A program made the position numbers and the translations under genes. Positions 1-64,000 of a DNA stretch of 64,000 nucleotides are shown piece after piece (position 1 is the stretch's first letter; the number at the start of each line of letters is the position of its first letter). The stretch is taken from contig VGZC01000014.1 in the NCBI GenBank assembly GCA_016872725.1, forward strand, positions 1 through 64,000, read 5' to 3'. This DNA is from Planctomycetota bacterium. GTDB lineage: Bacteria > Planctomycetota > Planctomycetia > Pirellulales > Pirellulaceae. The notes beneath the pieces were generated by a model, which saw only the letters and a program-made list of their open reading frames with translations, was not told the DNA's origin and searched no databases.

Positions 1-99
1 TGCCCTCGGCGGGTGGCGTCGTCGCGGGTGGCGTGCCCTCGGCGGGTGGTGTCGTCGCGGGTGGCGTGCCCTCGGCGGGTGGTGTCGTCGCGGGCGGGC
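1..99. repeat. 33-bp in-frame tandem repeat coding TPPAEGTPPAT
   Basis: Three consecutive 33-bp units (about 1-33, 34-66, 67-99) differ by only a few bases and may continue past the window edge. The period is a multiple of three, so the repeat adds a Pro/Thr/Ala/Glu-rich linker to the foldase encoded on the minus strand. Confidence 0.85.
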
Positions 100-985
100 G
101 TCGGAAGTCGCCTCGCTTCAGGCCCGCGTCGTATTCGGCCTGGATTTCCGCGTCGGTGATTTTCGCTTTCTCTTCATCGAGGAGCGTTTGGAAATGGAGT
201 CGCACGTAGGCGAAGTCGGCGGCCGGAAGACGGCGGAATCCGGGCTCGGGATTCGCCGGGTCCGGAAACCGTTCCTTGTACTTCTCATAGAGCGATTCGA
301 TATCCGCGTCCGATGGCTGTTGGGTCACTTGATCAAGGAAATCGTGGGCCTTGACCGGGAGCAATTCCAGAACGACCCGTTCCTGCAAGCGGTTGAAGTT
401 CGTGAGGTTTTGCGCGGGTGTCGACGGCACGATACCCGACAAGACCATCTGTTGCATGTGGATCGCCATCAGCTCGATCCGGAGTCGCTCATACACGCCG
501 GCGGCCGTGATTCGCCCGCCCGCCGCCTGTTTGAGAAGTTCGTTCAGATCCTTATGATCGAGGAGCTGGTCGCAGACGCGGTCGATATAGTCGGCGACGG
601 CGTCGTCGCTGATGACGACGCCGAGCTGCATTGCTTTTTGGGCGAGCAGCATAGTTTCCAGCAGGCCTTGTTCGGACGACGTCCGGCTCGGAAACTCGCG
701 CGTCTTCGGTTGGCCGCCTCGTTTTTGGGTTTCCTCGAGCACGGCCTGTAGGAAGTTCATCGTCGACACATGGGCGGTGAGCATCGACCGCATGTCCATC
801 TCGCGCACCGTCCCGCCGCTCCAGGTCACCACGGGAGCGCGCGACTGGCCGCCGCCCGACTGTTGGCGGCTTCGGAGATAATCGTCGATAGGCGGAGCGA
901 TGACGAATGCGACCATGAGCATGACGCCCATGACCACCAGAAACCAATATTGGTGCTTCCGAAAGACGGAAAGTGGGCTCGCCAT
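2..985 (-). CDS. SurA/PpiD-like membrane-anchored peptidyl-prolyl isomerase family protein, 3' end cut by window
   Basis: This frame is open from the ATG at 985 to the window edge, about 328 codons, so the C-terminus is missing. Residues 1-10 are polar (MASPLSVFRK) and are followed by one hydrophobic segment (YWFLVVMGVMLMVAFVI, about 12-28). That is the layout of PpiD/SurA_N proteins: an inner-membrane anchor with a helical chaperone domain outside. The next ~250 residues are helical, with recurring short phrases seen in SurA-N domains (VISDDAVADYI, TDAEIQAEYDAG). The visible end enters a proline-rich 11-residue tandem repeat (TPPAEGTPPAT). A parvulin domain would be expected further on but is outside the window. 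The gene is divergent from topA. The family call is inference; the anchor and repeat are seen directly. Confidence 0.6.
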   Translation of the reverse strand, partial: MASPLSVFRKHQYWFLVVMGVMLMVAFVIAPPIDDYLRSRQQSGGGQSRAPVVTWSGGTVREMDMRSMLTAHVSTMNFLQAVLEETQKRGGQPKTREFPSRTSSEQGLLETMLLAQKAMQLGVVISDDAVADYIDRVCDQLLDHKDLNELLKQAAGGRITAAGVYERLRIELMAIHMQQMVLSGIVPSTPAQNLTNFNRLQERVVLELLPVKAHDFLDQVTQQPSDADIESLYEKYKERFPDPANPEPGFRRLPAADFAYVRLHFQTLLDEEKAKITDAEIQAEYDAGLKRGDFRRPPATTPPAEGTPPATTPPAEGTPPATTPPAEG

Positions 986-1090
986 GCTTCGATCCTGATT
1001 CCTTTGGACATGACTCCGCGAGCTGCGTTCCGGTCCCTTGCCGCACGAGGAACCGGCGTCGGATTCCCTCCCTGGAGGGGCATTATCGGC

Positions 1091-1118
1091 TTGACAGCGA
1101 TTCGCGTTGGGTGTTAAT
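1091..1118 (+). promoter_or_regulatory. Candidate sigma70-type promoter for topA
   Basis: A perfect -35 box TTGACA (1091-1096) is followed after 16 nt by GTTAAT (1113-1118), 4 of 6 matches to TATAAT. It lies in the divergent gap between the foldase gene and topA and would give a leader of about 100 nt. Confidence 0.4.
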
Positions 1119-1227
1119 GGTGTCGCGGCTCGGGCGCCGATGGGCGCGCGGGCCGTGCTTCGAAGTGTTGACGATTGTAGGGGCGCTCGACGCAAATTCA
1201 ATCCCAGACAGGGGACGCGCGGGGAAT

Positions 1228-3918
1228 ATGGCCAAGAAGGCAACGGAGCCGCAAGACGGCAAGACGCTCGTGATCGTCGAATCGCCGGCCAAGGCGCGGA
1301 CGATCGGCAAGTACCTCGGTCCGCGGTTCGTCGTCGAGGCGAGCATCGGGCATGTCCGCGACTTGCCTCAAGGCCGCAAGGAGGTTCCCGAGGAGTTCAA
1401 GGACCGGGCGTGGGCCAATCTGGGCGTCGACGTCGAGGACGCCTTTCGGCCGATCTACATCATCCCCGCATCGAAGAAAGCCCAGGTCACCAAGCTCAAA
1501 AAACTGCTCAAGGATTCGCAATCCCTCTTTCTCGCGACGGACGAGGACCGGGAAGGCGAGGCGATCAGTTGGCATTTGTGCGAACTGCTCGCACCCAAAG
1601 TTCCGGTGAAGCGGCTCGTCTTCCACGAGATCACGGAAGAAGCGATCCGCGACGCGCTGGCGAATCCGCGCGACGTGGACGAGCGGCTGGTCCGGGCGCA
1701 AGAAACGCGCCGCATCCTCGACCGGCTGTACGGATACGAAGTCTCGCCCTTGCTTTGGAAGAAGATCGGGCCGGGCCTGTCGGCGGGCCGGGTCCAAAGC
1801 GTCGCCGTGCGTCTGATCGTCGAGCGGGAACGCGAGCGCCGGGGGTTCGTGTCGGCCACCTACTGGGACGCGGCGGCGACGTTTTCGCCGTCCGAGGGCG
1901 CGGAGCGCGGGTTGTCGTTCGAGGCCGAGTGGATTTCGATCGATGACCGGAAGCTCCCGCGCGGGCGCGACTTCGACGAAAAAGGCCGGCTCAAGGATCC
2001 CGCCCTGCTCCTGCTCGACGAGCCCGGCGCCGGACGGCTCGTCGAACGGCTCCGTAAGGCCGACTATCGCGTGTCGAGCGTCGAGGAGAAACCGTTGTCG
2101 AATCGGCCGGCGCCGCCGTTCACGACGAGCACGCTGCAGCAGGAGGCGAACCGAAAGCTCGGTTTCACCGCGCGCCGCACGATGTCGGTCGCGCAAAGCC
2201 TGTATGAAAACGGCCACATCACGTACATGCGAACCGATTCGACCAATCTCGCGACCGTCGCGGTCGACGCGGCGCGCGATCTGGTCCGCGAACTCTATGG
2301 TTCCGATTATCTGCCCCGCGAACCGCGCGTCTACAAGTCCAAGGTCAAGAATGCGCAGGAAGCGCACGAGGCGATTCGTCCGGCGGGCCATCCGTTCGAA
2401 AAACCCGAACTCCTTCGCCCGCAACTGAACGACGACGAGTACCGGCTCTTTGAGTTGATTTGGAAGCGGACGATCGCGAGCCAGATGGTCGATTCGCGCG
2501 AACGGGGCGTGACGGTCGGCATCGGGGGCGGCGGAGCGCATTTCCAGGCGAAAGGCAAGTCGATCGAATTCGCCGGGTTCCTTCGCGCCTACGTCGAGGG
2601 CTCGGACGATCCGGCGGCCGAACTGGCGGGCAAGGAGCGACTGCTTCCGACCTTGGCGATCGGCGATTGCGTCGAGCTGGTACGGCTCGAACCCCAGTCG
2701 CATACGACGCAGCCGCCTCCGCGATTCAGCGAAGCGGCCCTCACCCGCAAACTCGAGGAAATGGGGATCGGCCGGCCGAGCACGTACGCGTCGATCATCG
2801 ACACGATCCTCGCGCGCGAATACGTTTTCAAACGCAACAACGCGCTCGTGCCGACCTGGGTCGCGTTCAGCGTGTGTCGGCTCCTCGAAGAGAACCTCGC
2901 GTCGCTTGTCGACTACGGCTTCACCGCGCAGATGGAGGACTATCTCGACGCGATCAGCCGCGGCGAGGCCGAGCACCTCGAGTACCTTCGTTCGTTCTAC
3001 TACGGCGACGGCCGACCGGGCTTGAAGGACTCGGTGCAGTCGAACCTGCGGACGATCGACGCGCGATCGGTCAGCATGTTTGAGGTGGGAACACCGACCG
3101 AAGGCGCTCGGCGGGACCCCATCTTCCTCCGCGTAGGCCGCTACGGCCCGTTCCTGGAACAGGGCGAGCGTGAAACGCCGAATTACCGCAAGGCGAGCGT
3201 TCCAACCGACCTTCCGCCCGATGAACTCAGCCTCGCCGCGGCCCTCGAATTGCTCGAACGGGGCGCGCAATCGGAAGAGCCATTGGGCGTGGATCCCGAG
3301 TCGGGCCGCCACGTCTTCCTGCGGCTGGGCCGATTCGGACCCTATGTGCAGCTCGGCGGAGGTCCCGGCGACTCGGAACGCCCCAAGAACGCGTCGCTCT
3401 TGAAAGGAATGGAACCGTCGGGCGTTTCGCTCGACGTCGCCCTGCGCCTCCTCGCGCTACCCCGCTCGCTCGGAAAACACCCCGAGTCGGGCGAATCGGT
3501 TGACGTTTCGAATGGGCGATGGGGACCGTATGTCCGTTGCGGCTCCGAAACGCGTTCGCTGCCCGCGAGCCTCTCACCGCTCGACATTTCATTCGAACAG
3601 GCGCTCGGTCTGCTCGCGCAGCCCAAAGCGCGTGGACGCGGTCGTTCGGAACCTCGCGAGCCCCTGAAAATGCTCGGCGAATCGCCCGCGACCAAGGCAC
3701 CCATCCAACTTCTCGACGGCCGATACGGACCGTACCTCACCGACGGCGAGACGAATGTCTCGCTTCCCAAGGGCATGCCGCCCGACGAGGTGACGTTCGA
3801 GAAGGCGGTCGACATGCTCGCCGGGAAGAAAGCGTCGGGCGGCTCGAAGAAGGCGGCGCGTCGAGGCCGAGGCGGCAAGGCCGCATCCCCACGCAAGCCG
3901 CGCGGGAAGTCCTCGTAA
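1228..3918 (+). CDS. topA: DNA topoisomerase I
   Basis: Type IA topoisomerase, 896 aa, which relaxes negative supercoils by cutting one strand through a 5'-phosphotyrosine. The Toprim domain is at the N-terminus (VESPAKA with E18; DEDREGE with D105 and D107). The catalytic tyrosine is Y333 in GHITYMRTDST. The tail has no Cys4 zinc fingers. Instead there are four copies of the topoisomerase C-terminal repeat, each with a G-R-x-G-P-x core (VGRYGPFLEQG, LGRFGPYVQLG, NGRWGPYVRCG, DGRYGPYLTDG), then a Lys/Arg/Gly-rich basic end. I chose the ATG at 1228 because the first conserved residues (KTLVIVESPAKA) follow it closely; the frame is open further upstream, but that part does not look like the family. 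Very secure. Confidence 0.97.
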   Translation: MAKKATEPQDGKTLVIVESPAKARTIGKYLGPRFVVEASIGHVRDLPQGRKEVPEEFKDRAWANLGVDVEDAFRPIYIIPASKKAQVTKLKKLLKDSQSLFLATDEDREGEAISWHLCELLAPKVPVKRLVFHEITEEAIRDALANPRDVDERLVRAQETRRILDRLYGYEVSPLLWKKIGPGLSAGRVQSVAVRLIVERERERRGFVSATYWDAAATFSPSEGAERGLSFEAEWISIDDRKLPRGRDFDEKGRLKDPALLLLDEPGAGRLVERLRKADYRVSSVEEKPLSNRPAPPFTTSTLQQEANRKLGFTARRTMSVAQSLYENGHITYMRTDSTNLATVAVDAARDLVRELYGSDYLPREPRVYKSKVKNAQEAHEAIRPAGHPFEKPELLRPQLNDDEYRLFELIWKRTIASQMVDSRERGVTVGIGGGGAHFQAKGKSIEFAGFLRAYVEGSDDPAAELAGKERLLPTLAIGDCVELVRLEPQSHTTQPPPRFSEAALTRKLEEMGIGRPSTYASIIDTILAREYVFKRNNALVPTWVAFSVCRLLEENLASLVDYGFTAQMEDYLDAISRGEAEHLEYLRSFYYGDGRPGLKDSVQSNLRTIDARSVSMFEVGTPTEGARRDPIFLRVGRYGPFLEQGERETPNYRKASVPTDLPPDELSLAAALELLERGAQSEEPLGVDPESGRHVFLRLGRFGPYVQLGGGPGDSERPKNASLLKGMEPSGVSLDVALRLLALPRSLGKHPESGESVDVSNGRWGPYVRCGSETRSLPASLSPLDISFEQALGLLAQPKARGRGRSEPREPLKMLGESPATKAPIQLLDGRYGPYLTDGETNVSLPKGMPPDEVTFEKAVDMLAGKKASGGSKKAARRGRGGKAASPRKPRGKSS

Positions 3919-4039
3919 GGGGCGCGGGGCGCCGTCGCGCGCCCGCCGCGCGCCCGCGTGCCGCGTGAATGGGTCAAGCCGATCTGATATTCTGATATGA
4001 GGAACGCATTCACCTCGGACCTGGAATCGGAGCACGACC

Positions 4040-5428
4040 ATGCAAGGCGACGGCACGAACGTCCAGAATGGGTCGGAACGCCCGACCGTGGATCGCCGGA
4101 CCTTCCTCGAAGCGGGCGCGTCGGCGATGGGCGCGGGTTGGGGACTGGCCGGCATCGCGCCGGGAACGGCCGCTTCCGGCGCCGAATCCGGCCTATCCCA
4201 ATCGCCGATTCGCGTGGGCGTCGTCGGCGTCGGGCCCCGGGGCCAGTGGCATGTCCGGAATCTGCTCGCCAATCACTCCGACGTCACCGTCACGGCGATC
4301 GCCGACCTCCACGCGGACCGCGCCGCGGCGGCCGCGGACCTGGTGCGGAAAGCGCGCGGAACGGATCCCGCGACCTACACCCACGGCGAGTTCGACTACC
4401 GCAACCTGTGCGAACGCGACGACGTCGACGCCGTGTTGATCGCCACGCCCGTCTACTGGCTCGGCCGAATGACCGTCGACGCGCTCCGGGCCGGCAAGCA
4501 CGCGGCGCACGAAGTCGCCGGCGCGCAGACCGAGGAGGAATGCTGGCAAATGGTCGACGAGAAGGAGAAGAGCGGCAAACGCGTGATGTTCCTCGAAAAT
4601 TGCTGCTACGGCCAGGAGACCATGATGATCACGAACATGGTCGAACAGGGTGTGTTCGGCGAACCGTACTACGCCGAGGGGAGCTACCTCCACGACTGCC
4701 GGCCGCAGTTCTTTGATTCGAGCGGCAAGATCACATGGCGCGGCGAATTGTGGCGGGACACGTACGGAAGCGCGTATCCCCAGCACGGACTCGGCTCGAA
4801 CTGCAAATGGCTGAAGATCAACGACGGCGACCGGCTGGAATCGTGCCAGACCATGATGACAAGGCCGCGCGAAGCGCGGTTGCATGCGGCGGCCCGGTTC
4901 GGCGAGTCGAGCGGTCCGGCCCAGGTCGAATTCCGAACCGGCGACTTCGTCACGAGCTTGATCCAGACCGCGCAGGGCCGGATGATCCGCATCGACTACA
5001 GCCTGACCTGCACCCGCCCCTATTCGCGATACTACCTCTTGCAGGGAACGCAAGGATGCTGGGATTCGCGTTCCGGCGTTTTTCTTGGAGGCGGCGAGCA
5101 TGCGAGCGGAGGCCAGGACGGCTGGCAACCGCTCGAATCGTACCGCGATCGGTATGAGCACGCCTATTGGCGCAGGGACGGCGAGGTGGCCGCGCGCTTC
5201 GGCGGACACGGCGGAATCGACTATTACTGCATCTACGATTTCGCCAGGATGCTCCGCGAGGACAAGGAACCGTGGATCGACGTCTACGACGCGGCGGCGT
5301 GGAGCGCGATCATTTTCTGTTCAAAGCTCTCGCTCGATCGAGGCGGGGCGCGCGTCGACATGCCCGATTTCACGCGAGGCCGGTGGAAGGACGCGTCGTG
5401 GCGCAAGGGCCGGATTCCGATCGGCTAG
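4040..5428 (+). CDS. Gfo/Idh/MocA family protein, GH109 (alpha-N-acetylgalactosaminidase)-like
   Basis: 462 aa. The N-terminus has a twin-arginine-type signal (DRRTFLEAGA, then a hydrophobic stretch), so it is probably exported folded with its cofactor. A Rossmann NAD-binding start follows (RVGVVGVGPRGQW). The middle resembles GH109 enzymes, which cleave alpha-N-acetylgalactosamine by an NAD-dependent oxidation-elimination route: EVAGAQTEEECWQMV, FLENCCYG, GSYLHDCR, YPQHGLG. Dehydrogenases of the same superfamily acting on other sugars cannot be excluded. It heads a + strand run with two further secreted carbohydrate-type proteins, suggesting breakdown of amino-sugar glycans outside the cytoplasm. 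Family call is secure; GH109 activity is inferred from motif resemblance. Confidence 0.8.
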   Translation: MQGDGTNVQNGSERPTVDRRTFLEAGASAMGAGWGLAGIAPGTAASGAESGLSQSPIRVGVVGVGPRGQWHVRNLLANHSDVTVTAIADLHADRAAAAADLVRKARGTDPATYTHGEFDYRNLCERDDVDAVLIATPVYWLGRMTVDALRAGKHAAHEVAGAQTEEECWQMVDEKEKSGKRVMFLENCCYGQETMMITNMVEQGVFGEPYYAEGSYLHDCRPQFFDSSGKITWRGELWRDTYGSAYPQHGLGSNCKWLKINDGDRLESCQTMMTRPREARLHAAARFGESSGPAQVEFRTGDFVTSLIQTAQGRMIRIDYSLTCTRPYSRYYLLQGTQGCWDSRSGVFLGGGEHASGGQDGWQPLESYRDRYEHAYWRRDGEVAARFGGHGGIDYYCIYDFARMLREDKEPWIDVYDAAAWSAIIFCSKLSLDRGGARVDMPDFTRGRWKDASWRKGRIPIG

Positions 5429-5556
5429 CGCCGACTTTTTGTTGGACGAAAGTGGGGCCAATCCGCCTCGCCGACACGCTCCGCCCCCGTGCCCGATTCA
5501 CCCGGTCGACCTTCCTTCGCCCGAATCCCCGCCTGTTCGATCCGAGGACCCACCGC

Positions 5557-7464
5557 ATGCCATCCACTCCGCGACCGACATGGCCGATCGTCCGACGCGC
5601 GTCGTTCGTTTCGCTCGGAATCGCCGCGCGTTTCGCGTCGATCGTGATCCTGAGCGGCGGCGCCGCGCCGGCCGCCGATTCGCCCGCTCGAATCGCCTTT
5701 CTCTCCGATGACCGGGCGCGCGACGAACGCAACGCCGAACAGAAGAACGACTGGGACGCCTATATCCCGGAATTGCTCGACGAATTGGGGCTCCGCGCCG
5801 ACCCGCTCGCGCCGGATCGGCTTGGCGACGCCGCGGCGCTCGCTCCGTTCGACACGATCCTCCTTGGGCGCGTCGCGCCCGGGCGGCTTCCGGACGGTGC
5901 GCCGAGCGTCCTGTCGGACTGGGTCGCCCGAGGCGGAACGCTCGTTCTGTTCGCGACCGCCGGACTCGATGATCTCGCGGGCATCACGGCGCACGGCGCG
6001 CTCCCGCCCGGCGCCGACGAATTCGCGTGCACGGCGTCGTTCGAACTGGCCTCCAACGATCTCACGCGCGACATCCACTCGCCGCTCGCGCCCCAACAGA
6101 AACTCCTGATCTTCTCGGAGACTCGGCTGATCGAACCGTCCAACGCGGTCGAACTCGCAAGGCTATTCGACGGCCAGGGAACCGACACCGGCCGATCCGC
6201 GATCACGATGAGGACGCTTGGGCGAGGGCGGGTCTTCCACTTCGCGTTCCATCCGCCGCAAACCGTCTGGGTCCTGCACCAAGGCCGGCCGGTCGATCGC
6301 GACTACGACGGCGACAACATCCTGCGCCGCAGCGACGCGATCGTCATTCGGCCCCACGCGATCGAAGTCGCGTACGCCGATGAATTGTTGCTCGTCCTGC
6401 AAAATATGATCGCGACGCGCCCCCATGTCTTCGCGCACGCGCTCCCTCCCGATGCGAACGGCGCGATCCCCGACGCCCTCTTCCATTGGGGAGGCGACGA
6501 CGAGGGAGACTCGAAGGGCATTCAACTATTCGCATCGAATTGGATGAAGGCACACGGACTTCCCTATCATATCAACGCGATGCCCCGAGCCGACGGCACG
6601 TTCGGCCTCTCCGCCGACGACGCGGCGCGGATCCTCGAGAACGGGCACGAGCTTTCGATTCATTTCAATTTCGTCGACCAATTCCCTCCCGGATCGCATT
6701 TCACGCGGGAACAGTTATTGGACCAGGACGCGGCGTATGAACGCCATTTCGGGCGGCAATGGGTGTGCAGCGTCAATCACTGGACGCGTTGGACGGGATG
6801 GACCGAACCGATCCGATGGATGCGCGAGGCGGGAGGACAAGCCGACAACACGTTCGTCCACTGCGGATCTCCGCCGTCGAATCCGACCAATCGGATGGGT
6901 TTCTCGTTCGGCACGGCGTTTCCGTTCTGGTTCTACGATGATTGGACCGGCAAGAACGCGCGCATCGACTTCCTCGAATTGCCGATCACGGCGTACGAGT
7001 GCGGCTACGTCGGCCAGGAATCGCCCGATTTCGAAATGATCCACAAGGTCGTCGATACGGCCGCGCATTACCACCAGACGATGAACATGTTCTTCCATCC
7101 CGTCTATATCACGAATTTTCCGCATTGCCGCGCGGCGATCGAGGCGATGCTCGACTACATGGAAAAGAAGAAAATCCGACCCTTGCACATGGGAAACGAC
7201 GCGCTGTGCGCATGGTGGCGAGCTCGTTCCAGGATCACGATCCGCGACGTTGTCGTGGACGATTCGGCCCTGACGTTCTCCTACACGTGCGATCATCCGA
7301 CCGGCTGGATCGCGAAGATCCCGGTGGGAAGGCATTCCGGGCTCGCCGCGCGCGTTTCGGGCGCCGACACATCTTTCCTGACCGAGTCGCGATTCGGCCG
7401 GAATTGGATGCTCGTCGCATTGCCCAAGGGCCAACACTCGGTCGCGCTGGGCTGGTCCGAATAG
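5557..7464 (+). CDS. Secreted protein with GATase-like N-terminal and polysaccharide-deacetylase-like C-terminal region
   Basis: 635 aa. The ATG at 5557 precedes a basic then hydrophobic signal peptide ending near APAAD. Residues ~45-290 look like a class-I amidotransferase/ThuA-type domain used as a binding fold (IAFLSDDRARDE, DTILLGR, VARGGTLVLFATAG). Residues ~300-560 resemble the NodB/deacetylase fold: an acidic motif HWGGDDEGDSKG, then NGHELSIHFNF, an H-x3-H-like pair, and YHQTMNMFFHPVY. A short beta-rich tail follows. I do not recognise a named family; deacetylation or lyase action on a polysaccharide is inference. It lies between the GH109-like and DUF4838 genes on the same strand with gaps of 128 and 66 nt, consistent with one transcript. 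Confidence 0.6.
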   Translation: MPSTPRPTWPIVRRASFVSLGIAARFASIVILSGGAAPAADSPARIAFLSDDRARDERNAEQKNDWDAYIPELLDELGLRADPLAPDRLGDAAALAPFDTILLGRVAPGRLPDGAPSVLSDWVARGGTLVLFATAGLDDLAGITAHGALPPGADEFACTASFELASNDLTRDIHSPLAPQQKLLIFSETRLIEPSNAVELARLFDGQGTDTGRSAITMRTLGRGRVFHFAFHPPQTVWVLHQGRPVDRDYDGDNILRRSDAIVIRPHAIEVAYADELLLVLQNMIATRPHVFAHALPPDANGAIPDALFHWGGDDEGDSKGIQLFASNWMKAHGLPYHINAMPRADGTFGLSADDAARILENGHELSIHFNFVDQFPPGSHFTREQLLDQDAAYERHFGRQWVCSVNHWTRWTGWTEPIRWMREAGGQADNTFVHCGSPPSNPTNRMGFSFGTAFPFWFYDDWTGKNARIDFLELPITAYECGYVGQESPDFEMIHKVVDTAAHYHQTMNMFFHPVYITNFPHCRAAIEAMLDYMEKKKIRPLHMGNDALCAWWRARSRITIRDVVVDDSALTFSYTCDHPTGWIAKIPVGRHSGLAARVSGADTSFLTESRFGRNWMLVALPKGQHSVALGWSE

Positions 7465-7530
7465 ACCGCGACCGGAAATCGACTCCCCCGCAATCCGATT
7501 CGCGAACCGATTTGACGAAAGGGCGCCCCC

Positions 7531-9375
7531 ATGCGCGTGAAGACGACGGGATGGGTCCGGATGTTCTGCGTCGCGGCCTGCATTTGGCGGACGGCGGCGA
7601 TCGGGCGGGCCGCCCACGCCGGGGACGCGCCGGCGCGATTGCGGCTCGCCGACGGAGGACAAACCGAATACACGATCGTCGTCCATCCAGCCGCGATCGA
7701 ATCCGAGCGGTACGCCGCGCGCGAGCTCGCGACGTTCCTCGAACAGATCACAGGCGCCGAGTTCCCCGTGCGAGAGCGGGAACGCGTCGGCGACGGCGAA
7801 CCGGTCATTCGTCTCGGCCCCGGTCTGGCCGATGGGATCGTGACCGACGCCGAGCTCGGCGGGCTCGGACCGGAAGGCTATGTCCTGCGAACGCGCGGTC
7901 GGACGTTCGCGATCGCGGGCGGCCGACCGCGCGGTACGCTCTACGGCGTCTACGCGTTCCTCGACGAAAAGCTCGGCTGCCGCTGGTTCACTCCCGACGT
8001 GTCGCGGATCCCCCGCGGGGATCGTCTCGATATCGGACCGCTCGACGAACGCTTCGTGCCCCCGCTCGAATACCGCTCGACCGACTATCCCAAGTCGTGC
8101 GACGGCGATTGGGCGGCGCGCAACCGCGTCAACGGCCACAATGCGCGGCTCACCAAGATCCATGGCGGCGGCATCGTGTACGGTCCGTTCGTCCACACGT
8201 TCAACGAGATCCTCCATCCGGATCAACATTTCGCCGAGCATCCCGAGTACTTTTCGGAGGTCGACGGCAAGCGGATCGGAGGCCACACCCAGCTTTGCGT
8301 CACGAATCCCGAAGTGCTTCGGATCGCGATCGACACGGTCCGTCGATGGATGCGGGAGCGACCCGACGCGACGATCTTCTCGGTCAGCCAGAACGATTGG
8401 CACCACTTCTGCACGTGCGAGGCATGCGCGCGGGTGATGCGTGAGGAAGGATCGCCGGCCGGGCCCTACCTTCGGTTCGTCAACGCGATCGCCGACGCGG
8501 TGCGCGACGAATTCCCCGACAAGGCGATCAGCACGCTCGCCTATCAGTTCACCCGCAAGCCTCCATCGACCACCGTGCCCCGCCCGAACGTCATCGTCCA
8601 GCTTTGCGACATCGAGTGCTGTTTTGCCCACCCGCTCGTCGCGCGCGGCGAACTCGATCCCCGCAACGCGTCGTTCGCCGACGACCTGCGGGGTTGGAAC
8701 GCGATCTGCGACCGGCTCTACATTTGGGACTACGCGATCAACTATGCCCATTCGATCATGCCGTTTCCCAACCTCGATACGCTCAGACCGAACATCGAGT
8801 TCTTCATCCAAAACGGCGTCAAGGGGATCTACGAGGAGGCGAACTATTTCTCGCACGGCGGCGAGTTCGCCGAGCTGCGATCGTGGATCATCGCCAAGAC
8901 GCTTTGGAATCCCGCCTACGACACGGACGTCGCGATCGACGAGTTCCTTGACGGCTACTACGAACGGGCGGCCGTTCCCTTGCGGCGTTACATCGACTTG
9001 CTCCACGGCAAGACGCGCATGGACGGCGTCCATTGCCTCATCTTCGATCCTCCGTCGGCCGAACTGTTCTCGGACGAGGTGATCGGACGGGCGGACACGC
9101 TCTTCCGCGAGGCGCTCGACGCGGTCGGCGAGGCGCCCGATCTCCGTCATCGGGTGGAAGTCGCCCGAATGCCGCTCGAATACGTCAAGATCGAGCGGCG
9201 TTTGGCGCGGGCCCGCGAATCGGGGAACCTGTCCGAAGCCGAACGCGGCGAACTCGCCGCGATGCTCGACGCCTTCGAGCGTGTGGCGCGGATCGAGGAG
9301 GTTTCCCGCGTGAGCGAGGGGCGGGCGTTCGACGATTGGCTCGCCAAGGCCCGCGCCGCGCTCGAACCGAAATAG
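7531..9375 (+). CDS. DUF4838 domain-containing secreted protein
   Basis: 614 aa with an N-terminal signal ending around AAHAGDA. Residues ~30-150 match the alpha-glucuronidase/hexosaminidase N-terminal-like domain (ESERYAARELATFLEQITG, GPEGYVLRTRG, GGRPRGTLYGVYAFLDEKLGCRWF). The rest is the DUF4838 barrel-like domain (SVSQNDWHHFCTCEACA, LAYQFTRKPP, CDIECCFAHPL). DUF4838 proteins are predicted glycoside hydrolases of unproven specificity. The HxCxCxxC run is typical of this family. It closes the + strand carbohydrate run before the oppositely oriented transporter. Family assignment firm; substrate unknown. Confidence 0.85.
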   Translation: MRVKTTGWVRMFCVAACIWRTAAIGRAAHAGDAPARLRLADGGQTEYTIVVHPAAIESERYAARELATFLEQITGAEFPVRERERVGDGEPVIRLGPGLADGIVTDAELGGLGPEGYVLRTRGRTFAIAGGRPRGTLYGVYAFLDEKLGCRWFTPDVSRIPRGDRLDIGPLDERFVPPLEYRSTDYPKSCDGDWAARNRVNGHNARLTKIHGGGIVYGPFVHTFNEILHPDQHFAEHPEYFSEVDGKRIGGHTQLCVTNPEVLRIAIDTVRRWMRERPDATIFSVSQNDWHHFCTCEACARVMREEGSPAGPYLRFVNAIADAVRDEFPDKAISTLAYQFTRKPPSTTVPRPNVIVQLCDIECCFAHPLVARGELDPRNASFADDLRGWNAICDRLYIWDYAINYAHSIMPFPNLDTLRPNIEFFIQNGVKGIYEEANYFSHGGEFAELRSWIIAKTLWNPAYDTDVAIDEFLDGYYERAAVPLRRYIDLLHGKTRMDGVHCLIFDPPSAELFSDEVIGRADTLFREALDAVGEAPDLRHRVEVARMPLEYVKIERRLARARESGNLSEAERGELAAMLDAFERVARIEEVSRVSEGRAFDDWLAKARAALEPK

Positions 9376-9398
9376 ACGGCGTTTCCCGACCGACCGGA

Positions 9399-10661
9399 CT
9401 ACAATCGGCGCATGCGTTCGATGGGCCCCGCGATCAGCAGCAGAACGATCGCCACGTAATAGACGCCGCCGACGCAAAGGAACACCGAATCGTATCCGAT
9501 CGAATCGACGGCGTATCCGATGATTGGTTGGGTGAACGCGCCGACCGCGGTGCCCGCCGCGCCGGTGATTCCGTAGAGCAGGGCGACGTGCCGCGCGGGC
9601 GTGATCTCGGTTATCGCCGTCTGAATGTTCGACGCCCAGGACATGTGCCCGAACAGGGCGACGCTGATCAGGCCGATCGACGCGAGCGGGCTGTCGACGA
9701 AATGGGCGAGTGCGCCGAGTGAACCGAGGATGGCCGAAGGAATGAGAACCGACTTGCGGCTCCGATCCACGCTGATGCCGAGCCGGATCATGCGGCTGGA
9801 GATCAACGCCCCGAGGATGGCTCCGAAGTCGGCCGCGAGGTACGGAATCCAGAGCCATTGGCCGACCATCTTCAAATCGAAGTGGCGCACGTCCTGGAAA
9901 TAGCCGGGCATCCAAAAGAGGAAGAACCACCACGCGCTGTCGGGAATCGCGCGGGCCATCAGCACCAACCAGTATTTGTGCCTAACCAACGCTTCCGATG
10001 CGCTCAAGTCCTCGTTCGGATCGATCGCCACGACCGTCTTGGACGCGTGTTGGATGACCGGATCCGGAGTTCCGTACGCGCGGCGGACGCGCGCGTGGAG
10101 GCGCATCCACGGCGGGATCAACAGGAATCCGATCGCGCCGGTCGCGAGAAACGACGCTCGCCATCCGAAATGGCCCGCGAACCACGCGACGGCGGGCGGA
10201 GCGATCAGCGCTCCGACACTCACGCCACAGAGAAAAATGCCGACCGCCTTCGCGCGGTCGCTCGGCGCGAACCACTCCGCCGATCCGCGCATCGCCGTCG
10301 GGTAATAGCCTCCCTCGCCGATCCCGAGAAGGGCGCGGAAAAAACAGAGCGATGCGAATCCGACCGTGAACGCGTGAAGCATGTTCGCGAACGACCACAG
10401 GGCGATCGTGATCATGAACATCCGGCGCGCGCCGACCTGGTCCGCCAACCGACCGCCGAGGATGTACACCACCATGTACGTCATCAAGAACGCGTTGACC
10501 GCCCATCCGTAGTTCACGTTCGTCAGCTTCAGATCTTCCATCACCTGGGGCTTGACGACGCCGAGCACGGCTCGATCGACGTAATTGAGCACCGAGCCCA
10601 GGAACAAGAGGCCGATGACGGCCCAGGCGAGCCGTCGTTGTTCGCGCGGCGGAGGCGACAT
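9399..10661 (-). CDS. MFS transporter, anion:cation/hexuronate symporter-like
   Basis: 420 aa polytopic protein with about 12 hydrophobic segments. The first segment carries the ACS-subfamily phrase NYVDRAVLGVVKP, and a loop after TM2 has GGRLADQVGARR, the MFS motif G-x-x-x-D-x-x-G-x-R. RALLGIGEGGYYPTAM also fits hexuronate/phthalate-type symporters. Its stop lies only 24 nt from the convergent DUF4838 gene, and it is divergent from the URO-D-like gene. A sugar-acid substrate released by the neighbouring secreted enzymes is plausible but is inference. Confidence 0.85.
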   Translation of the reverse strand: MSPPPREQRRLAWAVIGLLFLGSVLNYVDRAVLGVVKPQVMEDLKLTNVNYGWAVNAFLMTYMVVYILGGRLADQVGARRMFMITIALWSFANMLHAFTVGFASLCFFRALLGIGEGGYYPTAMRGSAEWFAPSDRAKAVGIFLCGVSVGALIAPPAVAWFAGHFGWRASFLATGAIGFLLIPPWMRLHARVRRAYGTPDPVIQHASKTVVAIDPNEDLSASEALVRHKYWLVLMARAIPDSAWWFFLFWMPGYFQDVRHFDLKMVGQWLWIPYLAADFGAILGALISSRMIRLGISVDRSRKSVLIPSAILGSLGALAHFVDSPLASIGLISVALFGHMSWASNIQTAITEITPARHVALLYGITGAAGTAVGAFTQPIIGYAVDSIGYDSVFLCVGGVYYVAIVLLLIAGPIERMRRL

Positions 10662-10819
10662 GGGATTCCGAAACGGGGAGTAGGGGGCGGCGGCTCGGGA
10701 TGGACTCCGCGCGGACGAGGCCTCAGCTTGCGGCGAAAGCCGGTGAATGTCAACATGGTTTCCCCGGATTCGGTCGTGCGAGCCGAATCCTCCCGACGCG
10801 GCACGACAAGGAGTCCGAC

Positions 10820-12004
10820 GTGACCGACCGAGAACGCATCCTGGCCTCGATCCGAGGAGAGACGCCCGATCGGCTCGCCTGGGTCCCCCGACTCGAATTC
10901 TGGTACCGGGGACGGCGTCGTCGAGGCCTTCTTCCCGAGCCGGTCCGGGACCTGGAACTTCATGAAGTCGCCGATCGGCTCGGCGTGGGCCAATACGCCG
11001 TGGTTCCGGATTTCACGGTGCGGGCCGATCCGTCCGACATGATCGATCGCGCGCTCGGAATCTACAACCTCGACGTGCTGCCCTATCGCGCGACGCTCGA
11101 AAACGTCGACCGCGTCGTCACGCGGCGCGGCTGCGAGACGATCGTCGAATACCACACGCCGGTCGGCTCGATCCGCACAACGGCCATGATGACCGACGAA
11201 ATGCTCGATAGCGGCGCGTCGATCTCCTACGTGACCGAATACGCCATCCGCGAACCTCGCGATTTCGAAGTCGTCGGCCACATCTTCGACAACGTCAAGG
11301 TCGAGCCCTGTTTCGAAGGGTATGTCGCGAAACAGCGGCAGGTGGGAGACCGCGGCATCGTCGTGGCGTTCACGAGCGGAACGGCGTGCCCCATCCACCA
11401 CATCATGAAGGACCTCATGCCCGTCGAGCAGTTCTTCCTCGCGATGCACGATCATCCGTCGGCCGTCGCGAGGCTCGCCGAACGCATCGAGCCGTTCTTC
11501 GCCGCGATCAAGGGGTGCGCGGCCGAATCGCCCGCCGAAGTCGTGCTACTCGGCGGCAACTACGACGACGCGATCACCTATCCGCCGCTGTTCGAGAAGT
11601 ACTTCGTGCCGCCGCTCCGCGCCTACGCCGACGATCTGCACGCGCGCGGAAAATACCTGATGACGCACACGGACGGCGAAAACCGAAAGCTCCTGCCGCT
11701 CTATCGCGATGCGGCGTTCGATGTCGCCGATTCGGTCTGCCCCTACCCCATGACCAGTTGCCCGCTCGATGAGTTGCTCGACGCCTTCGCCGGACAAACG
11801 ACCATTTGGGGCGGCATTCCGTCGATCCTGCTCTGCCGCGACAGCGCCACCGACTCGGATTTCCGATCGTTCATCGACACGCTGCTCGCGCGCTACGGCC
11901 GGGCGACCCGATTCGTCTTGGGCGTGAGCGACATGGTGACCGCCGACGCCGAATGGGACCGGCTCCAGTACGTCTCCGACCGCGTCGCCGAGATGGGGGC
12001 GTAG
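10820..12004 (+). CDS. Uroporphyrinogen decarboxylase (URO-D) family protein
   Basis: 394 aa. I chose the GTG at 10820 because AAGGAG (10808-10813) sits 6 nt upstream; the longer open frame starting at 10700 lacks this. The protein begins TDRERILASIRGETPDRLAWVPR, the usual opening of URO-D-like and corrinoid methyltransferase-like proteins. Later motifs include HTDGENRKLLPLYRDAAFD and TTIWGGIPSILL. Such paralogs are not haem enzymes; many planctomycetes carry dozens beside sugar-degradation genes, with unknown reactions. Its position beside the MFS transporter and glycan genes suggests a role in that locus. The exact reaction cannot be read from sequence. Confidence 0.8.
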   Translation: MTDRERILASIRGETPDRLAWVPRLEFWYRGRRRRGLLPEPVRDLELHEVADRLGVGQYAVVPDFTVRADPSDMIDRALGIYNLDVLPYRATLENVDRVVTRRGCETIVEYHTPVGSIRTTAMMTDEMLDSGASISYVTEYAIREPRDFEVVGHIFDNVKVEPCFEGYVAKQRQVGDRGIVVAFTSGTACPIHHIMKDLMPVEQFFLAMHDHPSAVARLAERIEPFFAAIKGCAAESPAEVVLLGGNYDDAITYPPLFEKYFVPPLRAYADDLHARGKYLMTHTDGENRKLLPLYRDAAFDVADSVCPYPMTSCPLDELLDAFAGQTTIWGGIPSILLCRDSATDSDFRSFIDTLLARYGRATRFVLGVSDMVTADAEWDRLQYVSDRVAEMGA

Positions 12005-12303
12005 GGGAGGGCAGTATTCAGTATTCAGTTTTCAGTGTTGAGTGGTGGGTTTTGTGTCGAGGGGGTGGGTTGGGGCGCGCGAAAGAACTTCAAAGTAGCT
12101 GTCCATTCTACGGTGCCGACAGGAAGGCTTGGCGCCTGATGGTTGCGATGGGAAATGACACGAATACCACGAATCCGACGAAGAAAGAGGAATCCGGGAC
12201 GGAAGCGTCGTCGAGATCCGAGTTCCCGGTGGGATTGACCGGCAAGCCGGCCAGGAACAACGGCCGTACGTCCGTTCATGTCTTTCGTGTCTTTGGTGAC
12301 AGG
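12005..12303. other. Intergenic stretch with heptamer repeat and CACGAAT-type words; no convincing gene
   Basis: This 300-bp gap holds a run of degenerate 7-nt units at 12012-12050 (CAGTATT, CAGTATT, CAGTTTT, CAGTGTT, then weaker copies). Further on are CACGAAT-type words (12158-12172) and their near complement TTTCGTGTCTTTGGTG (12283-12298). Base composition is lower in G+C than the neighbouring genes. Short open frames across it look like noise. Confidence 0.6.
12012..12050. repeat. Degenerate heptamer tandem repeat (CAGTATT)n
   Basis: Four clear 7-nt units with drift in the last three bases (CAGTATT x2, CAGTTTT, CAGTGTT) followed by GAGTGGT and GGGTTTT. It lies directly after the stop of the URO-D-like gene. 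Confidence 0.7.
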
Positions 12304-12468
12304 TCACTCGTTCGGAACGGCCCGTTCACCGCGTAGCTCGATGTACGGCACGTAGAGCCGGTCGGATTCCTCGATGGTCCGATCGACGAGTTCGCGCGCG
12401 GACGCCTTGCCGTCGGACTCGATGCCTCCGTATTGATGAACGGAAGGCTGACCACGAATCGGCCGAAC
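12304..12468 (-). pseudogene. Coding-like remnant in frame with, and downstream of, the sulfatase stop
   Basis: After the sulfatase TAG (12471-12469) the same frame stays open for 54 codons to a TGA at 12304-12306. The last ~43 codons look truly coding: G/C third positions and a plausible helix (ESDGKASARELVDRT, then IEESDRLYVPYIELRG). The ~12 codons next to the TAG do not. This looks like the 3' end of a lost gene, or the original sulfatase tail cut off by an insertion. I do not recognise a family, and no start codon or ribosome site supports an independent gene. Confidence 0.4.
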
Positions 12469-14070
12469 CTACGGTGGGAATCGATGTCCGGAGACGGTCC
12501 CTCCCCCCTCCAATCCCCGCTTCCAGAGCGATTCGAGTTCGCGAACCACGTCGGGACGATCCGAGGCGAGGTTCTTGGATTCGGCGCGATCGGTCGCCAT
12601 GTCGTAGAGTTCCCACGGTTGGCCCTTGGCGGCGACGAGCTTCCAATCCCCCGACCGGACCGCTCGGTTCCCTTCGTGGAGCCACCAGATCGATTCGCGC
12701 GGAACGGCGACATCGGCGTCGAACGCGGCGGCGAGGCTTCGGCCCGGCGCGGGCGGGATCGGCACACCGGCCCACTCGGCGGGCTTTTCGATATCCAGCA
12801 GATCGAGGACGGTCGGCACGACATCGACCACATGGGCGGGAGCTCGGCGCAGTTCGCCCCGGGCGCGGATGCGGGCCGGCCAGTGCGCGATGAAGGGCGT
12901 GCTGATGCCGCCCTCGTGCACCCACGTCTTGTGGCGTCGAAAGGGCGTGTTGCACGCGCTCGAGAATCCCGGTCCGAGGCAGAGATAGGTCGCGGCGCTG
13001 CCCGGTTCGGCCTTGGGATCGTGGCCGCCGTCGCGCACCATGATCTCGGCGCTCGCCCCGTTGTCGGACGCGAACAGGATCAACGTGTCGTCGATCGCGT
13101 CCATGGCGCGCAATTGTTCGAGCAATCGGCCGATCTCACGGTCCATCCGGTCGACCATGGCGGCGTGGATGGCCATCTTGACCGCCTGGAATCGCCGTTG
13201 TTCCTCGGAAAGGTCCGTCCACGGCAGAGGACGATTGACCTCGCCCGACCCCAGTTTCTCGAGCGCCTCGGGGAAATGGTATGGAGGTCCCACATCGCGT
13301 TCCAGCTCGGAGAGGCTCGTGTTCACGAGGCCCATCCCGCGCTGCCTCGCGAACCGCCGTTCGCGCATCGCGTCCCAGCCTTCTTGGTACGCATCGCGGT
13401 ATTTCGCGATATCCTCCGGCTTCGCGTGCAACGGGAAGTGCGGCGCGATGAACGCGACGTACTGGAAGAACGGGCGGTCGGGAAACCGCTCGGCGTGGTC
13501 CCGCAGGCATTCGATCGCGTGGTCGACCACGGCCGTCGACGCGTAGTAGCCGGTTTCGGGCGGGCCCTCCTTGACGGGGACGTCGTCGATCATGTTCCCG
13601 CGCGCCGAAAAATAGTCGCCCTGGTTGCGCATGTCCAACGAACGGTCGAATCCTCCATCGAGGACGCGGCCGTCGATGTGCCACTTCCCGCTGTGGTACG
13701 ACCGGTATCCGAGCGGCTTCAAGAAATCGGGCAAGAGCCGTCCCCAGATCGGGCGCGTGCCTCCGGCTCCTCCTCCCCCGCCGGGAAGCCCGTCGCGGCG
13801 CACGTGCTGCGCGTAGTATCCGGTAAGCAGCGCGGCGCGCGTCGGCCAACATCGGGCCGTATTGTAGAACTGCGTGAACCGAACGCCGCCGGCCGCGAGT
13901 CGATCCAGGTTCGGGGTCGCGATTTCCCCGCCGTAGCAGCCGACATCCGAATAGCCGAGGTCGTCGGCGAGGATGATCACGATATTGAAGCGGTCCGCCG
14001 GGAACGCGGCGCGACAACAGAAGGCCGCGAGCATGGCCAGACACGCGGCGGAGGCGGGAATGCGGCGCAT
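12469..14070 (-). CDS. Secreted arylsulfatase (formylglycine-type sulfatase)
   Basis: 533 aa. The signal peptide ends near FPAD, then the sulfatase opening NIVIILADDLGYSDVGCYGG gives metal ligands D36 and D37. The modified cysteine is C74 in CWPTRAALLTG, the C-x-P-x-R sulfatase signature, which needs a formylglycine-generating enzyme. FASDNGASAEIMVRDGGHD and KTWVHEGGISTPFIAHWP follow the usual order. It hydrolyses sulfate esters, probably on a sulfated polysaccharide in the periplasm or outside. The ATG at 14070 overlaps the upstream HEAT gene stop by one base (TGATG), so translation is probably coupled. The C-terminus ends rather abruptly and coding-like sequence continues after its TAG. Confidence 0.93.
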   Translation of the reverse strand: MRRIPASAACLAMLAAFCCRAAFPADRFNIVIILADDLGYSDVGCYGGEIATPNLDRLAAGGVRFTQFYNTARCWPTRAALLTGYYAQHVRRDGLPGGGGGAGGTRPIWGRLLPDFLKPLGYRSYHSGKWHIDGRVLDGGFDRSLDMRNQGDYFSARGNMIDDVPVKEGPPETGYYASTAVVDHAIECLRDHAERFPDRPFFQYVAFIAPHFPLHAKPEDIAKYRDAYQEGWDAMRERRFARQRGMGLVNTSLSELERDVGPPYHFPEALEKLGSGEVNRPLPWTDLSEEQRRFQAVKMAIHAAMVDRMDREIGRLLEQLRAMDAIDDTLILFASDNGASAEIMVRDGGHDPKAEPGSAATYLCLGPGFSSACNTPFRRHKTWVHEGGISTPFIAHWPARIRARGELRRAPAHVVDVVPTVLDLLDIEKPAEWAGVPIPPAPGRSLAAAFDADVAVPRESIWWLHEGNRAVRSGDWKLVAAKGQPWELYDMATDRAESKNLASDRPDVVRELESLWKRGLEGGGTVSGHRFPP

Positions 14071-15920
14071 CACGGTTCCTTTTGCACGGGAGCCAGGAAG
14101 AAGCCCTGCCGGTATTCGAACAGCGGTTCCGGTTTCGGGACCTTCTCGCCGGTCAGTTGCTCGACGGCCCATCCGCAGGCATAACCGCACGGCGAGTTGA
14201 CCGTATCGCGTTCCATGTAGCGCCGCAGGGCGGGAAGCGAGGAGACGGCGTTCATGCGTCCCAGCGATACGGCGCAGATCTGCCGGACGCGATTGCTTTC
14301 GGGCGGGTTCGAATTCGTATCGGACAGCCGCTGTTCCAGGCTCGCGACCAGCGTGGGTTCGGGATCGCCCTTATGGAAGCGGCCCATCGCCCAGATCGCG
14401 CCCGAGCGGGCTTCCGCGATATTGAGATCCTTGGGAATGTAGCGTCGGAGCAGAGGCTCCGACTTGCGGAAATCGAGGATTCCAAACAACTGGAACACGT
14501 GCGTCAACACCGGATTGTAGTCGATGTGCGCCGGATCGTTCTGTCGGCCGACCGTGAAATTCGAGACGCGCTCCGCATACGCGAAGACCGGTTCGAGCGT
14601 TTCGAGGACTGCCAGTTTCCGTAGCGCCCACGCCGCCGAGACCTTCTCCTCGATGCGGGGTCGATCGAGGATCTCGACGAGCCGCGCGGCGGCCGGTTTG
14701 TGGTCGAGCACTCCCATAATGCGCGACGCTTGTTCGATGCCGCGCCAATCATCCCCGTGAAGGACGGGGAGCGCGACCTCGATGACCGTATCCTCGAGCT
14801 GATGTTGGGTCGCGAATACGAGAAGCAACTCGCGGGCCCGCACCCGGATTCCGGGATGCGGGTCGTTGAGGACGGGACCGAGCGTCCGGCAATGCTCGGC
14901 CGACGGCAGCGCGCCGACCGCGAGCGTGGCCCAGCGTCGGCAGTTCGCATCGCGATTCGCCAGCAGGCGGGGGGCGAGCCGGGCGACACGCTGGACGTCG
15001 ATCTCGATCAATCGAGCCAGCGCGAGATCGGCGACCGCGGGCTCGTCGTCGACGGCTAGCCCTTCGAGGAATCGCCCGATCTCTTCCCCTTCCAATTCAC
15101 GCGCCATGGCCGCCCCCATCGCGCGTTCAAAACGTCCGTCGCCGCCGGTCCGCGCCGCAAAGGGCGCGGCGAACGCAAGCAGGCCGTTGGGCCGGATCCG
15201 CGCCAGGGCCCGAGCCGATGCCATGCGCAGGTCGACCCGCGCGCGGGAATCGGCGACGATCCCGCGCAGCGCCGCGTCCGCTCGGATCTCGCGCACCTCG
15301 CCGAGGCTGATCACGGCGAGCAACCGGTCGCCGCCCAGACTTCGCGGGTCCGTGAGCGTCCGTAACCAAGCGTCGCGCGACGGACCGTAACCCCACCGCG
15401 CGAGGGCCGGATAGACGATCTGGACGCCGTCGTGGCCCAGCGCGCCGGCGCATCGTTCCAACCGTTCCGCGTGAGTCCTGACGTCGAGCGTGACCAGCGT
15501 CTTGATGGCGGCGAGCCGCGTGCGGGGCTGTTCCTTCGCGTCCTCCGCGATTCGCGTGAGGTCGTCGATCGCCCCTTCGAGACCGGGCATTCCCAATTGG
15601 CGCGCGAAACCGATCGTCTCCGCCGCCATCCGCCGAAGGTCCGACTCGGGCGCCGAGAGGGCCCGCGTCCAGACGACGCCGAGCGCCGGATCAAAGGCCT
15701 TCAGGTTGGCGGGGATCGGAAGGTGGGGGTCGGAATCAAGTAACGTGTCCAGGTCGTCGAACGAGAGCGGATCGCGGGCCGCGGCCGGGGCCGCCGCGAG
15801 GCTTACCGCGAGCAGGAAGACGGGCACCCACGCGCGGCGGGAGATCCGCGGCGCCGTTCGTTCGGCGGCGAGGCGAGCCGCATCCCGCCTTCTTGCCTTG
15901 TTTCTCGTTTCGCGCGGCAT
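14070..15920 (-). CDS. Secreted HEAT-repeat protein
   Basis: 616 aa. A basic N-terminus and hydrophobic core (WVPVFLLAVSLAAAPAAA) form a signal peptide. The rest is built of helical pairs typical of HEAT/armadillo-like repeats (AAIKTLVTLD, MASARALARIRPN, ALRKLAVLETLEPV, QICAVSLGRMNAVSSLPALRRYM), a scaffold for protein contacts. The start at 15920 has GAAGGA upstream at usable spacing. An ATG at 15935, overlapping the permease stop as ATGA, is an alternative that adds five residues. The gene lies between an ABC permease and a sulfatase with overlapping or near-overlapping ends, so it belongs to their operon. Its partner is unknown. Confidence 0.75.
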   Translation of the reverse strand: MPRETRNKARRRDAARLAAERTAPRISRRAWVPVFLLAVSLAAAPAAARDPLSFDDLDTLLDSDPHLPIPANLKAFDPALGVVWTRALSAPESDLRRMAAETIGFARQLGMPGLEGAIDDLTRIAEDAKEQPRTRLAAIKTLVTLDVRTHAERLERCAGALGHDGVQIVYPALARWGYGPSRDAWLRTLTDPRSLGGDRLLAVISLGEVREIRADAALRGIVADSRARVDLRMASARALARIRPNGLLAFAAPFAARTGGDGRFERAMGAAMARELEGEEIGRFLEGLAVDDEPAVADLALARLIEIDVQRVARLAPRLLANRDANCRRWATLAVGALPSAEHCRTLGPVLNDPHPGIRVRARELLLVFATQHQLEDTVIEVALPVLHGDDWRGIEQASRIMGVLDHKPAAARLVEILDRPRIEEKVSAAWALRKLAVLETLEPVFAYAERVSNFTVGRQNDPAHIDYNPVLTHVFQLFGILDFRKSEPLLRRYIPKDLNIAEARSGAIWAMGRFHKGDPEPTLVASLEQRLSDTNSNPPESNRVRQICAVSLGRMNAVSSLPALRRYMERDTVNSPCGYACGWAVEQLTGEKVPKPEPLFEYRQGFFLAPVQKEP

Positions 15921-15931
15921 GAGGAGGTCCT

Positions 15932-17605
15932 TCATTGCGGTCGCGTCAAGGTCCGTGCTCGAAGGACCAACACCACGGCGAATCCCACGCACGCGCCGCC
16001 CGTGATCCACCAGGCGTCGGGAATCAGACGATACGTCACGAATCCGGGCGTCCCCATCACGCTCAGCGCGGCCGCCATCGTGTTGATCCGCAGCGCGTTT
16101 TCCACCATCGCGTGCCCGAACGGCGCGTCGCGGCCGAGCCAGATCAACATCGTCCCGGCATAGACCGACAGGAGCAACACGTACGCAACGGTGGTCGACG
16201 TCGCCGCCCGACGGCAGAACGCGCTGACCGTCGCGCTCGCCAGAAGCGCGAACGCGGCCGTCCAGGCGAGGCAAATCAGCACGACGCGGACCTTGAGCCA
16301 GGACTCGGGAGAGATCCAGACGATTACGAGGTAGCCGGGCAACGTCGAGACGATGATCAGAAGGAGCGTCCACAGAACGCTCATCAGCTTGCCCGAGAGG
16401 ATCCGAGCGGCGGACATCGGCGTCATTTGGAGAAGCGTCCAACCTCCGCTTTCCACCTCGCCGCTGATCAATGTCGCGGCCAATGTCGGCGTGAGAAGCA
16501 CGATCAAAGCGACCTGGAGGGCGACCATGATCCCTCCGATCGTCTCGACGCCCCGTTCCATGGTCGCGGTCGTCGACGCGAGGGTCAGCACGAGCGACAC
16601 GACGGCGCTTGCCGCCATGAGTCGCATGAGCCAATGGAAGCGGCCGAACCGGCGGCATCGGAATTCCTTGACGAGCACCGGATTCACCAAGGGCGCGATT
16701 CCGCGGGTCCTTCGCTGGGGATCGACGAGGAAGAACAACCGCCGAGCCCATTGTTCGCCCCGCGAACGCTCGTGCGTCATCACTCCCTGGCTCCGCGCGC
16801 GATCGAAGATCCGGTAGTTCAGCCGCGTCGTCGTGGCGATGGCGGCCGCGAGCGTGATGGCGAGCGCCGCGAGCGGGTATCCGGGGGCCGCTCGGACCCG
16901 CGACTCGAAACCCTGCGACGCGACATCCGAATGCGCCATCAACTCCATGGCCGCGGGAATCGGGGAAACGCAGCGCAGGTACTCGGCTCCCGTCGACAAT
17001 AGGCTCTCCGTCCCCCTCCCCTGAAGGAATTGATGAGGACCGATCGCGACGACGGATACGGCGAGCACGGCCGCGAAGCTCCATCGCAGAGCCCCGTCAC
17101 TCGTCGTCGCTCGGCTGCTGATCCAGAGCGAGATGGCCGTATTCTGAAGCGCCGCGAGGGCGAGCAGCGCGTAGAGTCCGCCGATTTCCCGCAGCGGCGA
17201 GACGCCGCCCATGGCCGTCAACGCGGCGGCCGCCGGGACGCTCATCATGAGGAGAACGGCGAGAAAGCCGAGTGCTCCGATCAGCTTGCCGACGAAGATC
17301 GATACGGGTCCGAGCGGCGAATTAAAGAGGAGGGCGAGCGTACCCTGGTTCTTTTCCCGCACGATGGACGTGGCGGGGAACACGGGCGTCAACAAGAGGA
17401 CCGTCGCCAGCATTCCGTAGCCGAAGACGCGAAACACCTGGCGCGACTGGTTGCCCGAAAGGTCGACGATCGCGTCGCTTGGCCATCGCATGAGAACGAG
17501 TGCCGACGAGGCCGCGGCGACGGCGACGAACAGGTGGATTGCGCGGCGCGATCGCAGCAAGTTCGTGAACTCGCGCGCGATGATCGGATTCCCGAAGACA
17601 CCCAT
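15932..17605 (-). CDS. ABC-2 type transporter permease, duplicated
   Basis: 557 aa with about 12 hydrophobic segments in two similar halves. Each half begins with a phrase typical of ABC-2 permeases (NPIIAREFTNLLRSRRA at ~6-22 and NPVLVKEFRCRRFGRF at ~310-325), with an amphipathic linker between (FDRARSQGVMTHERSRG). Such proteins form the membrane part of exporters or, in gliding bacteria, Gld-type complexes. The ATPase gene lies 66 nt upstream on the same strand and the HEAT gene follows at once. Substrate unknown. The duplication within one chain is seen in the sequence. Confidence 0.88.
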   Translation of the reverse strand: MGVFGNPIIAREFTNLLRSRRAIHLFVAVAAASSALVLMRWPSDAIVDLSGNQSRQVFRVFGYGMLATVLLLTPVFPATSIVREKNQGTLALLFNSPLGPVSIFVGKLIGALGFLAVLLMMSVPAAAALTAMGGVSPLREIGGLYALLALAALQNTAISLWISSRATTSDGALRWSFAAVLAVSVVAIGPHQFLQGRGTESLLSTGAEYLRCVSPIPAAMELMAHSDVASQGFESRVRAAPGYPLAALAITLAAAIATTTRLNYRIFDRARSQGVMTHERSRGEQWARRLFFLVDPQRRTRGIAPLVNPVLVKEFRCRRFGRFHWLMRLMAASAVVSLVLTLASTTATMERGVETIGGIMVALQVALIVLLTPTLAATLISGEVESGGWTLLQMTPMSAARILSGKLMSVLWTLLLIIVSTLPGYLVIVWISPESWLKVRVVLICLAWTAAFALLASATVSAFCRRAATSTTVAYVLLLSVYAGTMLIWLGRDAPFGHAMVENALRINTMAAALSVMGTPGFVTYRLIPDAWWITGGACVGFAVVLVLRARTLTRPQ

Positions 17606-17644
17606 ACACCCGATTCCGTATCTCGCCCGTCGCCCGTCCCGCCC

Positions 17645-17670
17645 GCCTTCCGCCTTCCGCCTTCCGCCTT
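17645..17670. repeat. Heptamer tandem repeat (CGCCTTC)n between ABC ATPase and permease genes
   Basis: Nearly four 7-nt units of CGCCTTC (GAAGGCG on the minus strand) fill part of the 66-nt gap, ending at the ATPase stop codon. It would lie in the operon mRNA between the two genes. Confidence 0.75.
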
Positions 17671-17671
17671 G

Positions 17672-18715
17672 TCAACGCGCCGCCTTCGTTCCCGCGCCGG
17701 CATCGATGCGCGCGCGATCCCCGTCCTCCCGCGTCACGCTCAGGAATGCGTCTTCGAGATCGGCCTGCAATTCGCGGAACTGCGAAACGCGGACGCGCTG
17801 GTCGACCAGATCCCGCAGCAGGTCGCCAAGTTCGTCCTCGGACTTGTGCGAACGAAAACGGACCATCAGTTCGGTGTCGGAAACGGACGCTCCCGCATCC
17901 CCGTGGAACGCATCCACGATCCGCGCCGCGCGCGGGAGGTCCTCCCGGTTCGCCAACTGGATTTCGATCGTCCGTTCCTGACTCACGCGTCGCATGATTT
18001 CGGCGAGCGGTCCGAACGCGCGCAGCCGCCCGTTCGTGATGATGGCGACCTGATCGCAGATCCGCGCGAGTTCCGGCAGGATATGGCTCGTGACGATCAG
18101 CGACTTGCCGATCGCCGCCAATCGCAGGAGCAACTGGCGCATTTCCACGCGCGCCTCGGGGTCAAGCCCATTGGCGGGTTCGTCCAGAATCAACACCTCG
18201 GGATCGTGCAGGAGGGTCCTGGCGATTCCGACACGCTGTTGCATGCCGTGGCTGAGGCTCTCGACATACCGATCCCGCATGTAGGCCGCGTTGGTCGTTT
18301 CGAGTACTTCGTGGATCCGGTTCGCCCGCGCGCGGCGCGGGATGCCGAACGCCGCCCCGAAGAAGTCGAGGTACTCCGAAACGCGCATGTTGTCATACGA
18401 GCCGAACCGATCGGGCATGTAACCGACGAGTTTCTTGATGCGGCGCGCGTCGCGGCGGCAGTCCGCGCCGCAAATCACGGCCTCGCCGCTCGACGGCCGC
18501 AACAGGCCGACCAGGATCTTGATCGTCGTGGTCTTCCCCGCTCCGTTGGGACCGATAAAGCCCAGGATCTGGCCCCGATCGAGATGGATGTCGAGCGCGT
18601 CGAGGGCGATGAAATCGCCGAACCGCTTGGAAAGGGCCCGCGTTTCCATCACGCGACTTGTCGATGGGGACGGCGCGGCCGCGGGTTCTCCGGGCGCGGT
18701 TGTCGCTGTCGTCAT
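17672..18715 (-). CDS. ABC transporter ATP-binding protein (CcmA/GldA-like)
   Basis: 347 aa. It has Walker A GPNGAGKTTT, the signature LSHGMQQRVG and Walker B VLILDEPANGLDP with catalytic Glu, then the switch VTSHIL. After the nucleotide-binding domain there is a ~90-residue C-terminal domain, as in drug- and Gld-type exporters. The start at 18715 (MTTATTAPGEP) is the first ATG with a sensible distance to METRALSKRFGD. It powers the downstream duplicated permease. All catalytic motifs are intact. Confidence 0.95.
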   Translation of the reverse strand: MTTATTAPGEPAAAPSPSTSRVMETRALSKRFGDFIALDALDIHLDRGQILGFIGPNGAGKTTTIKILVGLLRPSSGEAVICGADCRRDARRIKKLVGYMPDRFGSYDNMRVSEYLDFFGAAFGIPRRARANRIHEVLETTNAAYMRDRYVESLSHGMQQRVGIARTLLHDPEVLILDEPANGLDPEARVEMRQLLLRLAAIGKSLIVTSHILPELARICDQVAIITNGRLRAFGPLAEIMRRVSQERTIEIQLANREDLPRAARIVDAFHGDAGASVSDTELMVRFRSHKSEDELGDLLRDLVDQRVRVSQFRELQADLEDAFLSVTREDGDRARIDAGAGTKAAR

Positions 18716-18839
18716 GGCTCGGTTCCGGCACAAATGCGGTGTTGAAATGAAGGCTCGGCGAATTGGACTTCCCACCGACGGCGCCGACCCGCTCGGAGAA
18801 TCCGTCCGCGAGGGATTGCCGCTCGGGCCTGACGACCCG

Positions 18840-21347
18840 TCATGGAACGTCCCCCTCCGCCGTCACATGAAGCTCCTGAACGGTCCACAGGGGTGATCGG
18901 TTTTTCGCGTCCGTCGATTCCCCGACAAGCAGTCCGAGCACAATGCCTCCGTTCGGATCGGTCCGCAAGAGATCGGCGTCCTCGACGACATGTTGGATGG
19001 TCCCGGTCGGATTCGCGCGTTCCAGCAAGGTCACGATCTCGCCGTCGCGCAGCGCGGCGAGCCGCACGGCACGGGAGGGAGCGTGGATGCTCAGTTGGAT
19101 GACGAGCTTGCTCAGTACGATCGGCAGCACGACCTCGGGCACTTGGGCGCGCAGCCAGGAATCGGACGCGAGCGCCGTTGCGACCCATTCGCCGGTCGCC
19201 GCCTGGTACGTCGTCGCGACGCCGCGGCCCGTCGGTCCCGCGATCATCCGGTAGGGCAGGAACGAGGCGGGCAGTGCGACATGGGCGCCCGACGCGGGCT
19301 TTTCGAACCGGATCGGCACGCAATAGAGCGCGCTGCCCGCCCGCTGATAACCGCTCGGCAGATCGAGGCCACGGTCGAACGGATCGCCCCAGATCATGAG
19401 CATCGGACGGTCCGGAAAACGCGTGGTTTGGCGCCGATCCATCATCGAGGCCATCAAATGCCGGCGCCGCCGCTGTTCGTCGTTGATCAACGACTCGGCG
19501 ACAAACTCGCCCTTGGCCAGCCGAGCGCCGGGCGCACCGACGAACGATCCGTCCTGGCGGTAGGCGATCGCGAGCGACGGGCCGCCGGGAACGACCATCA
19601 CCGCGTCGGACGCGTTTTGAATGGGCAAGCCTCGAAGGCTACCTTCGACGCCTCGGGGTCCGAACGTCACGTCGACGTGGACCGGTTCCGCCAGCGTCAC
19701 CGATGTTCGGTAGCGGGCTTCGCGCACGCCGGCGGGCAACCGCAATCGAGTCCACCGCCACGCATCCCGATCATGCCACGCGATTTCGCGATTCACGCCT
19801 TCCAATCCATGGCCGTCGGGCATCCATAGGACGCCCCGATCCGAGGCGACGGGAACTTCGCCCGGTTCCCGTTGATAGAACGCCGTCGAGCCGGCCACGT
19901 GCATCCAAGGGCTGTCGGGATGCACGATCGCGACTTGAGAGACGGCCGCGGTCGGCGGAACTTGGCTCTGCCGCGAGAACCCCAGGAAACCGATCGGAGC
20001 GGCGGCGAGCAGGGCGAGTCCCGGCGCGGCCCAAACCGGCACCGACGACGGGAATCCGCGCCGTATCCACCCGATCGCGATCAATCCAAGAACGAAGATC
20101 GCCAGGATCAAGGCGACGGGCGTCCGTGAAACGACGCGATAGCCAATCTGCTCGGCAAGGTAGGGCCCGACATCCTCGGCCGAGAACGGATGCTCGGTCG
20201 TCGGCGAGAACAGCAGTCCGCTGAGTTCATCCAACGCCGCCGTGGCGACAAACGCGGCCTGGCGATCGGCGTCGGGAGGGCGCCGCTCGTTCGGTTCGTA
20301 CAAGCGCACCCACGCTTCCGGACCCACCGTCGTGAAGAGGACGCGGCCCTTTCCGTATGCCCGGATGAACGACGCGGGCCACCCGTCGACCCGGTGGGCC
20401 GTTTCGACGTCTCGTGTTTCGACCCGCACCATCGGAACGGGCCGCTCGAACGAAACGGCCGGATAATCGCCGCTTCCGAACAGCGCGGGCGCCATGCGCA
20501 CTTCGGTCAGCTCCACCCGGTCCACGACCGCGCATTGGTACTGATCGCCGAGCAGCCAGCGCACATTCGATTCGTCGACGCGATCGAGCATGATCCACAG
20601 GCGGCCGCCGGCCAGGAGCCAGTCCCGCAGGGCGCCGACCGTCGCGGGGTGCGAGAACGCCTTGTCGCCCTGCAGGAGAATCTGATCGACGGCGTCGAGC
20701 TGATCGAGCGAATCGGGAAAAAGCGGCTCGGAGAATTCCCCCGTGCGGCGCGTGCGCCCGGCGGCGATGCGCGCGGCGATCAGCATTTCGTAGGGCGTCG
20801 GATAAGCCGTGTCGATGAGCACGTCATCGGGGAACATGGCCGAAGTGATCGACTCGCCGTTGCGGAACACGGTCGTCGTGCGTTTGAGCGCGCCGCCGTA
20901 GTCGGTGAGCGTGCGCGTGCCTTGGGGCGTTTCCATCGTCACGACGCACTCGATGTCGTACGAGCCGGGCGACGCGCCGCGATCCGACGCCTCGCGTTCA
21001 TCCAGGTCGGGCGTGAGCACATTGCACGTCGTGAGCCGCCTCGCGTTCGCCGGAAGATGGAGTTCACGGCGGAAGTGGAGATCGGGAGCCGCTCGGAAAT
21101 GGAACGTCGCGGCGAGGCGCGCCGGCTCGTCGGTCGGATTGGCGATCTCGATGCCGACCTGCGACCAACGGCCGGGTCGAAAAATCCGCGCGCCGGCGGG
21201 CCCGCCCATCGAAAGGGGAACCGGCTCGGTGCGTCCCTCGGTCTGGGCCTCCGTCGTCGAAACGACCGTCGACCATGCGACGAGGGCGAACGTGATGGCG
21301 CGCGGACGAAGCGTCGCGAACGAATGGACGACACGGGCAAGATTCAT
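18840..21347 (-). CDS. Large membrane-anchored extracytoplasmic protein, first gene of the exporter operon
   Basis: 835 aa. A signal peptide (residues ~15-35) is followed by beta-rich domains (PGRWSQVGIEIANPTDEPARL, like an Ig-like or GldG-associated domain). Next is a GATase1-like region (DQILLQGDKAFSHPAT, ALRDWLLAGGRLWIM, YGKGRVLFTTVG). Two adjacent hydrophobic helices near residues 420-475 (VALILAIFVLGLIAIGWI; VWAAPGLALLAAAPIGFLGF) precede a ~360-residue beta-rich C-terminal part. This layout recalls proteins that accompany ABC-2 exporters of the Gld type. The ATPase gene follows after 124 nt. I do not recognise a named family, and the function is inferred only from the neighbours. Confidence 0.65.
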   Translation of the reverse strand: MNLARVVHSFATLRPRAITFALVAWSTVVSTTEAQTEGRTEPVPLSMGGPAGARIFRPGRWSQVGIEIANPTDEPARLAATFHFRAAPDLHFRRELHLPANARRLTTCNVLTPDLDEREASDRGASPGSYDIECVVTMETPQGTRTLTDYGGALKRTTTVFRNGESITSAMFPDDVLIDTAYPTPYEMLIAARIAAGRTRRTGEFSEPLFPDSLDQLDAVDQILLQGDKAFSHPATVGALRDWLLAGGRLWIMLDRVDESNVRWLLGDQYQCAVVDRVELTEVRMAPALFGSGDYPAVSFERPVPMVRVETRDVETAHRVDGWPASFIRAYGKGRVLFTTVGPEAWVRLYEPNERRPPDADRQAAFVATAALDELSGLLFSPTTEHPFSAEDVGPYLAEQIGYRVVSRTPVALILAIFVLGLIAIGWIRRGFPSSVPVWAAPGLALLAAAPIGFLGFSRQSQVPPTAAVSQVAIVHPDSPWMHVAGSTAFYQREPGEVPVASDRGVLWMPDGHGLEGVNREIAWHDRDAWRWTRLRLPAGVREARYRTSVTLAEPVHVDVTFGPRGVEGSLRGLPIQNASDAVMVVPGGPSLAIAYRQDGSFVGAPGARLAKGEFVAESLINDEQRRRRHLMASMMDRRQTTRFPDRPMLMIWGDPFDRGLDLPSGYQRAGSALYCVPIRFEKPASGAHVALPASFLPYRMIAGPTGRGVATTYQAATGEWVATALASDSWLRAQVPEVVLPIVLSKLVIQLSIHAPSRAVRLAALRDGEIVTLLERANPTGTIQHVVEDADLLRTDPNGGIVLGLLVGESTDAKNRSPLWTVQELHVTAEGDVP

Positions 21348-21581
21348 GAACGGCCTTCGGCTCGGACGGGAAATGGCGGCATTCGATTCGGTCGCATCGG
21401 TGCGATCACCCTACTCCGCCCGGAATCGACGGTCAATGCGCCGCGTTCGTTGGCATTGCCGTTCGCCCACACGATGGCCTAGAGTATCCCACGACTTCGG
21501 CGTCCGCGCTCGCGATTCCGTGAAATCGGCTTCGCGCTTGACTCGGCGGGCGGTCGGCTCCATGCCAGATGGGGAAACGCA

Positions 21582-22829
21582 ATGGAATCCGAATCAGGCG
21601 ATGCGACCGGCCCGGCCGGCGGCGCGGCGCGCGCGGTTCCGACCATCGCGGCGGCAACGTCGCCGCGTCTTCGGCTTGCCAAGGCGTCGGCGCGCGTCGT
21701 CGTGCTCGCGCTCGTCGGCGTGGGGATCTGGCGAGCGGCCGAGCGGGCGGCGGATGATTTCCGCCGGCACCAAGCGGTGCTCCGCGTCAAAGTCACGCAA
21801 CTCCGCCGTGAGCTCGACGCACTGCCTCCCACCGCCGACGCGGACACCCGCGCGGCGCTGCGCGACCGGGAACGGGAACTCGCCGCGCAGCAGCTCGAAT
21901 GGCGCCGGTTGAGCGCGGGTTGGCTCGGACTCGCCGCCGTTTGCTACGGTATCGGCACGTTGCCCGCGTGGTGGTTCTGGCATCGGACGCTCCGGGCGTT
22001 CGGCCAGGAGCCGGATTCGCGGTCGAGCCTGCGCGCCTACACCATTGGCCACCTCGGAAAATACGTCCCCGGCAAGGCGCTCGTCGTCGTCCTGCGCGCG
22101 TCGCTCGTCCGATCGGAACGCGTGGCCGTTTGGGCGGCGGTCGCCGCGGTTTTCGTCGAGACGCTCACGCTGATGGCGGTCGGAGCCGCGGTCGCCGCGG
22201 CCCTGCTCCCGATCGCGGTCGGCGGCGCGCGGCGATTCGAGTGGATCGCGATCGCGATCGGACTCGCCCTCGCGTCGGGACTCCCCACAACGCCCGTCGT
22301 CTTCCGACGTATCGTCCGGTTCCTGATGCGCCGCCGCGCTCCCGAAAACCTCGACGCCGCGCTCGCCGGACTCAGTGCGCGGCACATGGCCGTCGGATGG
22401 CTCGCGATGACCGTCGCATGGGCATTCTTGGGCCTGAGCCTGTGGGCGACGACGCGCGGACTGCCCGGCGACGCGCGGTCGGTCGCCGAAAGCCTCGCGG
22501 ACCTGCCCCTGTTGACGGCCTGCGCCGCGTTGGCCATGGTCCTGGGATTCGTGTCGCTCATGCCGGGCGGGTTGGGCGTTCGGGAACTCGTCGTCTCGTC
22601 GCTCCTCGCGCCCCAATCCGGCGCGGCTCGGGCGCTTGCGGCCGCCGTCCTGCTCCGCGCGGTATGGTTGGTGTCCGAACTCGTCGCATCGGGTATCCTT
22701 GCCGTTCGATGCCGCGCGCGGAGGCGTTCTCCGCACCGTGGAACGCATTCGGATCCCGGCGACCGATCGACCGAGTGCTCGATCGCATGCTCCGGTACGC
22801 TCGCCGATCCGCGCGGGAACGGACCTTGA
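21582..22829 (+). CDS. Flippase-like domain protein (lysylphosphatidylglycerol synthase TM-region / AglD-like)
   Basis: 415 aa with a cytoplasmic N-terminus, an Arg/Glu-rich helical stretch (~70-105), then about eight hydrophobic segments. The family hallmarks are IGHLGKYVPGKALVVVLRASL and FVSLMPGGLGVRELVVSSLL, typical of integral proteins acting on lipid-linked sugars or lipids. The last ~45 residues are polar and Arg/Ser/Pro-rich, unusual for the family. The glycosyltransferase gene begins 11 nt later, so the two are probably co-transcribed. Role in moving or making a lipid-linked glycan is inference. Confidence 0.8.
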   Translation: MESESGDATGPAGGAARAVPTIAAATSPRLRLAKASARVVVLALVGVGIWRAAERAADDFRRHQAVLRVKVTQLRRELDALPPTADADTRAALRDRERELAAQQLEWRRLSAGWLGLAAVCYGIGTLPAWWFWHRTLRAFGQEPDSRSSLRAYTIGHLGKYVPGKALVVVLRASLVRSERVAVWAAVAAVFVETLTLMAVGAAVAAALLPIAVGGARRFEWIAIAIGLALASGLPTTPVVFRRIVRFLMRRRAPENLDAALAGLSARHMAVGWLAMTVAWAFLGLSLWATTRGLPGDARSVAESLADLPLLTACAALAMVLGFVSLMPGGLGVRELVVSSLLAPQSGAARALAAAVLLRAVWLVSELVASGILAVRCRARRRSPHRGTHSDPGDRSTECSIACSGTLADPRGNGP

Positions 22830-22840
22830 GGTAACCACTG

Positions 22841-23881
22841 ATGACCGCGACGTTCGGACGCGACGCCCTGATTTCGATCGTCGTTCCCCTTTGGAACGAG
22901 GAATCGAGCCTCGATCGTTTGCACGAGGAACTGTCCTCGGTGGCCGCGGGCAACGGATACCGGTTTCAGATGCTCTTCGTCGACGACGGGTCGACCGATG
23001 GTTCCTGGGATCGCATCCGCCGATTGGCGGAACGCGACGGGCGGGTGGAAGCGATCCGATTCCGCCGCAATTTCGGCAAGGCCGCCGCGCTGAGCGCGGG
23101 ATTCGCCGCGGCGCGCGGCTCGGTCGTGTTGACGCTCGACGCCGATCTCCAGGACGATCCGGCCGAGATTCCGCGTTTCCTTGAGGCGCTCGACACCGAC
23201 TTGGACGTCGTCAGCGGTTGGAAAAAGGTCCGGCTCGACCCCTGGCACAAGGTCTGGCCGTCCCGCGTTTTCAACGATCTCGTCGGCCGGCTGACGGGAG
23301 TGCGTTTGCACGACCACAATTGCGGTTTCAAGTGTTATCGCCGCGAATTGCTCGAAGAGATCCGCGTCTATGGCGAGTTGCACCGGTTTGTGCCGGTGCT
23401 GGCGGCCGCGCGCGGCTGGCGGGTCGGTGAAATCGTCGTCCATCATCGGCCTCGCGAGTTCGGCCGTTCGAAGTACGGCGTGCGGAGGTTCGTCAAGGGA
23501 TTCCTCGACCTGATGACGGTCTACTTTCTGACAGGATTTCGTCAGCGGCCCCAGCACCTGTTCGGCACGGTCGGCATGCTCTCCTTCCTGATGGGACTCG
23601 CCGCGATCGGCTATCTTTCGGCGTATTGGGTCCTCGCGCGCGTCTTCCCCGAATGGGACCTGTTGCCCTTGCACCAACGGCCGGCCCTGCTTTACGGCGT
23701 CGCGGCCATGCTCCTGGGCGCGCAGTTCCTCTCGATCGGATTCCTCGCGGAGCTCATGACGGCCTACCACGCGCGCGACACCGGTATGTACTCGGTCCGC
23801 GAACGGCTTCGCGCGGACTCCGGCGGGCCGGCGCCGGGGAGCGACGAATCGGCCGCCGACACGGCAAGGCGGCGGGGATGA
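22841..23881 (+). CDS. Family 2 glycosyltransferase (DPM1/GtrB-like)
   Basis: 346 aa. The GT2 catalytic domain is at the N-terminus (ISIVVPLWNEESSLDRLHEE; VDDGSTDGSW; LDADLQDDP as DxD motif). The GtrB/ArnC-type phrase HNCGFKCYRRELLEEIR and HHRPREFGRSKYGVRRF follow. Two C-terminal membrane helices (~230-310) anchor it. Such enzymes transfer a sugar to undecaprenyl or dolichyl phosphate, making a donor for membrane GT-C enzymes, which fits the next gene. A GAGGT sequence lies 10 nt before the ATG. Sugar specificity unknown. Confidence 0.9.
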   Translation: MTATFGRDALISIVVPLWNEESSLDRLHEELSSVAAGNGYRFQMLFVDDGSTDGSWDRIRRLAERDGRVEAIRFRRNFGKAAALSAGFAAARGSVVLTLDADLQDDPAEIPRFLEALDTDLDVVSGWKKVRLDPWHKVWPSRVFNDLVGRLTGVRLHDHNCGFKCYRRELLEEIRVYGELHRFVPVLAAARGWRVGEIVVHHRPREFGRSKYGVRRFVKGFLDLMTVYFLTGFRQRPQHLFGTVGMLSFLMGLAAIGYLSAYWVLARVFPEWDLLPLHQRPALLYGVAAMLLGAQFLSIGFLAELMTAYHARDTGMYSVRERLRADSGGPAPGSDESAADTARRRG

Positions 23882-23927
23882 AGGCGATGGTGGAATCGCG
23901 GATCCCGGAGAAACAAGGAGCCGTGAC

Positions 23928-25526
23928 GTGACGGATCGACGTTGTGCGGACGGCGGCGCCCTCCGCGACAAGCCTTACCTTCTGCTGTTCGCCGTCGCCA
24001 TCGCCCTGATGGCCGCGCAGATCGCCCGCGTTCGATCGCAACTCGGCGGCACTCCCTTGCTGAGCGCGAACGATCGAAGCCGGTGGGCGACCATCCGCGC
24101 GCTCGTCGAACACGGAACCTATGTGCTCGACGACGTGGTCATGCCGAACGGTAAGCGGGACCGGGAATGGTATTCGATCGACATGGTGCGCCACGCGGAC
24201 CGCGACGGCGTGGAGCACTTTTATTCCACCAAGCCCGCTCTGCTTCCCACGCTGCTCGCGATCCCCTGCTTCCTGCTCGATCGAACGGCCGGGCTCACCT
24301 TGTCGGACGACACGTTTTTTGTGGTTCGCGGCATGTTGGTCCTCTTCAATGTCGTTCCGATCGCCGTCTATTTCGGGCTTGTCGGCCGAGCCGTCGATCG
24401 ATGGGGGCGGACCGATTGGGGGCGGCTCTACGTGGTCGTGACGGCGGCGTTCGCAACGCTCGCGACGCCGTTCGCCGCGACGCTCAATAACCATGTGCCG
24501 GCGATGGTCGGCGCCGCGGTCGCGGGCTACGTATTGATGCGCATGGCCGTCGACGGGCGCCGCGAATATCGGTACTTCCTGCTCGCCGGATTCGCCTCGG
24601 CGTGGACCGCCGCGAATGAGCTACCCTCGCTTCCGCTCGTCATCGTCGCGGGATGGATCGCCGTCCGGTGCGATGCGAAACGGGCCGCGTGGGCGTTCGC
24701 CGGTCCGGCGATCGCGGTCGGAATCGCGTTCCAGCTCGCCAACTTCGCGGCCCACGGCGATTGGCGTCCTCCGTACGCGCATCGGGGAGACGGGCGATTG
24801 CTCGGGACGTGGACCGCCGCGGAACCGAGCGAACGCGAGCCCCAGGTCGCGCCCCCCGAGATCCAACGCGTCGCGATCGAACTCGCCGGCAATCGCGACG
24901 GCGGGACGGCCGCCGAGGGGATGTTGCGCCCCCGCGACGAAGCACACGCGTGGGAGCTTCGGGCGAACGGCGTTCGCCACGCCCTGCGGTGGCGCGACGA
25001 CGCCGTGGAAGTTCGCGAATGGGACAATTGGTACGACTACGAGGGCACGTATTGGCAGGTCAGCCGGAGGCGGGGCGTGGATCGTGGTGAACCGAGCCGA
25101 ACGGTCTACGCGTTCAACGTGCTCGTGGGCCACCATGGCATCCTCAGTCTATCTCCCGTCTGGTTCATCGCCCTGGTCGGTCTTGGGTTCCGGGTTCGCG
25201 ACGGATGCGTCTCGATCCGGCGGGCCGCCTGGATCGCCGCCGGACTCACCGCGATCTGCATCGCGTTCTATCTCGCCAGACCGCTCGCCGATCGCAACTA
25301 CGGGGGAGTGAATTGCGGCATGCGATGGACGCTTTGGATGACGCCGTTCTGGTTGTTCTTCCTCATGCCCGCCGCCGACGCCGCGCGGTCGACAGGGACC
25401 CGCGCCGTTTGCGTGGCCCTGCTCGCCGCCAGCGCGTTCTCGGCGTTCTACTCCGCCCCGAACCCCTGGTCGCATCCTTGGATCTTCGAATACTGGACGG
25501 CCCTTGGCTGGATCCACTATCCTTGA
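23928..25526 (+). CDS. Polytopic membrane protein, GT-C glycosyltransferase-like
   Basis: 532 aa from the GTG at 23928, which has AAGGAG 7 nt upstream. There are about 9-10 hydrophobic segments, with an extended loop after the first (NDRSRWATIRALVEHGTYVLDD) in the place where GT-C enzymes keep acidic catalytic residues. A large soluble insert (~275-390) lies between later helices, and the end has YYLARPL-like and MRWTLWMTPFWLFF segments. It follows a GtrB-like lipid-sugar synthase, the usual partner of GT-C transferases. I do not see a named family signature, so the activity is inference from topology and neighbours. Confidence 0.6.
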   Translation: MTDRRCADGGALRDKPYLLLFAVAIALMAAQIARVRSQLGGTPLLSANDRSRWATIRALVEHGTYVLDDVVMPNGKRDREWYSIDMVRHADRDGVEHFYSTKPALLPTLLAIPCFLLDRTAGLTLSDDTFFVVRGMLVLFNVVPIAVYFGLVGRAVDRWGRTDWGRLYVVVTAAFATLATPFAATLNNHVPAMVGAAVAGYVLMRMAVDGRREYRYFLLAGFASAWTAANELPSLPLVIVAGWIAVRCDAKRAAWAFAGPAIAVGIAFQLANFAAHGDWRPPYAHRGDGRLLGTWTAAEPSEREPQVAPPEIQRVAIELAGNRDGGTAAEGMLRPRDEAHAWELRANGVRHALRWRDDAVEVREWDNWYDYEGTYWQVSRRRGVDRGEPSRTVYAFNVLVGHHGILSLSPVWFIALVGLGFRVRDGCVSIRRAAWIAAGLTAICIAFYLARPLADRNYGGVNCGMRWTLWMTPFWLFFLMPAADAARSTGTRAVCVALLAASAFSAFYSAPNPWSHPWIFEYWTALGWIHYP

Positions 25527-25530
25527 CCCC

Positions 25531-25586
25531 CGACGCGGCGCGCCCCATGCGATGGGCCGCCAACGCGGCTCGCCCCATGCGATGGT
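25531..25586. repeat. Two 26-bp direct repeats, period 30, each with a CCCAT-GCG-ATGG hairpin, between convergent genes
   Basis: Copies at 25531-25556 and 25561-25586 differ at a few positions. Each contains CCCATGCGATGG, able to form a short stem with a GCG loop; the second copy reaches the gmhB stop codon. The position between two convergent genes would suit a bidirectional terminator, but there is no T-run. Confidence 0.65.
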
Positions 25587-26158
25587 CACGCGTCCCGGCT
25601 TTCCAAAGGCGGGCCGTGGCGGAAGATGATGTCGGCCGCGTCGCACAGATCGCGGCAGACGAAGTCGGGAGTCGTGTCCGCGTTCCGCGTGTTGGGAGGC
25701 GTCGGGGCCAGCAGAACCGTGCGTGTGCCGAGCGCCTTTCCGAACTCGATGTCCGTCAATCGGTCGCCGATCGTCCAACTTCTTGAGTAATCCGGTACCG
25801 CGCCCGTTTCGGCCACCCAATTCGCAACCATGCCGGTCGCCGGCTTCCGGCATCCGCATTGGACATCGGGGCCGTGCGGGCAATAACGGAACGCATCGAT
25901 CGCGATCCCTCGGCACCGCAGCCATCGGTTGACCTGGGAGTGCAGGACACGGACGTCATCTTCGCCGTACAATCCGCGAGCCACACCCGACTGGTTGGTG
26001 ACAACAACCAGTCCGAATCCTCGGTTCCTGAACCGTTCAAGCGCCTCGATCACTCCACCCAGGAACTCCCAGTCATCCCATCGATGGACATAACCGCGGT
26101 CGACGTTGAGTGTGCCGTCGCGGTCGAGGAACACGTAGGGTCGCGGTGTGGCGGCCAT
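25586..26158 (-). CDS. gmhB: D-glycero-beta-D-manno-heptose 1,7-bisphosphate 7-phosphatase (HAD-IIIA)
   Basis: 190 aa. The HAD nucleophile motif is FLDRDGTLNVDRGYV. VVVTNQSGVARGLY (motif II) and GDRLTDIEFGKALGTRTVLL (motif IV) follow. The zinc-binding loop typical of GmhB is present: CPHGPDVQCGCRKPATGM. It removes the 7-phosphate in ADP-heptose synthesis, whose other enzyme HldE is encoded at 44768. Its ATG overlaps the heptosyltransferase stop by one base (TGATG), so it is translationally coupled. HisB-N has the same fold, but the GT9 neighbour favours GmhB. Confidence 0.88.
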   Translation of the reverse strand: MAATPRPYVFLDRDGTLNVDRGYVHRWDDWEFLGGVIEALERFRNRGFGLVVVTNQSGVARGLYGEDDVRVLHSQVNRWLRCRGIAIDAFRYCPHGPDVQCGCRKPATGMVANWVAETGAVPDYSRSWTIGDRLTDIEFGKALGTRTVLLAPTPPNTRNADTTPDFVCRDLCDAADIIFRHGPPLESRDA

Positions 26159-27207
26159 CACGCGGCTTCCCGAATACCGATGGACCGCCCGAGGCGTTCC
26201 ATCGCGGCGAACACCATCTCGACGGGAAGGTCCCGCATACAGCGGTGGTGGCGCAAGGGGCATCGTCGCCGCGCGCAGGGTCGGCAATCCAGATCCAGAT
26301 GAACGCGGATCTCGCGAGGGTGGTAGTTGTCACTCCATCGCGGATCGGTCGGTCCAAAGAGACTCACCGCCGGAATGCCGAACGCCGCCGCGATATGCCG
26401 CGGCCCGCTGTCGGTCGTCACCACCATGCGGCTGCGCCGGATACAGGCTTTGGTAAGGCCGATGCCCAGGGTCCGGTTTCCGATGGAACGAATGCGCGGA
26501 TGGCGGGCGGCGGCTTCGACTTGCCGAGCCTTTTCGCGTTCCGCGGGTCCGCAGAGGATGAGCACAAAGGCTCCCCATTGCGATTGAACGCGCCGCGCGA
26601 GTTCGGCGAACGACTCGGTCGGCCAGTCCTTGGCCGGACCGTTCGCCGAACCCGTATTCAGGGCAACGACCGGTTCACCGGGTCGAATCTCCAAATCCCG
26701 GAATGCGTCGTCGGCCGCGATTTCATCGCGCGGTCGCGTGGCCAGACGCGGAACGCGGTCGGCCGGCGGACAACCGGCGGCCACCATCAGCGCGCGGTAT
26801 GTGTCGACCGCGGAAAACGGCTCATGGCGCCGAAGCGAGGGAATATCCACGGGGGTCGTCAGCCAGCGGTCGTACCAACGCCGCTTGAGGCCGATCGTCT
26901 CGTTCGCCGAACTCAGCCATTGCAGCAGGCGGGCGCGAGGTGAATTGGTCAAGCTGATGAACATCTCGGGAAGAAACCGGCGAAGACGCCCGGAAACCGG
27001 CCAGAACTGGGCCTGAACGTCGGCCGATCGCCGATCATAGAAGATCGTTTCGTCAAAAAAGCCGCACCCCGAAAGCGTTTCCGCGATGAGCGGCCGCATC
27101 ACCCCGCAAATCGTCGCGTGCGGGTATTGATGCCGCAGCGCGCCGAGCGAGGGGGTCGCCATCACGGCGTCGCCGACCCAGTTCGGCAGCAGCACGGCGA
27201 TGCGCAT
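26158..27207 (-). CDS. Glycosyltransferase family 9, lipopolysaccharide heptosyltransferase II-like
   Basis: 349 aa from the ATG at 27207 (MRIAVLLPNWVGDAVMATPSL, the WaaF opening). Motifs in order are LNTGSANGPAKDWPTESFAELA, LILCGPAEREKA and TTDSGPRHIAAAFGIPAVSLFGPTDP, the ADP-heptose-binding half. C-terminal cysteines (CRPCARRRCPLRHHRCM) are typical of family members. It adds heptose to the lipid A core or a related surface glycan. It is the first gene of a two-gene operon with gmhB and is divergent from the DUF4332 gene. Confidence 0.92.
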   Translation of the reverse strand: MRIAVLLPNWVGDAVMATPSLGALRHQYPHATICGVMRPLIAETLSGCGFFDETIFYDRRSADVQAQFWPVSGRLRRFLPEMFISLTNSPRARLLQWLSSANETIGLKRRWYDRWLTTPVDIPSLRRHEPFSAVDTYRALMVAAGCPPADRVPRLATRPRDEIAADDAFRDLEIRPGEPVVALNTGSANGPAKDWPTESFAELARRVQSQWGAFVLILCGPAEREKARQVEAAARHPRIRSIGNRTLGIGLTKACIRRSRMVVTTDSGPRHIAAAFGIPAVSLFGPTDPRWSDNYHPREIRVHLDLDCRPCARRRCPLRHHRCMRDLPVEMVFAAMERLGRSIGIREAA

Positions 27208-27474
27208 GGGGTTTCCTTGACGACCGAGCGGAGGCGATGAACGAAGGAGCGGGAATATACCGCCTGTCATCGTTCGCGGGAACAGGGAAATCGGCCTGGA
27301 TCGCCGAGCCGGATTCCGGTAGAGTGCGCCCGTCCGGTCGGCGCGCGGTGGAGCCGGCGCCGATTCGACTCGCGAAAATCCCCTCGCCGCGCGGGGGGCC
27401 GCGAATCTCGACCCGACCGCATTCGTGCCATTGCAGGATCTCGGATGCGAATCGCCAACGCGCAAGGGATTGCC

Positions 27475-30366
27475 ATGCGACTCACGTCACTCCATCTTCC
27501 GGCGGATCAAGTCCGACTTGACGATCTATCACCCGGATTCAACGTCGCGTACGCGCCGTCGTCCGACAAGCGCCGCCAGGTCGCAACCGCCGTGCGGGGA
27601 GCGCTCTTTGCCGACGCCGACGACGAGTGCTCCGTCGGCTTGGGAATCCAGTCGGCGTGGGGCGGATTCCAATTGACGATCCTGGAAGGGAGCGGATCGT
27701 TCAAGGCGGTCGATTCCCGCGGCCGCGATCGCGGCGAGTGGCTGCGCAACCGGATCGCATCGAACCACTCGGCGGCGGCCTTCCGCGCGCTCGGCGCACC
27801 ACGACTCGGCGACCCGGCGTCGCTCGACGCGGCCATGCGCGAGGTGTGCGGCGAGGAATTCGTCCGAACGCAGCGGGAGCGGCTCGACGCGCTGCTGCGC
27901 GAATTGGATGAGGCCCGTCCCTGGGAGGGTCGCGGGAGCGAGGTCCTTGGGCTGCGGGCCCGCGAGATCGAACTGATGCGCGAATTGGAGCAATCCGGCG
28001 ACTCGGCGCGCGCCGCCGCCGCCGCGAGGCGCCGCGCGCGGATCGAGGCGCGTGTCCGGCAGGGGCGAGCTCGACGCGCGGACCTCCTTTCGCGACTCGA
28101 ACAGGTTCGCGCGGCGATCGCCGACGTGCAAGGCGAGTCAGCCCGCCGATCGGTTCGTGATCGGCTCGAACCCGCGTGCGAACGGCTCGCGCGGCGGATC
28201 GGGCGCATCGAGGATCAACTCGACCAGATCCTGGCTCGCATCGAAAACCGCCCCCACAAACCCGCGCGGCGACGCGCGGCGCGCGCCGCGCACGCTCGGT
28301 TGCGTGAACTCGCCCACCGCGCCCGCGTCCTCGAACAACGAATCGCCCGACTCGACGCGCGACACGATCGGCTCGAACGGTCGGTCTCCGCCCACGGTCC
28401 CGCGTGCGACGCCCCGTGTTGCCGTCGCCGCGACCGAGCCGAAATCGAAGCCGAATTGGCGGATATTCAAGGACGCCTTGACATGTGCGAGCGGGGCGAA
28501 CAACGCCAGTCGAGCGACTTGCTGGAACGGTTGCGCGGGTTCATCCACAACCGGCCGACACCCGGCGTGCTCATCGAGGCGTCAAGGCTCCTGGAACAAC
28601 TCACCGAGGGCGAATTCATCGGCCTTCGAGCGGGACACGGCGGGCGGGAAGCGATCGTCGAGCAGCCGGGCGGCAAGAGCGTCACGTGCGATGTGCTCAG
28701 CCGCACCGAGCGCGTCTACGTGCACTTGGCGCTCTGCCTCGCCGCTGCCTCGGACATGGCTCGATCGGGCTCCGCGTATCCCTTGATTCTGAATGATGCG
28801 ACGCGCCACATGCCGCCCGCGCGGCTGCGCATCGTCATCGAGATGCTGCGAAGCCATTGTCGAGCGAGCGGCCAGGTGCTTCTGTTGACAAGCCAGCAAC
28901 ATGTCGCGACGCTCTGCCGTTCGCTCGGCGCCGCCAGCTACTGGCTGGCTCGGCCGCAACCCGCCTCCTCCACGCCCGCGGGCGAGGAGCCGCGAACCGG
29001 GGCGATACGCGTTTCCCGCGCGTCGGGGCAAGCCGGCCGCGAGAACGCCTGGGACTGCGAGGAATTCCCGGGCGAACTTGCCGACCGCAAGCATTTTCCG
29101 AACCACGCGCCGAGCGGCGATCGAGTCGTTCCGAGTGAATCGGCCGAGGCGGATCCTCACCGGCCGGCGCAACCCCGAATCCGTCCGGAGAGCCCCGATC
29201 CGGTCGACCCCCATCGGTCCGTGCCCGGGCGTCGGGTGGTCGAGTCGGTATCCCCGACGAACGAACGTCCCGAACACGACCCGTCCGAACGGCTGCGTGT
29301 GACGGGACATTATCTCGAACTTTGCGACCGCGTTTCCGAAATCCCCTACCTGGCATCGAAGGTCGCGAAGGCCATCGAGCCGATCGGGATCGTCACCGTC
29401 GCGAACCTCCTGCATGCCGAGCCGGGCGCGGTCGTGGAACGACTCGCCGATGCGTCGATCTCCGCCGCCGATGTGCGAAGCTGGCAAGCACAGGCCCGAC
29501 TCATGTGCGGCGTCCGCCGGCTCCGCGCCTACGATGCCAGGATTCTCGTCGCGTGCGGCATCGCAACCCCGGAACAGCTCGCCGACATTCGGCCCGAGGA
29601 ACTGCACGACATGGTGGAGGCGTTTGTCGCGACGCCCGAGGGATCCCGCATCGTTCGCAGCGGCAACGAGCAGGAGATCAAGCGGATCACGCGGTGGATT
29701 CGAGGAATCCAATCGGCCAAGCGCGAGCGGGGAAAGTCCCGGGGCGCGGACGACCGCGGCGAACCAAACCGGGCGACCGATTCGGCTCGCCGCGCGCCGC
29801 GCGCGGGCAACCGGCCAGCCCTCGGCGAAGAACCGAATCCGCACCCTGCTTCCCATGTCCGATCACACTCGATGAAGAAAGGGCGATCCGAACGCAGAAG
29901 CGGATCCGCCGATGGGGACGTCCTGACGCTGCGTTTCCATCTCGAACCGACCAGCCGTGTCGAGGCCGCTCCTTCGATCGGGCCCGCGATGGCGAAACGT
30001 ATCGAGGCGATCGGAATTGCCAGCGTCGGTCAACTGGTGGCGGCGGATGCGGATCGCATCGCCCGCCAACTCGGGCGCGCTTCCGTCACGGGACGGATCG
30101 TCCGGGAATGGCAGCAGCAGGCGGGACTGGTGTGCCGGATTCCCGAACTGCGAGGCCACGACGCGCAGATCCTTGTTGCCTGCGGTATCACGACGCCCGA
30201 AGCCCTGGCGATGCAGGCTCCCGACACGCTCGCCGCACAAGCGGTGGAATTCGCGCGGTCAAAAACCGGAAAACGCATGCTGCGCGGCGGGAAGGAACCG
30301 ACGGTCGAGGAAGCCGGCCACTGGATCGCGTGGGCACGCCAGGCGCGTCACCTCGACGCGGCATAG
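27475..30366 (+). CDS. Coiled-coil protein with degenerate SbcC/YhaN-type ATPase halves and two DUF4332 domains
   Basis: 963 aa from the ATG at 27475; an in-frame ATG at 27445 would add ten residues. The N-terminus has the fold opening of YhaN/SbcC-like ATPases, but the P-loop place reads LSPGFNVAYAPSSDKRRQVA (~18-37) instead of GxxGxGKT. Residues ~130-390 are an Arg/Glu-rich coiled coil with a Cys cluster C311, C315, C316. The C-terminal ATPase half follows: an ABC-signature relic VLSRTERVYVHLALCLA (~407-423) and a Walker B relic YPLILNDATRH (435-445) without the catalytic Glu. After a disordered linker come two DUF4332 helix-hairpin-helix modules (~606-755; ~819-963) with paired phrases (VLVACGIATPEQL-like and ILVACGITTPEAL). 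Likely DNA-associated and not ATP-hydrolysing; function unknown. Confidence 0.8.
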   Translation: MRLTSLHLPADQVRLDDLSPGFNVAYAPSSDKRRQVATAVRGALFADADDECSVGLGIQSAWGGFQLTILEGSGSFKAVDSRGRDRGEWLRNRIASNHSAAAFRALGAPRLGDPASLDAAMREVCGEEFVRTQRERLDALLRELDEARPWEGRGSEVLGLRAREIELMRELEQSGDSARAAAAARRRARIEARVRQGRARRADLLSRLEQVRAAIADVQGESARRSVRDRLEPACERLARRIGRIEDQLDQILARIENRPHKPARRRAARAAHARLRELAHRARVLEQRIARLDARHDRLERSVSAHGPACDAPCCRRRDRAEIEAELADIQGRLDMCERGEQRQSSDLLERLRGFIHNRPTPGVLIEASRLLEQLTEGEFIGLRAGHGGREAIVEQPGGKSVTCDVLSRTERVYVHLALCLAAASDMARSGSAYPLILNDATRHMPPARLRIVIEMLRSHCRASGQVLLLTSQQHVATLCRSLGAASYWLARPQPASSTPAGEEPRTGAIRVSRASGQAGRENAWDCEEFPGELADRKHFPNHAPSGDRVVPSESAEADPHRPAQPRIRPESPDPVDPHRSVPGRRVVESVSPTNERPEHDPSERLRVTGHYLELCDRVSEIPYLASKVAKAIEPIGIVTVANLLHAEPGAVVERLADASISAADVRSWQAQARLMCGVRRLRAYDARILVACGIATPEQLADIRPEELHDMVEAFVATPEGSRIVRSGNEQEIKRITRWIRGIQSAKRERGKSRGADDRGEPNRATDSARRAPRAGNRPALGEEPNPHPASHVRSHSMKKGRSERRSGSADGDVLTLRFHLEPTSRVEAAPSIGPAMAKRIEAIGIASVGQLVAADADRIARQLGRASVTGRIVREWQQQAGLVCRIPELRGHDAQILVACGITTPEALAMQAPDTLAAQAVEFARSKTGKRMLRGGKEPTVEEAGHWIAWARQARHLDAA

Positions 30367-30409
30367 AACAACGGCCACCCCCGCGCGGCGAGCTTCGGGT
30401 TTGCCGGCC

Positions 30410-30424
30410 CCCAACCCCGTTGGG
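30410..30424. terminator. Candidate hairpin between convergent genes
   Basis: CCCAAC (30410-30415), loop CCC, GTTGGG (30419-30424). It lies in the 73-nt gap between the DUF4332 gene (+) and the esterase gene (-). There is no T-run, so intrinsic termination is uncertain. Confidence 0.3.
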
Positions 30425-30439
30425 CAACCTGCCGGATTG

Positions 30440-31666
30440 CTACGGCGTAAGCCACCGGTCCAACCATGCGAACGCGCGTTCCTGCATTTCGGCGCTGAAT
30501 TCGTGGGGGCCATCGTACGTCACGCCTTCAAATCGCTCGGGAACGCCGGCCTTCGCGTAGACGGCGGCGATCTTGTCGAACGCTGCCTGAACGCCATCGT
30601 TGGTGAAGAGGCCGTCGCGCGTTCCATGGATGGCCATGAGTCCGCCGGGAACCGCCATCGAAGCGACGTCCGGTAGGTCCATCTCTTGGTAAAGGCCCGG
30701 GACGACTTTCATGAAGCCGATACTGGTGAGCTTGTTTTGGAGCATCGATTCGTAGGTCGACATCCACCCGACGACGATGGCCGCGCGGATGCGCGGATCG
30801 AGCCCCGCGAGATGCGCGGCGCGGAATCCGCCGACCGACAGTCCGCAGCAGCCGATTCGATTCGGATCGACTTCGGGGCGCGTCACCAGATAGTCCACGG
30901 TCCGAATATCGTCGATGAACATGACACCCGACCACGTGGCGCCGGCCTCGAAGAGCCCCGTGGCGATGAGCGTGGTATTCGCGCCGCTCCGGCGATTGAA
31001 CGCGACGACGTCCTCCGCGGTCATTGTCTCTCGGTTGCGCCATGCGGGCGGGTCACCGGGTAACAGCATCCGCCGCTCGCCCCAATAAAACATGTCGATC
31101 ACGATGACGACGTAGCCACGTCGGACGAGCGATTCGCCATAACTCCTTCCCGAATAGTAGGTCCGCTTGAATGCGGCAAGTTCGGGGTGCTCGCGCTCGA
31201 GCGGAACGATTTTCTCTTTCCCCCATGCGAAGAACGCGCCGTGGTCGTGCAAGGCCACGACTGCCGCGCGCGGCTTTGCGTCGCCTTTGGGGAGGAGCAG
31301 ATACGCGGGTACTCGAAGGTCGGGCGTGGTGTTGAAATAGACCTTCTCGCGAATGTAGTCCCCGCAATCGACGCGTTCCGCGACTTCGGCCCTGAAATCG
31401 CCGTGCGGCGGGTCGTACTGGAGCAGGCCGAGCACTTTGGGGCGGGCTTCCCGCTTCCACATTTCGGCGTCGCGAAACCGATCGTTCAAGAAGGAAAGGC
31501 CGTGTTGCGATCGCCCCGCGGTCGCCTTGAGAAACGGATAGAGCGTGCCGACCTGCGCATCGGGCACAGCGGCCTGGGGATTCTCGCGTTCGTCACCATG
31601 TATGGCTCGCATGCCGAGCAGAACAAGTGCCGCCGCCAGACGCGAGCGAACCGAGAACGCGTTCAT
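30440..31666 (-). CDS. Secreted alpha/beta hydrolase, acetyl xylan esterase / dienelactone hydrolase-like
   Basis: 408 aa. A short signal peptide (RLAAALVLLGMRAIHG) precedes a ~100-residue N-terminal region. The alpha/beta-hydrolase core starts with RVPAYLLLPKGDAKPRAAVVALHDHG. The nucleophile is S277 in GLSVGG, the acid is probably D351 in HGTRDGLF, and the histidine H388 in GPHEF. Planctomycetes hold many such AXE1-type esterases that remove acetyl or other acyl groups from polysaccharides. No operon partner on the same strand. Substrate unknown. Confidence 0.85.
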   Translation of the reverse strand: MNAFSVRSRLAAALVLLGMRAIHGDERENPQAAVPDAQVGTLYPFLKATAGRSQHGLSFLNDRFRDAEMWKREARPKVLGLLQYDPPHGDFRAEVAERVDCGDYIREKVYFNTTPDLRVPAYLLLPKGDAKPRAAVVALHDHGAFFAWGKEKIVPLEREHPELAAFKRTYYSGRSYGESLVRRGYVVIVIDMFYWGERRMLLPGDPPAWRNRETMTAEDVVAFNRRSGANTTLIATGLFEAGATWSGVMFIDDIRTVDYLVTRPEVDPNRIGCCGLSVGGFRAAHLAGLDPRIRAAIVVGWMSTYESMLQNKLTSIGFMKVVPGLYQEMDLPDVASMAVPGGLMAIHGTRDGLFTNDGVQAAFDKIAAVYAKAGVPERFEGVTYDGPHEFSAEMQERAFAWLDRWLTP

Positions 31667-32201
31667 GAGCCGATCCCTTCGTGAACGAGGCCGCCTCCAC
31701 CGAAACCGAATGCGCCTCGAATGTACCGTCCGCCTCGCCTGCAAGCCAAACACGGCCCGTCGACTTGGCCAAGGCAGGCGGACTGGGGAATGCCTCATTG
31801 TCCCCCATGCCCCGCATTCAAGCAATTCATCCCAGGTGTCGCAATCATCGTCCGCGCGTGACCTGGCCAAAATCGGAGTGGCCATGCGTGTCATTCGTGG
31901 TCGCTTGAACGCGGGGGCAAAGCCGTCCGTTGCCGCGTATCCAACGCGCAATTCCCCCGGGCGAAAACGTGTCGTTTCAGAACCTGACGCATTGGGCCGG
32001 CATCGTTAGGCTCGCACATGGGGCTACGCGCCGGGAACCCCCGAACGCCGCGAGCCGCGTGGATCGGTCTTGCGGAATCCGCGGAATGGGACTAGTTTGA
32101 ACGCAACCGCACATGGTGGTTGAGGCGACGGTCTCGCTGTGGCGCGGTCGAGCTTGTGTGTTGGAACGGGAGCCGGGGGTCGCATCCCGAAGGGACCGCC
32201 G
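31667..32201. other. 535-bp intergenic region; no convincing gene
   Basis: Between the esterase gene (-) and the His-rich gene (+). All open frames here look like noise. It contains a GTGTCATTCGTGGTCGC stretch near 31888-31904 that resembles the CACGAAT-type words at 12158, and a weak promoter-like pair (TTGCGG 32070-32075, 17 nt, TAGTTT 32093-32098) that could serve the downstream gene. Confidence 0.5.
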
Positions 32202-32675
32202 ATGTTTTTCCGTCATCGGTATCCGGGTTGCCGATCGGCCGTCGCGGGTCGCGCGTCGGTCGTTCTGGCGTCGTTGGTCCTGGCTCTTGGGACGAACAAT
32301 CTCGCTCGCCTGGCGCATCAGACCGGCGGCCACAGCCGCCACCATGCGCCGCCGCACGGTCTTTTGACGTGCGGACCGGTCACCGTTTGCGGCCACGCCT
32401 CGGAGTTCAACGCGCGTTCCGTTTGGGAATCGGCGTACGGCGGCAATGAACGGCCTTCGTCCGCCGCGCGTGTCGATGGTCCATCGCATGATCACGCGCA
32501 TCATTGCCCGCTGTGCGAGCAAGCGACACAACTCGCGGCGTCGGTCATCGCGGAAACGGTTTCGGTCGTCGCGATGGTCCCACCACGCACTCCGTCGGAA
32601 TATCGATCGCCGTTCCATCGGGTCTCGATCCGCGCGCTTCCTCATTCTCCGCGCGCGCCGCCGATCGACGCATAG
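32202..32675 (+). CDS. Small secreted or membrane-anchored His/Cys-rich protein
   Basis: 157 aa from the ATG at 32202, which has AGGGA close upstream. One hydrophobic segment (VVLASLVLALGTNNLARL, ~20-37) is a signal peptide or anchor. It is followed by histidine-rich stretches (HQTGGHSRHHAPPH and DGPSHDHAHHCPLCEQ), giving an H-x-C-P-x-C metal-binding look. Comparable small planctomycete proteins with a HxCPxC motif occur near metal or pseudopilin genes; their role is not established. Metal binding is inference. A DUF1559 gene follows after 174 nt. Confidence 0.6.
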   Translation: MFFRHRYPGCRSAVAGRASVVLASLVLALGTNNLARLAHQTGGHSRHHAPPHGLLTCGPVTVCGHASEFNARSVWESAYGGNERPSSAARVDGPSHDHAHHCPLCEQATQLAASVIAETVSVVAMVPPRTPSEYRSPFHRVSIRALPHSPRAPPIDA

Positions 32676-32849
32676 CGCTTTCGGACGGCCCTCGAGGTTC
32701 GTCCATGTTGTCGCGTGGCCCGCGCCGTTTGGCGACCGCCTCCTCCACCGCGATGCGTCTTTGGCCGCGCCGATCGGCGCGAGGCGGATCGCGCGAACGC
32801 GACTACCGGATTCGCATGCGATTCCCCGTATGGATCAAGGACACCTGCA

Positions 32850-33794
32850 ATGAACGTCGATTCCATTCGTCCCTTCGCCGCTCGACCTGGTCGGCGGCAC
32901 TCCCCCGAGGTTCGATCGACTCGGGGATTTACGCTCGTCGAACTTCTCGTCGTGATTGCGATTATCGGAGTGCTTGTCGCGATCCTGCTTCCGGCCGTGC
33001 AAGCGGCGCGTGAGGCGGCGAGGCGCACTTCGTGCTTCAACAACCTGCGTCAAGTCGGGTTAGCGCTCCATCATTATCACGACGCGCTCCGTTCGCTTCC
33101 GACCGGTTGGCTTGGTTTGGAACCGGGTTCGGGCCGCCCGTTGCCCGAAGGGGAACCGGGTTGGGCCTGGGGCTCGCTCATTCTTCCCTATCTGGAACAA
33201 TCGACCGTCCAGGAATCGCGGATCGACTTCCCGCGGCCGATCGCGCACCCGTCCAACGCCGCCGCGCGCTCGACCGTGCTCACCGTTTTCCAATGCCCAT
33301 CGGATCCGGGCGAAGACGCATTCAACCTGATGGCCGAGGACGATCCGGCGTCGGTCCTGGTGCGGCTTGCCGCGGCCAACTACGTGGGCGTTTTTGGAAC
33401 GGAGGATTTGGAAGCGTGCGAAGGCCTTCCGGCCGGTTCGATCTGCCGAGGCGACGGGGCGTTCTGGCACCTGAGCCAAATCCGATTCGCCGACATCACC
33501 GACGGACTCTCGAATACGATCGTCGTGGGCGAGCGATCGAGCCGCCACGGCTATTCGACGTGGCTTGGCGTCGTCGAGGGCGGCGAAGAGGCGTTGGCGC
33601 GCGTCGTGGGTGTCGCCGATCATGGGCCCAACACCAAAGAGGTGCACCTGGACGATTTCAGCAGCCAACACCCGGCCGGAGCGAACTTCGTGCTCGGTGA
33701 CGGCTCCGTCCGGTTGATCAATGAACAGATCGACCTCGATGTGTTCCGCGCGATGGCCACGCGAAGCGGCGGTGAAGTGACGGCAACGCCCTAG
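32850..33794 (+). CDS. DUF1559 domain-containing pseudopilin-like protein
   Basis: 314 aa. It starts with a type IV prepilin leader cut before F in [21 protein letters not shown], then [17 protein letters not shown]. The DUF1559 body follows: [46 protein letters not shown]. The C-terminal H-x-DG motif form is [16 protein letters not shown]. Planctomycetes encode many of these; they are thought to be processed and assembled by type II secretion/pilin machinery. AAGGA lies 8 nt before the ATG. The 45 codons upstream in the same frame are not part of the protein. Confidence 0.95.
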
Positions 33795-33966
33795 TGCCGC
33801 CGGCATGCGCCGAAGCGGGTGCGATTCGTGGCTTTGGCGGACGTTTCTCGCGCGATTCGCGGGCCGCGTGGTCGAAGGCGCGGACCGAATCGTCTACAAT
33901 CCGGGCCGGTTGCCTGACACGTAGTGAACACGGGAATCGCTGGTTATCGTAGGGGAGGCCCTATTT

Positions 33967-35166
33967 GTGGGAAGTCGGCTTTCGACACGACGGATATGCG
34001 GGCTCGTCGGAACGCTCGCAGTGATCGGTTCCGCGAGCGTGAACCGATTCGCTTGGGCGGCGGACGACGTGGACGCGTGGCTTGAGGCCATCCGGGCGGT
34101 CCAGCCGCTCGGCGGCAATCACGAGGCGGCCATGGCGGCCGGCCGCCATTTGCGGCTAGCTTCGGCCGCCGCGGTGCCCCGGCTCCTCGCGGGTATGGAC
34201 GGAGCGAATCCCCTCGCGCAGAACTGGCTGCGCGGCATCATTCAGTCGGTCGTTCAGCGGGCCGAATCGGCCGGACAGCCGATTCCGCTCGACGAACTCG
34301 AGAAGTTCCTTCAGGACACGAGCCACGCGCCCCGCGCGAGGCGGTTCGCGTTCGACCTGCTCGCCGCGCGCGACGCCACGGCCCCCGATCGGTTGATTCC
34401 CGGTTGGCTGGACGACCCGAGCCTCGAATTGCGGCGCGACGCGGTCTCGGCGGAGGCAGGCCGGGCCCGCGGGCTGCTTGACGGAGGTCAATCGGCCGAA
34501 GGCGTCCGCGCGCTGCGCCGCGCGTTCCAGGCCGCGCGCGACGTCGATCAGGTTAAGGCGATCGCCGAGTCGCTGCGAAACGCCAAGGAAAAAGCCGACA
34601 TCGCGCGGCACATGGGCTTCTTGATGGACTGGTATCTGATCGGACCATTCGATAATCGGGACAAGAGAGGCTTCGACGTGGCCTACCCGCCCGAATCCGA
34701 ATTCGACGCCGCGAAGACCTATCCGGGCAAGGAGGGAGTCGAGACCCACTGGATCCGGCACGCCACGTCCGACGACTTTGGAGTCGTCGATCTCAATACG
34801 GCCCTCGCGAAACACAAAGGGGCCATCGCCTACGCGTTCACCGAGTTCCTATCGAATGAGGATCGTCCCGTCGAATTGCGGCTCGGCTGCATCAACGGAA
34901 ACAAGATTTGGCTCAACGGCCAATTGCTCACGTCCAACCACGTCTACCACGCGAGCACGTTCGTGGATCAGTACACGGGGCACGGGAAACTTTTGAAGGG
35001 CCGCAATACGATCCTCCTGAAAATCGCCCAGAACGAACAGACGGAACAATGGGCGCAGAACTGGAAGTTCCAACTCCGCGCCTGCGACTCGATCGGCACG
35101 GCCGTCCTGTCCCAGGATCGGGCGTCCGAACAAGCCGCGTCGACTCCGCGCCTCCCCATCCGATGA
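33967..35166 (+). CDS. Secreted protein with HEAT-like N-terminus and GPFD/WLNG module
   Basis: 399 aa from a GTG at 33967, with GGGGAGG about 9 nt upstream. A signal peptide ends around RFAWAADD. Residues ~35-205 are helical (VPRLLAGMDGAN, RLIPGWLDDPSLELRRDAV), like degenerate HEAT repeats. Residues ~215-380 hold a beta-rich module starting MDWYLIGPFDNRDKRGFD and containing GCINGNKIWLNGQLL and LLKGRNTILLKIAQN, resembling the sugar-binding domain of glycoside hydrolase family 2. The large cytochrome fusion at 47369 has the same module. A TACAAT box at 33895-33900 may be its -10. It probably precedes the PQQ-type propeller gene in one transcript. Function unknown. Confidence 0.6.
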   Translation: MGSRLSTRRICGLVGTLAVIGSASVNRFAWAADDVDAWLEAIRAVQPLGGNHEAAMAAGRHLRLASAAAVPRLLAGMDGANPLAQNWLRGIIQSVVQRAESAGQPIPLDELEKFLQDTSHAPRARRFAFDLLAARDATAPDRLIPGWLDDPSLELRRDAVSAEAGRARGLLDGGQSAEGVRALRRAFQAARDVDQVKAIAESLRNAKEKADIARHMGFLMDWYLIGPFDNRDKRGFDVAYPPESEFDAAKTYPGKEGVETHWIRHATSDDFGVVDLNTALAKHKGAIAYAFTEFLSNEDRPVELRLGCINGNKIWLNGQLLTSNHVYHASTFVDQYTGHGKLLKGRNTILLKIAQNEQTEQWAQNWKFQLRACDSIGTAVLSQDRASEQAASTPRLPIR

Positions 35167-35234
35167 ACGCGATGGGCGAGACGCCACCCGCATTGGCACG
35201 GCGGGCGATCGGCGCCCGCGACCGGCCCGCCGCC

Positions 35235-35274
35235 GTTTCGATCCCAAACCAATCGTTTCGATCCCAAACCAATC
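35235..35274. repeat. Perfect 20-bp tandem duplication upstream of the PQQ-propeller gene
   Basis: Two identical 20-bp copies, 35235-35254 and 35255-35274, beginning GTTTCGATCCC and ending ACCAATC. They sit immediately before the start codon region (AAGGAA at 35275-35280) of the gene at 35289. Confidence 0.9.
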
Positions 35275-35288
35275 AAGGAATCGGTCCG

Positions 35289-36542
35289 ATGCGTTTTCGA
35301 TGGTTCATCCTGATTCTGGTGGGCGTTGTTGGATTGGCGACCGCATCGTCGGCGACCGGCGCCGACTGGCGCCGGTTTCGCGGGCCCGCATTCGGAATCG
35401 CCGAGGGCGCGAAGGCCCCCGTGACTTGGGACGCCGCCGACGGGGCGTCCAAGAACATCGCATGGCGAGCCGACCTGCCGGGGCGAGGCCCTTCGAGTCC
35501 AATTGTGGTGAAGGATCGCGTCGTCGTCACGGCGAGCGATGGCGTGAATCAGGATCGCCTTTTCGTGCTCTGTTTCGACGCGCCGACGGGGAAAGAACTC
35601 TGGCGACGCTCGTTCTGGGCGACCGGACGGACCGCGTGCCACCCCACAAGCGCCAATGCCGCGCCGACGCCGGTAAGCGACGGCGAACGGATTTTCGCGT
35701 TCTACTCGTCGAATGATCTGATCGCCCTCGATCTCGACGGAAACCTGCTCTGGTATCGCGGCCTTACCCACGATTTTCCCAAAGCGGGCAACGACGTCGG
35801 CATGTCGTCATCCCCGGCCGTCCTTGAAGGCGTCGTCGTCGTTCAGATCGAGAACCAGGGTGACTCGTTCGCGGCCGGCATCGAAGGGGCGACCGGCCGC
35901 ACGCTCTGGCGTATCGAACGCGCGCCGCAGGCCGCGTGGACGTCGCCCGCCGTGCTCGAATCGCCGCCGGGCGGAACGCCCACCGTATTGCTCCAATCGG
36001 CGAACGGTGTCACGGCCCACGAAATCCACACCGGAACCGAGTTGTGGCGGATCGAGCGGGCCTGCGATCTGATTCCGTCGCCCATCCTGCAGGCGCGGCG
36101 GGCGTTCTTTGTCGCGTCGGACCGGCTGGTCGCCGTCGATGTCGGCGCGGAAGGAAAGTCGGCCGGCCCGATCTGGGACTCGACGCGCCTCCGCCCCGGC
36201 GCCGCAAGCCCGATGCTCGTCGGCGAACGACTCTACACGGTGAACCGAGCGGGCGTGCTGAACTGCGCGGACGCCAAGACGGGCGAACTGCGGTGGCAAT
36301 TCCGTTTGAAAGGCGAATTCTGGTCGTCGCCCGTCATCGCCGATCAGACGATGTACCTTTTTAACTCGGACGGCGAAGGACTTGTCGTCAAGCTGGGCGA
36401 CGACGCGGCCGAACTGCTCGCGACCAACCGATTGGGTGAACACATTCAGGCGTCGCCCGCTTTCTCGGAGAACTCGATTTTCCTGCGGAGTGACCAGCAC
36501 CTGTGGCGCATCGCGGAAAGCGCCGCCGCTCCGACGAACTGA
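35289..36542 (+). CDS. Secreted PQQ-like beta-propeller repeat protein
   Basis: 417 aa. Signal peptide MRFRWFILILVGVVGLATAS. The mature protein starts with the planctomycete phrase DWRRFRGPAFG, then WRADLPGRGPSSPIVVKDRVVV. Several blades have the PQQ pattern of alternating display and tryptophan motifs (FDAPTGKELWRRSFW, LDLDGNLLWYRGL, GATGRTLWRIERA, HTGTELWRIERA, DAKTGELRWQFRL). The fold is related to BamB and quinoprotein dehydrogenases, but residues for binding PQQ are not evident, so an enzyme role is doubtful. AroA starts 20 nt after its stop. Confidence 0.88.
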   Translation: MRFRWFILILVGVVGLATASSATGADWRRFRGPAFGIAEGAKAPVTWDAADGASKNIAWRADLPGRGPSSPIVVKDRVVVTASDGVNQDRLFVLCFDAPTGKELWRRSFWATGRTACHPTSANAAPTPVSDGERIFAFYSSNDLIALDLDGNLLWYRGLTHDFPKAGNDVGMSSSPAVLEGVVVVQIENQGDSFAAGIEGATGRTLWRIERAPQAAWTSPAVLESPPGGTPTVLLQSANGVTAHEIHTGTELWRIERACDLIPSPILQARRAFFVASDRLVAVDVGAEGKSAGPIWDSTRLRPGAASPMLVGERLYTVNRAGVLNCADAKTGELRWQFRLKGEFWSSPVIADQTMYLFNSDGEGLVVKLGDDAAELLATNRLGEHIQASPAFSENSIFLRSDQHLWRIAESAAAPTN

Positions 36543-36562
36543 CCGAAGACGGCCAAGAACCG

Positions 36563-37870
36563 ATGGAATCGATCGCGATCGAACCGGTGGGTCCGCTCCG
36601 CGCGTCAATCCGACCGCCCGGCTCCAAGAGCCTTACGAACCGCGCGCTCGTTTGCGCGGCGTTCGCCGCGGGCGCATCGGACCTGCGCGGCGCACTCGCA
36701 AGCGAGGATACCCGCGTGATGATCGACTCGCTCCAGCGGCTCGGCATCGCGATCCAACCGTGCGAGCCCGATGGTCTTTGCCGCGTGACCGGCTGCGCCG
36801 GGGAACCGCCGGTCAAGAGCGGCGAGCTGTTCATCGCGAACAGCGGCACGACCATGCGGTTCCTCGCCGCCATGCTCTCCGCGGTCGGCGGCTCGTACCG
36901 GCTCGATGGCGTGCCCCGCATGCGGGAACGGCCCGCCGGCGACTTGATCCGCGCCCTCGAATCGCTCGGCGTTTCCATCCGAGGCGAACTGCGTCCGGAC
37001 TGCCCGCCGCTCCGCATCGAATCGAGCGGATGGACGGGCACCCAAGCGACCGTGCGCGGGGATGTGTCAAGCCAGTTCCTGAGCGGTCTGCTCATGGCGG
37101 CGCCGCTTGCGCGGCGGGATGTTGAGCTCGTTGTCGAAGGTCCCCTCGTATCCCAACCGTATGTGACCATGACGCGGCGCGTGATGGAGGCTTTCGGGGT
37201 CGCCGTTGTGGCCGATGTCGGGGAGGAAAAGCGAACCTATCGGATCGCCGCGCCGACCACCTATCGCGCATGCCCGTCCTATGCGATCGAACCCGATGCC
37301 TCGGCGGCAAGCTACTTCTGGGCCGCCGCCGCCGTCACGGGCGGCCGCGTGCGCGTCGAAGGACTTTTTGACGACTCCATGCAGGGAGATGTCGCGTTTT
37401 GCGATTGCCTCCGACGCATGGGATGCTCCGTGCGATCCGACGAACAGGGAATCGAGGTGCGAGGCGGCCCGTTGCACGGCATCGACGCCGACATGAACTC
37501 GATCAGCGATACGGCGCAGACGCTGGCCGTCGTCGCCCTCTTCGCCGAAGGACCGACCCGCCTACGCGGCATCGCCCATGTCCGCCACAAGGAAACCGAC
37601 CGCATCGCGGACCTCGCCAGGGAACTCCGCAAACTCGGAGCCGATGTGCGGGAACACCATGACGGTTTGACGATCGTTCCCGGCACGCTCCACGGCGCGG
37701 TACTTGATACCTATCGCGACCATCGTATGGCGATGAGCCTCGCCCTGGTCGGCCTGAGACAGCCCGGGATCGTGATCCGAGACCCGGCGTGCGTCGACAA
37801 GACCTATCCGAACTTCTTCCGCGATCTCGAACGGTGCCGGACCGGCCATCGATCGAGTCGGCATCACTGA
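36563..37870 (+). CDS. aroA: 3-phosphoshikimate 1-carboxyvinyltransferase (EPSP synthase)
   Basis: 435 aa. It joins phosphoenolpyruvate to shikimate 3-phosphate in chorismate synthesis. Signature segments: PPGSKSLTNRALVCAAFA near the start, NSGTTMRFLAAML, SSQFLSGLLMAAPLA, HVRHKETDRIADLARELRKLG and DTYRDHRMAMSLAL. I chose MESIAIEP at 36563; an upstream in-frame ATG at 36503 would overlap the propeller gene by 40 nt. It ends convergently with the zinc-ribbon gene, overlapping by 7 nt. Complete and apparently functional. Confidence 0.97.
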   Translation: MESIAIEPVGPLRASIRPPGSKSLTNRALVCAAFAAGASDLRGALASEDTRVMIDSLQRLGIAIQPCEPDGLCRVTGCAGEPPVKSGELFIANSGTTMRFLAAMLSAVGGSYRLDGVPRMRERPAGDLIRALESLGVSIRGELRPDCPPLRIESSGWTGTQATVRGDVSSQFLSGLLMAAPLARRDVELVVEGPLVSQPYVTMTRRVMEAFGVAVVADVGEEKRTYRIAAPTTYRACPSYAIEPDASAASYFWAAAAVTGGRVRVEGLFDDSMQGDVAFCDCLRRMGCSVRSDEQGIEVRGGPLHGIDADMNSISDTAQTLAVVALFAEGPTRLRGIAHVRHKETDRIADLARELRKLGADVREHHDGLTIVPGTLHGAVLDTYRDHRMAMSLALVGLRQPGIVIRDPACVDKTYPNFFRDLERCRTGHRSSRHH

Positions 37871-38115
37871 TGGGGAGCGAGCCCTCGCGAGCTCGTCGCC
37901 AACACGCGGTCCGCTTCCGCCAATAAACGCTCGGCGGCCGCCATCACGCCCGTCTCCTCGGATCGCCACGGGGAGTCCAGTGCCGAGTCGTGTGCCACCA
38001 GCAAGGCATGGCAGTGCTGGCACTCCACCTGTTTGCCAAGGTACTCGACGCGGATCCGCAACTTGCGGCCACAGGTCGGACAGGATTGCAGGAAAAAAGT
38101 GGCTCGACTTGACAT
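37864..38115 (-). CDS. Small zinc-ribbon protein
   Basis: 83 aa. Residues 12-36 hold a Cys4 ribbon: CPTCGRKLRIRVEYLGKQV, then ECQHC. The start MSSRATFFLQSCPTCG is like a known group of planctomycete small proteins that open SCPTCGRxLxVRVEYLGK. The C-terminal half is helical and acidic. Role unknown; such ribbons often serve as adaptors or nucleic-acid contacts. GGAGATG precedes the start. The last 7 nt overlap the 3' end of aroA on the other strand. Confidence 0.75.
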   Translation of the reverse strand: MSSRATFFLQSCPTCGRKLRIRVEYLGKQVECQHCHALLVAHDSALDSPWRSEETGVMAAAERLLAEADRVLATSSRGLAPHQ

Positions 38116-38168
38116 AACGGCATCTCCATCACCGTTGGCCACGCTCGAAGGGATTTCCAATGGCTGTA

Positions 38169-38197
38169 ATCGTAAAAAACCACGTTCGTCCGTGCAA
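38169..38197 (-). promoter_or_regulatory. Candidate promoter for the zinc-ribbon gene
   Basis: On the minus strand TTGCAC (38197-38192), 17 nt, TACGAT (38174-38169), with a T-run in the spacer. Transcription would start about 45 nt before the ATG at 38115. Confidence 0.4.
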
Positions 38198-38272
38198 CCG
38201 GATTTGTGGCCGGGAAGGTCGTTTCCAGGGCCAAAATCCCACCCGAGGGACCGTCTGGAACGGATGGGCAAA

Positions 38273-41200
38273 CTAGGAAAGCCGCGATGCCATGTCCTCG
38301 ATGCGATTCACGACCACGTGAATGACGTCGCCTTTCCGTTCAAGCTTTCCATGAACGATCCATGCGGGGCTCTGTCGGGATATCCGATCATGGCGTTCCC
38401 AGACCGCCTGTCGGATCACGAGATTGGCGATCCCCGTCTCGTCTTCGAGTGTCACGAAGGTGATTCCTTTCGCCGTGCCGGGGCGCTGTCGGAGGAGAAC
38501 GAGGCCAGCGATGGACACGGGGGATTCGTGTTCGACCGCGGCAAGATCCGAAGCCCGCATCGCGTCGAGCCGTTCGAGGGCTTCGCGATAGAAGGCGATG
38601 GGGTGCGATTTGAGGGACAGGTTGGTGGAACGGTAATCGGCGAGCACTTCATCGAGGGCGGGCATCGGCGGCAAGGGCGTCGGACCTTCCTCGTCGTCCA
38701 GTCGAGCGAACAAGGGACGCGCATCGGGCGATTCGCGCCGCGCCATCGCCTGCCAGAGCGCTTCGCGGCGCGTATGTCCGAAGCTCGCACAGGCATCGGC
38801 CTTGGCGAGCCGTTCGAGCAACGCTGGTCCCAAACCCGACCGTCGCTGCAGATCGTCCAGCGAGCGGAAAGGGCCGGCGTCGCGTCGAGCCTCGACAAGG
38901 GCCAGCGCGGCCGCGCGGGGGAGGCCGACGATGAGCCGCAAGCCGAGCCGCAGAGCCGGTTCGAATCCGCGCACGTCGCCGGACTCGGTTTCCAGCCCGC
39001 AATCCCAGTCGCTCGCGTTCACATCGATCGGCAGAACGCGGCCGCCATGGCTTCGCAGGTCGCGCACCAATTGGGACGGCGCATAGAATCCCATCGGCTG
39101 GCTGTTGATCAGAGCGCACACGAAGACGACGGGATACCGGCGCTTGAGCCACGCGGAAACGTAGACCAGGAGCGCGAAACTGGCGGCGTGGGATTCGGGA
39201 AAACCGTATTCCCCGAACCCCCGGATCTGTTCGAAGACACGCTCCGCGAACTCGGCGGTCAGCCCTCGAACGGCCATTCCGTCGATCAGCTTGCGGCGGA
39301 ACCGATCGATCACCCCCGGTCGTCTCCACGCTCCCATCGCGCGGCGCAATTGATCGGCCTGGCCCGGCGTGAATCCCGCGGCGACCACGGCAAGCCGCAT
39401 CGCCTGTTCCTGAAACAGGGGGACTCCCAGCGTCTTCTCCAAAACCTGCCGGATCGCATCGTTCGGATACGACACCGGCTCCTCGCCCGCGCGGCGCCGC
39501 AGATACGGATGGACCATTTGGCCTTGAATGGGGCCCGGCCGGACGATGGCGACCTCGATCACCAGATCGTAGAAGGAACGCGGTTTCAGCCGAGGCAACA
39601 TGCTCATCTGGGCTCGGCTTTCGATTTGAAAAACGCCCATCGTGTCGGCTCGACAGATCATGTCGTATACCTCCGGATCCTCGGCCGGGATATTGGCCAG
39701 TGTCCATCGGGGGCCCGGAACGCCCTCGGCGATCCGATCGAAGCAGCCATGGATGGCGGTAAGCATGCCGAGCGAAAGGCAATCGACCTTGAGGATACCG
39801 AGCGTATCGAGATCGTCCTTGTCCCATTCGATGACCGTTCGGCCGGGCATCGCCGCGTTTTCGATCGGCGCCAGTTCGCACAGCGGACCGCGCGTCATCA
39901 CCATGCCGCCGACATGTTGCGACAGGTGCCTCGGGAATCCGAGGATTTCATCGACCAAATGGAGGAACCGGCGGCCCGTATGGGAATCGGGATCGAGACC
40001 GGCCTGCATGCAGCGTTCGGCGAGCTTGGTTTGACTGGTTTCGTGATGGAAGCCCTCGACGTTCTTCGCGATCGCATCAACGCGGTCGGGCGACAAGCCA
40101 AGCGCCTTGCCGACGTCGCGGATGGCCGATCGCGGCCGGTAGGTGATCACGACGCCGGTCATGCCGGCGCGGTCGCGTCCATATTTTTCATAGATGTACT
40201 GAAGCACTTCCTCGCGCCGCTCGTGTTCAAAATCCACATCGATATCGGGCGCCTCGTCCCGCTCCCGGCTCACGAACCGCTCGAACAGCAGATCGGCCTT
40301 CGCCGGATCGACCGAGGTGATCCCGAGACAATAACAGACGGCGGAATTCGCGGCCGAACCGCGCCCCTGGCACAGGATGTCTCGCCCGCGGGCGAACCGG
40401 ACGAGATCCCACACCGTCAGGAAATAGGCTTCGTAACGCAGTTCGCCGATGAGCGCCATTTCGTGGCGGATCCGTTCGGCGACCGAATCGGGGATCCCTT
40501 CGGGATAGCGCGACCGGGCTCCCCGCCAAGCCAGTTCGTCGAGATATTCGAGCGGCGAGCGTCCCTCGGGCGCCAATTCCTCCGGATATTCGTAGCGAAG
40601 TTCGTCGAGCGAAAACGGGCATCGTTCGGCGAGTTCCCGAGTGCGCCGCAGCGCGTCGGCATACGGTCCGGAACCGAAACGGGTCTGGAGTTCGTCGAGC
40701 GGGAGGAGAAAACGCCGCGCGTTGATCCATCGGTCGGGTATCGCGTCACCGACGGTCAGGCCGAGCCGGATGGCGGTAAGCGTTTCCTGCAGGGGCCATC
40801 GACTGGGCGCGTGATAGAGGACGCCACCCGCGATCATCAGCGGCAGACCGTACCGATCGGCCAGCGCGCCGCACCGCGCCAGGTACCGTGCGTCGTCCGG
40901 CCCCCAATGCGACTCGGCCAACAACGAACACCGATCGCCTCCTCCCAAAACGTCCGCATAGACGGCCAACGCGTCGCTCCGCCACCGCGCCGGAGCCTCA
41001 CCCGTCATGGCGAGCGAAACGGGGACTCCGGCCAACAGACCATCGGCATGCTCGGCGAATTGTTCGAGCGAGAGCGAGAACCGCCCCTTGGGCGCTTGAC
41101 GGCGGCCCACGGTGATCATGCGGGCCAATCGCCCGTACGCCGCGCGCGTGGGCGCCCACACGACGATCGGCGGCCCGTCGTCCGGTGTGATCTCGGCGCC

Positions 41201-41419
41201 GATGATCAATCGGAGTCCCGCGTCCTTGGCGGCCTGGTGCGCCCGCACGGCGCCGGCCAGCGTGTTGCGGTCGGTCACCGCGAGGGCCGCGTAATCGAGG
41301 GCCTTCGCGCGGAGGACCAGTTCCTCGGGATGCGACGCGCCCTCCAGGAACGTGAAATTGCTCAGGCAATGGAGCTCGGCGTACGCGATCCGCCCCGCGC
41401 TCCGCGTGGCATCGGTCAT
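38273..41419 (-). CDS. dnaE2: Error-prone DNA polymerase III alpha subunit DnaE2 (ImuC)
   Basis: 1048 aa. PHP domain at the N-terminus (YAELHCLSNFTFLEGASHPEE). The polymerase core has PDIDVDFEHERREEV with two catalytic aspartates and VCYCLGITSVDPAKADLLFERF. A helix-hairpin-helix region and a C-terminal OB fold (VSIAGLVLLRQRPGTAKG, FVTLEDETGIANLVI) complete the DnaE2 layout. It is the translesion polymerase of the ImuA-ImuB-DnaE2 mutasome, working with the beta clamp after DNA damage. Its ATG overlaps the imuB stop by four bases (ATGA), so it is the third gene of that operon. Confidence 0.97.
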   Translation of the reverse strand: MTDATRSAGRIAYAELHCLSNFTFLEGASHPEELVLRAKALDYAALAVTDRNTLAGAVRAHQAAKDAGLRLIIGAEITPDDGPPIVVWAPTRAAYGRLARMITVGRRQAPKGRFSLSLEQFAEHADGLLAGVPVSLAMTGEAPARWRSDALAVYADVLGGGDRCSLLAESHWGPDDARYLARCGALADRYGLPLMIAGGVLYHAPSRWPLQETLTAIRLGLTVGDAIPDRWINARRFLLPLDELQTRFGSGPYADALRRTRELAERCPFSLDELRYEYPEELAPEGRSPLEYLDELAWRGARSRYPEGIPDSVAERIRHEMALIGELRYEAYFLTVWDLVRFARGRDILCQGRGSAANSAVCYCLGITSVDPAKADLLFERFVSRERDEAPDIDVDFEHERREEVLQYIYEKYGRDRAGMTGVVITYRPRSAIRDVGKALGLSPDRVDAIAKNVEGFHHETSQTKLAERCMQAGLDPDSHTGRRFLHLVDEILGFPRHLSQHVGGMVMTRGPLCELAPIENAAMPGRTVIEWDKDDLDTLGILKVDCLSLGMLTAIHGCFDRIAEGVPGPRWTLANIPAEDPEVYDMICRADTMGVFQIESRAQMSMLPRLKPRSFYDLVIEVAIVRPGPIQGQMVHPYLRRRAGEEPVSYPNDAIRQVLEKTLGVPLFQEQAMRLAVVAAGFTPGQADQLRRAMGAWRRPGVIDRFRRKLIDGMAVRGLTAEFAERVFEQIRGFGEYGFPESHAASFALLVYVSAWLKRRYPVVFVCALINSQPMGFYAPSQLVRDLRSHGGRVLPIDVNASDWDCGLETESGDVRGFEPALRLGLRLIVGLPRAAALALVEARRDAGPFRSLDDLQRRSGLGPALLERLAKADACASFGHTRREALWQAMARRESPDARPLFARLDDEEGPTPLPPMPALDEVLADYRSTNLSLKSHPIAFYREALERLDAMRASDLAAVEHESPVSIAGLVLLRQRPGTAKGITFVTLEDETGIANLVIRQAVWERHDRISRQSPAWIVHGKLERKGDVIHVVVNRIEDMASRLS

Positions 41420-43170
41420 TCAAACGCTCCGTGCAGGAACCAGTGTTCGTGCGGGAGACGCCGGAAGATCCAGAACCGATGGCCCGTCCCGGTTTCCACG
41501 CGATAATAGTCGCGCCGCACCGAGACGCCCCGCCACCATCCCGTTTCGATCCGCTCCGGCCCCCACCAGCGCACGATCTCAAACGGCCGCGTTCCCGCCG
41601 CGCAGCGCCGCGGCGGCCCCTCGACGGACTTGGCAAGGACTTCGAGCGGCTTGGGAGGCGTATGGAGCACCAGCGGACGCTGCAAAGGTCCGCGGCAATG
41701 GGCGGCCAAGCCCGATTCGCGGCGACGCGTCCCGCCTCGCGAGTCGCCGCTCGCGGCCGAAGCCGAAGCCGAAGCCGCAACCAAAACCGTTTCGTAGGCG
41801 AGCTCGGGCTGCGCGTCGCGCACCGGTTGCGGCCACCATACGGCATCGCGCCCCAAACGGCCGCTCAACCGATCCATCAACTCGGCCATCTCCCGATCCC
41901 GATCGGGGTCGTCCCCAAAACCCTCGCTGAACCCGCCCGCTCCGCGCGGCAGGCTCGCCTGCCGCTGTCCCATTTTCGCCGTGCGCGTGATCTCGATACC
42001 CACGCGATGCACGGCGCCCGGAAGGACCGCCTGTTCGAACTGCATCCGCACCAATTCCATCCAATGCTCGATACGCCCCGTCGGTTCGAACAGGCCGATC
42101 CGCAGCCATAACGGTTCGCGTTCCGCGCACTCGAAACGGCAGATGATTTCGAGCGCTCCCAGGCCGGCGGATTCGAGGGTCGGCGCGATGCGTTCGAGCA
42201 AGCGGCGGACCCAGCCTTCGATGATCGGCCGCGAAGCCGTCGGATATTCCAGACATTGCTCACCCGTCGGACGCGATTTGCGCTGATGGGCAATCAGGAG
42301 CTCATCGCGATCGCCGAGCAACTGGTCGAGCCGCAAACCGGGCAAGCCGCCAAAACGAACGGCCAGCGCGTCGCGCGGCACGGCGGCGAGCTGTTCGATC
42401 CAAAGCAGGCCCAACGCCTTCAACGACTCCTCGATCGCGGGCGTGAGCCGCAGCGCGGAGACGGGCATCCGCCGCACACGGTCCCAAAGCTCCCGCTCTC
42501 CAAGTTCCGATCCGGAATATTTGTATTTCGATCCGGAACACTCCGGTGCGTCATCGCCGTAGCGCGCGAGGGCCCAGGCGGCGCCAAGGGTCGGGGCGAT
42601 ACCCCAGCGCGCCTGATAGGACTCCGCCCCCAGCACGCGTTCCACTTCGCGCAACAAGGCCGAATCGCCTCCCATCCATCGACTCACGCCTCCGATCTCG
42701 CACAATAAACCGTCGGTCAACGTGAACTCCGTGAATTCGATCGGCCCCGATCCATCGCGGGCCCGGGCGGCGACCGTCGCGCAGCCGATCTGAGGACTGA
42801 ATGCCTCGCATCGTTCGGCCATCCGGAGCAATTCGAGCCGGTCCGACTCGGGATCGGCCGGATCATAACGGCACGCGAACCGATCGCCGCGCGGGTTCTT
42901 GGAACGCGGCTTCGAACCCGACCCGCCGGACGACCCGGCCGACGCGCCGCGGCGCAGCAAGGCGTCGGCCTCGGTGATCGCCATGCCGGCCCGCACTCCC
43001 AGACGGCTCACCTCGGGCGAACAGGCGACGACACGCCGTATCCGCCGCCGATCGGCGGCGTGCAGGATCACGGGCCGCTCATCTTGCGATCGCCCGATCC
43101 GAGTCGTCTCCGCCGCGCGAAGGCGCTGGATCGGCCAGAGCGGGAACCATAGACAAAGGAAGCGTCGCAT
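41416..43170 (-). CDS. imuB: ImuB, catalytically inactive Y-family polymerase-like mutasome adaptor
   Basis: 584 aa. It opens MRRFLCLWFPLWPIQRLRA, the ImuB form of the Y-family N-terminus; the metal-binding aspartate of active enzymes is absent, and the second acidic motif is replaced by LTDGLLCEIGGVSRWMGG. The little-finger region and C-terminal tail (RPFEIVRWWGPERIETGWWRG, YYRVETGTGHRFWIFR) match the family. ImuB bridges DnaE2, ImuA and the beta clamp. Two low-complexity inserts are notable: SGSKYKYSGSEL and ASASASAASG. The start lies inside imuA, a 92-nt overlap. Confidence 0.93.
   Translation of the reverse strand: MRRFLCLWFPLWPIQRLRAAETTRIGRSQDERPVILHAADRRRIRRVVACSPEVSRLGVRAGMAITEADALLRRGASAGSSGGSGSKPRSKNPRGDRFACRYDPADPESDRLELLRMAERCEAFSPQIGCATVAARARDGSGPIEFTEFTLTDGLLCEIGGVSRWMGGDSALLREVERVLGAESYQARWGIAPTLGAAWALARYGDDAPECSGSKYKYSGSELGERELWDRVRRMPVSALRLTPAIEESLKALGLLWIEQLAAVPRDALAVRFGGLPGLRLDQLLGDRDELLIAHQRKSRPTGEQCLEYPTASRPIIEGWVRRLLERIAPTLESAGLGALEIICRFECAEREPLWLRIGLFEPTGRIEHWMELVRMQFEQAVLPGAVHRVGIEITRTAKMGQRQASLPRGAGGFSEGFGDDPDRDREMAELMDRLSGRLGRDAVWWPQPVRDAQPELAYETVLVAASASASAASGDSRGGTRRRESGLAAHCRGPLQRPLVLHTPPKPLEVLAKSVEGPPRRCAAGTRPFEIVRWWGPERIETGWWRGVSVRRDYYRVETGTGHRFWIFRRLPHEHWFLHGAFE
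42508..42538. repeat. 10-bp direct repeats flanking an AT-rich 11-nt core inside imuB
   Basis: CGATCCGGAA occurs at 42508-42517 and 42529-42538, 21 nt apart, around an AT-only-looking core in an otherwise very GC-rich gene. The period is in frame and codes SGSKYKYSGS. Confidence 0.6.
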
Positions 43171-44044
43171 GTCGGTTCACCTCGCGCAGATCCCCGGTGA
43201 CCTCGTCCAACTCCAACACGACCTTGCCGCCGGCCCTGCCATGCCGGCACCGCGCCAACTGGACCTCGAACCGCCGCACGGGTGACAGGATCATGGCACT
43301 TTGGTCCGAGGCGATCGGAACGATGCGAAGCCGCACGTCGGCCCACGACGGCTCGTCGCGGCGCGCGGCGCGCGGCGAACCGCCGGATGCGCCGTCGACG
43401 GAGGGCGGGTCCCGGTTGGAACACCGGACCAGGAAACCGGGCGTTCCGCTCGATTCCGCCGCCAACTGCAGCCTTCGGAACGATCGGCTGTCGAGCCGGT
43501 CGATCGAAATCCAGGCGGCCGAGACGGCCGAGCACCGCAGGATCTGATCGGCCGCCCATAGCGCGTCGCGGGCATCGGCCGGCCGTACGACCAGCAGGCC
43601 CCGCGGCTCGATCCCCCAACCGAACGCGGCGGGCGGATAGAAGGAACGACACCCGTCCACGATGACGATGGGGCGTCCCGATCGGCCGGCTTCCCGAGCC
43701 GCCACGAGCGCGAGGGTCGCCGCTCCGCCACCCGTTTCCCCCCAGAATTCGGCCAGGGCTCCGCGAACAAATCCGCCCAGCGGCAACAGGCGGTCAAGCG
43801 CCTCGCAACCGCTGCCGATCACCGACCAACCTTCTTGCTCGACTCCGCCCCGCGCGACTCCGCATCCGACCCCGCCGCTCGAATCTTCGGCCTCGTACTT
43901 TTCCGGTTGTCTTCCGTTCCCATCCTCCACGCGACCGGACGAGCCTAAGCGGTCAAGCCGATTCGCACGGGCCTCGGCGCGGCGTTCCCCATCCCATCGC
44001 CGCAGTTGGGCGCGCAAACGGTCGACCTGTTCCCGAATGTCCAT
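43079..44044 (-). CDS. imuA: ImuA-like RecA-fold mutasome protein
   Basis: 321 aa from MDIREQVDRLRAQLRRWDGE at 44044. After a polar linker the RecA/SulA-like fold starts at GCEALDRLLPLGGFVRGALAEFWGE, then AATLALVAAREAGRSGRPIVIVD and the beta strands LLVVRP and AAWISIDRL. The Walker A is not canonical, as is usual for ImuA. It is the first gene of imuA-imuB-dnaE2, and works with them in induced mutagenesis. The C-terminal ~30 residues overlap the imuB start in another frame. The family is moderately diverse; the operon makes the call safe. Confidence 0.88.
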   Translation of the reverse strand: MDIREQVDRLRAQLRRWDGERRAEARANRLDRLGSSGRVEDGNGRQPEKYEAEDSSGGVGCGVARGGVEQEGWSVIGSGCEALDRLLPLGGFVRGALAEFWGETGGGAATLALVAAREAGRSGRPIVIVDGCRSFYPPAAFGWGIEPRGLLVVRPADARDALWAADQILRCSAVSAAWISIDRLDSRSFRRLQLAAESSGTPGFLVRCSNRDPPSVDGASGGSPRAARRDEPSWADVRLRIVPIASDQSAMILSPVRRFEVQLARCRHGRAGGKVVLELDEVTGDLREVNRHATLPLSMVPALADPAPSRGGDDSDRAIAR

Positions 44045-44065
44045 GTTCCGTTCGCTCGTTGGTTC
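44045..44065. promoter_or_regulatory. GTTC direct repeats just upstream of imuA; weak candidate LexA-type operator
   Basis: GTTC occurs at 44045-44048, 44050-44053 and 44062-44065 (GAAC on the imuA strand). The last two are separated by 8 nt, one more than the GTTC-N7-GTTC box known from alphaproteobacterial LexA. It touches the start codon region. Suggestive only. Confidence 0.25.
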
Positions 44066-44195
44066 GCTGGGGGGCCCCGTTTGTCGGTCCGTCGCCTGCG
44101 ATAACCCGGCGGCGGCCAACGACCTTTGATTTCAATACACGCCCGACCCGCCGCTCGGGTTCACCGCGCTGTTCGGCGATTGGAACTCGATTCGT

Positions 44196-44296
44196 CCTGC
44201 TCGTGCTCGTGCTCGTGCTCGTGCTCCTGCTCGTACTCGTACTCCTGCTCGTGCTCCTGCTCGTGCTCCTGCTCGTGCTCCTGCTCGTGCTCGTGT
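44196..44296. repeat. Hexamer array (GTGCTC/CTGCTC/GTACTC)n, left arm
   Basis: About 17 units of 6 nt on the + strand, mostly GTGCTC with CTGCTC and GTACTC variants. It replaces the end of the S23p gene. Its sequence is the reverse complement type of the block at 44606-44630. Confidence 0.9.
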
Positions 44297-44605
44297 CCCG
44301 GTTGGCTGCCGGCTCGATTCCGTCCGACACCGTCAATACGTCCTGAATCTCCGCGCACTCCGGTGCCGAACCACGAGCAGTTTCGAACGAACGACAGCGA
44401 TCCTTCAGGATCGTTTTGCCATTTCCCTCCGCGATGTTCAACGCGATCGATTGCCCCGCACGAAGCCGCGGATCTCGGGCACGTCGATACATTCCGGGCA
44501 GTTCTTTCGCTAGGCGAAACGATTCCGCCGCGTATGCGATCGAGAGCCGATAGACATTCAGCTTGTCGTGATCAAAACAGGTTTTATCATCGCCCCCTCG
44601 CCATT

Positions 44606-44630
44606 CGAGCACGAGCACGGGCACGGGCAC
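44606..44630. repeat. Inverted hexamer block (GAGCAC)2(GGGCAC)2, right arm
   Basis: Four 6-nt units on the + strand: GAGCAC twice, then GGGCAC twice. In RNA they can pair with GUGCUC units of the left arm, the GGGCAC units by one G-U pair each. It lies at the 5' side of the S23p reading frame. Confidence 0.85.
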
Positions 44631-44681
44631 TGTACATTTGTATCGTATCGGCGTCAAGCGGCCCGCGTCATGAGATTTCTC

Positions 44682-44710
44682 TTTTCCGAACGGAGCGGTG
44701 GGGCTATAAC
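44682..44710 (+). promoter_or_regulatory. Candidate promoter for hldE
   Basis: TATAAC (44705-44710) matches the -10 consensus at 5 of 6 positions; 17 nt upstream the -35 place reads TTTTCC (3 of 6). The leader to the ATG at 44768 would be about 50 nt. Confidence 0.4.
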
Positions 44711-44767
44711 AAGGGCCGCGCGAGGCCGAAAAAGGTCTTGCGTTCCTGACGCGACAAGGAAGTTGCC

Positions 44768-46249
44768 ATGCCCGTGCCCACGCTGATCGAAGCCTTTGAC
44801 CGAGCGCGTCCCGCGCGGTTGATCGTGTTCGGCGATCTGATCCTGGACGAATACACGCACGGCGAGGCGGAACGGATCAGCCAGGAGGCGCCGATCCTTG
44901 TCTTGCGAGCGACGCGGCGCGAAGCGCGGCCTGGCGGCGCGGCGAATGTGGCGAGCATGGTCCGCGCGCTGGGTGCCGAGGTCTGGTGCGCGGGGGTGAC
45001 GGGCGACGACGGACCCGGACGGACGCTGCGCGAATCACTCGACGCCACCGGCGCGCGCGTCGACGGATTGTTCGTCGATGCGACCCGTCCGACGACGCGC
45101 AAAGAGCGATTCGTCGGGCACACCGACGGGCGCAACGCGCATCAGATCCTCCGCGTGGACCACGAGTCGCGCGATGGGCTCTCCGACGATCTCGCGCGGA
45201 GGCTTGGCGACGCGGTCCGCGCCGAACTCCCCCGATGCGACGGCCTGTTGATCGCCGACTACGGCAAGGGCGTCTGTTCGGCCGGCGTTCTGGGGCCGAT
45301 CATCGCGGCGGCCCGCGGCCAAAAAATCCCCGTGCTCGTCGATCCCCGCCGAGGCGCCGACTTCGCGATCTACGGCGGCGCGACGTTGCTCAAACCGAAC
45401 CGGGTCGAAACGGCCCTGGCGACGGGCCGGCCGGTCGGCTCGCCGGCCGACGCCGTCGACGCGGGCCAACGGCTCTGCGCCCGATTCGGCCTCGATATGG
45501 CCGTCGTAACGCTCGACCGCGACGGCATGGCCCTGGTCCGCCGCGACCAGGGCGGGCAGGTCTATCCGACCGAGGCCCGCGACGTGTGCGACATCACGGG
45601 CGCGGGTGACATGGTCCTGTCATGTCTCGGCGTCCTCCTGTGCGGGGGCGTCGCGCCCGAGCCCGCCGTCCGGATCGCGAATCTGGCCGCCGGCATCGAA
45701 GTCGAACGGCTCGGCGTGTCGCCGATCACGCGGGACGAACTGCGGCGGCGGATCGCCGGAACGCGCGGCGCGTCGCCCAAGATCGTCGATGTGGCCGAAG
45801 CCGCCCGGCTCGCCGAGCAATACCGGACCGCCGGCCAGCGCGTCGCGTTCACAAACGGATGCTACGACCTGTTCCACGCGGGGCACGCGATGAGTCTCGC
45901 GGCGGCGGCCGCCGAGGCCGACGCGCTCTTTGTCGGAGTCAACAGCGACGCGTCCGTACGCCGGCTCAAGGGGCCCTCGCGGCCCGTCGTCGGCGAACAG
46001 GACCGGATGGCCGTGCTCGCGGCGCTCGCCTGCGTGTCGCACGTCGTGCTGTTCGACGAGCCGACGCCGCACGCGCTGCTGCGCGCGATCCGGCCCGATC
46101 GGCTCGTGAAGGGAGGCACCTACGCGCCCTGCGACGTGGTGGGGCGCGAAGTCGTCGAGGCGTACGGAGGCGAGGTGCGCGTGACGCCGGTCGTCGAAGG
46201 CCTTTCGACGACCCGGCTGGTCGAATCGATTCGCGAACGGGCCGCTTGA
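44768..46249 (+). CDS. hldE: Bifunctional heptose 7-phosphate kinase / heptose 1-phosphate adenylyltransferase
   Basis: 493 aa, the usual length. The N-terminal ribokinase domain (RLIVFGDLILDEYTHGEAERIS; RPGGAANVASMVRALGAEV; DITGAGDMVLSCLG with the catalytic Asp of GAGD) phosphorylates heptose 7-phosphate at C1. The C-terminal nucleotidyltransferase domain (FTNGCYDLFHAGHAMSL with HxGH; VGVNSDASVRRLKG; KGGTY) makes ADP-heptose. With gmhB at 25586 it supplies the donor for the GT9 enzyme at 26158. AAGGAAG precedes the ATG. Both active-site sets are intact. Confidence 0.96.
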   Translation: MPVPTLIEAFDRARPARLIVFGDLILDEYTHGEAERISQEAPILVLRATRREARPGGAANVASMVRALGAEVWCAGVTGDDGPGRTLRESLDATGARVDGLFVDATRPTTRKERFVGHTDGRNAHQILRVDHESRDGLSDDLARRLGDAVRAELPRCDGLLIADYGKGVCSAGVLGPIIAAARGQKIPVLVDPRRGADFAIYGGATLLKPNRVETALATGRPVGSPADAVDAGQRLCARFGLDMAVVTLDRDGMALVRRDQGGQVYPTEARDVCDITGAGDMVLSCLGVLLCGGVAPEPAVRIANLAAGIEVERLGVSPITRDELRRRIAGTRGASPKIVDVAEAARLAEQYRTAGQRVAFTNGCYDLFHAGHAMSLAAAAAEADALFVGVNSDASVRRLKGPSRPVVGEQDRMAVLAALACVSHVVLFDEPTPHALLRAIRPDRLVKGGTYAPCDVVGREVVEAYGGEVRVTPVVEGLSTTRLVESIRERAA

Positions 46250-46349
46250 TCGGACTCCGCGGCCCGCGCCGCGACGGACCTTCCGCCGCGACCACACGCC
46301 GCGTGCCGTAAACGGAGATTCGCTCGACGGAATATAAGGGAGTGTTCGC

Positions 46350-47333
46350 ATGAGCCGTTACCGGACCCTGGATCGGGAAGCGATCGAACTGCGTTCCTAC
46401 GCGGAACGCGGCCATGACCTGCCTGCCTCCGCCTGCCTGCCGCTCGAACCCCGCCGCGCCTTCGCGCCGCCCGGGTTCGCGGAGCTGATCGGCGCGATCG
46501 AGTCGGCTCGCGGACGGCGACGGCCCGTCGTTCTGATGATGGGAGCGCACCCCGTCAAGGCCGGCCTATCCCGCTATCTCGTCGATCTCATCGAACGCGG
46601 TTGGATCACCCATCTCGCGACCAACGGCGCGGGGTTGATCCATGATTTCGAATTGGCACTCGGCGAAGGCACGAGCGAGGACGTGCGGCGGTGGATCCAG
46701 GCCGGACAATTCGGACTCTGGCGCGAGACCGGACGCATGAACGACATCATCCGCGCGGGGGCGGCGCGCGGCGAGGGACTTGGCGAAACGATCGGACGCA
46801 CGATCGAACAACGCCGGTTCGCTCGGCGCGATCTGAGCATCGCCGCCGCCGGTTGGCGCGCGGGGGTGCCCGTCACGTGCCACGTGAGCATCGGGAGCGA
46901 CATCATCCACGCGCATGCGAATTGCGACGGCCCGTCGCTCGGCGCGACCAGCTACACCGATTTCCTGATCTTCGCGGAGTCGATCCGCTCGCTTGAAGGG
47001 GGCGTCTTCCTGAACGTCGGAACGGCCGTCACTGGCCCCGAGGTCTACTTGAAGGCCCTGTCGATGGCGCGCAACGTGGAGCGGCAGGCGGGCCGGTCGA
47101 TCCGCCGTTTCACGGCGGCCGTGTTCGATCTTGTCGATTTGCCGGCCGACTACCGCGGCGGGCCGCCGCCCAAGGACCATCCGCTCTATTATTATCGGCC
47201 CTGGAAGACGATCCTCGTGCGAACGGTTGCGGACGGCGGCCGGTCCTTGTACGTTCACGGAGACCATCGCGACACGATCCCCGCCTTGTGGACGCGTCTG
47301 TCCACCCTCCGATCCGAACGGGCCGCGGGATAA
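46350..47333 (+). CDS. Deoxyhypusine synthase-like protein
   Basis: 327 aa with AAGGGAG upstream of the ATG. Core phrases recall the deoxyhypusine/homospermidine synthase family: KAGLSRYLVDLIERGWITHLATNGAGLIHDFELALGEGTSEDV, written here in parts (GLSRYLVDLIERG; HLATNGAGLIHDFELALG), then VPVTCHVSIGSDIIHAHAN and FLNVGTAVTGPEVYLKAL. Bacteria lack the eIF5A lysine target, so bacterial members probably make other aminobutyl products such as homospermidine, or act elsewhere; the function here is unknown. It lies 100 nt after hldE on the same strand. Family resemblance is by eye and moderately sure. Confidence 0.6.
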   Translation: MSRYRTLDREAIELRSYAERGHDLPASACLPLEPRRAFAPPGFAELIGAIESARGRRRPVVLMMGAHPVKAGLSRYLVDLIERGWITHLATNGAGLIHDFELALGEGTSEDVRRWIQAGQFGLWRETGRMNDIIRAGAARGEGLGETIGRTIEQRRFARRDLSIAAAGWRAGVPVTCHVSIGSDIIHAHANCDGPSLGATSYTDFLIFAESIRSLEGGVFLNVGTAVTGPEVYLKALSMARNVERQAGRSIRRFTAAVFDLVDLPADYRGGPPPKDHPLYYYRPWKTILVRTVADGGRSLYVHGDHRDTIPALWTRLSTLRSERAAG

Positions 47334-47368
47334 CCGGACCGGAAGGCGACCGCGGCCCGTGGATACGC

Positions 47369-50300
47369 ATGCCCATGCACGGTTTCGCCCCATCGGTCGC
47401 CTCGGCCCATCGGCGACGATCGCTCGCCTTCCGCTTGCCGTTCTTCCTGCTCATCGCCGTGGGAGCGCCGCACGCGTCGAACGCGGTCGATCCGGACCGA
47501 TACCGGCTCCACGATCCGGAGCTCGCGGTCGTTTCGATCGATCGATCGCCCAACGAGTCCTTCTTGTCGGTCAAAGCGGATCCGGCGGGACGGATCTTCG
47601 TCGGCGGCCGCGAGGCGCTCTTCGTGTACGAGCCGTTGCCGGACGGCGGCTACGCGGCGCGCCGGGAACTTTTTCGGTTTCCCCGCGATTCGTGGATCTA
47701 CGACATCGAATTCCGCGGGAACGACCTGTATGTGCTGACCCTTTCCGCGCTCTACGTCTTTCGCGACGGTGTCGTGCGCCGGGACGCCATGCGTCCCGAA
47801 CGCATTCTGTGGGGGCTTCCCGACTGGCACGTTCACCAGGCCTTCCATGGTCTCGCCTGGGGACTCGACGGCGATCTCTATCTTTCGCTCGGCGACTTGC
47901 TCGTCTGGTACGGCGACTTCTCGCGCCCCGACCATTTTGGACATTGGACTTTTTTCGGTGGCCCCCGCGCGGAACGTACGGCGTACACGGGCGTGGGCGG
48001 CATCTTGCGTTGCCGGCCCGACGGCAGCCGGCTCGAAGTGGTCGCAGGCGGCACGCGCAACAGTTGCGGGATCGCGTTCGACACGTTCGGAAATCTCTTT
48101 ACGAACGACAACGACCACGAGGGCCTCCCGACCGAATTCGTGCCGGGTCGCCTCCTGCATGTTGTTCCGCAAGCCGATTTCGCGTGGCCTCGCGGGTGGA
48201 TGGCCGAGCGGGCTCCCGGCCGGTCCGACCTGCTCGAGACCATGGTGGCCGACTTGGGCCGATATGTGCCGGTCGGCCAGACGTATTACGACGAGTCGTA
48301 TCTTCCCGACCGCCACCGCGGCAACCTGTTTGTCGCCCGGTGGGGCAGGCGGACCCTGGCCCGTTATCCGATCCGCGCGCGGGGCGCGAGTTTCGCCGCC
48401 GAGGAAATCACCGTGCTCGAGGGCTTTGATACGACAAGGCCGGTGGGAGTCGCCGTCGGGCGCGGAGGCCGGCTCTTCGCCACGCTGGCCGACATGGCGC
48501 ATAACGAAGGCTCTCCCGTCTATCCGAGCGAACTGGTCATGATCACCCGCTCGGACGACGCGCCGACGCATCCGTTCAAGCCGCGGGATCTTGTCGCGCA
48601 ATCGGAAGACGCGCTGTATGCGGATGTCGCCGATGGTGCATCGTGGATCGCGCGTCGAGCCCACCTCGAACTTCTGCGGCGAGGCGGTTCTGCTCTGGAG
48701 CGCGCGGAACAGGAGCTTGGCTCGTCGCGCGATCCCGCGCATGCGGGCCGGCTGCTTTGGTTGGCCGCCGCCTTTTCGGCGAAGGCGGACGCCGCGGGTC
48801 GCGAGGCGTTCCTCGATCGGCTCGCGCCGCGGATCGATTCCGAATCTCCCGAACTCGGCGCGCTCGCCGTACGGGTCGCCGCCAATTTCTTCGCGGACGA
48901 GCCTCGTTCCCGCGCGCTGTTCCTGCGCGCGGTGCGTCATCCCCAGGCCCGCGTGCGGTTGGCGGCGATCGAGGGCGCATTCCGCGCGACGCCCTCCGAA
49001 GGCGATCCCCCATTCGCCGAGGCGATCGCGTCGGGACCCGCGCTCGACGCCGACACGTACCTTCGCCAATTGGGAACGCGATGGCTCGCGCAGCGCGCGG
49101 GCCCGGACGCCGTCGCACGCCTCTGCGGCGCGCCCGACGCCGGATCACGGCTCGCCGGGACGCTGGCCGCCGGGTTCCGATTGACGGCGCCCGAGCCGAC
49201 AAGCGCCCTGGATGCGTCGCTCCCGCTCCAGCCGTGGCAGTCGGACGATCCGTATCGCGTTGAATACGCCGACGGAACGGTCGACTTGCGGGAACTCGGA
49301 CGAATCGGCGTGTTCACCACGGCCGAACATTGGCCGATCCGCGCTTTGATGCCGGAGAACGAACGCCTTTTCCAGATGTTGGTCGAGCGGCTTGGGGACA
49401 CCGACGAACGCGTGCGCCTGCAATCGGCTCATTTCCTGGGACTGCTCAAGGACCCTCGATCGGAATCGACCGTCGCGGCCGTTCGGCGGCGAAGCGAACG
49501 AGAGCAACTCGGCCAAGCGCCGCTCACCGCGGTCGGCCACGTTTGGATCCTCGGTCCGTTCGACGATCGAAGCGCCGGATTCGCCACGATCCACGAACCC
49601 GAACAACAGCCGATCGATCTGAACCGAGCGTACGGAGACGGTTCGTTCCGTTGGCGGAAACTCGCCGCGCGGACGTTGTTCGACTTCCGAGCGGCGCTTG
49701 GCGGAACGGACGGTCGGTCGGCCTACGCCTATTTCCGACTGGAAAGCCCGCGCGCCCAACAGGTGCTCCTGCTTCCCGGGTCCGACGACGGGATTCGCGT
49801 CTGGGTCAACGGCCGCGAGGTCTGGCGGTTGGACGAGGCGCGAGGCGGCCTTCCCCTGCAGGACATCGTGTTCGCCGACTTGGAACCGGGAACCAATGAG
49901 GTCCTGCTGCGCGTCCGCAACCACTCGGGCCAGCATCAGCTCTATTTGCACTATCGGTCGTTGAGCGGTTCGGTGTCCTGGTCGGTGCCCGAACCGTTCG
50001 ATCGCGCGGGCCTTCAGGAACGGCTCAGGTCGGCCGACGAGAACGCGCGTGTGCCCGACGAGCTCCTCGCCGTCGATTGGACCGGCGACGTCGACTTGGG
50101 CGACGCGGAACGGGGCCGCAGGCTGTTTCACGAGGGACTGGGATGCGCGAAATGCCACGCCACGCGGGACTCGGCCGTCGCGGGCGGGCCGAGCCTTGCG
50201 GATGCCGGCTCGCGATTCACGATTCCCTATCTTGTTGAATCGATCCTGTTGCCCTCCCATCAGGTCAATCCGTTGTTCCGATCCACTCAGATCACGACGC

Positions 50301-50512
50301 GGGAAGGACGGGTGTACGTCGGATTGGTCGTCGGCGAGACGGTCGACGTCGTTGAACTGTTGGCGACGGACGCCGAGCGTCACCGGATCGAGAAGAAGTC
50401 GATCGAGACGAGACGCCTCCACGATCTTTCGCCGATGCCCGCCGGCTTGGTTCGCACGGTAGGCGAGCTGCGCGACCTCTTGGCCTACTTGGCGGCCGAT
50501 CGGACGAAGTGA
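47369..50512 (+). CDS. Secreted propeller / HEAT / GPFD-module / cytochrome c fusion protein (PVC-type)
   Basis: 1047 aa. A signal peptide (FRLPFFLLIAVGAPHASNA) is followed by a beta-propeller of NHL/glucose-dehydrogenase type (~45-400; FHGLAWGLDGDLYLSLGD, GTRNSCGIAFDTFGNLFTNDND). HEAT-like repeats (~430-620 and ~660-720) come next, then a beta-rich module VWILGPFDDRSAG with DDGIRVWVNGREVWRLD (~720-870). A C-terminal cytochrome c domain binds haem through C926, C929 and H930 (CAKCH), followed by LPSHQVNPLFRSTQI. Large proteins of this design are abundant in planctomycetes and are thought to oxidise sugars or alcohols. The start at 47369 lies 36 nt after the upstream gene. Confidence 0.88.
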   Translation: MPMHGFAPSVASAHRRRSLAFRLPFFLLIAVGAPHASNAVDPDRYRLHDPELAVVSIDRSPNESFLSVKADPAGRIFVGGREALFVYEPLPDGGYAARRELFRFPRDSWIYDIEFRGNDLYVLTLSALYVFRDGVVRRDAMRPERILWGLPDWHVHQAFHGLAWGLDGDLYLSLGDLLVWYGDFSRPDHFGHWTFFGGPRAERTAYTGVGGILRCRPDGSRLEVVAGGTRNSCGIAFDTFGNLFTNDNDHEGLPTEFVPGRLLHVVPQADFAWPRGWMAERAPGRSDLLETMVADLGRYVPVGQTYYDESYLPDRHRGNLFVARWGRRTLARYPIRARGASFAAEEITVLEGFDTTRPVGVAVGRGGRLFATLADMAHNEGSPVYPSELVMITRSDDAPTHPFKPRDLVAQSEDALYADVADGASWIARRAHLELLRRGGSALERAEQELGSSRDPAHAGRLLWLAAAFSAKADAAGREAFLDRLAPRIDSESPELGALAVRVAANFFADEPRSRALFLRAVRHPQARVRLAAIEGAFRATPSEGDPPFAEAIASGPALDADTYLRQLGTRWLAQRAGPDAVARLCGAPDAGSRLAGTLAAGFRLTAPEPTSALDASLPLQPWQSDDPYRVEYADGTVDLRELGRIGVFTTAEHWPIRALMPENERLFQMLVERLGDTDERVRLQSAHFLGLLKDPRSESTVAAVRRRSEREQLGQAPLTAVGHVWILGPFDDRSAGFATIHEPEQQPIDLNRAYGDGSFRWRKLAARTLFDFRAALGGTDGRSAYAYFRLESPRAQQVLLLPGSDDGIRVWVNGREVWRLDEARGGLPLQDIVFADLEPGTNEVLLRVRNHSGQHQLYLHYRSLSGSVSWSVPEPFDRAGLQERLRSADENARVPDELLAVDWTGDVDLGDAERGRRLFHEGLGCAKCHATRDSAVAGGPSLADAGSRFTIPYLVESILLPSHQVNPLFRSTQITTREGRVYVGLVVGETVDVVELLATDAERHRIEKKSIETRRLHDLSPMPAGLVRTVGELRDLLAYLAADRTK

Positions 50513-50703
50513 CGACGGGAGAATGGCAAATACCAGCTCGCCCCGTTCGTGAAACCCGAAGCCGACGGCGTCCGCGGCGCGAGCCGCGGATGCCCGGAGG
50601 CGAGGGTCTTCCTTCGCGCGCGAACGTTCGGCGCGGGACGTCTTGGAACGTCGTGCTCCCGACCGCTTCACCCACAGCACGGGACCCGTGTTGAATCCAA
50701 ATC

Positions 50704-50723
50704 GGGAGTCAGGAGTCAGGAGT
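50704..50723. repeat. Heptamer tandem repeat (GGAGTCA)n
   Basis: Nearly three units of GGAGTCA in the 243-bp gap between the cytochrome fusion gene (+) and the broken surface-protein gene (-). The rest of that gap shows no gene. Confidence 0.75.
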
Positions 50724-50755
50724 GAACGCCGGTTACACCCCAGAACGCTTACGAT

Positions 50756-52323
50756 TCAAATCCACCCTCGCGCCAAACCGAGGTTAAGGAGCAGTATCCC
50801 GACAACCGGAAACAAGCACACGCTAATCAGCAGGCCAATTACGATCCACTGATACCTGATGTGGACCCCATTGTTTGGACAGTTTTCGGGGTCGACTAAG
50901 ATAGCGCCAGCGCTGGGCGTCGCGCCGGGCGCTGGCGCGTCTTTTCAATACTCTCCTCAAACACCTCGAAGGGCGTCCGGTCTCGAGGTCTCTGGGGCGG
51001 AAGGACGAGTTGCCCCGGCACTCCGTCGAGTTCGTAATCGATCGTCGTATCGAGCACGACCTCGCGGCTCTCACCCGGCAGCATGCCGACGATCGTCGAG
51101 CGCCAGCCGAGGTCCAAGGGAACCGATCCCGGAGCAAGCAGGACATCCCAGACCACCGTATCGTAGTCGACTCCGCGCAGGATCCCGCGCGGCGCCTTCG
51201 AGAACGATCCTTCATCCAGGATGACCCCCGTGCCGAGCGGAATGCGAGCCCGCGCGACGGCCGGAATGGCGACGGGGGCGCCGGGTTGAAGCCGATAGAT
51301 GACCACGCCCTGCGGCGTCGGAGCGTAGATGAACTCGGAATCGGCGGCGAGCCGAGCCATCACACCGGTGAAAACGAACGGTTCGATTTCGGACAGCACG
51401 GGGTTTGTCGGATCGGACGTGTCGGCCAGATGCAACCGGATATTGGAACCAAGGCCGCCGCCTCCGCCGCACGCGAAGAGACCGCCTTCCACGCGCACAG
51501 GTCGCCCCGGAACGCGCGGCGCCGCGCCGATCGCGCGCGTGCCGATCAACGTCGGAGCACGCGGGTCGGTGATATCCAGCGTCCCGACCACGGTGTCTCC
51601 CGTGAACGAGAAGTCGGTTGCCGTGTCCTTGAAGTTCCCGCTGTTGGCCGTGACGAACGCGATGGTGCCGTCGATCGCGATCCCCAGGATCTGATTGGTG
51701 CCCGGAACCCGCAGATCGCCGACGACCGTCATCCAACCGGGATCCGCCGGATCGATGTTCACGGCCCGCACAAGCCCCTCGCCCGTTTGCGTGTTGGTGC
51801 CTTCCGACGTCGAACCGCGATCAGCAGGGTCGTATCGGATGCCTTCACCGCCGACCAGACAAACGACTCGCCGCCGTTCGGATCGCAGCCCGAATACGCG
51901 GGTCCGATTCCGTCGTTGTTCGTGCCGTTCGTGTTGAAGAGGACGCGTTCGAGAAACGGCGACGGATACGGATTCAATCACCACGTCGGGAGCGAGCGTC
52001 GCCGTCAAGCCGACGTCCGCGACGTAGTGTTCCGTGTCCCGGGCATCCGCGGCCGCGGTTTCCGCGTATTCCCCTCCCGCCGCGAGTCCCACGGTGTGCG
52101 AGACTCTGCCGACCTCCATGTCCCACCGGTCCAACCGGTCGTCCAACGACAGATAGACCACATCGACCCAAGGTTCCGCCGGAGCCGCGTTCGCGGACAG
52201 ATTCCGCACGCGATACGCGATGGAGACGGGGGCGTCCCAAAAGGCCGTCGCGGGATAGGCATCGATCGAAGTCGCGAGATCCACCGACGGGGAATCGGAT
52301 GGAAAGAAGGCCTTGGGGGACAA
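50756..52323 (-). pseudogene. Frameshifted fragment of a large surface protein (CARDB-like and LVIVD-like domains, C-terminal TM)
   Basis: The frame starting at 52323 lacks a real N-terminus; a stop precedes it and the first residues are already mid-domain, CARDB-like (APVSIAYRVRNLSANAAPAE, WVDVVYLSLDDRLDRWDM). Near 51960 coding sense moves to another frame (FLERVLFNTNGTNNDGIGPA) and near 51815 returns (NIDPADPGWMTVVGDLRVPG and LVIVD-like GTLDITDPRAPTLIGTRAIG). The returned frame stops at 50896, but from ~50945 a third frame continues with DAPAPGATPSAGAILVDPEN and a clear membrane helix (WIVIGLLISVCLFPVVGILL), stopping at 50756. Three breaks plus a missing start mean a decayed gene or several sequence errors. 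Confidence 0.7.
50904..50938. repeat. Perfect 10-bp inverted repeat with 15-nt loop
   Basis: GCGCCAGCGC (50904-50913) and GCGCTGGCGC (50929-50938), followed on the + strand by GTCTTTTC. It could be a terminator for + strand transcription, but it also lies inside the coding-like third frame of the surface-protein pseudogene (Ala/Pro/Gly-rich linker), so it may be only a coding palindrome. Confidence 0.45.
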
Positions 52324-52500
52324 TCAATCATCACACGGCAATCGCGAACCGGTTGCGTCGCGCCCCTTCGCCGTTCGACCTACGGTCTGACTCGAATCCT
52401 CCGCAAGGAGTGGGGTGCAGGAAGTCGGACCTCGGCGGCGGCGAGACGAACGCCGCTGGACTTCGTGTTAACGCGTTCGCTTTTCATGACCCGATCCAGA

Positions 52501-52528
52501 TTGTCGCAAAAAAAGTGGGGACTAGAAT
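52501..52528 (+). promoter_or_regulatory. Candidate promoter for the HtrA-like protease gene
   Basis: TTGTCG (52501-52506), 16 nt with an A-run, TAGAAT (52523-52528; 5 of 6 to consensus). The predicted start is about 25 nt before the ATG at 52561. Confidence 0.5.
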
Positions 52529-52560
52529 GAGCCGATCATCAATCGTCGGGGAACAGGTCG

Positions 52561-54087
52561 ATGAAGCGGTGGGTTGTTGCCGGAGTTCTCGTGGCGGGCG
52601 TGGCGGGAATCGCCGTCTGGACCGGCCGCGCTCCGGTTCCAAGCGATACACATGCCCAGCCGGCGACACCGTTGCGGGACGGAGGCGCGCTGTCGGCCGG
52701 CGTTCCCGTGACCGGTAGGGTCGTCTCCGAACCCGATGGCCGAACGACGTTCACGCTCGATGTGCCCGACGATGTGACGTTCGTCGAGATCCGCATCACG
52801 AAGGCGCCGACCGACCTCGATTTGCATGTCACGTTCAATCAACCGGTTGACGACATCGGCGCATCCGATTTGACGGCCGCGACCGAGTCGCACAACGAAT
52901 CGGTTCGCCTGAGCGTTTGGGACGACGTGCCTCTCGAGGCGGGCACCTACTACGTCGACGTCGTGCCGTCGCCGCGCGGTTTGCCTCGCGTGAACGGGCG
53001 TCCCGTGGATGGGGACATTGCGTTCGAGATCGTCGCCGAGACGGTGCGTTCGGGAGAGCCCGCACGCCTATCGATCGGACGGGCGCGGCGCGGGACGCTG
53101 AGCCGCGAGAATGGTTTTGGAGGGCTCTTTGTGGCCGAAGCGGGCGAAGGGATGGACGGCCTTCGCATCGACTTGGCCGACGCGTCCACGTCGCTCGAAC
53201 TGTATGTCAGCCGGGAAGGACCCGTCGCGTTCGACGGCAACTCCGAAATCCGGCTCGACGGCATTGAAAGCCGAAAATTCCTGTGGCTTGACGCGCATTC
53301 CGATCCTCCGCTCGAATCGGGACCGTATTACATCGCGGTCGTCGATCGCTATCAGTCCGATGCGCCGGTCGACTTCACGCTGATCGCTTCCGGATCCAAT
53401 GCGCCTCCCGACGAATGGCTCACGATCCCTCCATGGGAGCCCACGGCCGATCCATGGGAAACGGCGTTGCGGGCGACCGTCGAGTTGATCACGCCGGCGG
53501 GTGGCGGAAGCGGCGTGCTCGTCGACGCCAAGGGACTCATTGTGACGAACCGCCACGTGATCGAGGATACGTCGGGCGGCTTGCCTGGCGAGAACGGCGT
53601 GATTGTCGCGGTCGCCGTCGATCCGCGGCGTCCGCCGGTCGACATGTACCGGGGCACGGTCATCCACGCGGACAAGCCGTTGGACCTTGCGATCGTCGAA
53701 ATCACGCAAGGTTATTATGGACAGCCTTTGCCGACACCCCATCCGTTCCCGTTCGTTCCGATTCGCGAAGGACCATTGCCTCGGATCGGCGAACCGTTGA
53801 CGGTAGCGGGTTATCCGTGGATTGGAGGCACGACCGGCCGCGTGACGCTCACCGTCGCCAAGGGAGTCGTTTCGGGATTCGAATACCACGGCTCGGTCGC
53901 CATGATGAAGACCGATGCGGACTTCCATCCGGGCCATTCGGGCGGCCCCGTGCTCGACGATCAGCATCGATTGGTCGGCATCGCGTCCGAGACGGTCGAA
54001 GAGGAATTGGCGGCGGGGAAGATCGGGTTCGCGCGACCGATCGAGTCCTTGCCCGCCGAATGGCGGAAGCGGATCGGCGGCCGTTGA
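52561..54087 (+). CDS. Trypsin-like (HtrA/S1C-type) serine protease with two pre-peptidase (PPC-like) domains
   Basis: 508 aa. Signal or anchor segment VVAGVLVAGVAGIAVWT. Two beta-sandwich regions (~45-165 and ~170-285) end in AGTYYVDVVPS and SGPYYIAVVD, the pattern of bacterial PPC domains. The protease domain begins about residue 305 (ATVELITPAGGGSGVLVDAKG). The triad is H332 in VTNRHVI, D375 in PLDLAIVEI and S460 in HPGHSGGPVLDD. No PDZ domain follows the protease, unlike DegP/DegS. It is probably exported and acts on envelope or extracellular proteins. A promoter-like pair precedes it and its stop is close to convergent acpS. Confidence 0.88.
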   Translation: MKRWVVAGVLVAGVAGIAVWTGRAPVPSDTHAQPATPLRDGGALSAGVPVTGRVVSEPDGRTTFTLDVPDDVTFVEIRITKAPTDLDLHVTFNQPVDDIGASDLTAATESHNESVRLSVWDDVPLEAGTYYVDVVPSPRGLPRVNGRPVDGDIAFEIVAETVRSGEPARLSIGRARRGTLSRENGFGGLFVAEAGEGMDGLRIDLADASTSLELYVSREGPVAFDGNSEIRLDGIESRKFLWLDAHSDPPLESGPYYIAVVDRYQSDAPVDFTLIASGSNAPPDEWLTIPPWEPTADPWETALRATVELITPAGGGSGVLVDAKGLIVTNRHVIEDTSGGLPGENGVIVAVAVDPRRPPVDMYRGTVIHADKPLDLAIVEITQGYYGQPLPTPHPFPFVPIREGPLPRIGEPLTVAGYPWIGGTTGRVTLTVAKGVVSGFEYHGSVAMMKTDADFHPGHSGGPVLDDQHRLVGIASETVEEELAAGKIGFARPIESLPAEWRKRIGGR

Positions 54088-54132
54088 GTCCTGAGTGAAC
54101 CGGCGGCGAACCGCGATCGGGATCGGCCTCGC

Positions 54133-54525
54133 TCAGCCGGTTCGGGCATGGCTGACGGCGATCGCGGTCGCGACGGCGTGCGTGCGGCAATGGCTCAGGC
54201 TCAGCATCACGTCGCTGACGCTCGCCCGGTCGACCAGTTCGCGGATGATGCCGTGCGGAACCAGGATCGGGCGTTCCGCGTCGACGAGGATCTCGACGTC
54301 GTGCCACGACATGCCGCGGCGCCAGGATGCGCCGAGCGACTTCAGGGCGGCCTGCTTGCCCGCCCAATGCGCGGCGAAATGCTGGGTCGCCGCGGAGCGT
54401 CCGCTGCAATATTGGATCTCGCCCGGCGCGAACACGCGTTGCAGGAACGCCTCTCCGTGCCGCTCGATGAGCTGCGCGATCCGAAGGCATTCGATGATGT
54501 CGTTTCCGACGCCGACGATATGCAT
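54133..54525 (-). CDS. acpS: Holo-[acyl-carrier-protein] synthase
   Basis: 130 aa. It moves the phosphopantetheine arm from CoA to acyl carrier protein. The N-terminus has VGVGNDIIECLRIAQLIERHG with the metal-binding Asp, then RVFAPGEIQYC and the second motif HFAAHWAGKQAALKSLGASWRRGMSW, written here as WAGKQAALKSLG. The end LSLSHCRTHAVATAIA is the usual last strand. Cytoplasmic, fatty acid synthesis. It lies 72 nt downstream of trpS on the same strand. Confidence 0.94.
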   Translation of the reverse strand: MHIVGVGNDIIECLRIAQLIERHGEAFLQRVFAPGEIQYCSGRSAATQHFAAHWAGKQAALKSLGASWRRGMSWHDVEILVDAERPILVPHGIIRELVDRASVSDVMLSLSHCRTHAVATAIAVSHARTG

Positions 54526-54597
54526 ACCGCACCTCGGTCGATCGCGCCGCGGCGCCCGTTTGGAAACGCGGCGCGTCCGCGGTCGACGAGCGCCGCG

Positions 54598-55575
54598 TCA
54601 GGGTGCCCGGTCGACCTTCAAGCCCATGGCAGCCTGCGCCCGATCGAGAACCTGCCTTGCCTTGCGCCGCGCCCGTTCCGCGCCGGCCGCCAGAACATCG
54701 GCGACCCGCTTGGGATTGGCTTCGAGATCCTCGCGACGCGCGCGGGCCTCGGCGAAATACGCTTCGGCCAGGTCGGCCAACCCTTTCTTCACTTCCCCGT
54801 ATCCAAAACCGCCTCGGCGATACGTCGCATCCATGGCCGCGCGCTGATCGGGCGGGGCGAACAGCGCGAACAGCGCGAACAGGTGGTCGTCGGCGGGATC
54901 CTTGGGCTCTTCCATGGGCCGCGCGTCGGTGACGATCCGCATGATTTTTTTGCGGGCCGCCTTCGGGTCCTCGAAGATCTCGATCGTGTTGTTGTAGCTC
55001 TTGGACATTTTGCCGCCGTCGAGTCCCGGGACTTTCGCCGCGTGTTCGAGGACTTTCGCCTTGGGCATGACGAACACGTCGCCGTACCGATGATTGAAGC
55101 TCCGCGCGAGGTCGCGGCAAACCTCGATGTGCTGGATCTGGTCCTCGCCGACCGGAACGGCGTCGGCGTCGTACGCGAGGATGTCGGCCGCCATCAACAC
55201 GGGATAGGTGAACAGACCGGCGTCGGCGGTGATCCCTTTCTCCTTCTTCTCCTTGAAGGCATGGCACCGTTCGAGCAATCCGAGCGGAGTGCCCGTCATG
55301 AGGAGCCAGCAGAGCTCGGAGACCTCGGGCACGTCCGATTGAAGGAAGAGCGCGGCGCGATCGGGATCGAGACCGAGCGCGAGCAGATCGACGGCCGCGT
55401 CCCAGGAAAGGCGACGCAGCGTTTCGGGATCGCGGATCGTCGTGAGCGCGTGCAGATTGGCGATGAAGTAGTACGCCTCCTGCCCCTGCTGCAGCTCGAT
55501 GTACTGCCGGATCGCGCCGAAGTAGTTTCCCCAATGGAACCGACCGGTCGGCTGGATGCCCGAAAGGACTCGCAT
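54598..55575 (-). CDS. trpS: Tryptophan--tRNA ligase
   Basis: 325 aa class I aminoacyl-tRNA synthetase. It opens [21 protein letters not shown], with the HIGH-type site as HWGN, and has the KMSKS loop unchanged ([14 protein letters not shown]). [17 protein letters not shown] is the tryptophan-site region typical of bacterial TrpS. It charges tRNA-Trp. Slightly short but complete, with the helical anticodon-binding end present. Same strand as acpS and pyrD. Confidence 0.97.
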
Positions 55576-55646
55576 ATCGTCTCCCGTATTCGGACCGACC
55601 CCGGATTGGGCGTGCGAGGAAAAGGCGCCGCGCGCCGGAAACCGCC

Positions 55647-56606
55647 CTACGCGGGACCTCGCGCGCCGGGCCTCGCCAGACCTTCCAACGATCCGACAAT
55701 CTCGATAACGCTCCGCGCGCCGAGCTCGCGGACCGCGTCGGGCAACCCGTCGAGGATGCGCGTCGAGACGGTCGGATCATAGTAGTTCGCCGTCCCGATC
55801 TGCACGGCCGATGCGCCGGTGACGAGGAACTCCATGACGTCGTCGATCGACCCGATGCCTCCGATTCCGATCAAGGGCGTCGAGACCCGCTCGGCCACCT
55901 GATAGATGCACCGCAGGGCGATCGGTTTGATGGCGGGTCCGCTCAATCCGCCGATCCGGTTTCCCAACAGGGGACGCCTCGCGCGCCAGTCGACGGCCAT
56001 CCCAAGCACCGTGTTGATGAGCGAAATGCCGTCGGTTCCTCCCTCCGTCGCGCCTTCGGCGATGTCGGCGATCCGTGTCACGTTGGGTGTGAGCTTGGTG
56101 AGGATCGCCGTATCGGTGGCGCCGCGGACGCGCGAAACGACGCGCCGGCATTTCTCCGCGTCCGCTCCAAAATCCACGCCGTGCGCCACGTTCGGGCAGG
56201 AGATGTTCAGTTCGAGCGCCGCGATCCCCGGTTCGATCGCCAGACGATCGGCCATGCGGACGAACTCGTCCTCGGTTCTCCCCGCAATGCTCACGATCAC
56301 GGCCGAACCAAGCCCGCGAAGGTAGGGCAAATGATGGGCAATGAACGCTTCGATGCCGTCGTTGTCCAAACCGATCGAATTCAAGAGGCCGGCCGCCGTC
56401 TCGACCGTCCGCCACGGCGCGTTGCCGATGCGCGGTTCCCAAGTGATCGTCTTGGGGAGCACGCCGCCGAGCCGGCCCAGATCGACGACCCGCTCCATCT
56501 CCCGCGCGTACCCGAACGTGCCCGCAGCCACCAGGATGGGGTTGGGCAACCGCAGCCGCCCGATCGGAACGGCCAAATCCACGTCGGACCGACTTGTCTC
56601 GGACAT
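55647..56606 (-). CDS. pyrD: Dihydroorotate dehydrogenase, class 1B-like catalytic subunit
   Basis: 319 aa from [16 protein letters not shown] at 56606. TIM-barrel FMN enzyme of pyrimidine synthesis that oxidises dihydroorotate to orotate. Motifs: [38 protein letters not shown] with the catalytic Cys of class 1, [34 protein letters not shown] and [29 protein letters not shown]. Class 1B enzymes use a PyrK electron-transfer subunit; no pyrK gene is adjacent. An upstream ATG at 56660 would add 18 unlikely residues. Confidence 0.94.
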
Positions 56607-56774
56607 CACGTCACTTCGGGTCCACTCGGAACGCGAACCGGACTCGCCGACTTCGATCACCGGTCGGCGCGACTCCAGCGCACGAACGCATCGTACCGAG
56701 GGATCATGGCGTCCGCCACGGGATACGAACGGTTCGGCGGACCGATCCCATCGTATCGGAGACGCGCCGACCCA

Positions 56775-56993
56775 CTAAATGACGCCGCCGTGTGTCCGTT
56801 GGGGCGTCATGTGATCGGGCTGATCGAGGAACCAAATGCGTTCCCATTCCAGCAACATCGCCCGGAAATTCTCGGACGTGAAGATCAACTGCTGGGTACG
56901 GACACTCGGGTCTCCCGAATAGATCGGAAGGACACAACCGACGCTCGTGCTGAGCACCAAGCCAACCAGCACCGCACAGGCGAGCCTACGCAT
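56775..56993 (-). CDS. Small putative lipoprotein conserved in planctomycetes
   Basis: 72 aa from the ATG at 56993, chosen for the strong AAGGAGG lying 7 nt upstream (complement of 57001-57007). MRRLACAVLVGLVLSTSVGC is a lipoprotein signal with the acylated Cys at residue 20, though the lipobox SVGC lacks the usual Leu. The mature part VLPIYSGDPSVRTQQLIFTS and WERIWFLDQPDHMTPQRTHGG recalls a short planctomycete family; its role is unknown. It follows the HU gene and a 42-codon ORF closely on the same strand, so the three are probably one transcript. Confidence 0.75.
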   Translation of the reverse strand: MRRLACAVLVGLVLSTSVGCVLPIYSGDPSVRTQQLIFTSENFRAMLLEWERIWFLDQPDHMTPQRTHGGVI

Positions 56994-57016
56994 GCCACAT
57001 CCTCCTTGACGTGAAC

Positions 57017-57145
57017 TCAACTCGCCGCGCCATCTTCGCGTACGATGCGGGCAAGCCGAGCGATTTGGTCCCGTTCTTCTTCTTCCGGGGTGTTCGTGTG
57101 GGCGATCGTCGAGTATTCGGTTTGAACGGGGCGTCGGGTGGTCAC
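57017..57145 (-). CDS. 42-aa ORF overlapping the HU gene stop (GTGA)
   Basis: A GTG at 57145-57143 starts a 42-codon frame ending TGA at 57019-57017. It overlaps the HU stop by four bases (GTGA), a coupling arrangement, and stops 23 nt before the lipoprotein start. Codons prefer G or C at third position as in real genes here. The product is acidic and hydrophilic with a predicted helix: [20 protein letters not shown]. No signal peptide or known domain. Too short for routine gene calling; evidence is position, coupling and codon use. Confidence 0.55.
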
Positions 57146-57534
57146 GACCCGGTCGACGTGGTTCCCGGGCCGATCTCGTAAGAAACCTTGGGGGCGTCGG
57201 CCGTGCCCGGTGGTCTCCGCGCCGAACTGTTGGCCTCGCGAGCGGCCTTCCGAGCTTCGAGCTGCCTCACCCGCTCTTCCATCTCCTTGCCGGGCTTGAA
57301 CGTCACGACCGACTTCTCGGGCACATCGACCCGTTCGCCCGTCCTCGGGTTTCGGGCTTTCCGAGCCGCTCGCTGTTTGACTTCGAACACCCCAAAGTTG
57401 CGTAGTTCGATGCGCCCGTCCTCCACCAACGTCTCGACGATCGCATCAAATGTCTTTTGAACGATTTCCTTGGTTTTCAATTGCGTCAATCCAATTTCCT
57501 CGGAAATCGTCTTGACGATTTCTTTCTTGGTCAC
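57142..57534 (-). CDS. HU/IHF-family DNA-binding protein with C-terminal tail
   Basis: 130 aa from a GTG at 57534, chosen because [20 protein letters not shown] is the usual HU N-terminus and AGGAG lies ~9 nt upstream. The HU signature is complete: [20 protein letters not shown] with the beta-arm [22 protein letters not shown] is a dimer that bends DNA and organises the nucleoid. The core ends near residue 95; a ~35-residue tail rich in Ala, Arg, Pro and Ser follows, longer than in E. coli HU. A good promoter precedes it. Confidence 0.93.
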
Positions 57535-57596
57535 GTCGGGAAACTCCTGAGGACGAACGGAAGATCGGCGACAATCTGACCGGAATTGGTGCCACA

Positions 57597-57625
57597 AGTG
57601 TAAATACGGCAAGTACTAGAGTCAA
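57597..57625 (-). promoter_or_regulatory. Promoter of the HU gene
   Basis: On the minus strand TTGACT (57625-57620), exactly 17 nt, TACACT (57602-57597). The leader to the GTG at 57534 would be about 55 nt. Confidence 0.55.
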
Positions 57626-57882
57626 GGGCAGCCATCGCCGGTCCGCCATCCCGGTCGAGTGGATCGCGTTGCCGTTTTCCGCCCGATTGTGTACGCGGGG
57701 GAACCGGCCTTGGGGATTGCCGGTCGAACGGCAACCTTTCCCAAATCGATCCGGTCGACGTCGTTTCCAACGCCCGAAGTTTCCAGGTGGATTTCCAGGG
57801 ACCCACACGGTTTCGGCCGAATGGGCACGCCCCTAACATCGGCCGTTCCGTCCGCATTCTTGATACAATCCGCAAAGTCGTC
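57626..57882. other. Intergenic region upstream of HU; no gene seen
   Basis: About 260 bp between the HU promoter and the end of the YkgJ-family gene. Neither strand gives a frame with protein-like sequence. TACAAT at 57864-57869 on the + strand resembles a -10 box but no + strand gene follows. Confidence 0.5.
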
Positions 57883-58311
57883 TCAGAGTCTGAGGACCGA
57901 CCGATGGGCCTCGACCTGCTCCATCGCATGAAGGCGACCCTGTCCGGAACCCGGGCAGGCCGCGCACGTTCGGTCCCAGTCCTCGGGCGTGCGGACGTTG
58001 GAATCCCAAAAGGGCCATGTGCGGCATTGCCGAGGCCGATTCTCGTAGACGCGGCACCGGCGCAGATCGCCGTCGAAAAAGACGCAATCTCCGTTGGGAA
58101 ACTCGCGTAGGCTCCGCCGAACGCCCACGCGCCGCACGTACTTGGCTTCAAACGCATCGGGCTCAAGGCCGTGCGTCTCGGCCAGCGCGTCGATTTCCTC
58201 CTGATTGACCCAGACATACCCAGGAGCGCCTGTGCAACAATTGCCGCACTGGGCGCACGTGAATTTCAGGCCGTTTCGGTACCACGGTCGTTCTTTTCCC
58301 ACGCTTCGCAT
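57883..58311 (-). CDS. YkgJ-family cysteine cluster protein
   Basis: 142 aa from the ATG at 58311; a TTG at 58320 and a GTG at 58302 are other possible starts. It has the family's cysteine spacing: FTCAQCGNCCTGAPGYV near the N-terminus, NGDCVFF in the middle and RRCRVYENRPRQCRTWPFW, so it probably holds a zinc ion or an iron-sulfur cluster. The last third adds CAACPGSGQG. Function of the family is not settled. It follows the class V aminotransferase by 15 nt, and so belongs to the moa-headed gene string. Confidence 0.85.
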   Translation of the reverse strand: MRSVGKERPWYRNGLKFTCAQCGNCCTGAPGYVWVNQEEIDALAETHGLEPDAFEAKYVRRVGVRRSLREFPNGDCVFFDGDLRRCRVYENRPRQCRTWPFWDSNVRTPEDWDRTCAACPGSGQGRLHAMEQVEAHRSVLRL

Positions 58312-58326
58312 TCCTCCCAATCGTCC

Positions 58327-59520
58327 TCAAACATGGCTTATCGCCCCGATCTCCGCGACGGCCCGGACCAACGCATCGACGTCCGACTCGGAGTTGAACG
58401 GGCCGACGGCGGCTCGGACGGTGCCGCCGCGCCGAGTGGTCCCCATGCGGTCATGGGTCCGCGGCGCGCAGTGCAGGCCGCTACGCACCTCGATAGCGTA
58501 TTCGCTGTCGAGCAACGACGCGAGTTCCTGCGGATCGATGCGTTCGAGTCGAAAACTCACGACGCCCACTCGGCGGTCGGCGTCCGGAGGTCCGAACAGA
58601 GTGACGCCCGGCAGGGGACGAAGGCCATCGACGAGCCTCGTGGTGAGTTCGATTTCGTGGCGGCGCAGTTCGGTCCATCCGCGCTGTTCGAGAAAGGCCG
58701 CTCCCCGCTCGAGGCCCACGAGCCCGGGAACGTTATGGTTCCCCGACTCGAAACGTTCGGGCAAGGTCGTCGGCTGTTCGTCCGATTCGCTGAACGTCCC
58801 GGTGCCTCCCTGGCGGAACGGCGCGAGTTGGCCGGCGGCCGCCGCTCCGACGACGAGGATTCCGGTGCCGAGCGGGCCGAGAAGGCCTTTGTGGCCCGAG
58901 GCCGCGACGAAGTCGACACCCCAGCGGTCGGTGAAGATCGGCACATGTCCCGCGGTCTGCGCCGCGTCGATCAACAGGAGCACGCCGTGCTCGCGGGCGA
59001 TCGCCGCGAACGCATCGACCGGCTGGATCGCTCCTGTGACGTTGGACGCGTGCGTGAGGGCGAGCAGTCGCGTTTCCGGCCGGACGGCCCGCGCGACATC
59101 GTCGGGCTCGATTCGCCCGGCCGAGTCGCACGGCACGCGCGTGACGGAGACGTTCGCCCGCTGTTCCAGCATGCGCAGCGGGCGCAAGACCGAATTGTGT
59201 TCGGCATCGGACGTGACGACATGGTCGCCGGGCCGCGGAACGCCATGCAGCACGGCATTGAGCGAATCGGTGCCGTTGAACGTGAAGAGCACGCGCGCGG
59301 GATCGGAGGCGCCCAGTAGCCCGGCCACGCGGCGGCGCGCGAGGGCGAGCGTCCGGCCGACCTGCTGCGATCTCTGATAGACGCCTCGACCGGCGGCCGT
59401 GCCGTTTTCCCGCTGATAGGCGTCGACGGCGTCATAGACGGCCGGCGGCTTGGGCCAACTGGTCGCCGCATTGTCCAGGTAGATTCGGCGTCCCGCGGCG
59501 AGTGACGCGTCGCACGGCAT
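58327..59520 (-). CDS. Class V aminotransferase, cysteine desulfurase-like
   Basis: 397 aa PLP enzyme. It opens RRIYLDNAATSWPKPPAVYDA, the SufS/NifS-type start, and has FTFNGTDSLNAVLHG, LTHASNVTGAIQPV and the PLP lysine in ASGHKGLLGPLGTG. The C-terminal RSGLHCAPRTHDRMG has the cysteine that carries the persulfide in the SufS group. It lies 19 nt after moaA. MoaD needs sulfur from a desulfurase for molybdopterin synthesis, so supply of that sulfur is a reasonable inference. Confidence 0.9.
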   Translation of the reverse strand: MPCDASLAAGRRIYLDNAATSWPKPPAVYDAVDAYQRENGTAAGRGVYQRSQQVGRTLALARRRVAGLLGASDPARVLFTFNGTDSLNAVLHGVPRPGDHVVTSDAEHNSVLRPLRMLEQRANVSVTRVPCDSAGRIEPDDVARAVRPETRLLALTHASNVTGAIQPVDAFAAIAREHGVLLLIDAAQTAGHVPIFTDRWGVDFVAASGHKGLLGPLGTGILVVGAAAAGQLAPFRQGGTGTFSESDEQPTTLPERFESGNHNVPGLVGLERGAAFLEQRGWTELRRHEIELTTRLVDGLRPLPGVTLFGPPDADRRVGVVSFRLERIDPQELASLLDSEYAIEVRSGLHCAPRTHDRMGTTRRGGTVRAAVGPFNSESDVDALVRAVAEIGAISHV

Positions 59521-59539
59521 GAAACGTCCCCCCCCGCGA

Positions 59540-60541
59540 TCAACCGCCGATCTGGTACATGGCTCGGGCCGGCCTCACGAACGCGTCCGAGTCGATTCCG
59601 TGGCCCGTCCGCTTGCCCGCGACGCAGTCGCGAACGAGTTCGGCGAGTTGTTCGTCGGTTCCGCCGTGCCGCATCAGATGCCGCGCGTCCCATTCATCGG
59701 CCGAGAAAAGGCAATTGCGAACCGACCCGTCGGCCGTGATTCTCAATCGGTTGCAGTCCGCGCAAAACGGTTGGGTGACCGGGTTGATGAAGCCGACCGT
59801 TCCGCGCCCGTCGGCGTACGCGAAATTCACGGCCGGCTGGCTGGGCTCGTCGCGTCCGATCGGGACCATCGGCCCGAAAGCGCTTTCGAGCATGGTTCGC
59901 AGGTCGCGGCCGCGCAGCACCCGGTCATGGTCCCAGTTCTGTTCGGCATCGAGCGGCATGAACTCGATGAAACGCAGTTCCATACCGTGTTCGCGCGCGA
60001 ACCGGCCGAGTGGAACGGCTTCCTGTTCGGTCAAGCCTCGGATCGCCACCGCGTTCAGTCGGATCCGCTCGAAACCGGCTTCGCGCGCCGCGGCGATCCC
60101 GTCGAGCACCTTGTCGAGCCCTCGGCGCCGCGAAACGCGCCGGAAGGCGGCCTCACTGAGCGCGTCGAGACTGATATTGAGCCGGTGCAGGCCGGCATGC
60201 CGGATCGCAAGAGCGTATTCGCGCAGGAGCAGTCCGTTGGTCGTCATCGCGATGTCGTTGAGTCCGCCGATCGAAGCGAGCATGGCGACAAGCCGCGGCA
60301 GGTCGGCTCGGAGGAGTGGTTCGCCGCCCGTCAAGCGGATCTTGTTCACGCCAAGCCCGACCGCCACGCGCACGAACCGCGCCATCTCCTCGAACGTGAG
60401 GATCTCGCTGCGGGGCTGAAAGCGGACGTTCTCCGCGGGCATGCAGTAGAAGCAGCGGATATTGCATCGGTCGGTGACACTGATCCGGAGATTCGTGTGC
60501 ACGCGCCCGAAACGATCGATCAGCGGTTCGACGTCCGGCAT
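59540..60541 (-). CDS. moaA: GTP 3',8-cyclase
   Basis: 333 aa radical SAM enzyme of the first step in molybdenum cofactor synthesis. The SAM cluster is CNIRCFYCMP with NLRISVTDR before it. The C-terminal cluster that binds substrate has CADCNRLRITADGSVRNCLF. The end GHGIDSDAF replaces the usual final GG with PARAMYQIGG, which keeps the family's closing Gly-Gly. Third gene of a moaD-moaE-moaA string, separated from moaE by 75 nt. Confidence 0.96.
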   Translation of the reverse strand: MPDVEPLIDRFGRVHTNLRISVTDRCNIRCFYCMPAENVRFQPRSEILTFEEMARFVRVAVGLGVNKIRLTGGEPLLRADLPRLVAMLASIGGLNDIAMTTNGLLLREYALAIRHAGLHRLNISLDALSEAAFRRVSRRRGLDKVLDGIAAAREAGFERIRLNAVAIRGLTEQEAVPLGRFAREHGMELRFIEFMPLDAEQNWDHDRVLRGRDLRTMLESAFGPMVPIGRDEPSQPAVNFAYADGRGTVGFINPVTQPFCADCNRLRITADGSVRNCLFSADEWDARHLMRHGGTDEQLAELVRDCVAGKRTGHGIDSDAFVRPARAMYQIGG

Positions 60542-60616
60542 GGGGACCTCCGTGGGGCGTCCTCGTTCGCGGCTCTCCCGCGAACGGGTTTTCGCCCGAG
60601 GGCCAAATCAAGGAAA

Positions 60617-61081
60617 TCAGGGGCCGGTCGGCGGCCGGTCGACGCGAGGACCTCCCTCCGCTTTGCGCGTGAATCCCGGATGCACCCAATCGGCGCCGCC
60701 GTCCGACCAATTCTCCCGTTTCCAGATTGGCACACGGTCCTTCAACGTGTCAATAAGCCATTGACCGGCCTCGAACGCGGCGACGCGATGCGCCGAACTC
60801 ACGGCGATCGCGACACTCGCCTCGCCGATTTCGAGGTGTCCGAGTCGATGGACGATGGCGCAGTGGACAAGCGGCCACCGCGCGCGCGCTTCGGCTTCGA
60901 GTTCCGCAAGTTCCGACCGGGCCATTTCCGGATAGCATTCGTAGTCGAGCGAACTGGTGCGGCGACCATCGGTCGTTTCGCGCGTCGTGCCCAGGAACAG
61001 GAGCACCGCGCCCGCTTCGGGGGACTCGACGCCGCCCAGCACGGCCGCGGGATCGATCGGGTCGTGGGTCAATTCGATCAT
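60617..61081 (-). CDS. moaE: Molybdopterin synthase catalytic subunit
   Basis: 154 aa. It inserts two sulfurs into precursor Z together with MoaD. Family segments are GAVLLFLGTTRETTDGRRTSSLDYECYPEMA (shown here in part: LFLGTTRETTDG, LDYECYPEMA), HRLGHLEIGEASVAIAVSS and DRVPIWKRENWSDGGADWV with the catalytic Lys. The start is 5 nt from the moaD stop. Cytoplasmic. Confidence 0.95.
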   Translation of the reverse strand: MIELTHDPIDPAAVLGGVESPEAGAVLLFLGTTRETTDGRRTSSLDYECYPEMARSELAELEAEARARWPLVHCAIVHRLGHLEIGEASVAIAVSSAHRVAAFEAGQWLIDTLKDRVPIWKRENWSDGGADWVHPGFTRKAEGGPRVDRPPTGP

Positions 61082-61086
61082 GGTGA

Positions 61087-61332
61087 CTACCCGCCGCTTA
61101 CCGGTGGAATCATGGCGACTTCCTGACCAGGGACGAGCGGCGTGCGTTCGTCGGCGTAGGCCTGGTCGACGGCGAAGAGCGAACCGCGAAGGAGGGGCGC
61201 CAGGGCGGCGTGCGACGCGCCAAGCGCGGCGCGCAAATCGCCGACGGTCGCGCCGTCGCCTAGATCGAGTTCAAGCCGATCGCGGCCGACCAGTTGCCTG
61301 GCCATCGCGAAAACGAGGACGGTGACTTTCAT
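61087..61332 (-). CDS. moaD: Molybdopterin synthase sulfur carrier subunit
   Basis: 81 aa ubiquitin-fold protein starting MKVTVLVFAMARQLVGRDRL and ending VAMIPPVSGG. The terminal Gly-Gly is the thiocarboxylate site. The start at 61332 gives the normal family length; the longer open frame to 61629 is not part of it. First gene of the moaD-moaE-moaA string. Activation normally needs MoeB, which is not in the window. Confidence 0.95.
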   Translation of the reverse strand: MKVTVLVFAMARQLVGRDRLELDLGDGATVGDLRAALGASHAALAPLLRGSLFAVDQAYADERTPLVPGQEVAMIPPVSGG

Positions 61333-61427
61333 GACAACACCTCGATCCCTCCCAAACCGATTCCGAACCCCGCGAACCTCGGCGATCCGACCACGCCTCC
61401 CGGCATCATCCGCATCGCGCCGGTGAT

Positions 61428-64000
61428 CTAGGAAAAAGCCAAATCGTCTCCAAGCCGCTTCGACCAACGCTCGGCCGTGTAAGGCAAGAGCCCATACGCC
61501 ATCGCGAGGATCTTGAGGGGATGCAGGATGGGTTTCGCCGCGCCTTGAGCCATCTGGACGCGGCACGCCGAGCATTCGGTCGCTCCGACCTGAAGTTCCA
61601 GATCGCGGATTCCCGCGATCAGGTTCCATCCGATCCGCAGGCTAGCGCGGAAATTGCGCCGCTGAAACCCCCACGTTCCCGCCATCCCCGAACAACCTTG
61701 CTCGATGCGCCGCACCGTCAGGCCGTGGATCAGGCGAAGCAGATTCTCTCCGGGCGATTCGGGATGGCAAGCCCGGAGGTGGCACGGCAGATGGTAACCG
61801 ACGGTCGCATTGAGCGGTTTGAGGTCGAGTTCGAGCCGGCCGCGCTGATGCAGGTTCCAAAGATAGGCGCCCGCGTCGACCGCATGCTCGGCGACGAGCT
61901 TCGCGTCCTCGTCGCCGAGCAACCGGGGGTAGTCGTGGCGCAGGCACATGGCCGCGGACGGTTCGGTCGTGACGATCGTATAGCCTTGGCGTACGGCTTC
62001 GGCGAGCAGGGCGACGTTGCGCCGCGCGAGCCGTGCGGCCCGCTCCACGGCGCCGACCGCGATCGCGTGCATGCCGGCGGCGACCTGATTCGGCGGAACG
62101 TAGGTCCGAACTCCGTTGTGTTCGAGGATGTCCACGACGGCCGTCGCGAGTTCCCCGTCGAACCAGTTGGCGTAGAGATCCACGAAATAGAGGACTTTCG
62201 GTTCGTTGGCGCGCGTCGAGCGATGCAGGCGGCGGCGCTGCGCTTGCCGCAGGAAACTCCTCGGCGCGACGGTCGGCAGTTTCCGCCCGCGCGCGATGCC
62301 CGTCATCCGTTCGAGCAGCCACCGAGCCTGGCGGTTTCCCAGGATCCAGTTCGAAACCAGCGCGAATCGGCTCGCCAACGGCGCGAACCGGTCAAGTCGC
62401 GCGAGGAACCAATTGGACGCGTCGAGTCCGTTCACCGCGACGTATTGCGCCTTGAGTTCGACGGCGAGCATCGGAATATCGACGCCCGCCGGGCACTCGA
62501 CCCGGCACTGGTGGCAGTGGAAGCACAGGTCGGCCACCGCCTTGGTTTCGTCCGACGTGAGCTGCTTGCCTTCGAGCCTGCCGGTCAAGGCGCCTCGAAG
62601 CAGATTCGCTTTCGAACGGGGCGATGCTTCCTCGCGCGCGGCCACGCGGAACACGGGGCACATCCGATCCTCGTTCGACGACGTCCGGCATCGCCCGCAT
62701 CCGTTGCATTCGCGGGAAGCCGCCATCACTTGATCGACCGACCACGCCAACAGGGGCGCCGGCGGCGCCTCGTCCGGCCGATCCGCCGTCGCCCGGTCGG
62801 CGAGACGGACCGCCCGGAGATTCTTCGTGAGAGGCTGGGGCACGTCGGCGACCACTTTGCCCGGATTGAGGATGGAACGGGGATCGAGGACGCGTTTGAC
62901 TTCCCGGAATACGTCGTAGAGCGGTCCGTATTGGCGGCGCGCGTACCAGGTGCGGCTGAGCCCGAGGCCATGTTCCCCGCTGATCGTGCCGCCCACCTCC
63001 ATGACCCGTTCGTAGACGTCCGATGCGAGCCCTTGCATCTTCCGCACGTCGGCCGGGTCGGCGAGATCGAGGAACGGACGGACGTGCAATTGGCCGTGCG
63101 CCGCGTGGGCGAACAGCGACGCGATGACCTCGTGCGCCTTGAGGACGTTTTGGAGGGTGGCGAGGAAGTCGGGAAGCGCGGCGGGCGGTACGGCCAGGTC
63201 CTCGATGAACGGAAGTGGACGCGTGTTGCCCTTCAGACGATAGAGCATCGGAACGACGCGCCGCGCGAGCCGCCAATAGAAGTTCCGTTCGTCCCGATCC
63301 ATCGTCGCGCGCGATTCGTAGGCGAGACGCCGGCGCCGCCGTATCCGAGCGATCACCGCGTCCATCCTCTGCCGAACGTCGTCCGCTTCGTCGCCATGAT
63401 GTTCCACAAGCAAGAGGCCTTCGGCGTCCCGCGGCAAGAGCGATTCGAAACGGGGTTCGGTTTCCCTCGCGATCGTAAGCAATCGGCGGTCCATCAAGTC
63501 GCACGTGCTGGCCCCCATCTGCGCGATTTCCAACGCGGCGCGCGCCGCGTTGTCGAGCCGATCGAAGAACAGCAACACCAGACCGCGGTGCCTGGGAATG
63601 GGACTCGTGCGGACCGTCGCCTCGACGATCAAGCCGAGCGTGCCCTCCGAACCGATGAACAGCGACGCGAGGTCCAGTTCGCCGTCGCGCGCGATCCCGT
63701 CGAGATGGTATCCGCCCCGGTTCACGAGGCTGCGCGGTTGGTTTGCCCGAATCGTCTGCGAATCGCGCCGAAGGAGTTCGTGCAGGCGTCCCACCAGCGC
63801 CGCTCGGGCCGGATCGGTGTCTCCTTCCAGAGCCACATGCCGGCCCGCCTCGATGACCGTGCCGTCGGCGAGCGCCACCTGGAGCCGTTCGACGTGCCGC
63901 CTGGGCGAACCGTATTGCGGCCAATGGCTGCCCGACGCGTCGATCGCCAGAACACTGCCCATCGTCGTCACGCTCCGCGTCGACGGGTCCGGCCCGAAAT
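61428..64000 (-). CDS. FAD-linked oxidase / Fe-S (GlcD-GlcF type) fusion protein, 5' end cut by window
   Basis: 857 residues are visible; the frame continues past 64000 (FGPDPSTRSVTTMGSVLAID), so the N-terminal part of the FAD (PCMH) domain is missing. FAD-oxidase C-terminal domain: LVLLFFDRLDNAARAALEIA, then GGTISGEHGLGLSRTWY. Two 4Fe-4S clusters follow: CNGCGRCRTSSNEDRMCP and CFHCHQCRVECPAGVDIP. Cysteine-rich CCG-type motifs end the protein (YHLPCHLRACHP, GCSGMAGTWG, ATECSACRVQMAQG). Such fusions oxidise 2-hydroxy acids (glycolate, lactate or 2-hydroxyglutarate) and pass electrons through the clusters. Substrate cannot be told from sequence. Confidence 0.93.
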   Translation of the reverse strand, partial: FGPDPSTRSVTTMGSVLAIDASGSHWPQYGSPRRHVERLQVALADGTVIEAGRHVALEGDTDPARAALVGRLHELLRRDSQTIRANQPRSLVNRGGYHLDGIARDGELDLASLFIGSEGTLGLIVEATVRTSPIPRHRGLVLLFFDRLDNAARAALEIAQMGASTCDLMDRRLLTIARETEPRFESLLPRDAEGLLLVEHHGDEADDVRQRMDAVIARIRRRRRLAYESRATMDRDERNFYWRLARRVVPMLYRLKGNTRPLPFIEDLAVPPAALPDFLATLQNVLKAHEVIASLFAHAAHGQLHVRPFLDLADPADVRKMQGLASDVYERVMEVGGTISGEHGLGLSRTWYARRQYGPLYDVFREVKRVLDPRSILNPGKVVADVPQPLTKNLRAVRLADRATADRPDEAPPAPLLAWSVDQVMAASRECNGCGRCRTSSNEDRMCPVFRVAAREEASPRSKANLLRGALTGRLEGKQLTSDETKAVADLCFHCHQCRVECPAGVDIPMLAVELKAQYVAVNGLDASNWFLARLDRFAPLASRFALVSNWILGNRQARWLLERMTGIARGRKLPTVAPRSFLRQAQRRRLHRSTRANEPKVLYFVDLYANWFDGELATAVVDILEHNGVRTYVPPNQVAAGMHAIAVGAVERAARLARRNVALLAEAVRQGYTIVTTEPSAAMCLRHDYPRLLGDEDAKLVAEHAVDAGAYLWNLHQRGRLELDLKPLNATVGYHLPCHLRACHPESPGENLLRLIHGLTVRRIEQGCSGMAGTWGFQRRNFRASLRIGWNLIAGIRDLELQVGATECSACRVQMAQGAAKPILHPLKILAMAYGLLPYTAERWSKRLGDDLAFS

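Follow-up and report, generated by a model that had tools for sequence, protein, structure and literature searches.

The S23p-like reading frame enclosed by inverted hexamer arrays in the window (the whole 64,000-nucleotide stretch analysed, which lies within contig C14 of the 5.24-Mb, 100-contig assembly G000) raised the question of what kind of unit this is and how it could have moved. The earlier note had proposed a repeat-bounded mobile unit at 44196–44657 related to the intervening sequences (IVS) of 23S rRNA genes. The unit proved to be larger and to include an integron attC site at 44091–44176, and the window copy is a relic, a degraded integron gene cassette, with the following parts.

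44091–44176, minus strand: integron attC site (R''-L''-spacer-L'), the final part of the cassette, with the R' GTT mutated (covariance model R1)
44177–44197, minus strand: conserved sequence joining the 3' array to attC, reading GACGAATCGAGTTCCAATCG in the S23p sense and present, with changes, in loci L002, L062, L064, L065 and L071 as well
44198–44295, minus strand: 3' hexamer array of GAGCAC/GAGCAG/GAGTAC units in the S23p sense (TRF, 16.3 copies)
44296–44318, minus strand: junction at which S23p helix 4 is missing and the array starts (comparison with L002 and L072)
44319–44564, minus strand: S23p/four-helix-bundle domain, helices 1–3 only (PF05635, 42.3 bits; TIGR02436, 38.8 bits)
44606–44630, minus strand: 5' hexamer array, in inverted orientation to the 3' array and reading GTGCCC/GTGCTC in the S23p sense (TRF; inverted repeats; pairs with 44198–44226 in the predicted fold)
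44631–44657, minus strand: truncated left end, lacking the leader GTTCGGCGATAATTTCGAGG that L058, L072 and other copies of the genome have

The larger array was found by TRF with period 6 and a score of 147 and the smaller, of the same period, with 4.2 copies and a score of 36; an inverted-repeat search joined them as arms of 24 nt, 92% complementary and spaced by 384 nt. The minus-strand frame 43953–44657 starts inside the 4-unit array and runs out into the 16-unit array, and its residues 32–113 (the domain listed above) matched PF05635 with an E-value of 9.2e-11, above the curated cut-off of 33.8 bits, the match to TIGR02436 of NCBIfam also exceeding its curated cut-off of 24, so that inverted arrays do surround an S23p-like frame that enters both, as had been described. 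No Rfam family, rRNA included, reached the gathering score in a scan of the 64-kb window, and the unit is thus outside 23S rRNA, in agreement with the earlier placement. It stands between the translesion genes imuA-imuB-dnaE2 (imuA ATG at 44044; ImuA and IMS profile matches, the ImuA match being below its own cut-off; the third gene is named dnaE2 from its translation) and a divergent hldE-like gene at 44768–46249. The frame aligns with intact relatives as far as ...AANR and then enters the array. Helix 4 is thus missing with the array in its place, as the note had stated; either growth of the array over helix 4, as the note proposed, or a deletion joining helix 3 to the array may have produced this. 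At R', the window has GGCGAC where L065 has GATCGTT, and the intact GTT crossover point is absent.

The attC site was recognised by covariance model R1, built from 18 attC sites on integrase-bearing contigs of two genomes, G195 and G197 (hand-picked from the plus-strand entries in a script's list of attC-like sites, 11 out of 15 for L294 and 7 out of 8 for L298; at least two of the 18 belong to S23p cassettes). Changes on both sides were found in 15 of the 17 pairs of R1, a covariation that leans towards structure because the selecting script demands arm complementarity; the attC-like list is moreover uninformative on strand because the sites are palindromic and most were found on both strands. 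Applied to the 64-kb window, R1 gave a single match up to E 10 (51.4 bits, E 1e-12). It is on the minus strand, immediately past the 3' array and in the same orientation as the gene, and it was the best among the attC matches listed for the genome. The predicted fold of the site is a hairpin, one arm of which has unpaired bases; attC folding energies were not beyond those of dinucleotide shuffles (z −0.15 to −0.95), and the attC claim therefore rests on the covariance model. Since the unit carries attC, it is a decayed gene cassette in which attC was kept and the crossover point was lost, and it is counted as a relic in view of its mutated R', the loss of the left leader and the replacement of the fourth helix by the array.

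Beyond the window, 42 of 54 planctomycete-type S23p loci were searched with R1, eight copies from Rhodopirellula solitaria near the training set and four truncated loci being left out. In 30 of the 42, attC lay 77–134 nt past the domain; 12 had none downstream, 13 had one just upstream, nine had none anywhere, and all 87 matches were on the S23p strand. Up to E 1, attC was detected in none of the other 26 loci, nearly all of them labelled as other phyla and including L165 (labelled Planctomycetota) and L161 (lentisphaeral, with GTGCTC arrays). The earlier script, now superseded, had placed 22 of 50 planctomycete-type loci above the 99% null against 1 of 25 others. In the R. solitaria copies, the sequence outside the arrays begins with GTTCTGGC and ends with GCCAGAAC, after which come an imperfect palindrome and GTT, an arrangement of R'/R'' and L''/L' that is the one given for attC in PMC2727003. 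The mobile unit of S23p-IVS-like layout proposed by the earlier note is supported; the hexamers, however, had to be rejected as its ends, because the conserved R'/attC sequence, with the boundary at R''/attC, is outside the arrays.

Integron integrase was found above its cut-off in 7 of the 11 genomes searched, 10 of which were relatives picked for many S23p copies. In G195, IntI is located at 180843–181790 of contig C12 (413 bits), and attC-like sites follow an S23p gene whose start is 1.6 kb past the integrase; in a 20-kb stretch 22–30 kb off IntI there are 15 attC-like sites on the plus strand, together with three S23p genes, one of them in two pieces. The sampled attC-like sites of G197 are 4–12 kb from IntI, and an integron of Rhodopirellula baltica is mentioned in a passage of PMC3108266. 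Like integron cassettes and clusters of attC sites in general, the module combines one short gene with an attC that comes after it and is oriented alike, and it occurs in several copies that are nearly identical and, in some loci, with several attC sites; unlike ordinary cassettes, it has inverted arms of its own just inside R' and R'', and the same cargo occurs without detected attC in other phyla. Since the unit is a cassette with attC, its mobility can be explained by a recombinase that is already known, and a cargo can now be named for a set of planctomycete integron cassettes; in the open-access PMC literature, we found no paper joining integrons with S23p or the four helix bundle.

In G000 itself, only integrase fragments and scattered relics, the window copy included, were seen. 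The integrase matches are partial and below the cut-off (model positions 254–315 on C47, 109 bits; positions 2–48 on C19, 43 bits, about 0.2 kb from an array at the end of that contig), and the model matches weakly in all 14 control genomes. A hexamer pattern search gave at least about 20 arrays among the matches listed; 20 stretches were taken, 19 of which were array loci, and together with the window and L002 these made 21 array loci, classed by eye and motif. S23p or a part of it is present in five (the window, L002, L072, L058 and L064), the 3' junction with R'' in six (the window, L002, L062, L064, L065 and L071), and the left end only in eight (L054, L055, L061, L063 and L066–L069), mostly joined to repeated sequence, while L057 has a leader resembling the left end. 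Identity to the window unit is 88% across 331 bases for the L002 unit, whose hexamers are different, and 84% across 354 bases for the L072 unit, which has a broken frame. R1 sites up to E 1 number at least eight in this genome, a lower bound given that 150 of 3788 candidates were scored and L054 480–565 (31.9 bits) is outside the list; five of them (on C14, C29, C22, C58 and C27, thus on different contigs) adjoin hexamer arrays, the C27 site having an E-value of 0.23 in the genome listing and 5.4e-6 in the locus search. The earlier note had left room for the same arrays standing equally at unrelated genes, and only 4 of the 21 array loci (L056, L059, L060 and L070) have long arrays of this type with no S23p or attC trace nearby; the module accounts for most hexamer arrays of the assembly, several of them at contig ends.

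To follow the gene and its arms across bacteria, one genome per species was scanned with the L002 domain, and the best 80 of 151 loci were kept. Among these, 72 loci had full flanks (eight with short or masked flanks were dropped), and an upstream TCG chain (at least three at spacing 6) was found in 64, a downstream CGA chain (at least three) in 57 and both in 55. Dinucleotide shuffles gave 13 TCG and 31 CGA chains in 3600, and control windows of the same loci 9 and 18 in 675, so that all nulls are at 0.4–2.7%. With a 150-base window, the upstream chain was present in 67 of these best 80 loci under 11 phylum labels, many of which are labels of metagenome-assembled genomes, and 42 of the 67 were Planctomycetota. 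Lineages differ in the variable positions of the hexamer, where TGC, TAC and TAA are common and GGA, AAA and CTA come next. Most loci of this S23p type are thus flanked by arrays, as the note had expected of S23p genes, but neither chain was found at any of 26 higher-scoring PF05635 genes of relatives (4 of 30 rows dropped), whose scores suggest that they belong to other subfamilies. No Rfam match was obtained in 20 array-type S23p loci. Five S23p copies of R. solitaria are protein-identical and stand in different places, and near-identical module copies occur in named Rhodopirellula strains. The gene with its arms is a recurrent unit of one S23p gene type, which occurs in integron cassettes of planctomycetes and also, with no attC detected, in loci that carry the labels of other phyla. 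The integron alone was accordingly rejected as a full account: with attC undetected in the 26 loci, it does not explain the module as such, and integrons are one vehicle.

Where intact copies were read, the start codon comes after the 5' arm, and an alternating acidic tail is encoded by the 3' arm (in L176, in frame up to the stop codon), so that selection on the protein could keep the 3' arm. The two arms match each other better within a locus than across loci. For the arm-match test, 45 of the 80 loci were kept, those with short flanks or near-identical arms being left out, and the best complementary match averaged 23.96 with the arm of the own locus against 13.96 with those of other loci (45 non-redundant loci), a sum reached by none of 10000 permutations. 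The 23 ATCG-type loci gave a sum of 575, above the highest value (518) among 20000 permutations, and the 22 non-ATCG loci a p-value of 0.00035, which is tempered by relatedness, since the switch between TGC and TAC on the S23p tree of planctomycetes counts as a single change for the 5' arm and as two changes for the 3' arm. Joint switching of GTGCTC and GTACTC arms in planctomycetes is weakly indicated, by one independent pair. In arm-unit counting, 29 of the 80 loci were left out for having fewer than two countable units in an arm.

The arms had been expected to pair in RNA, and in the predicted fold of the window RNA the 5' array pairs with 44198–44226 in an interrupted stem of 4+1+3+4+5+13 pairs; the effect is modest (z −2.4, with 0 of 100 shuffles as low). 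Predicted stems of 18+21 pairs in L111 (an intact R. solitaria unit, at 1930–2470; z −4.2) and of 35+6 pairs in L176 (z −11, 35 positions being consecutive) likewise enclose the gene, so that in all three loci folded the gene would be enclosed by an RNA stem, as in rRNA intervening sequences. In PMC4990558, the IVS with S23p in Coxiella and Leptospira are described as having a terminal inverted repeat (28 bp in Coxiella) and a long stem, which is cut by RNase III. The module resembles them in its S23p gene enclosed by terminal inverted repeats (the stem being predicted here), in a unit of about 430 bp and in variable-number repeats near the start (heptamers in Coxiella); it differs in being outside rRNA, in arms that are hexamer arrays (TCGNNN / NNNCGA) and in the attC of many planctomycete copies. 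Of the relation to these sequences that the earlier note had drawn, the protein family and the layout are shared; descent from an rRNA IVS is a further step that these likenesses do not show.

The intact protein has S23p as its sole Pfam domain, and to our knowledge S23p has no known catalytic function. Modelling of the L002 protein (mean pLDDT 79) predicted a four-helix bundle with a low-confidence tail, in which helix 4, the one that the window copy is without, comprises residues 94–119. Its best PDB matches were the S23p structures 2gsc and 2rld, followed by the accessory protein Avd of diversity-generating retroelements (DGR; PDB 4dwl, 8ub7), which it resembles in fold with a TMt of 0.75–0.84 for most chains and weak E-values of 0.005–0.12. 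Avd appears in a ribonucleoprotein in the structure listing, and by analogy one might guess that S23p binds its own stem.

We consider it probable that the window holds a degraded integron cassette with an arm-enclosed S23p gene, in which the arms would form a stem, S23p would act as an Avd-like protein and, in planctomycetes, the integrase would move the module. According to this proposal, pairing of the arms, whether in the transcript or in single-stranded DNA, would give a long stem closing off the gene; the Avd-like S23p barrel would bind this stem; RNase III would, as with the terminal stem of a 23S rRNA IVS, cut the unit from host transcripts, so that insertions would do little harm; and the integron integrase would act via attC in planctomycetes, other carriers being needed elsewhere. 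The roles given to the stem and to S23p are suggested by analogy with these systems. In a 2016 paper (PMC4990558), the function and origin of rRNA intervening sequences are called still unclear more than 25 years after their discovery, and both become testable with an S23p module that is free-standing, enclosed by a stem, spread over 11 phylum labels and able to use the integron as one of its vehicles. A bolder extension, put forward tentatively, is that S23p and its period-6 hairpin arms form a self-contained parasitic module that settles at the tips of existing palindromes, namely the loop of an rRNA helix (the classical IVS), the place between the complementary R' and R'' of an integron cassette and perhaps, as a bare hairpin, the centre of a MITE; the Avd-like barrel might read the TCGNNN/NNNCGA ladder on the folded strand, and copying between arms while folded might keep them alike as the hexamer drifts between lineages.

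Among the alternatives, the one that survives best, although we regard it as rather unlikely, is that dispersed period-6 hairpins have in S23p a dedicated partner that aids their spread, integrons, MITEs and other elements being just carriers. Such an arrangement would be like that of REPIN/RAYT, as presented in PMC3116915, in joining a protein gene family to many dispersed hairpin-forming repeats in some genomes, and unlike it in that an Avd-like four-helix bundle would take the place of the tyrosine transposase and that the sampled hairpins of one genome lie in MITEs. Matches to five consecutive ATCGNN units are abundant in some S23p-bearing genomes (297+307 in G266 and 380+386 in G283), a reversed-pattern control giving 0–4 per strand across 23 genomes; yet their numbers in 21 of 23 S23p-bearing genomes run from one to 766, several having one to five, and two have none. 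Close array pairs of G266 (Desulfobacteraceae) were in hairpin order in 29 of 30 cases, in a sample chosen for holding arrays that informs on orientation, not density, whereas in G283, which has the most matches, the 16 arrays in the sampled 152 kb (17 stretches) included no hairpin pair. Hairpins or hairpin-like units without S23p stand beside S23p in L159, L162 and L180, and among 240 family genomes, with relatedness uncorrected, GTRCTC arrays were found in 53 of 116 with an S23p match against 9 of 124 without, although these nine carry arrays with no S23p match. In G266, moreover, 16 elements with both arms have MITE ends and nine have exact target duplications of 7–10 bp (9 of 5000 at random positions), so that an ordinary transposase can explain their spread, and the partner would be a protein with no catalysis known to us.

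It is improbable that the gene is ordinary cassette cargo whose acidic alternating C-terminal tail (EYEY, EHEH, DxDx) gave rise by slippage to the 3' array, the 5' array being a regulatory or slippage copy. The in-frame 3' arm of L176 and the long, slippage-prone array of the window fit such an origin, but in intact copies the 5' arm comes before the start codon, and even so its best match is the 3' arm of its own locus; pairing extends over 35 consecutive positions in L176, and a cause at the protein level agrees poorly with the absence of either arm from all 26 higher-scoring PF05635 genes of relatives. Still less credible is a stand-alone transposon with the hexamers as terminal inverted repeats and S23p as its mobility enzyme; inverted arrays at both ends, multi-copy occurrence and an older suggestion that the IVS frame encodes a component needed for mobility (in a passage of PMC4990558) speak for it, but the conserved planctomycete ends are R'/attC, outside the arrays, and the intact protein has only the S23p domain by Pfam. 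Chance slippage arrays beside a decayed gene, which the four own-genome arrays with no trace of the unit might suggest, can be dismissed on the flank-chain survey, the arm match within loci and the attC match of the window.

Several further observations were made at these loci. A repeat starting with GTAGCTGTCC includes or borders on the left end of the S23p unit, with its array and start region, at about eight own-genome sites, seven recognised by motif and L055 by eye (L054, L055, L058, L061, L063, L067, L068 and L069); an assignment to IS66-type elements was dropped, its short frame having no Pfam match. The 3' half of a PDDEXK_3 gene (PF13366, E 7.3e-14; presumably of the GxxExxY type) abuts the 3' side of the unit at L002 303–569, and a third own-genome PF05635 match (L001 1501–1818, 104 bits) has no arrays and one in-frame TGA. 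Tandem S23p-less hairpins with the same hexamers stand directly downstream of S23p at L159 2340–2700 and L162 2330–2600, both labelled Chloroflexota. The MITE-like elements of G266 (L254–L273, e.g. L255 8874–9020) are 134–177 bp long, with ends of the type GGCATC...GATGCC, such as GGCATC(C/T)TTCAT...ATGAAGGATGCC, and ATCGNN hairpin cores, and a second MITE type of this genome, with ends GGGCTTGGTTCTA, has by eye a similar hairpin core. Finally, at 35234–35274 of the window, a 20-base unit (CGTTTCGATCCCAAACCAAT) is present in two perfect tandem copies.
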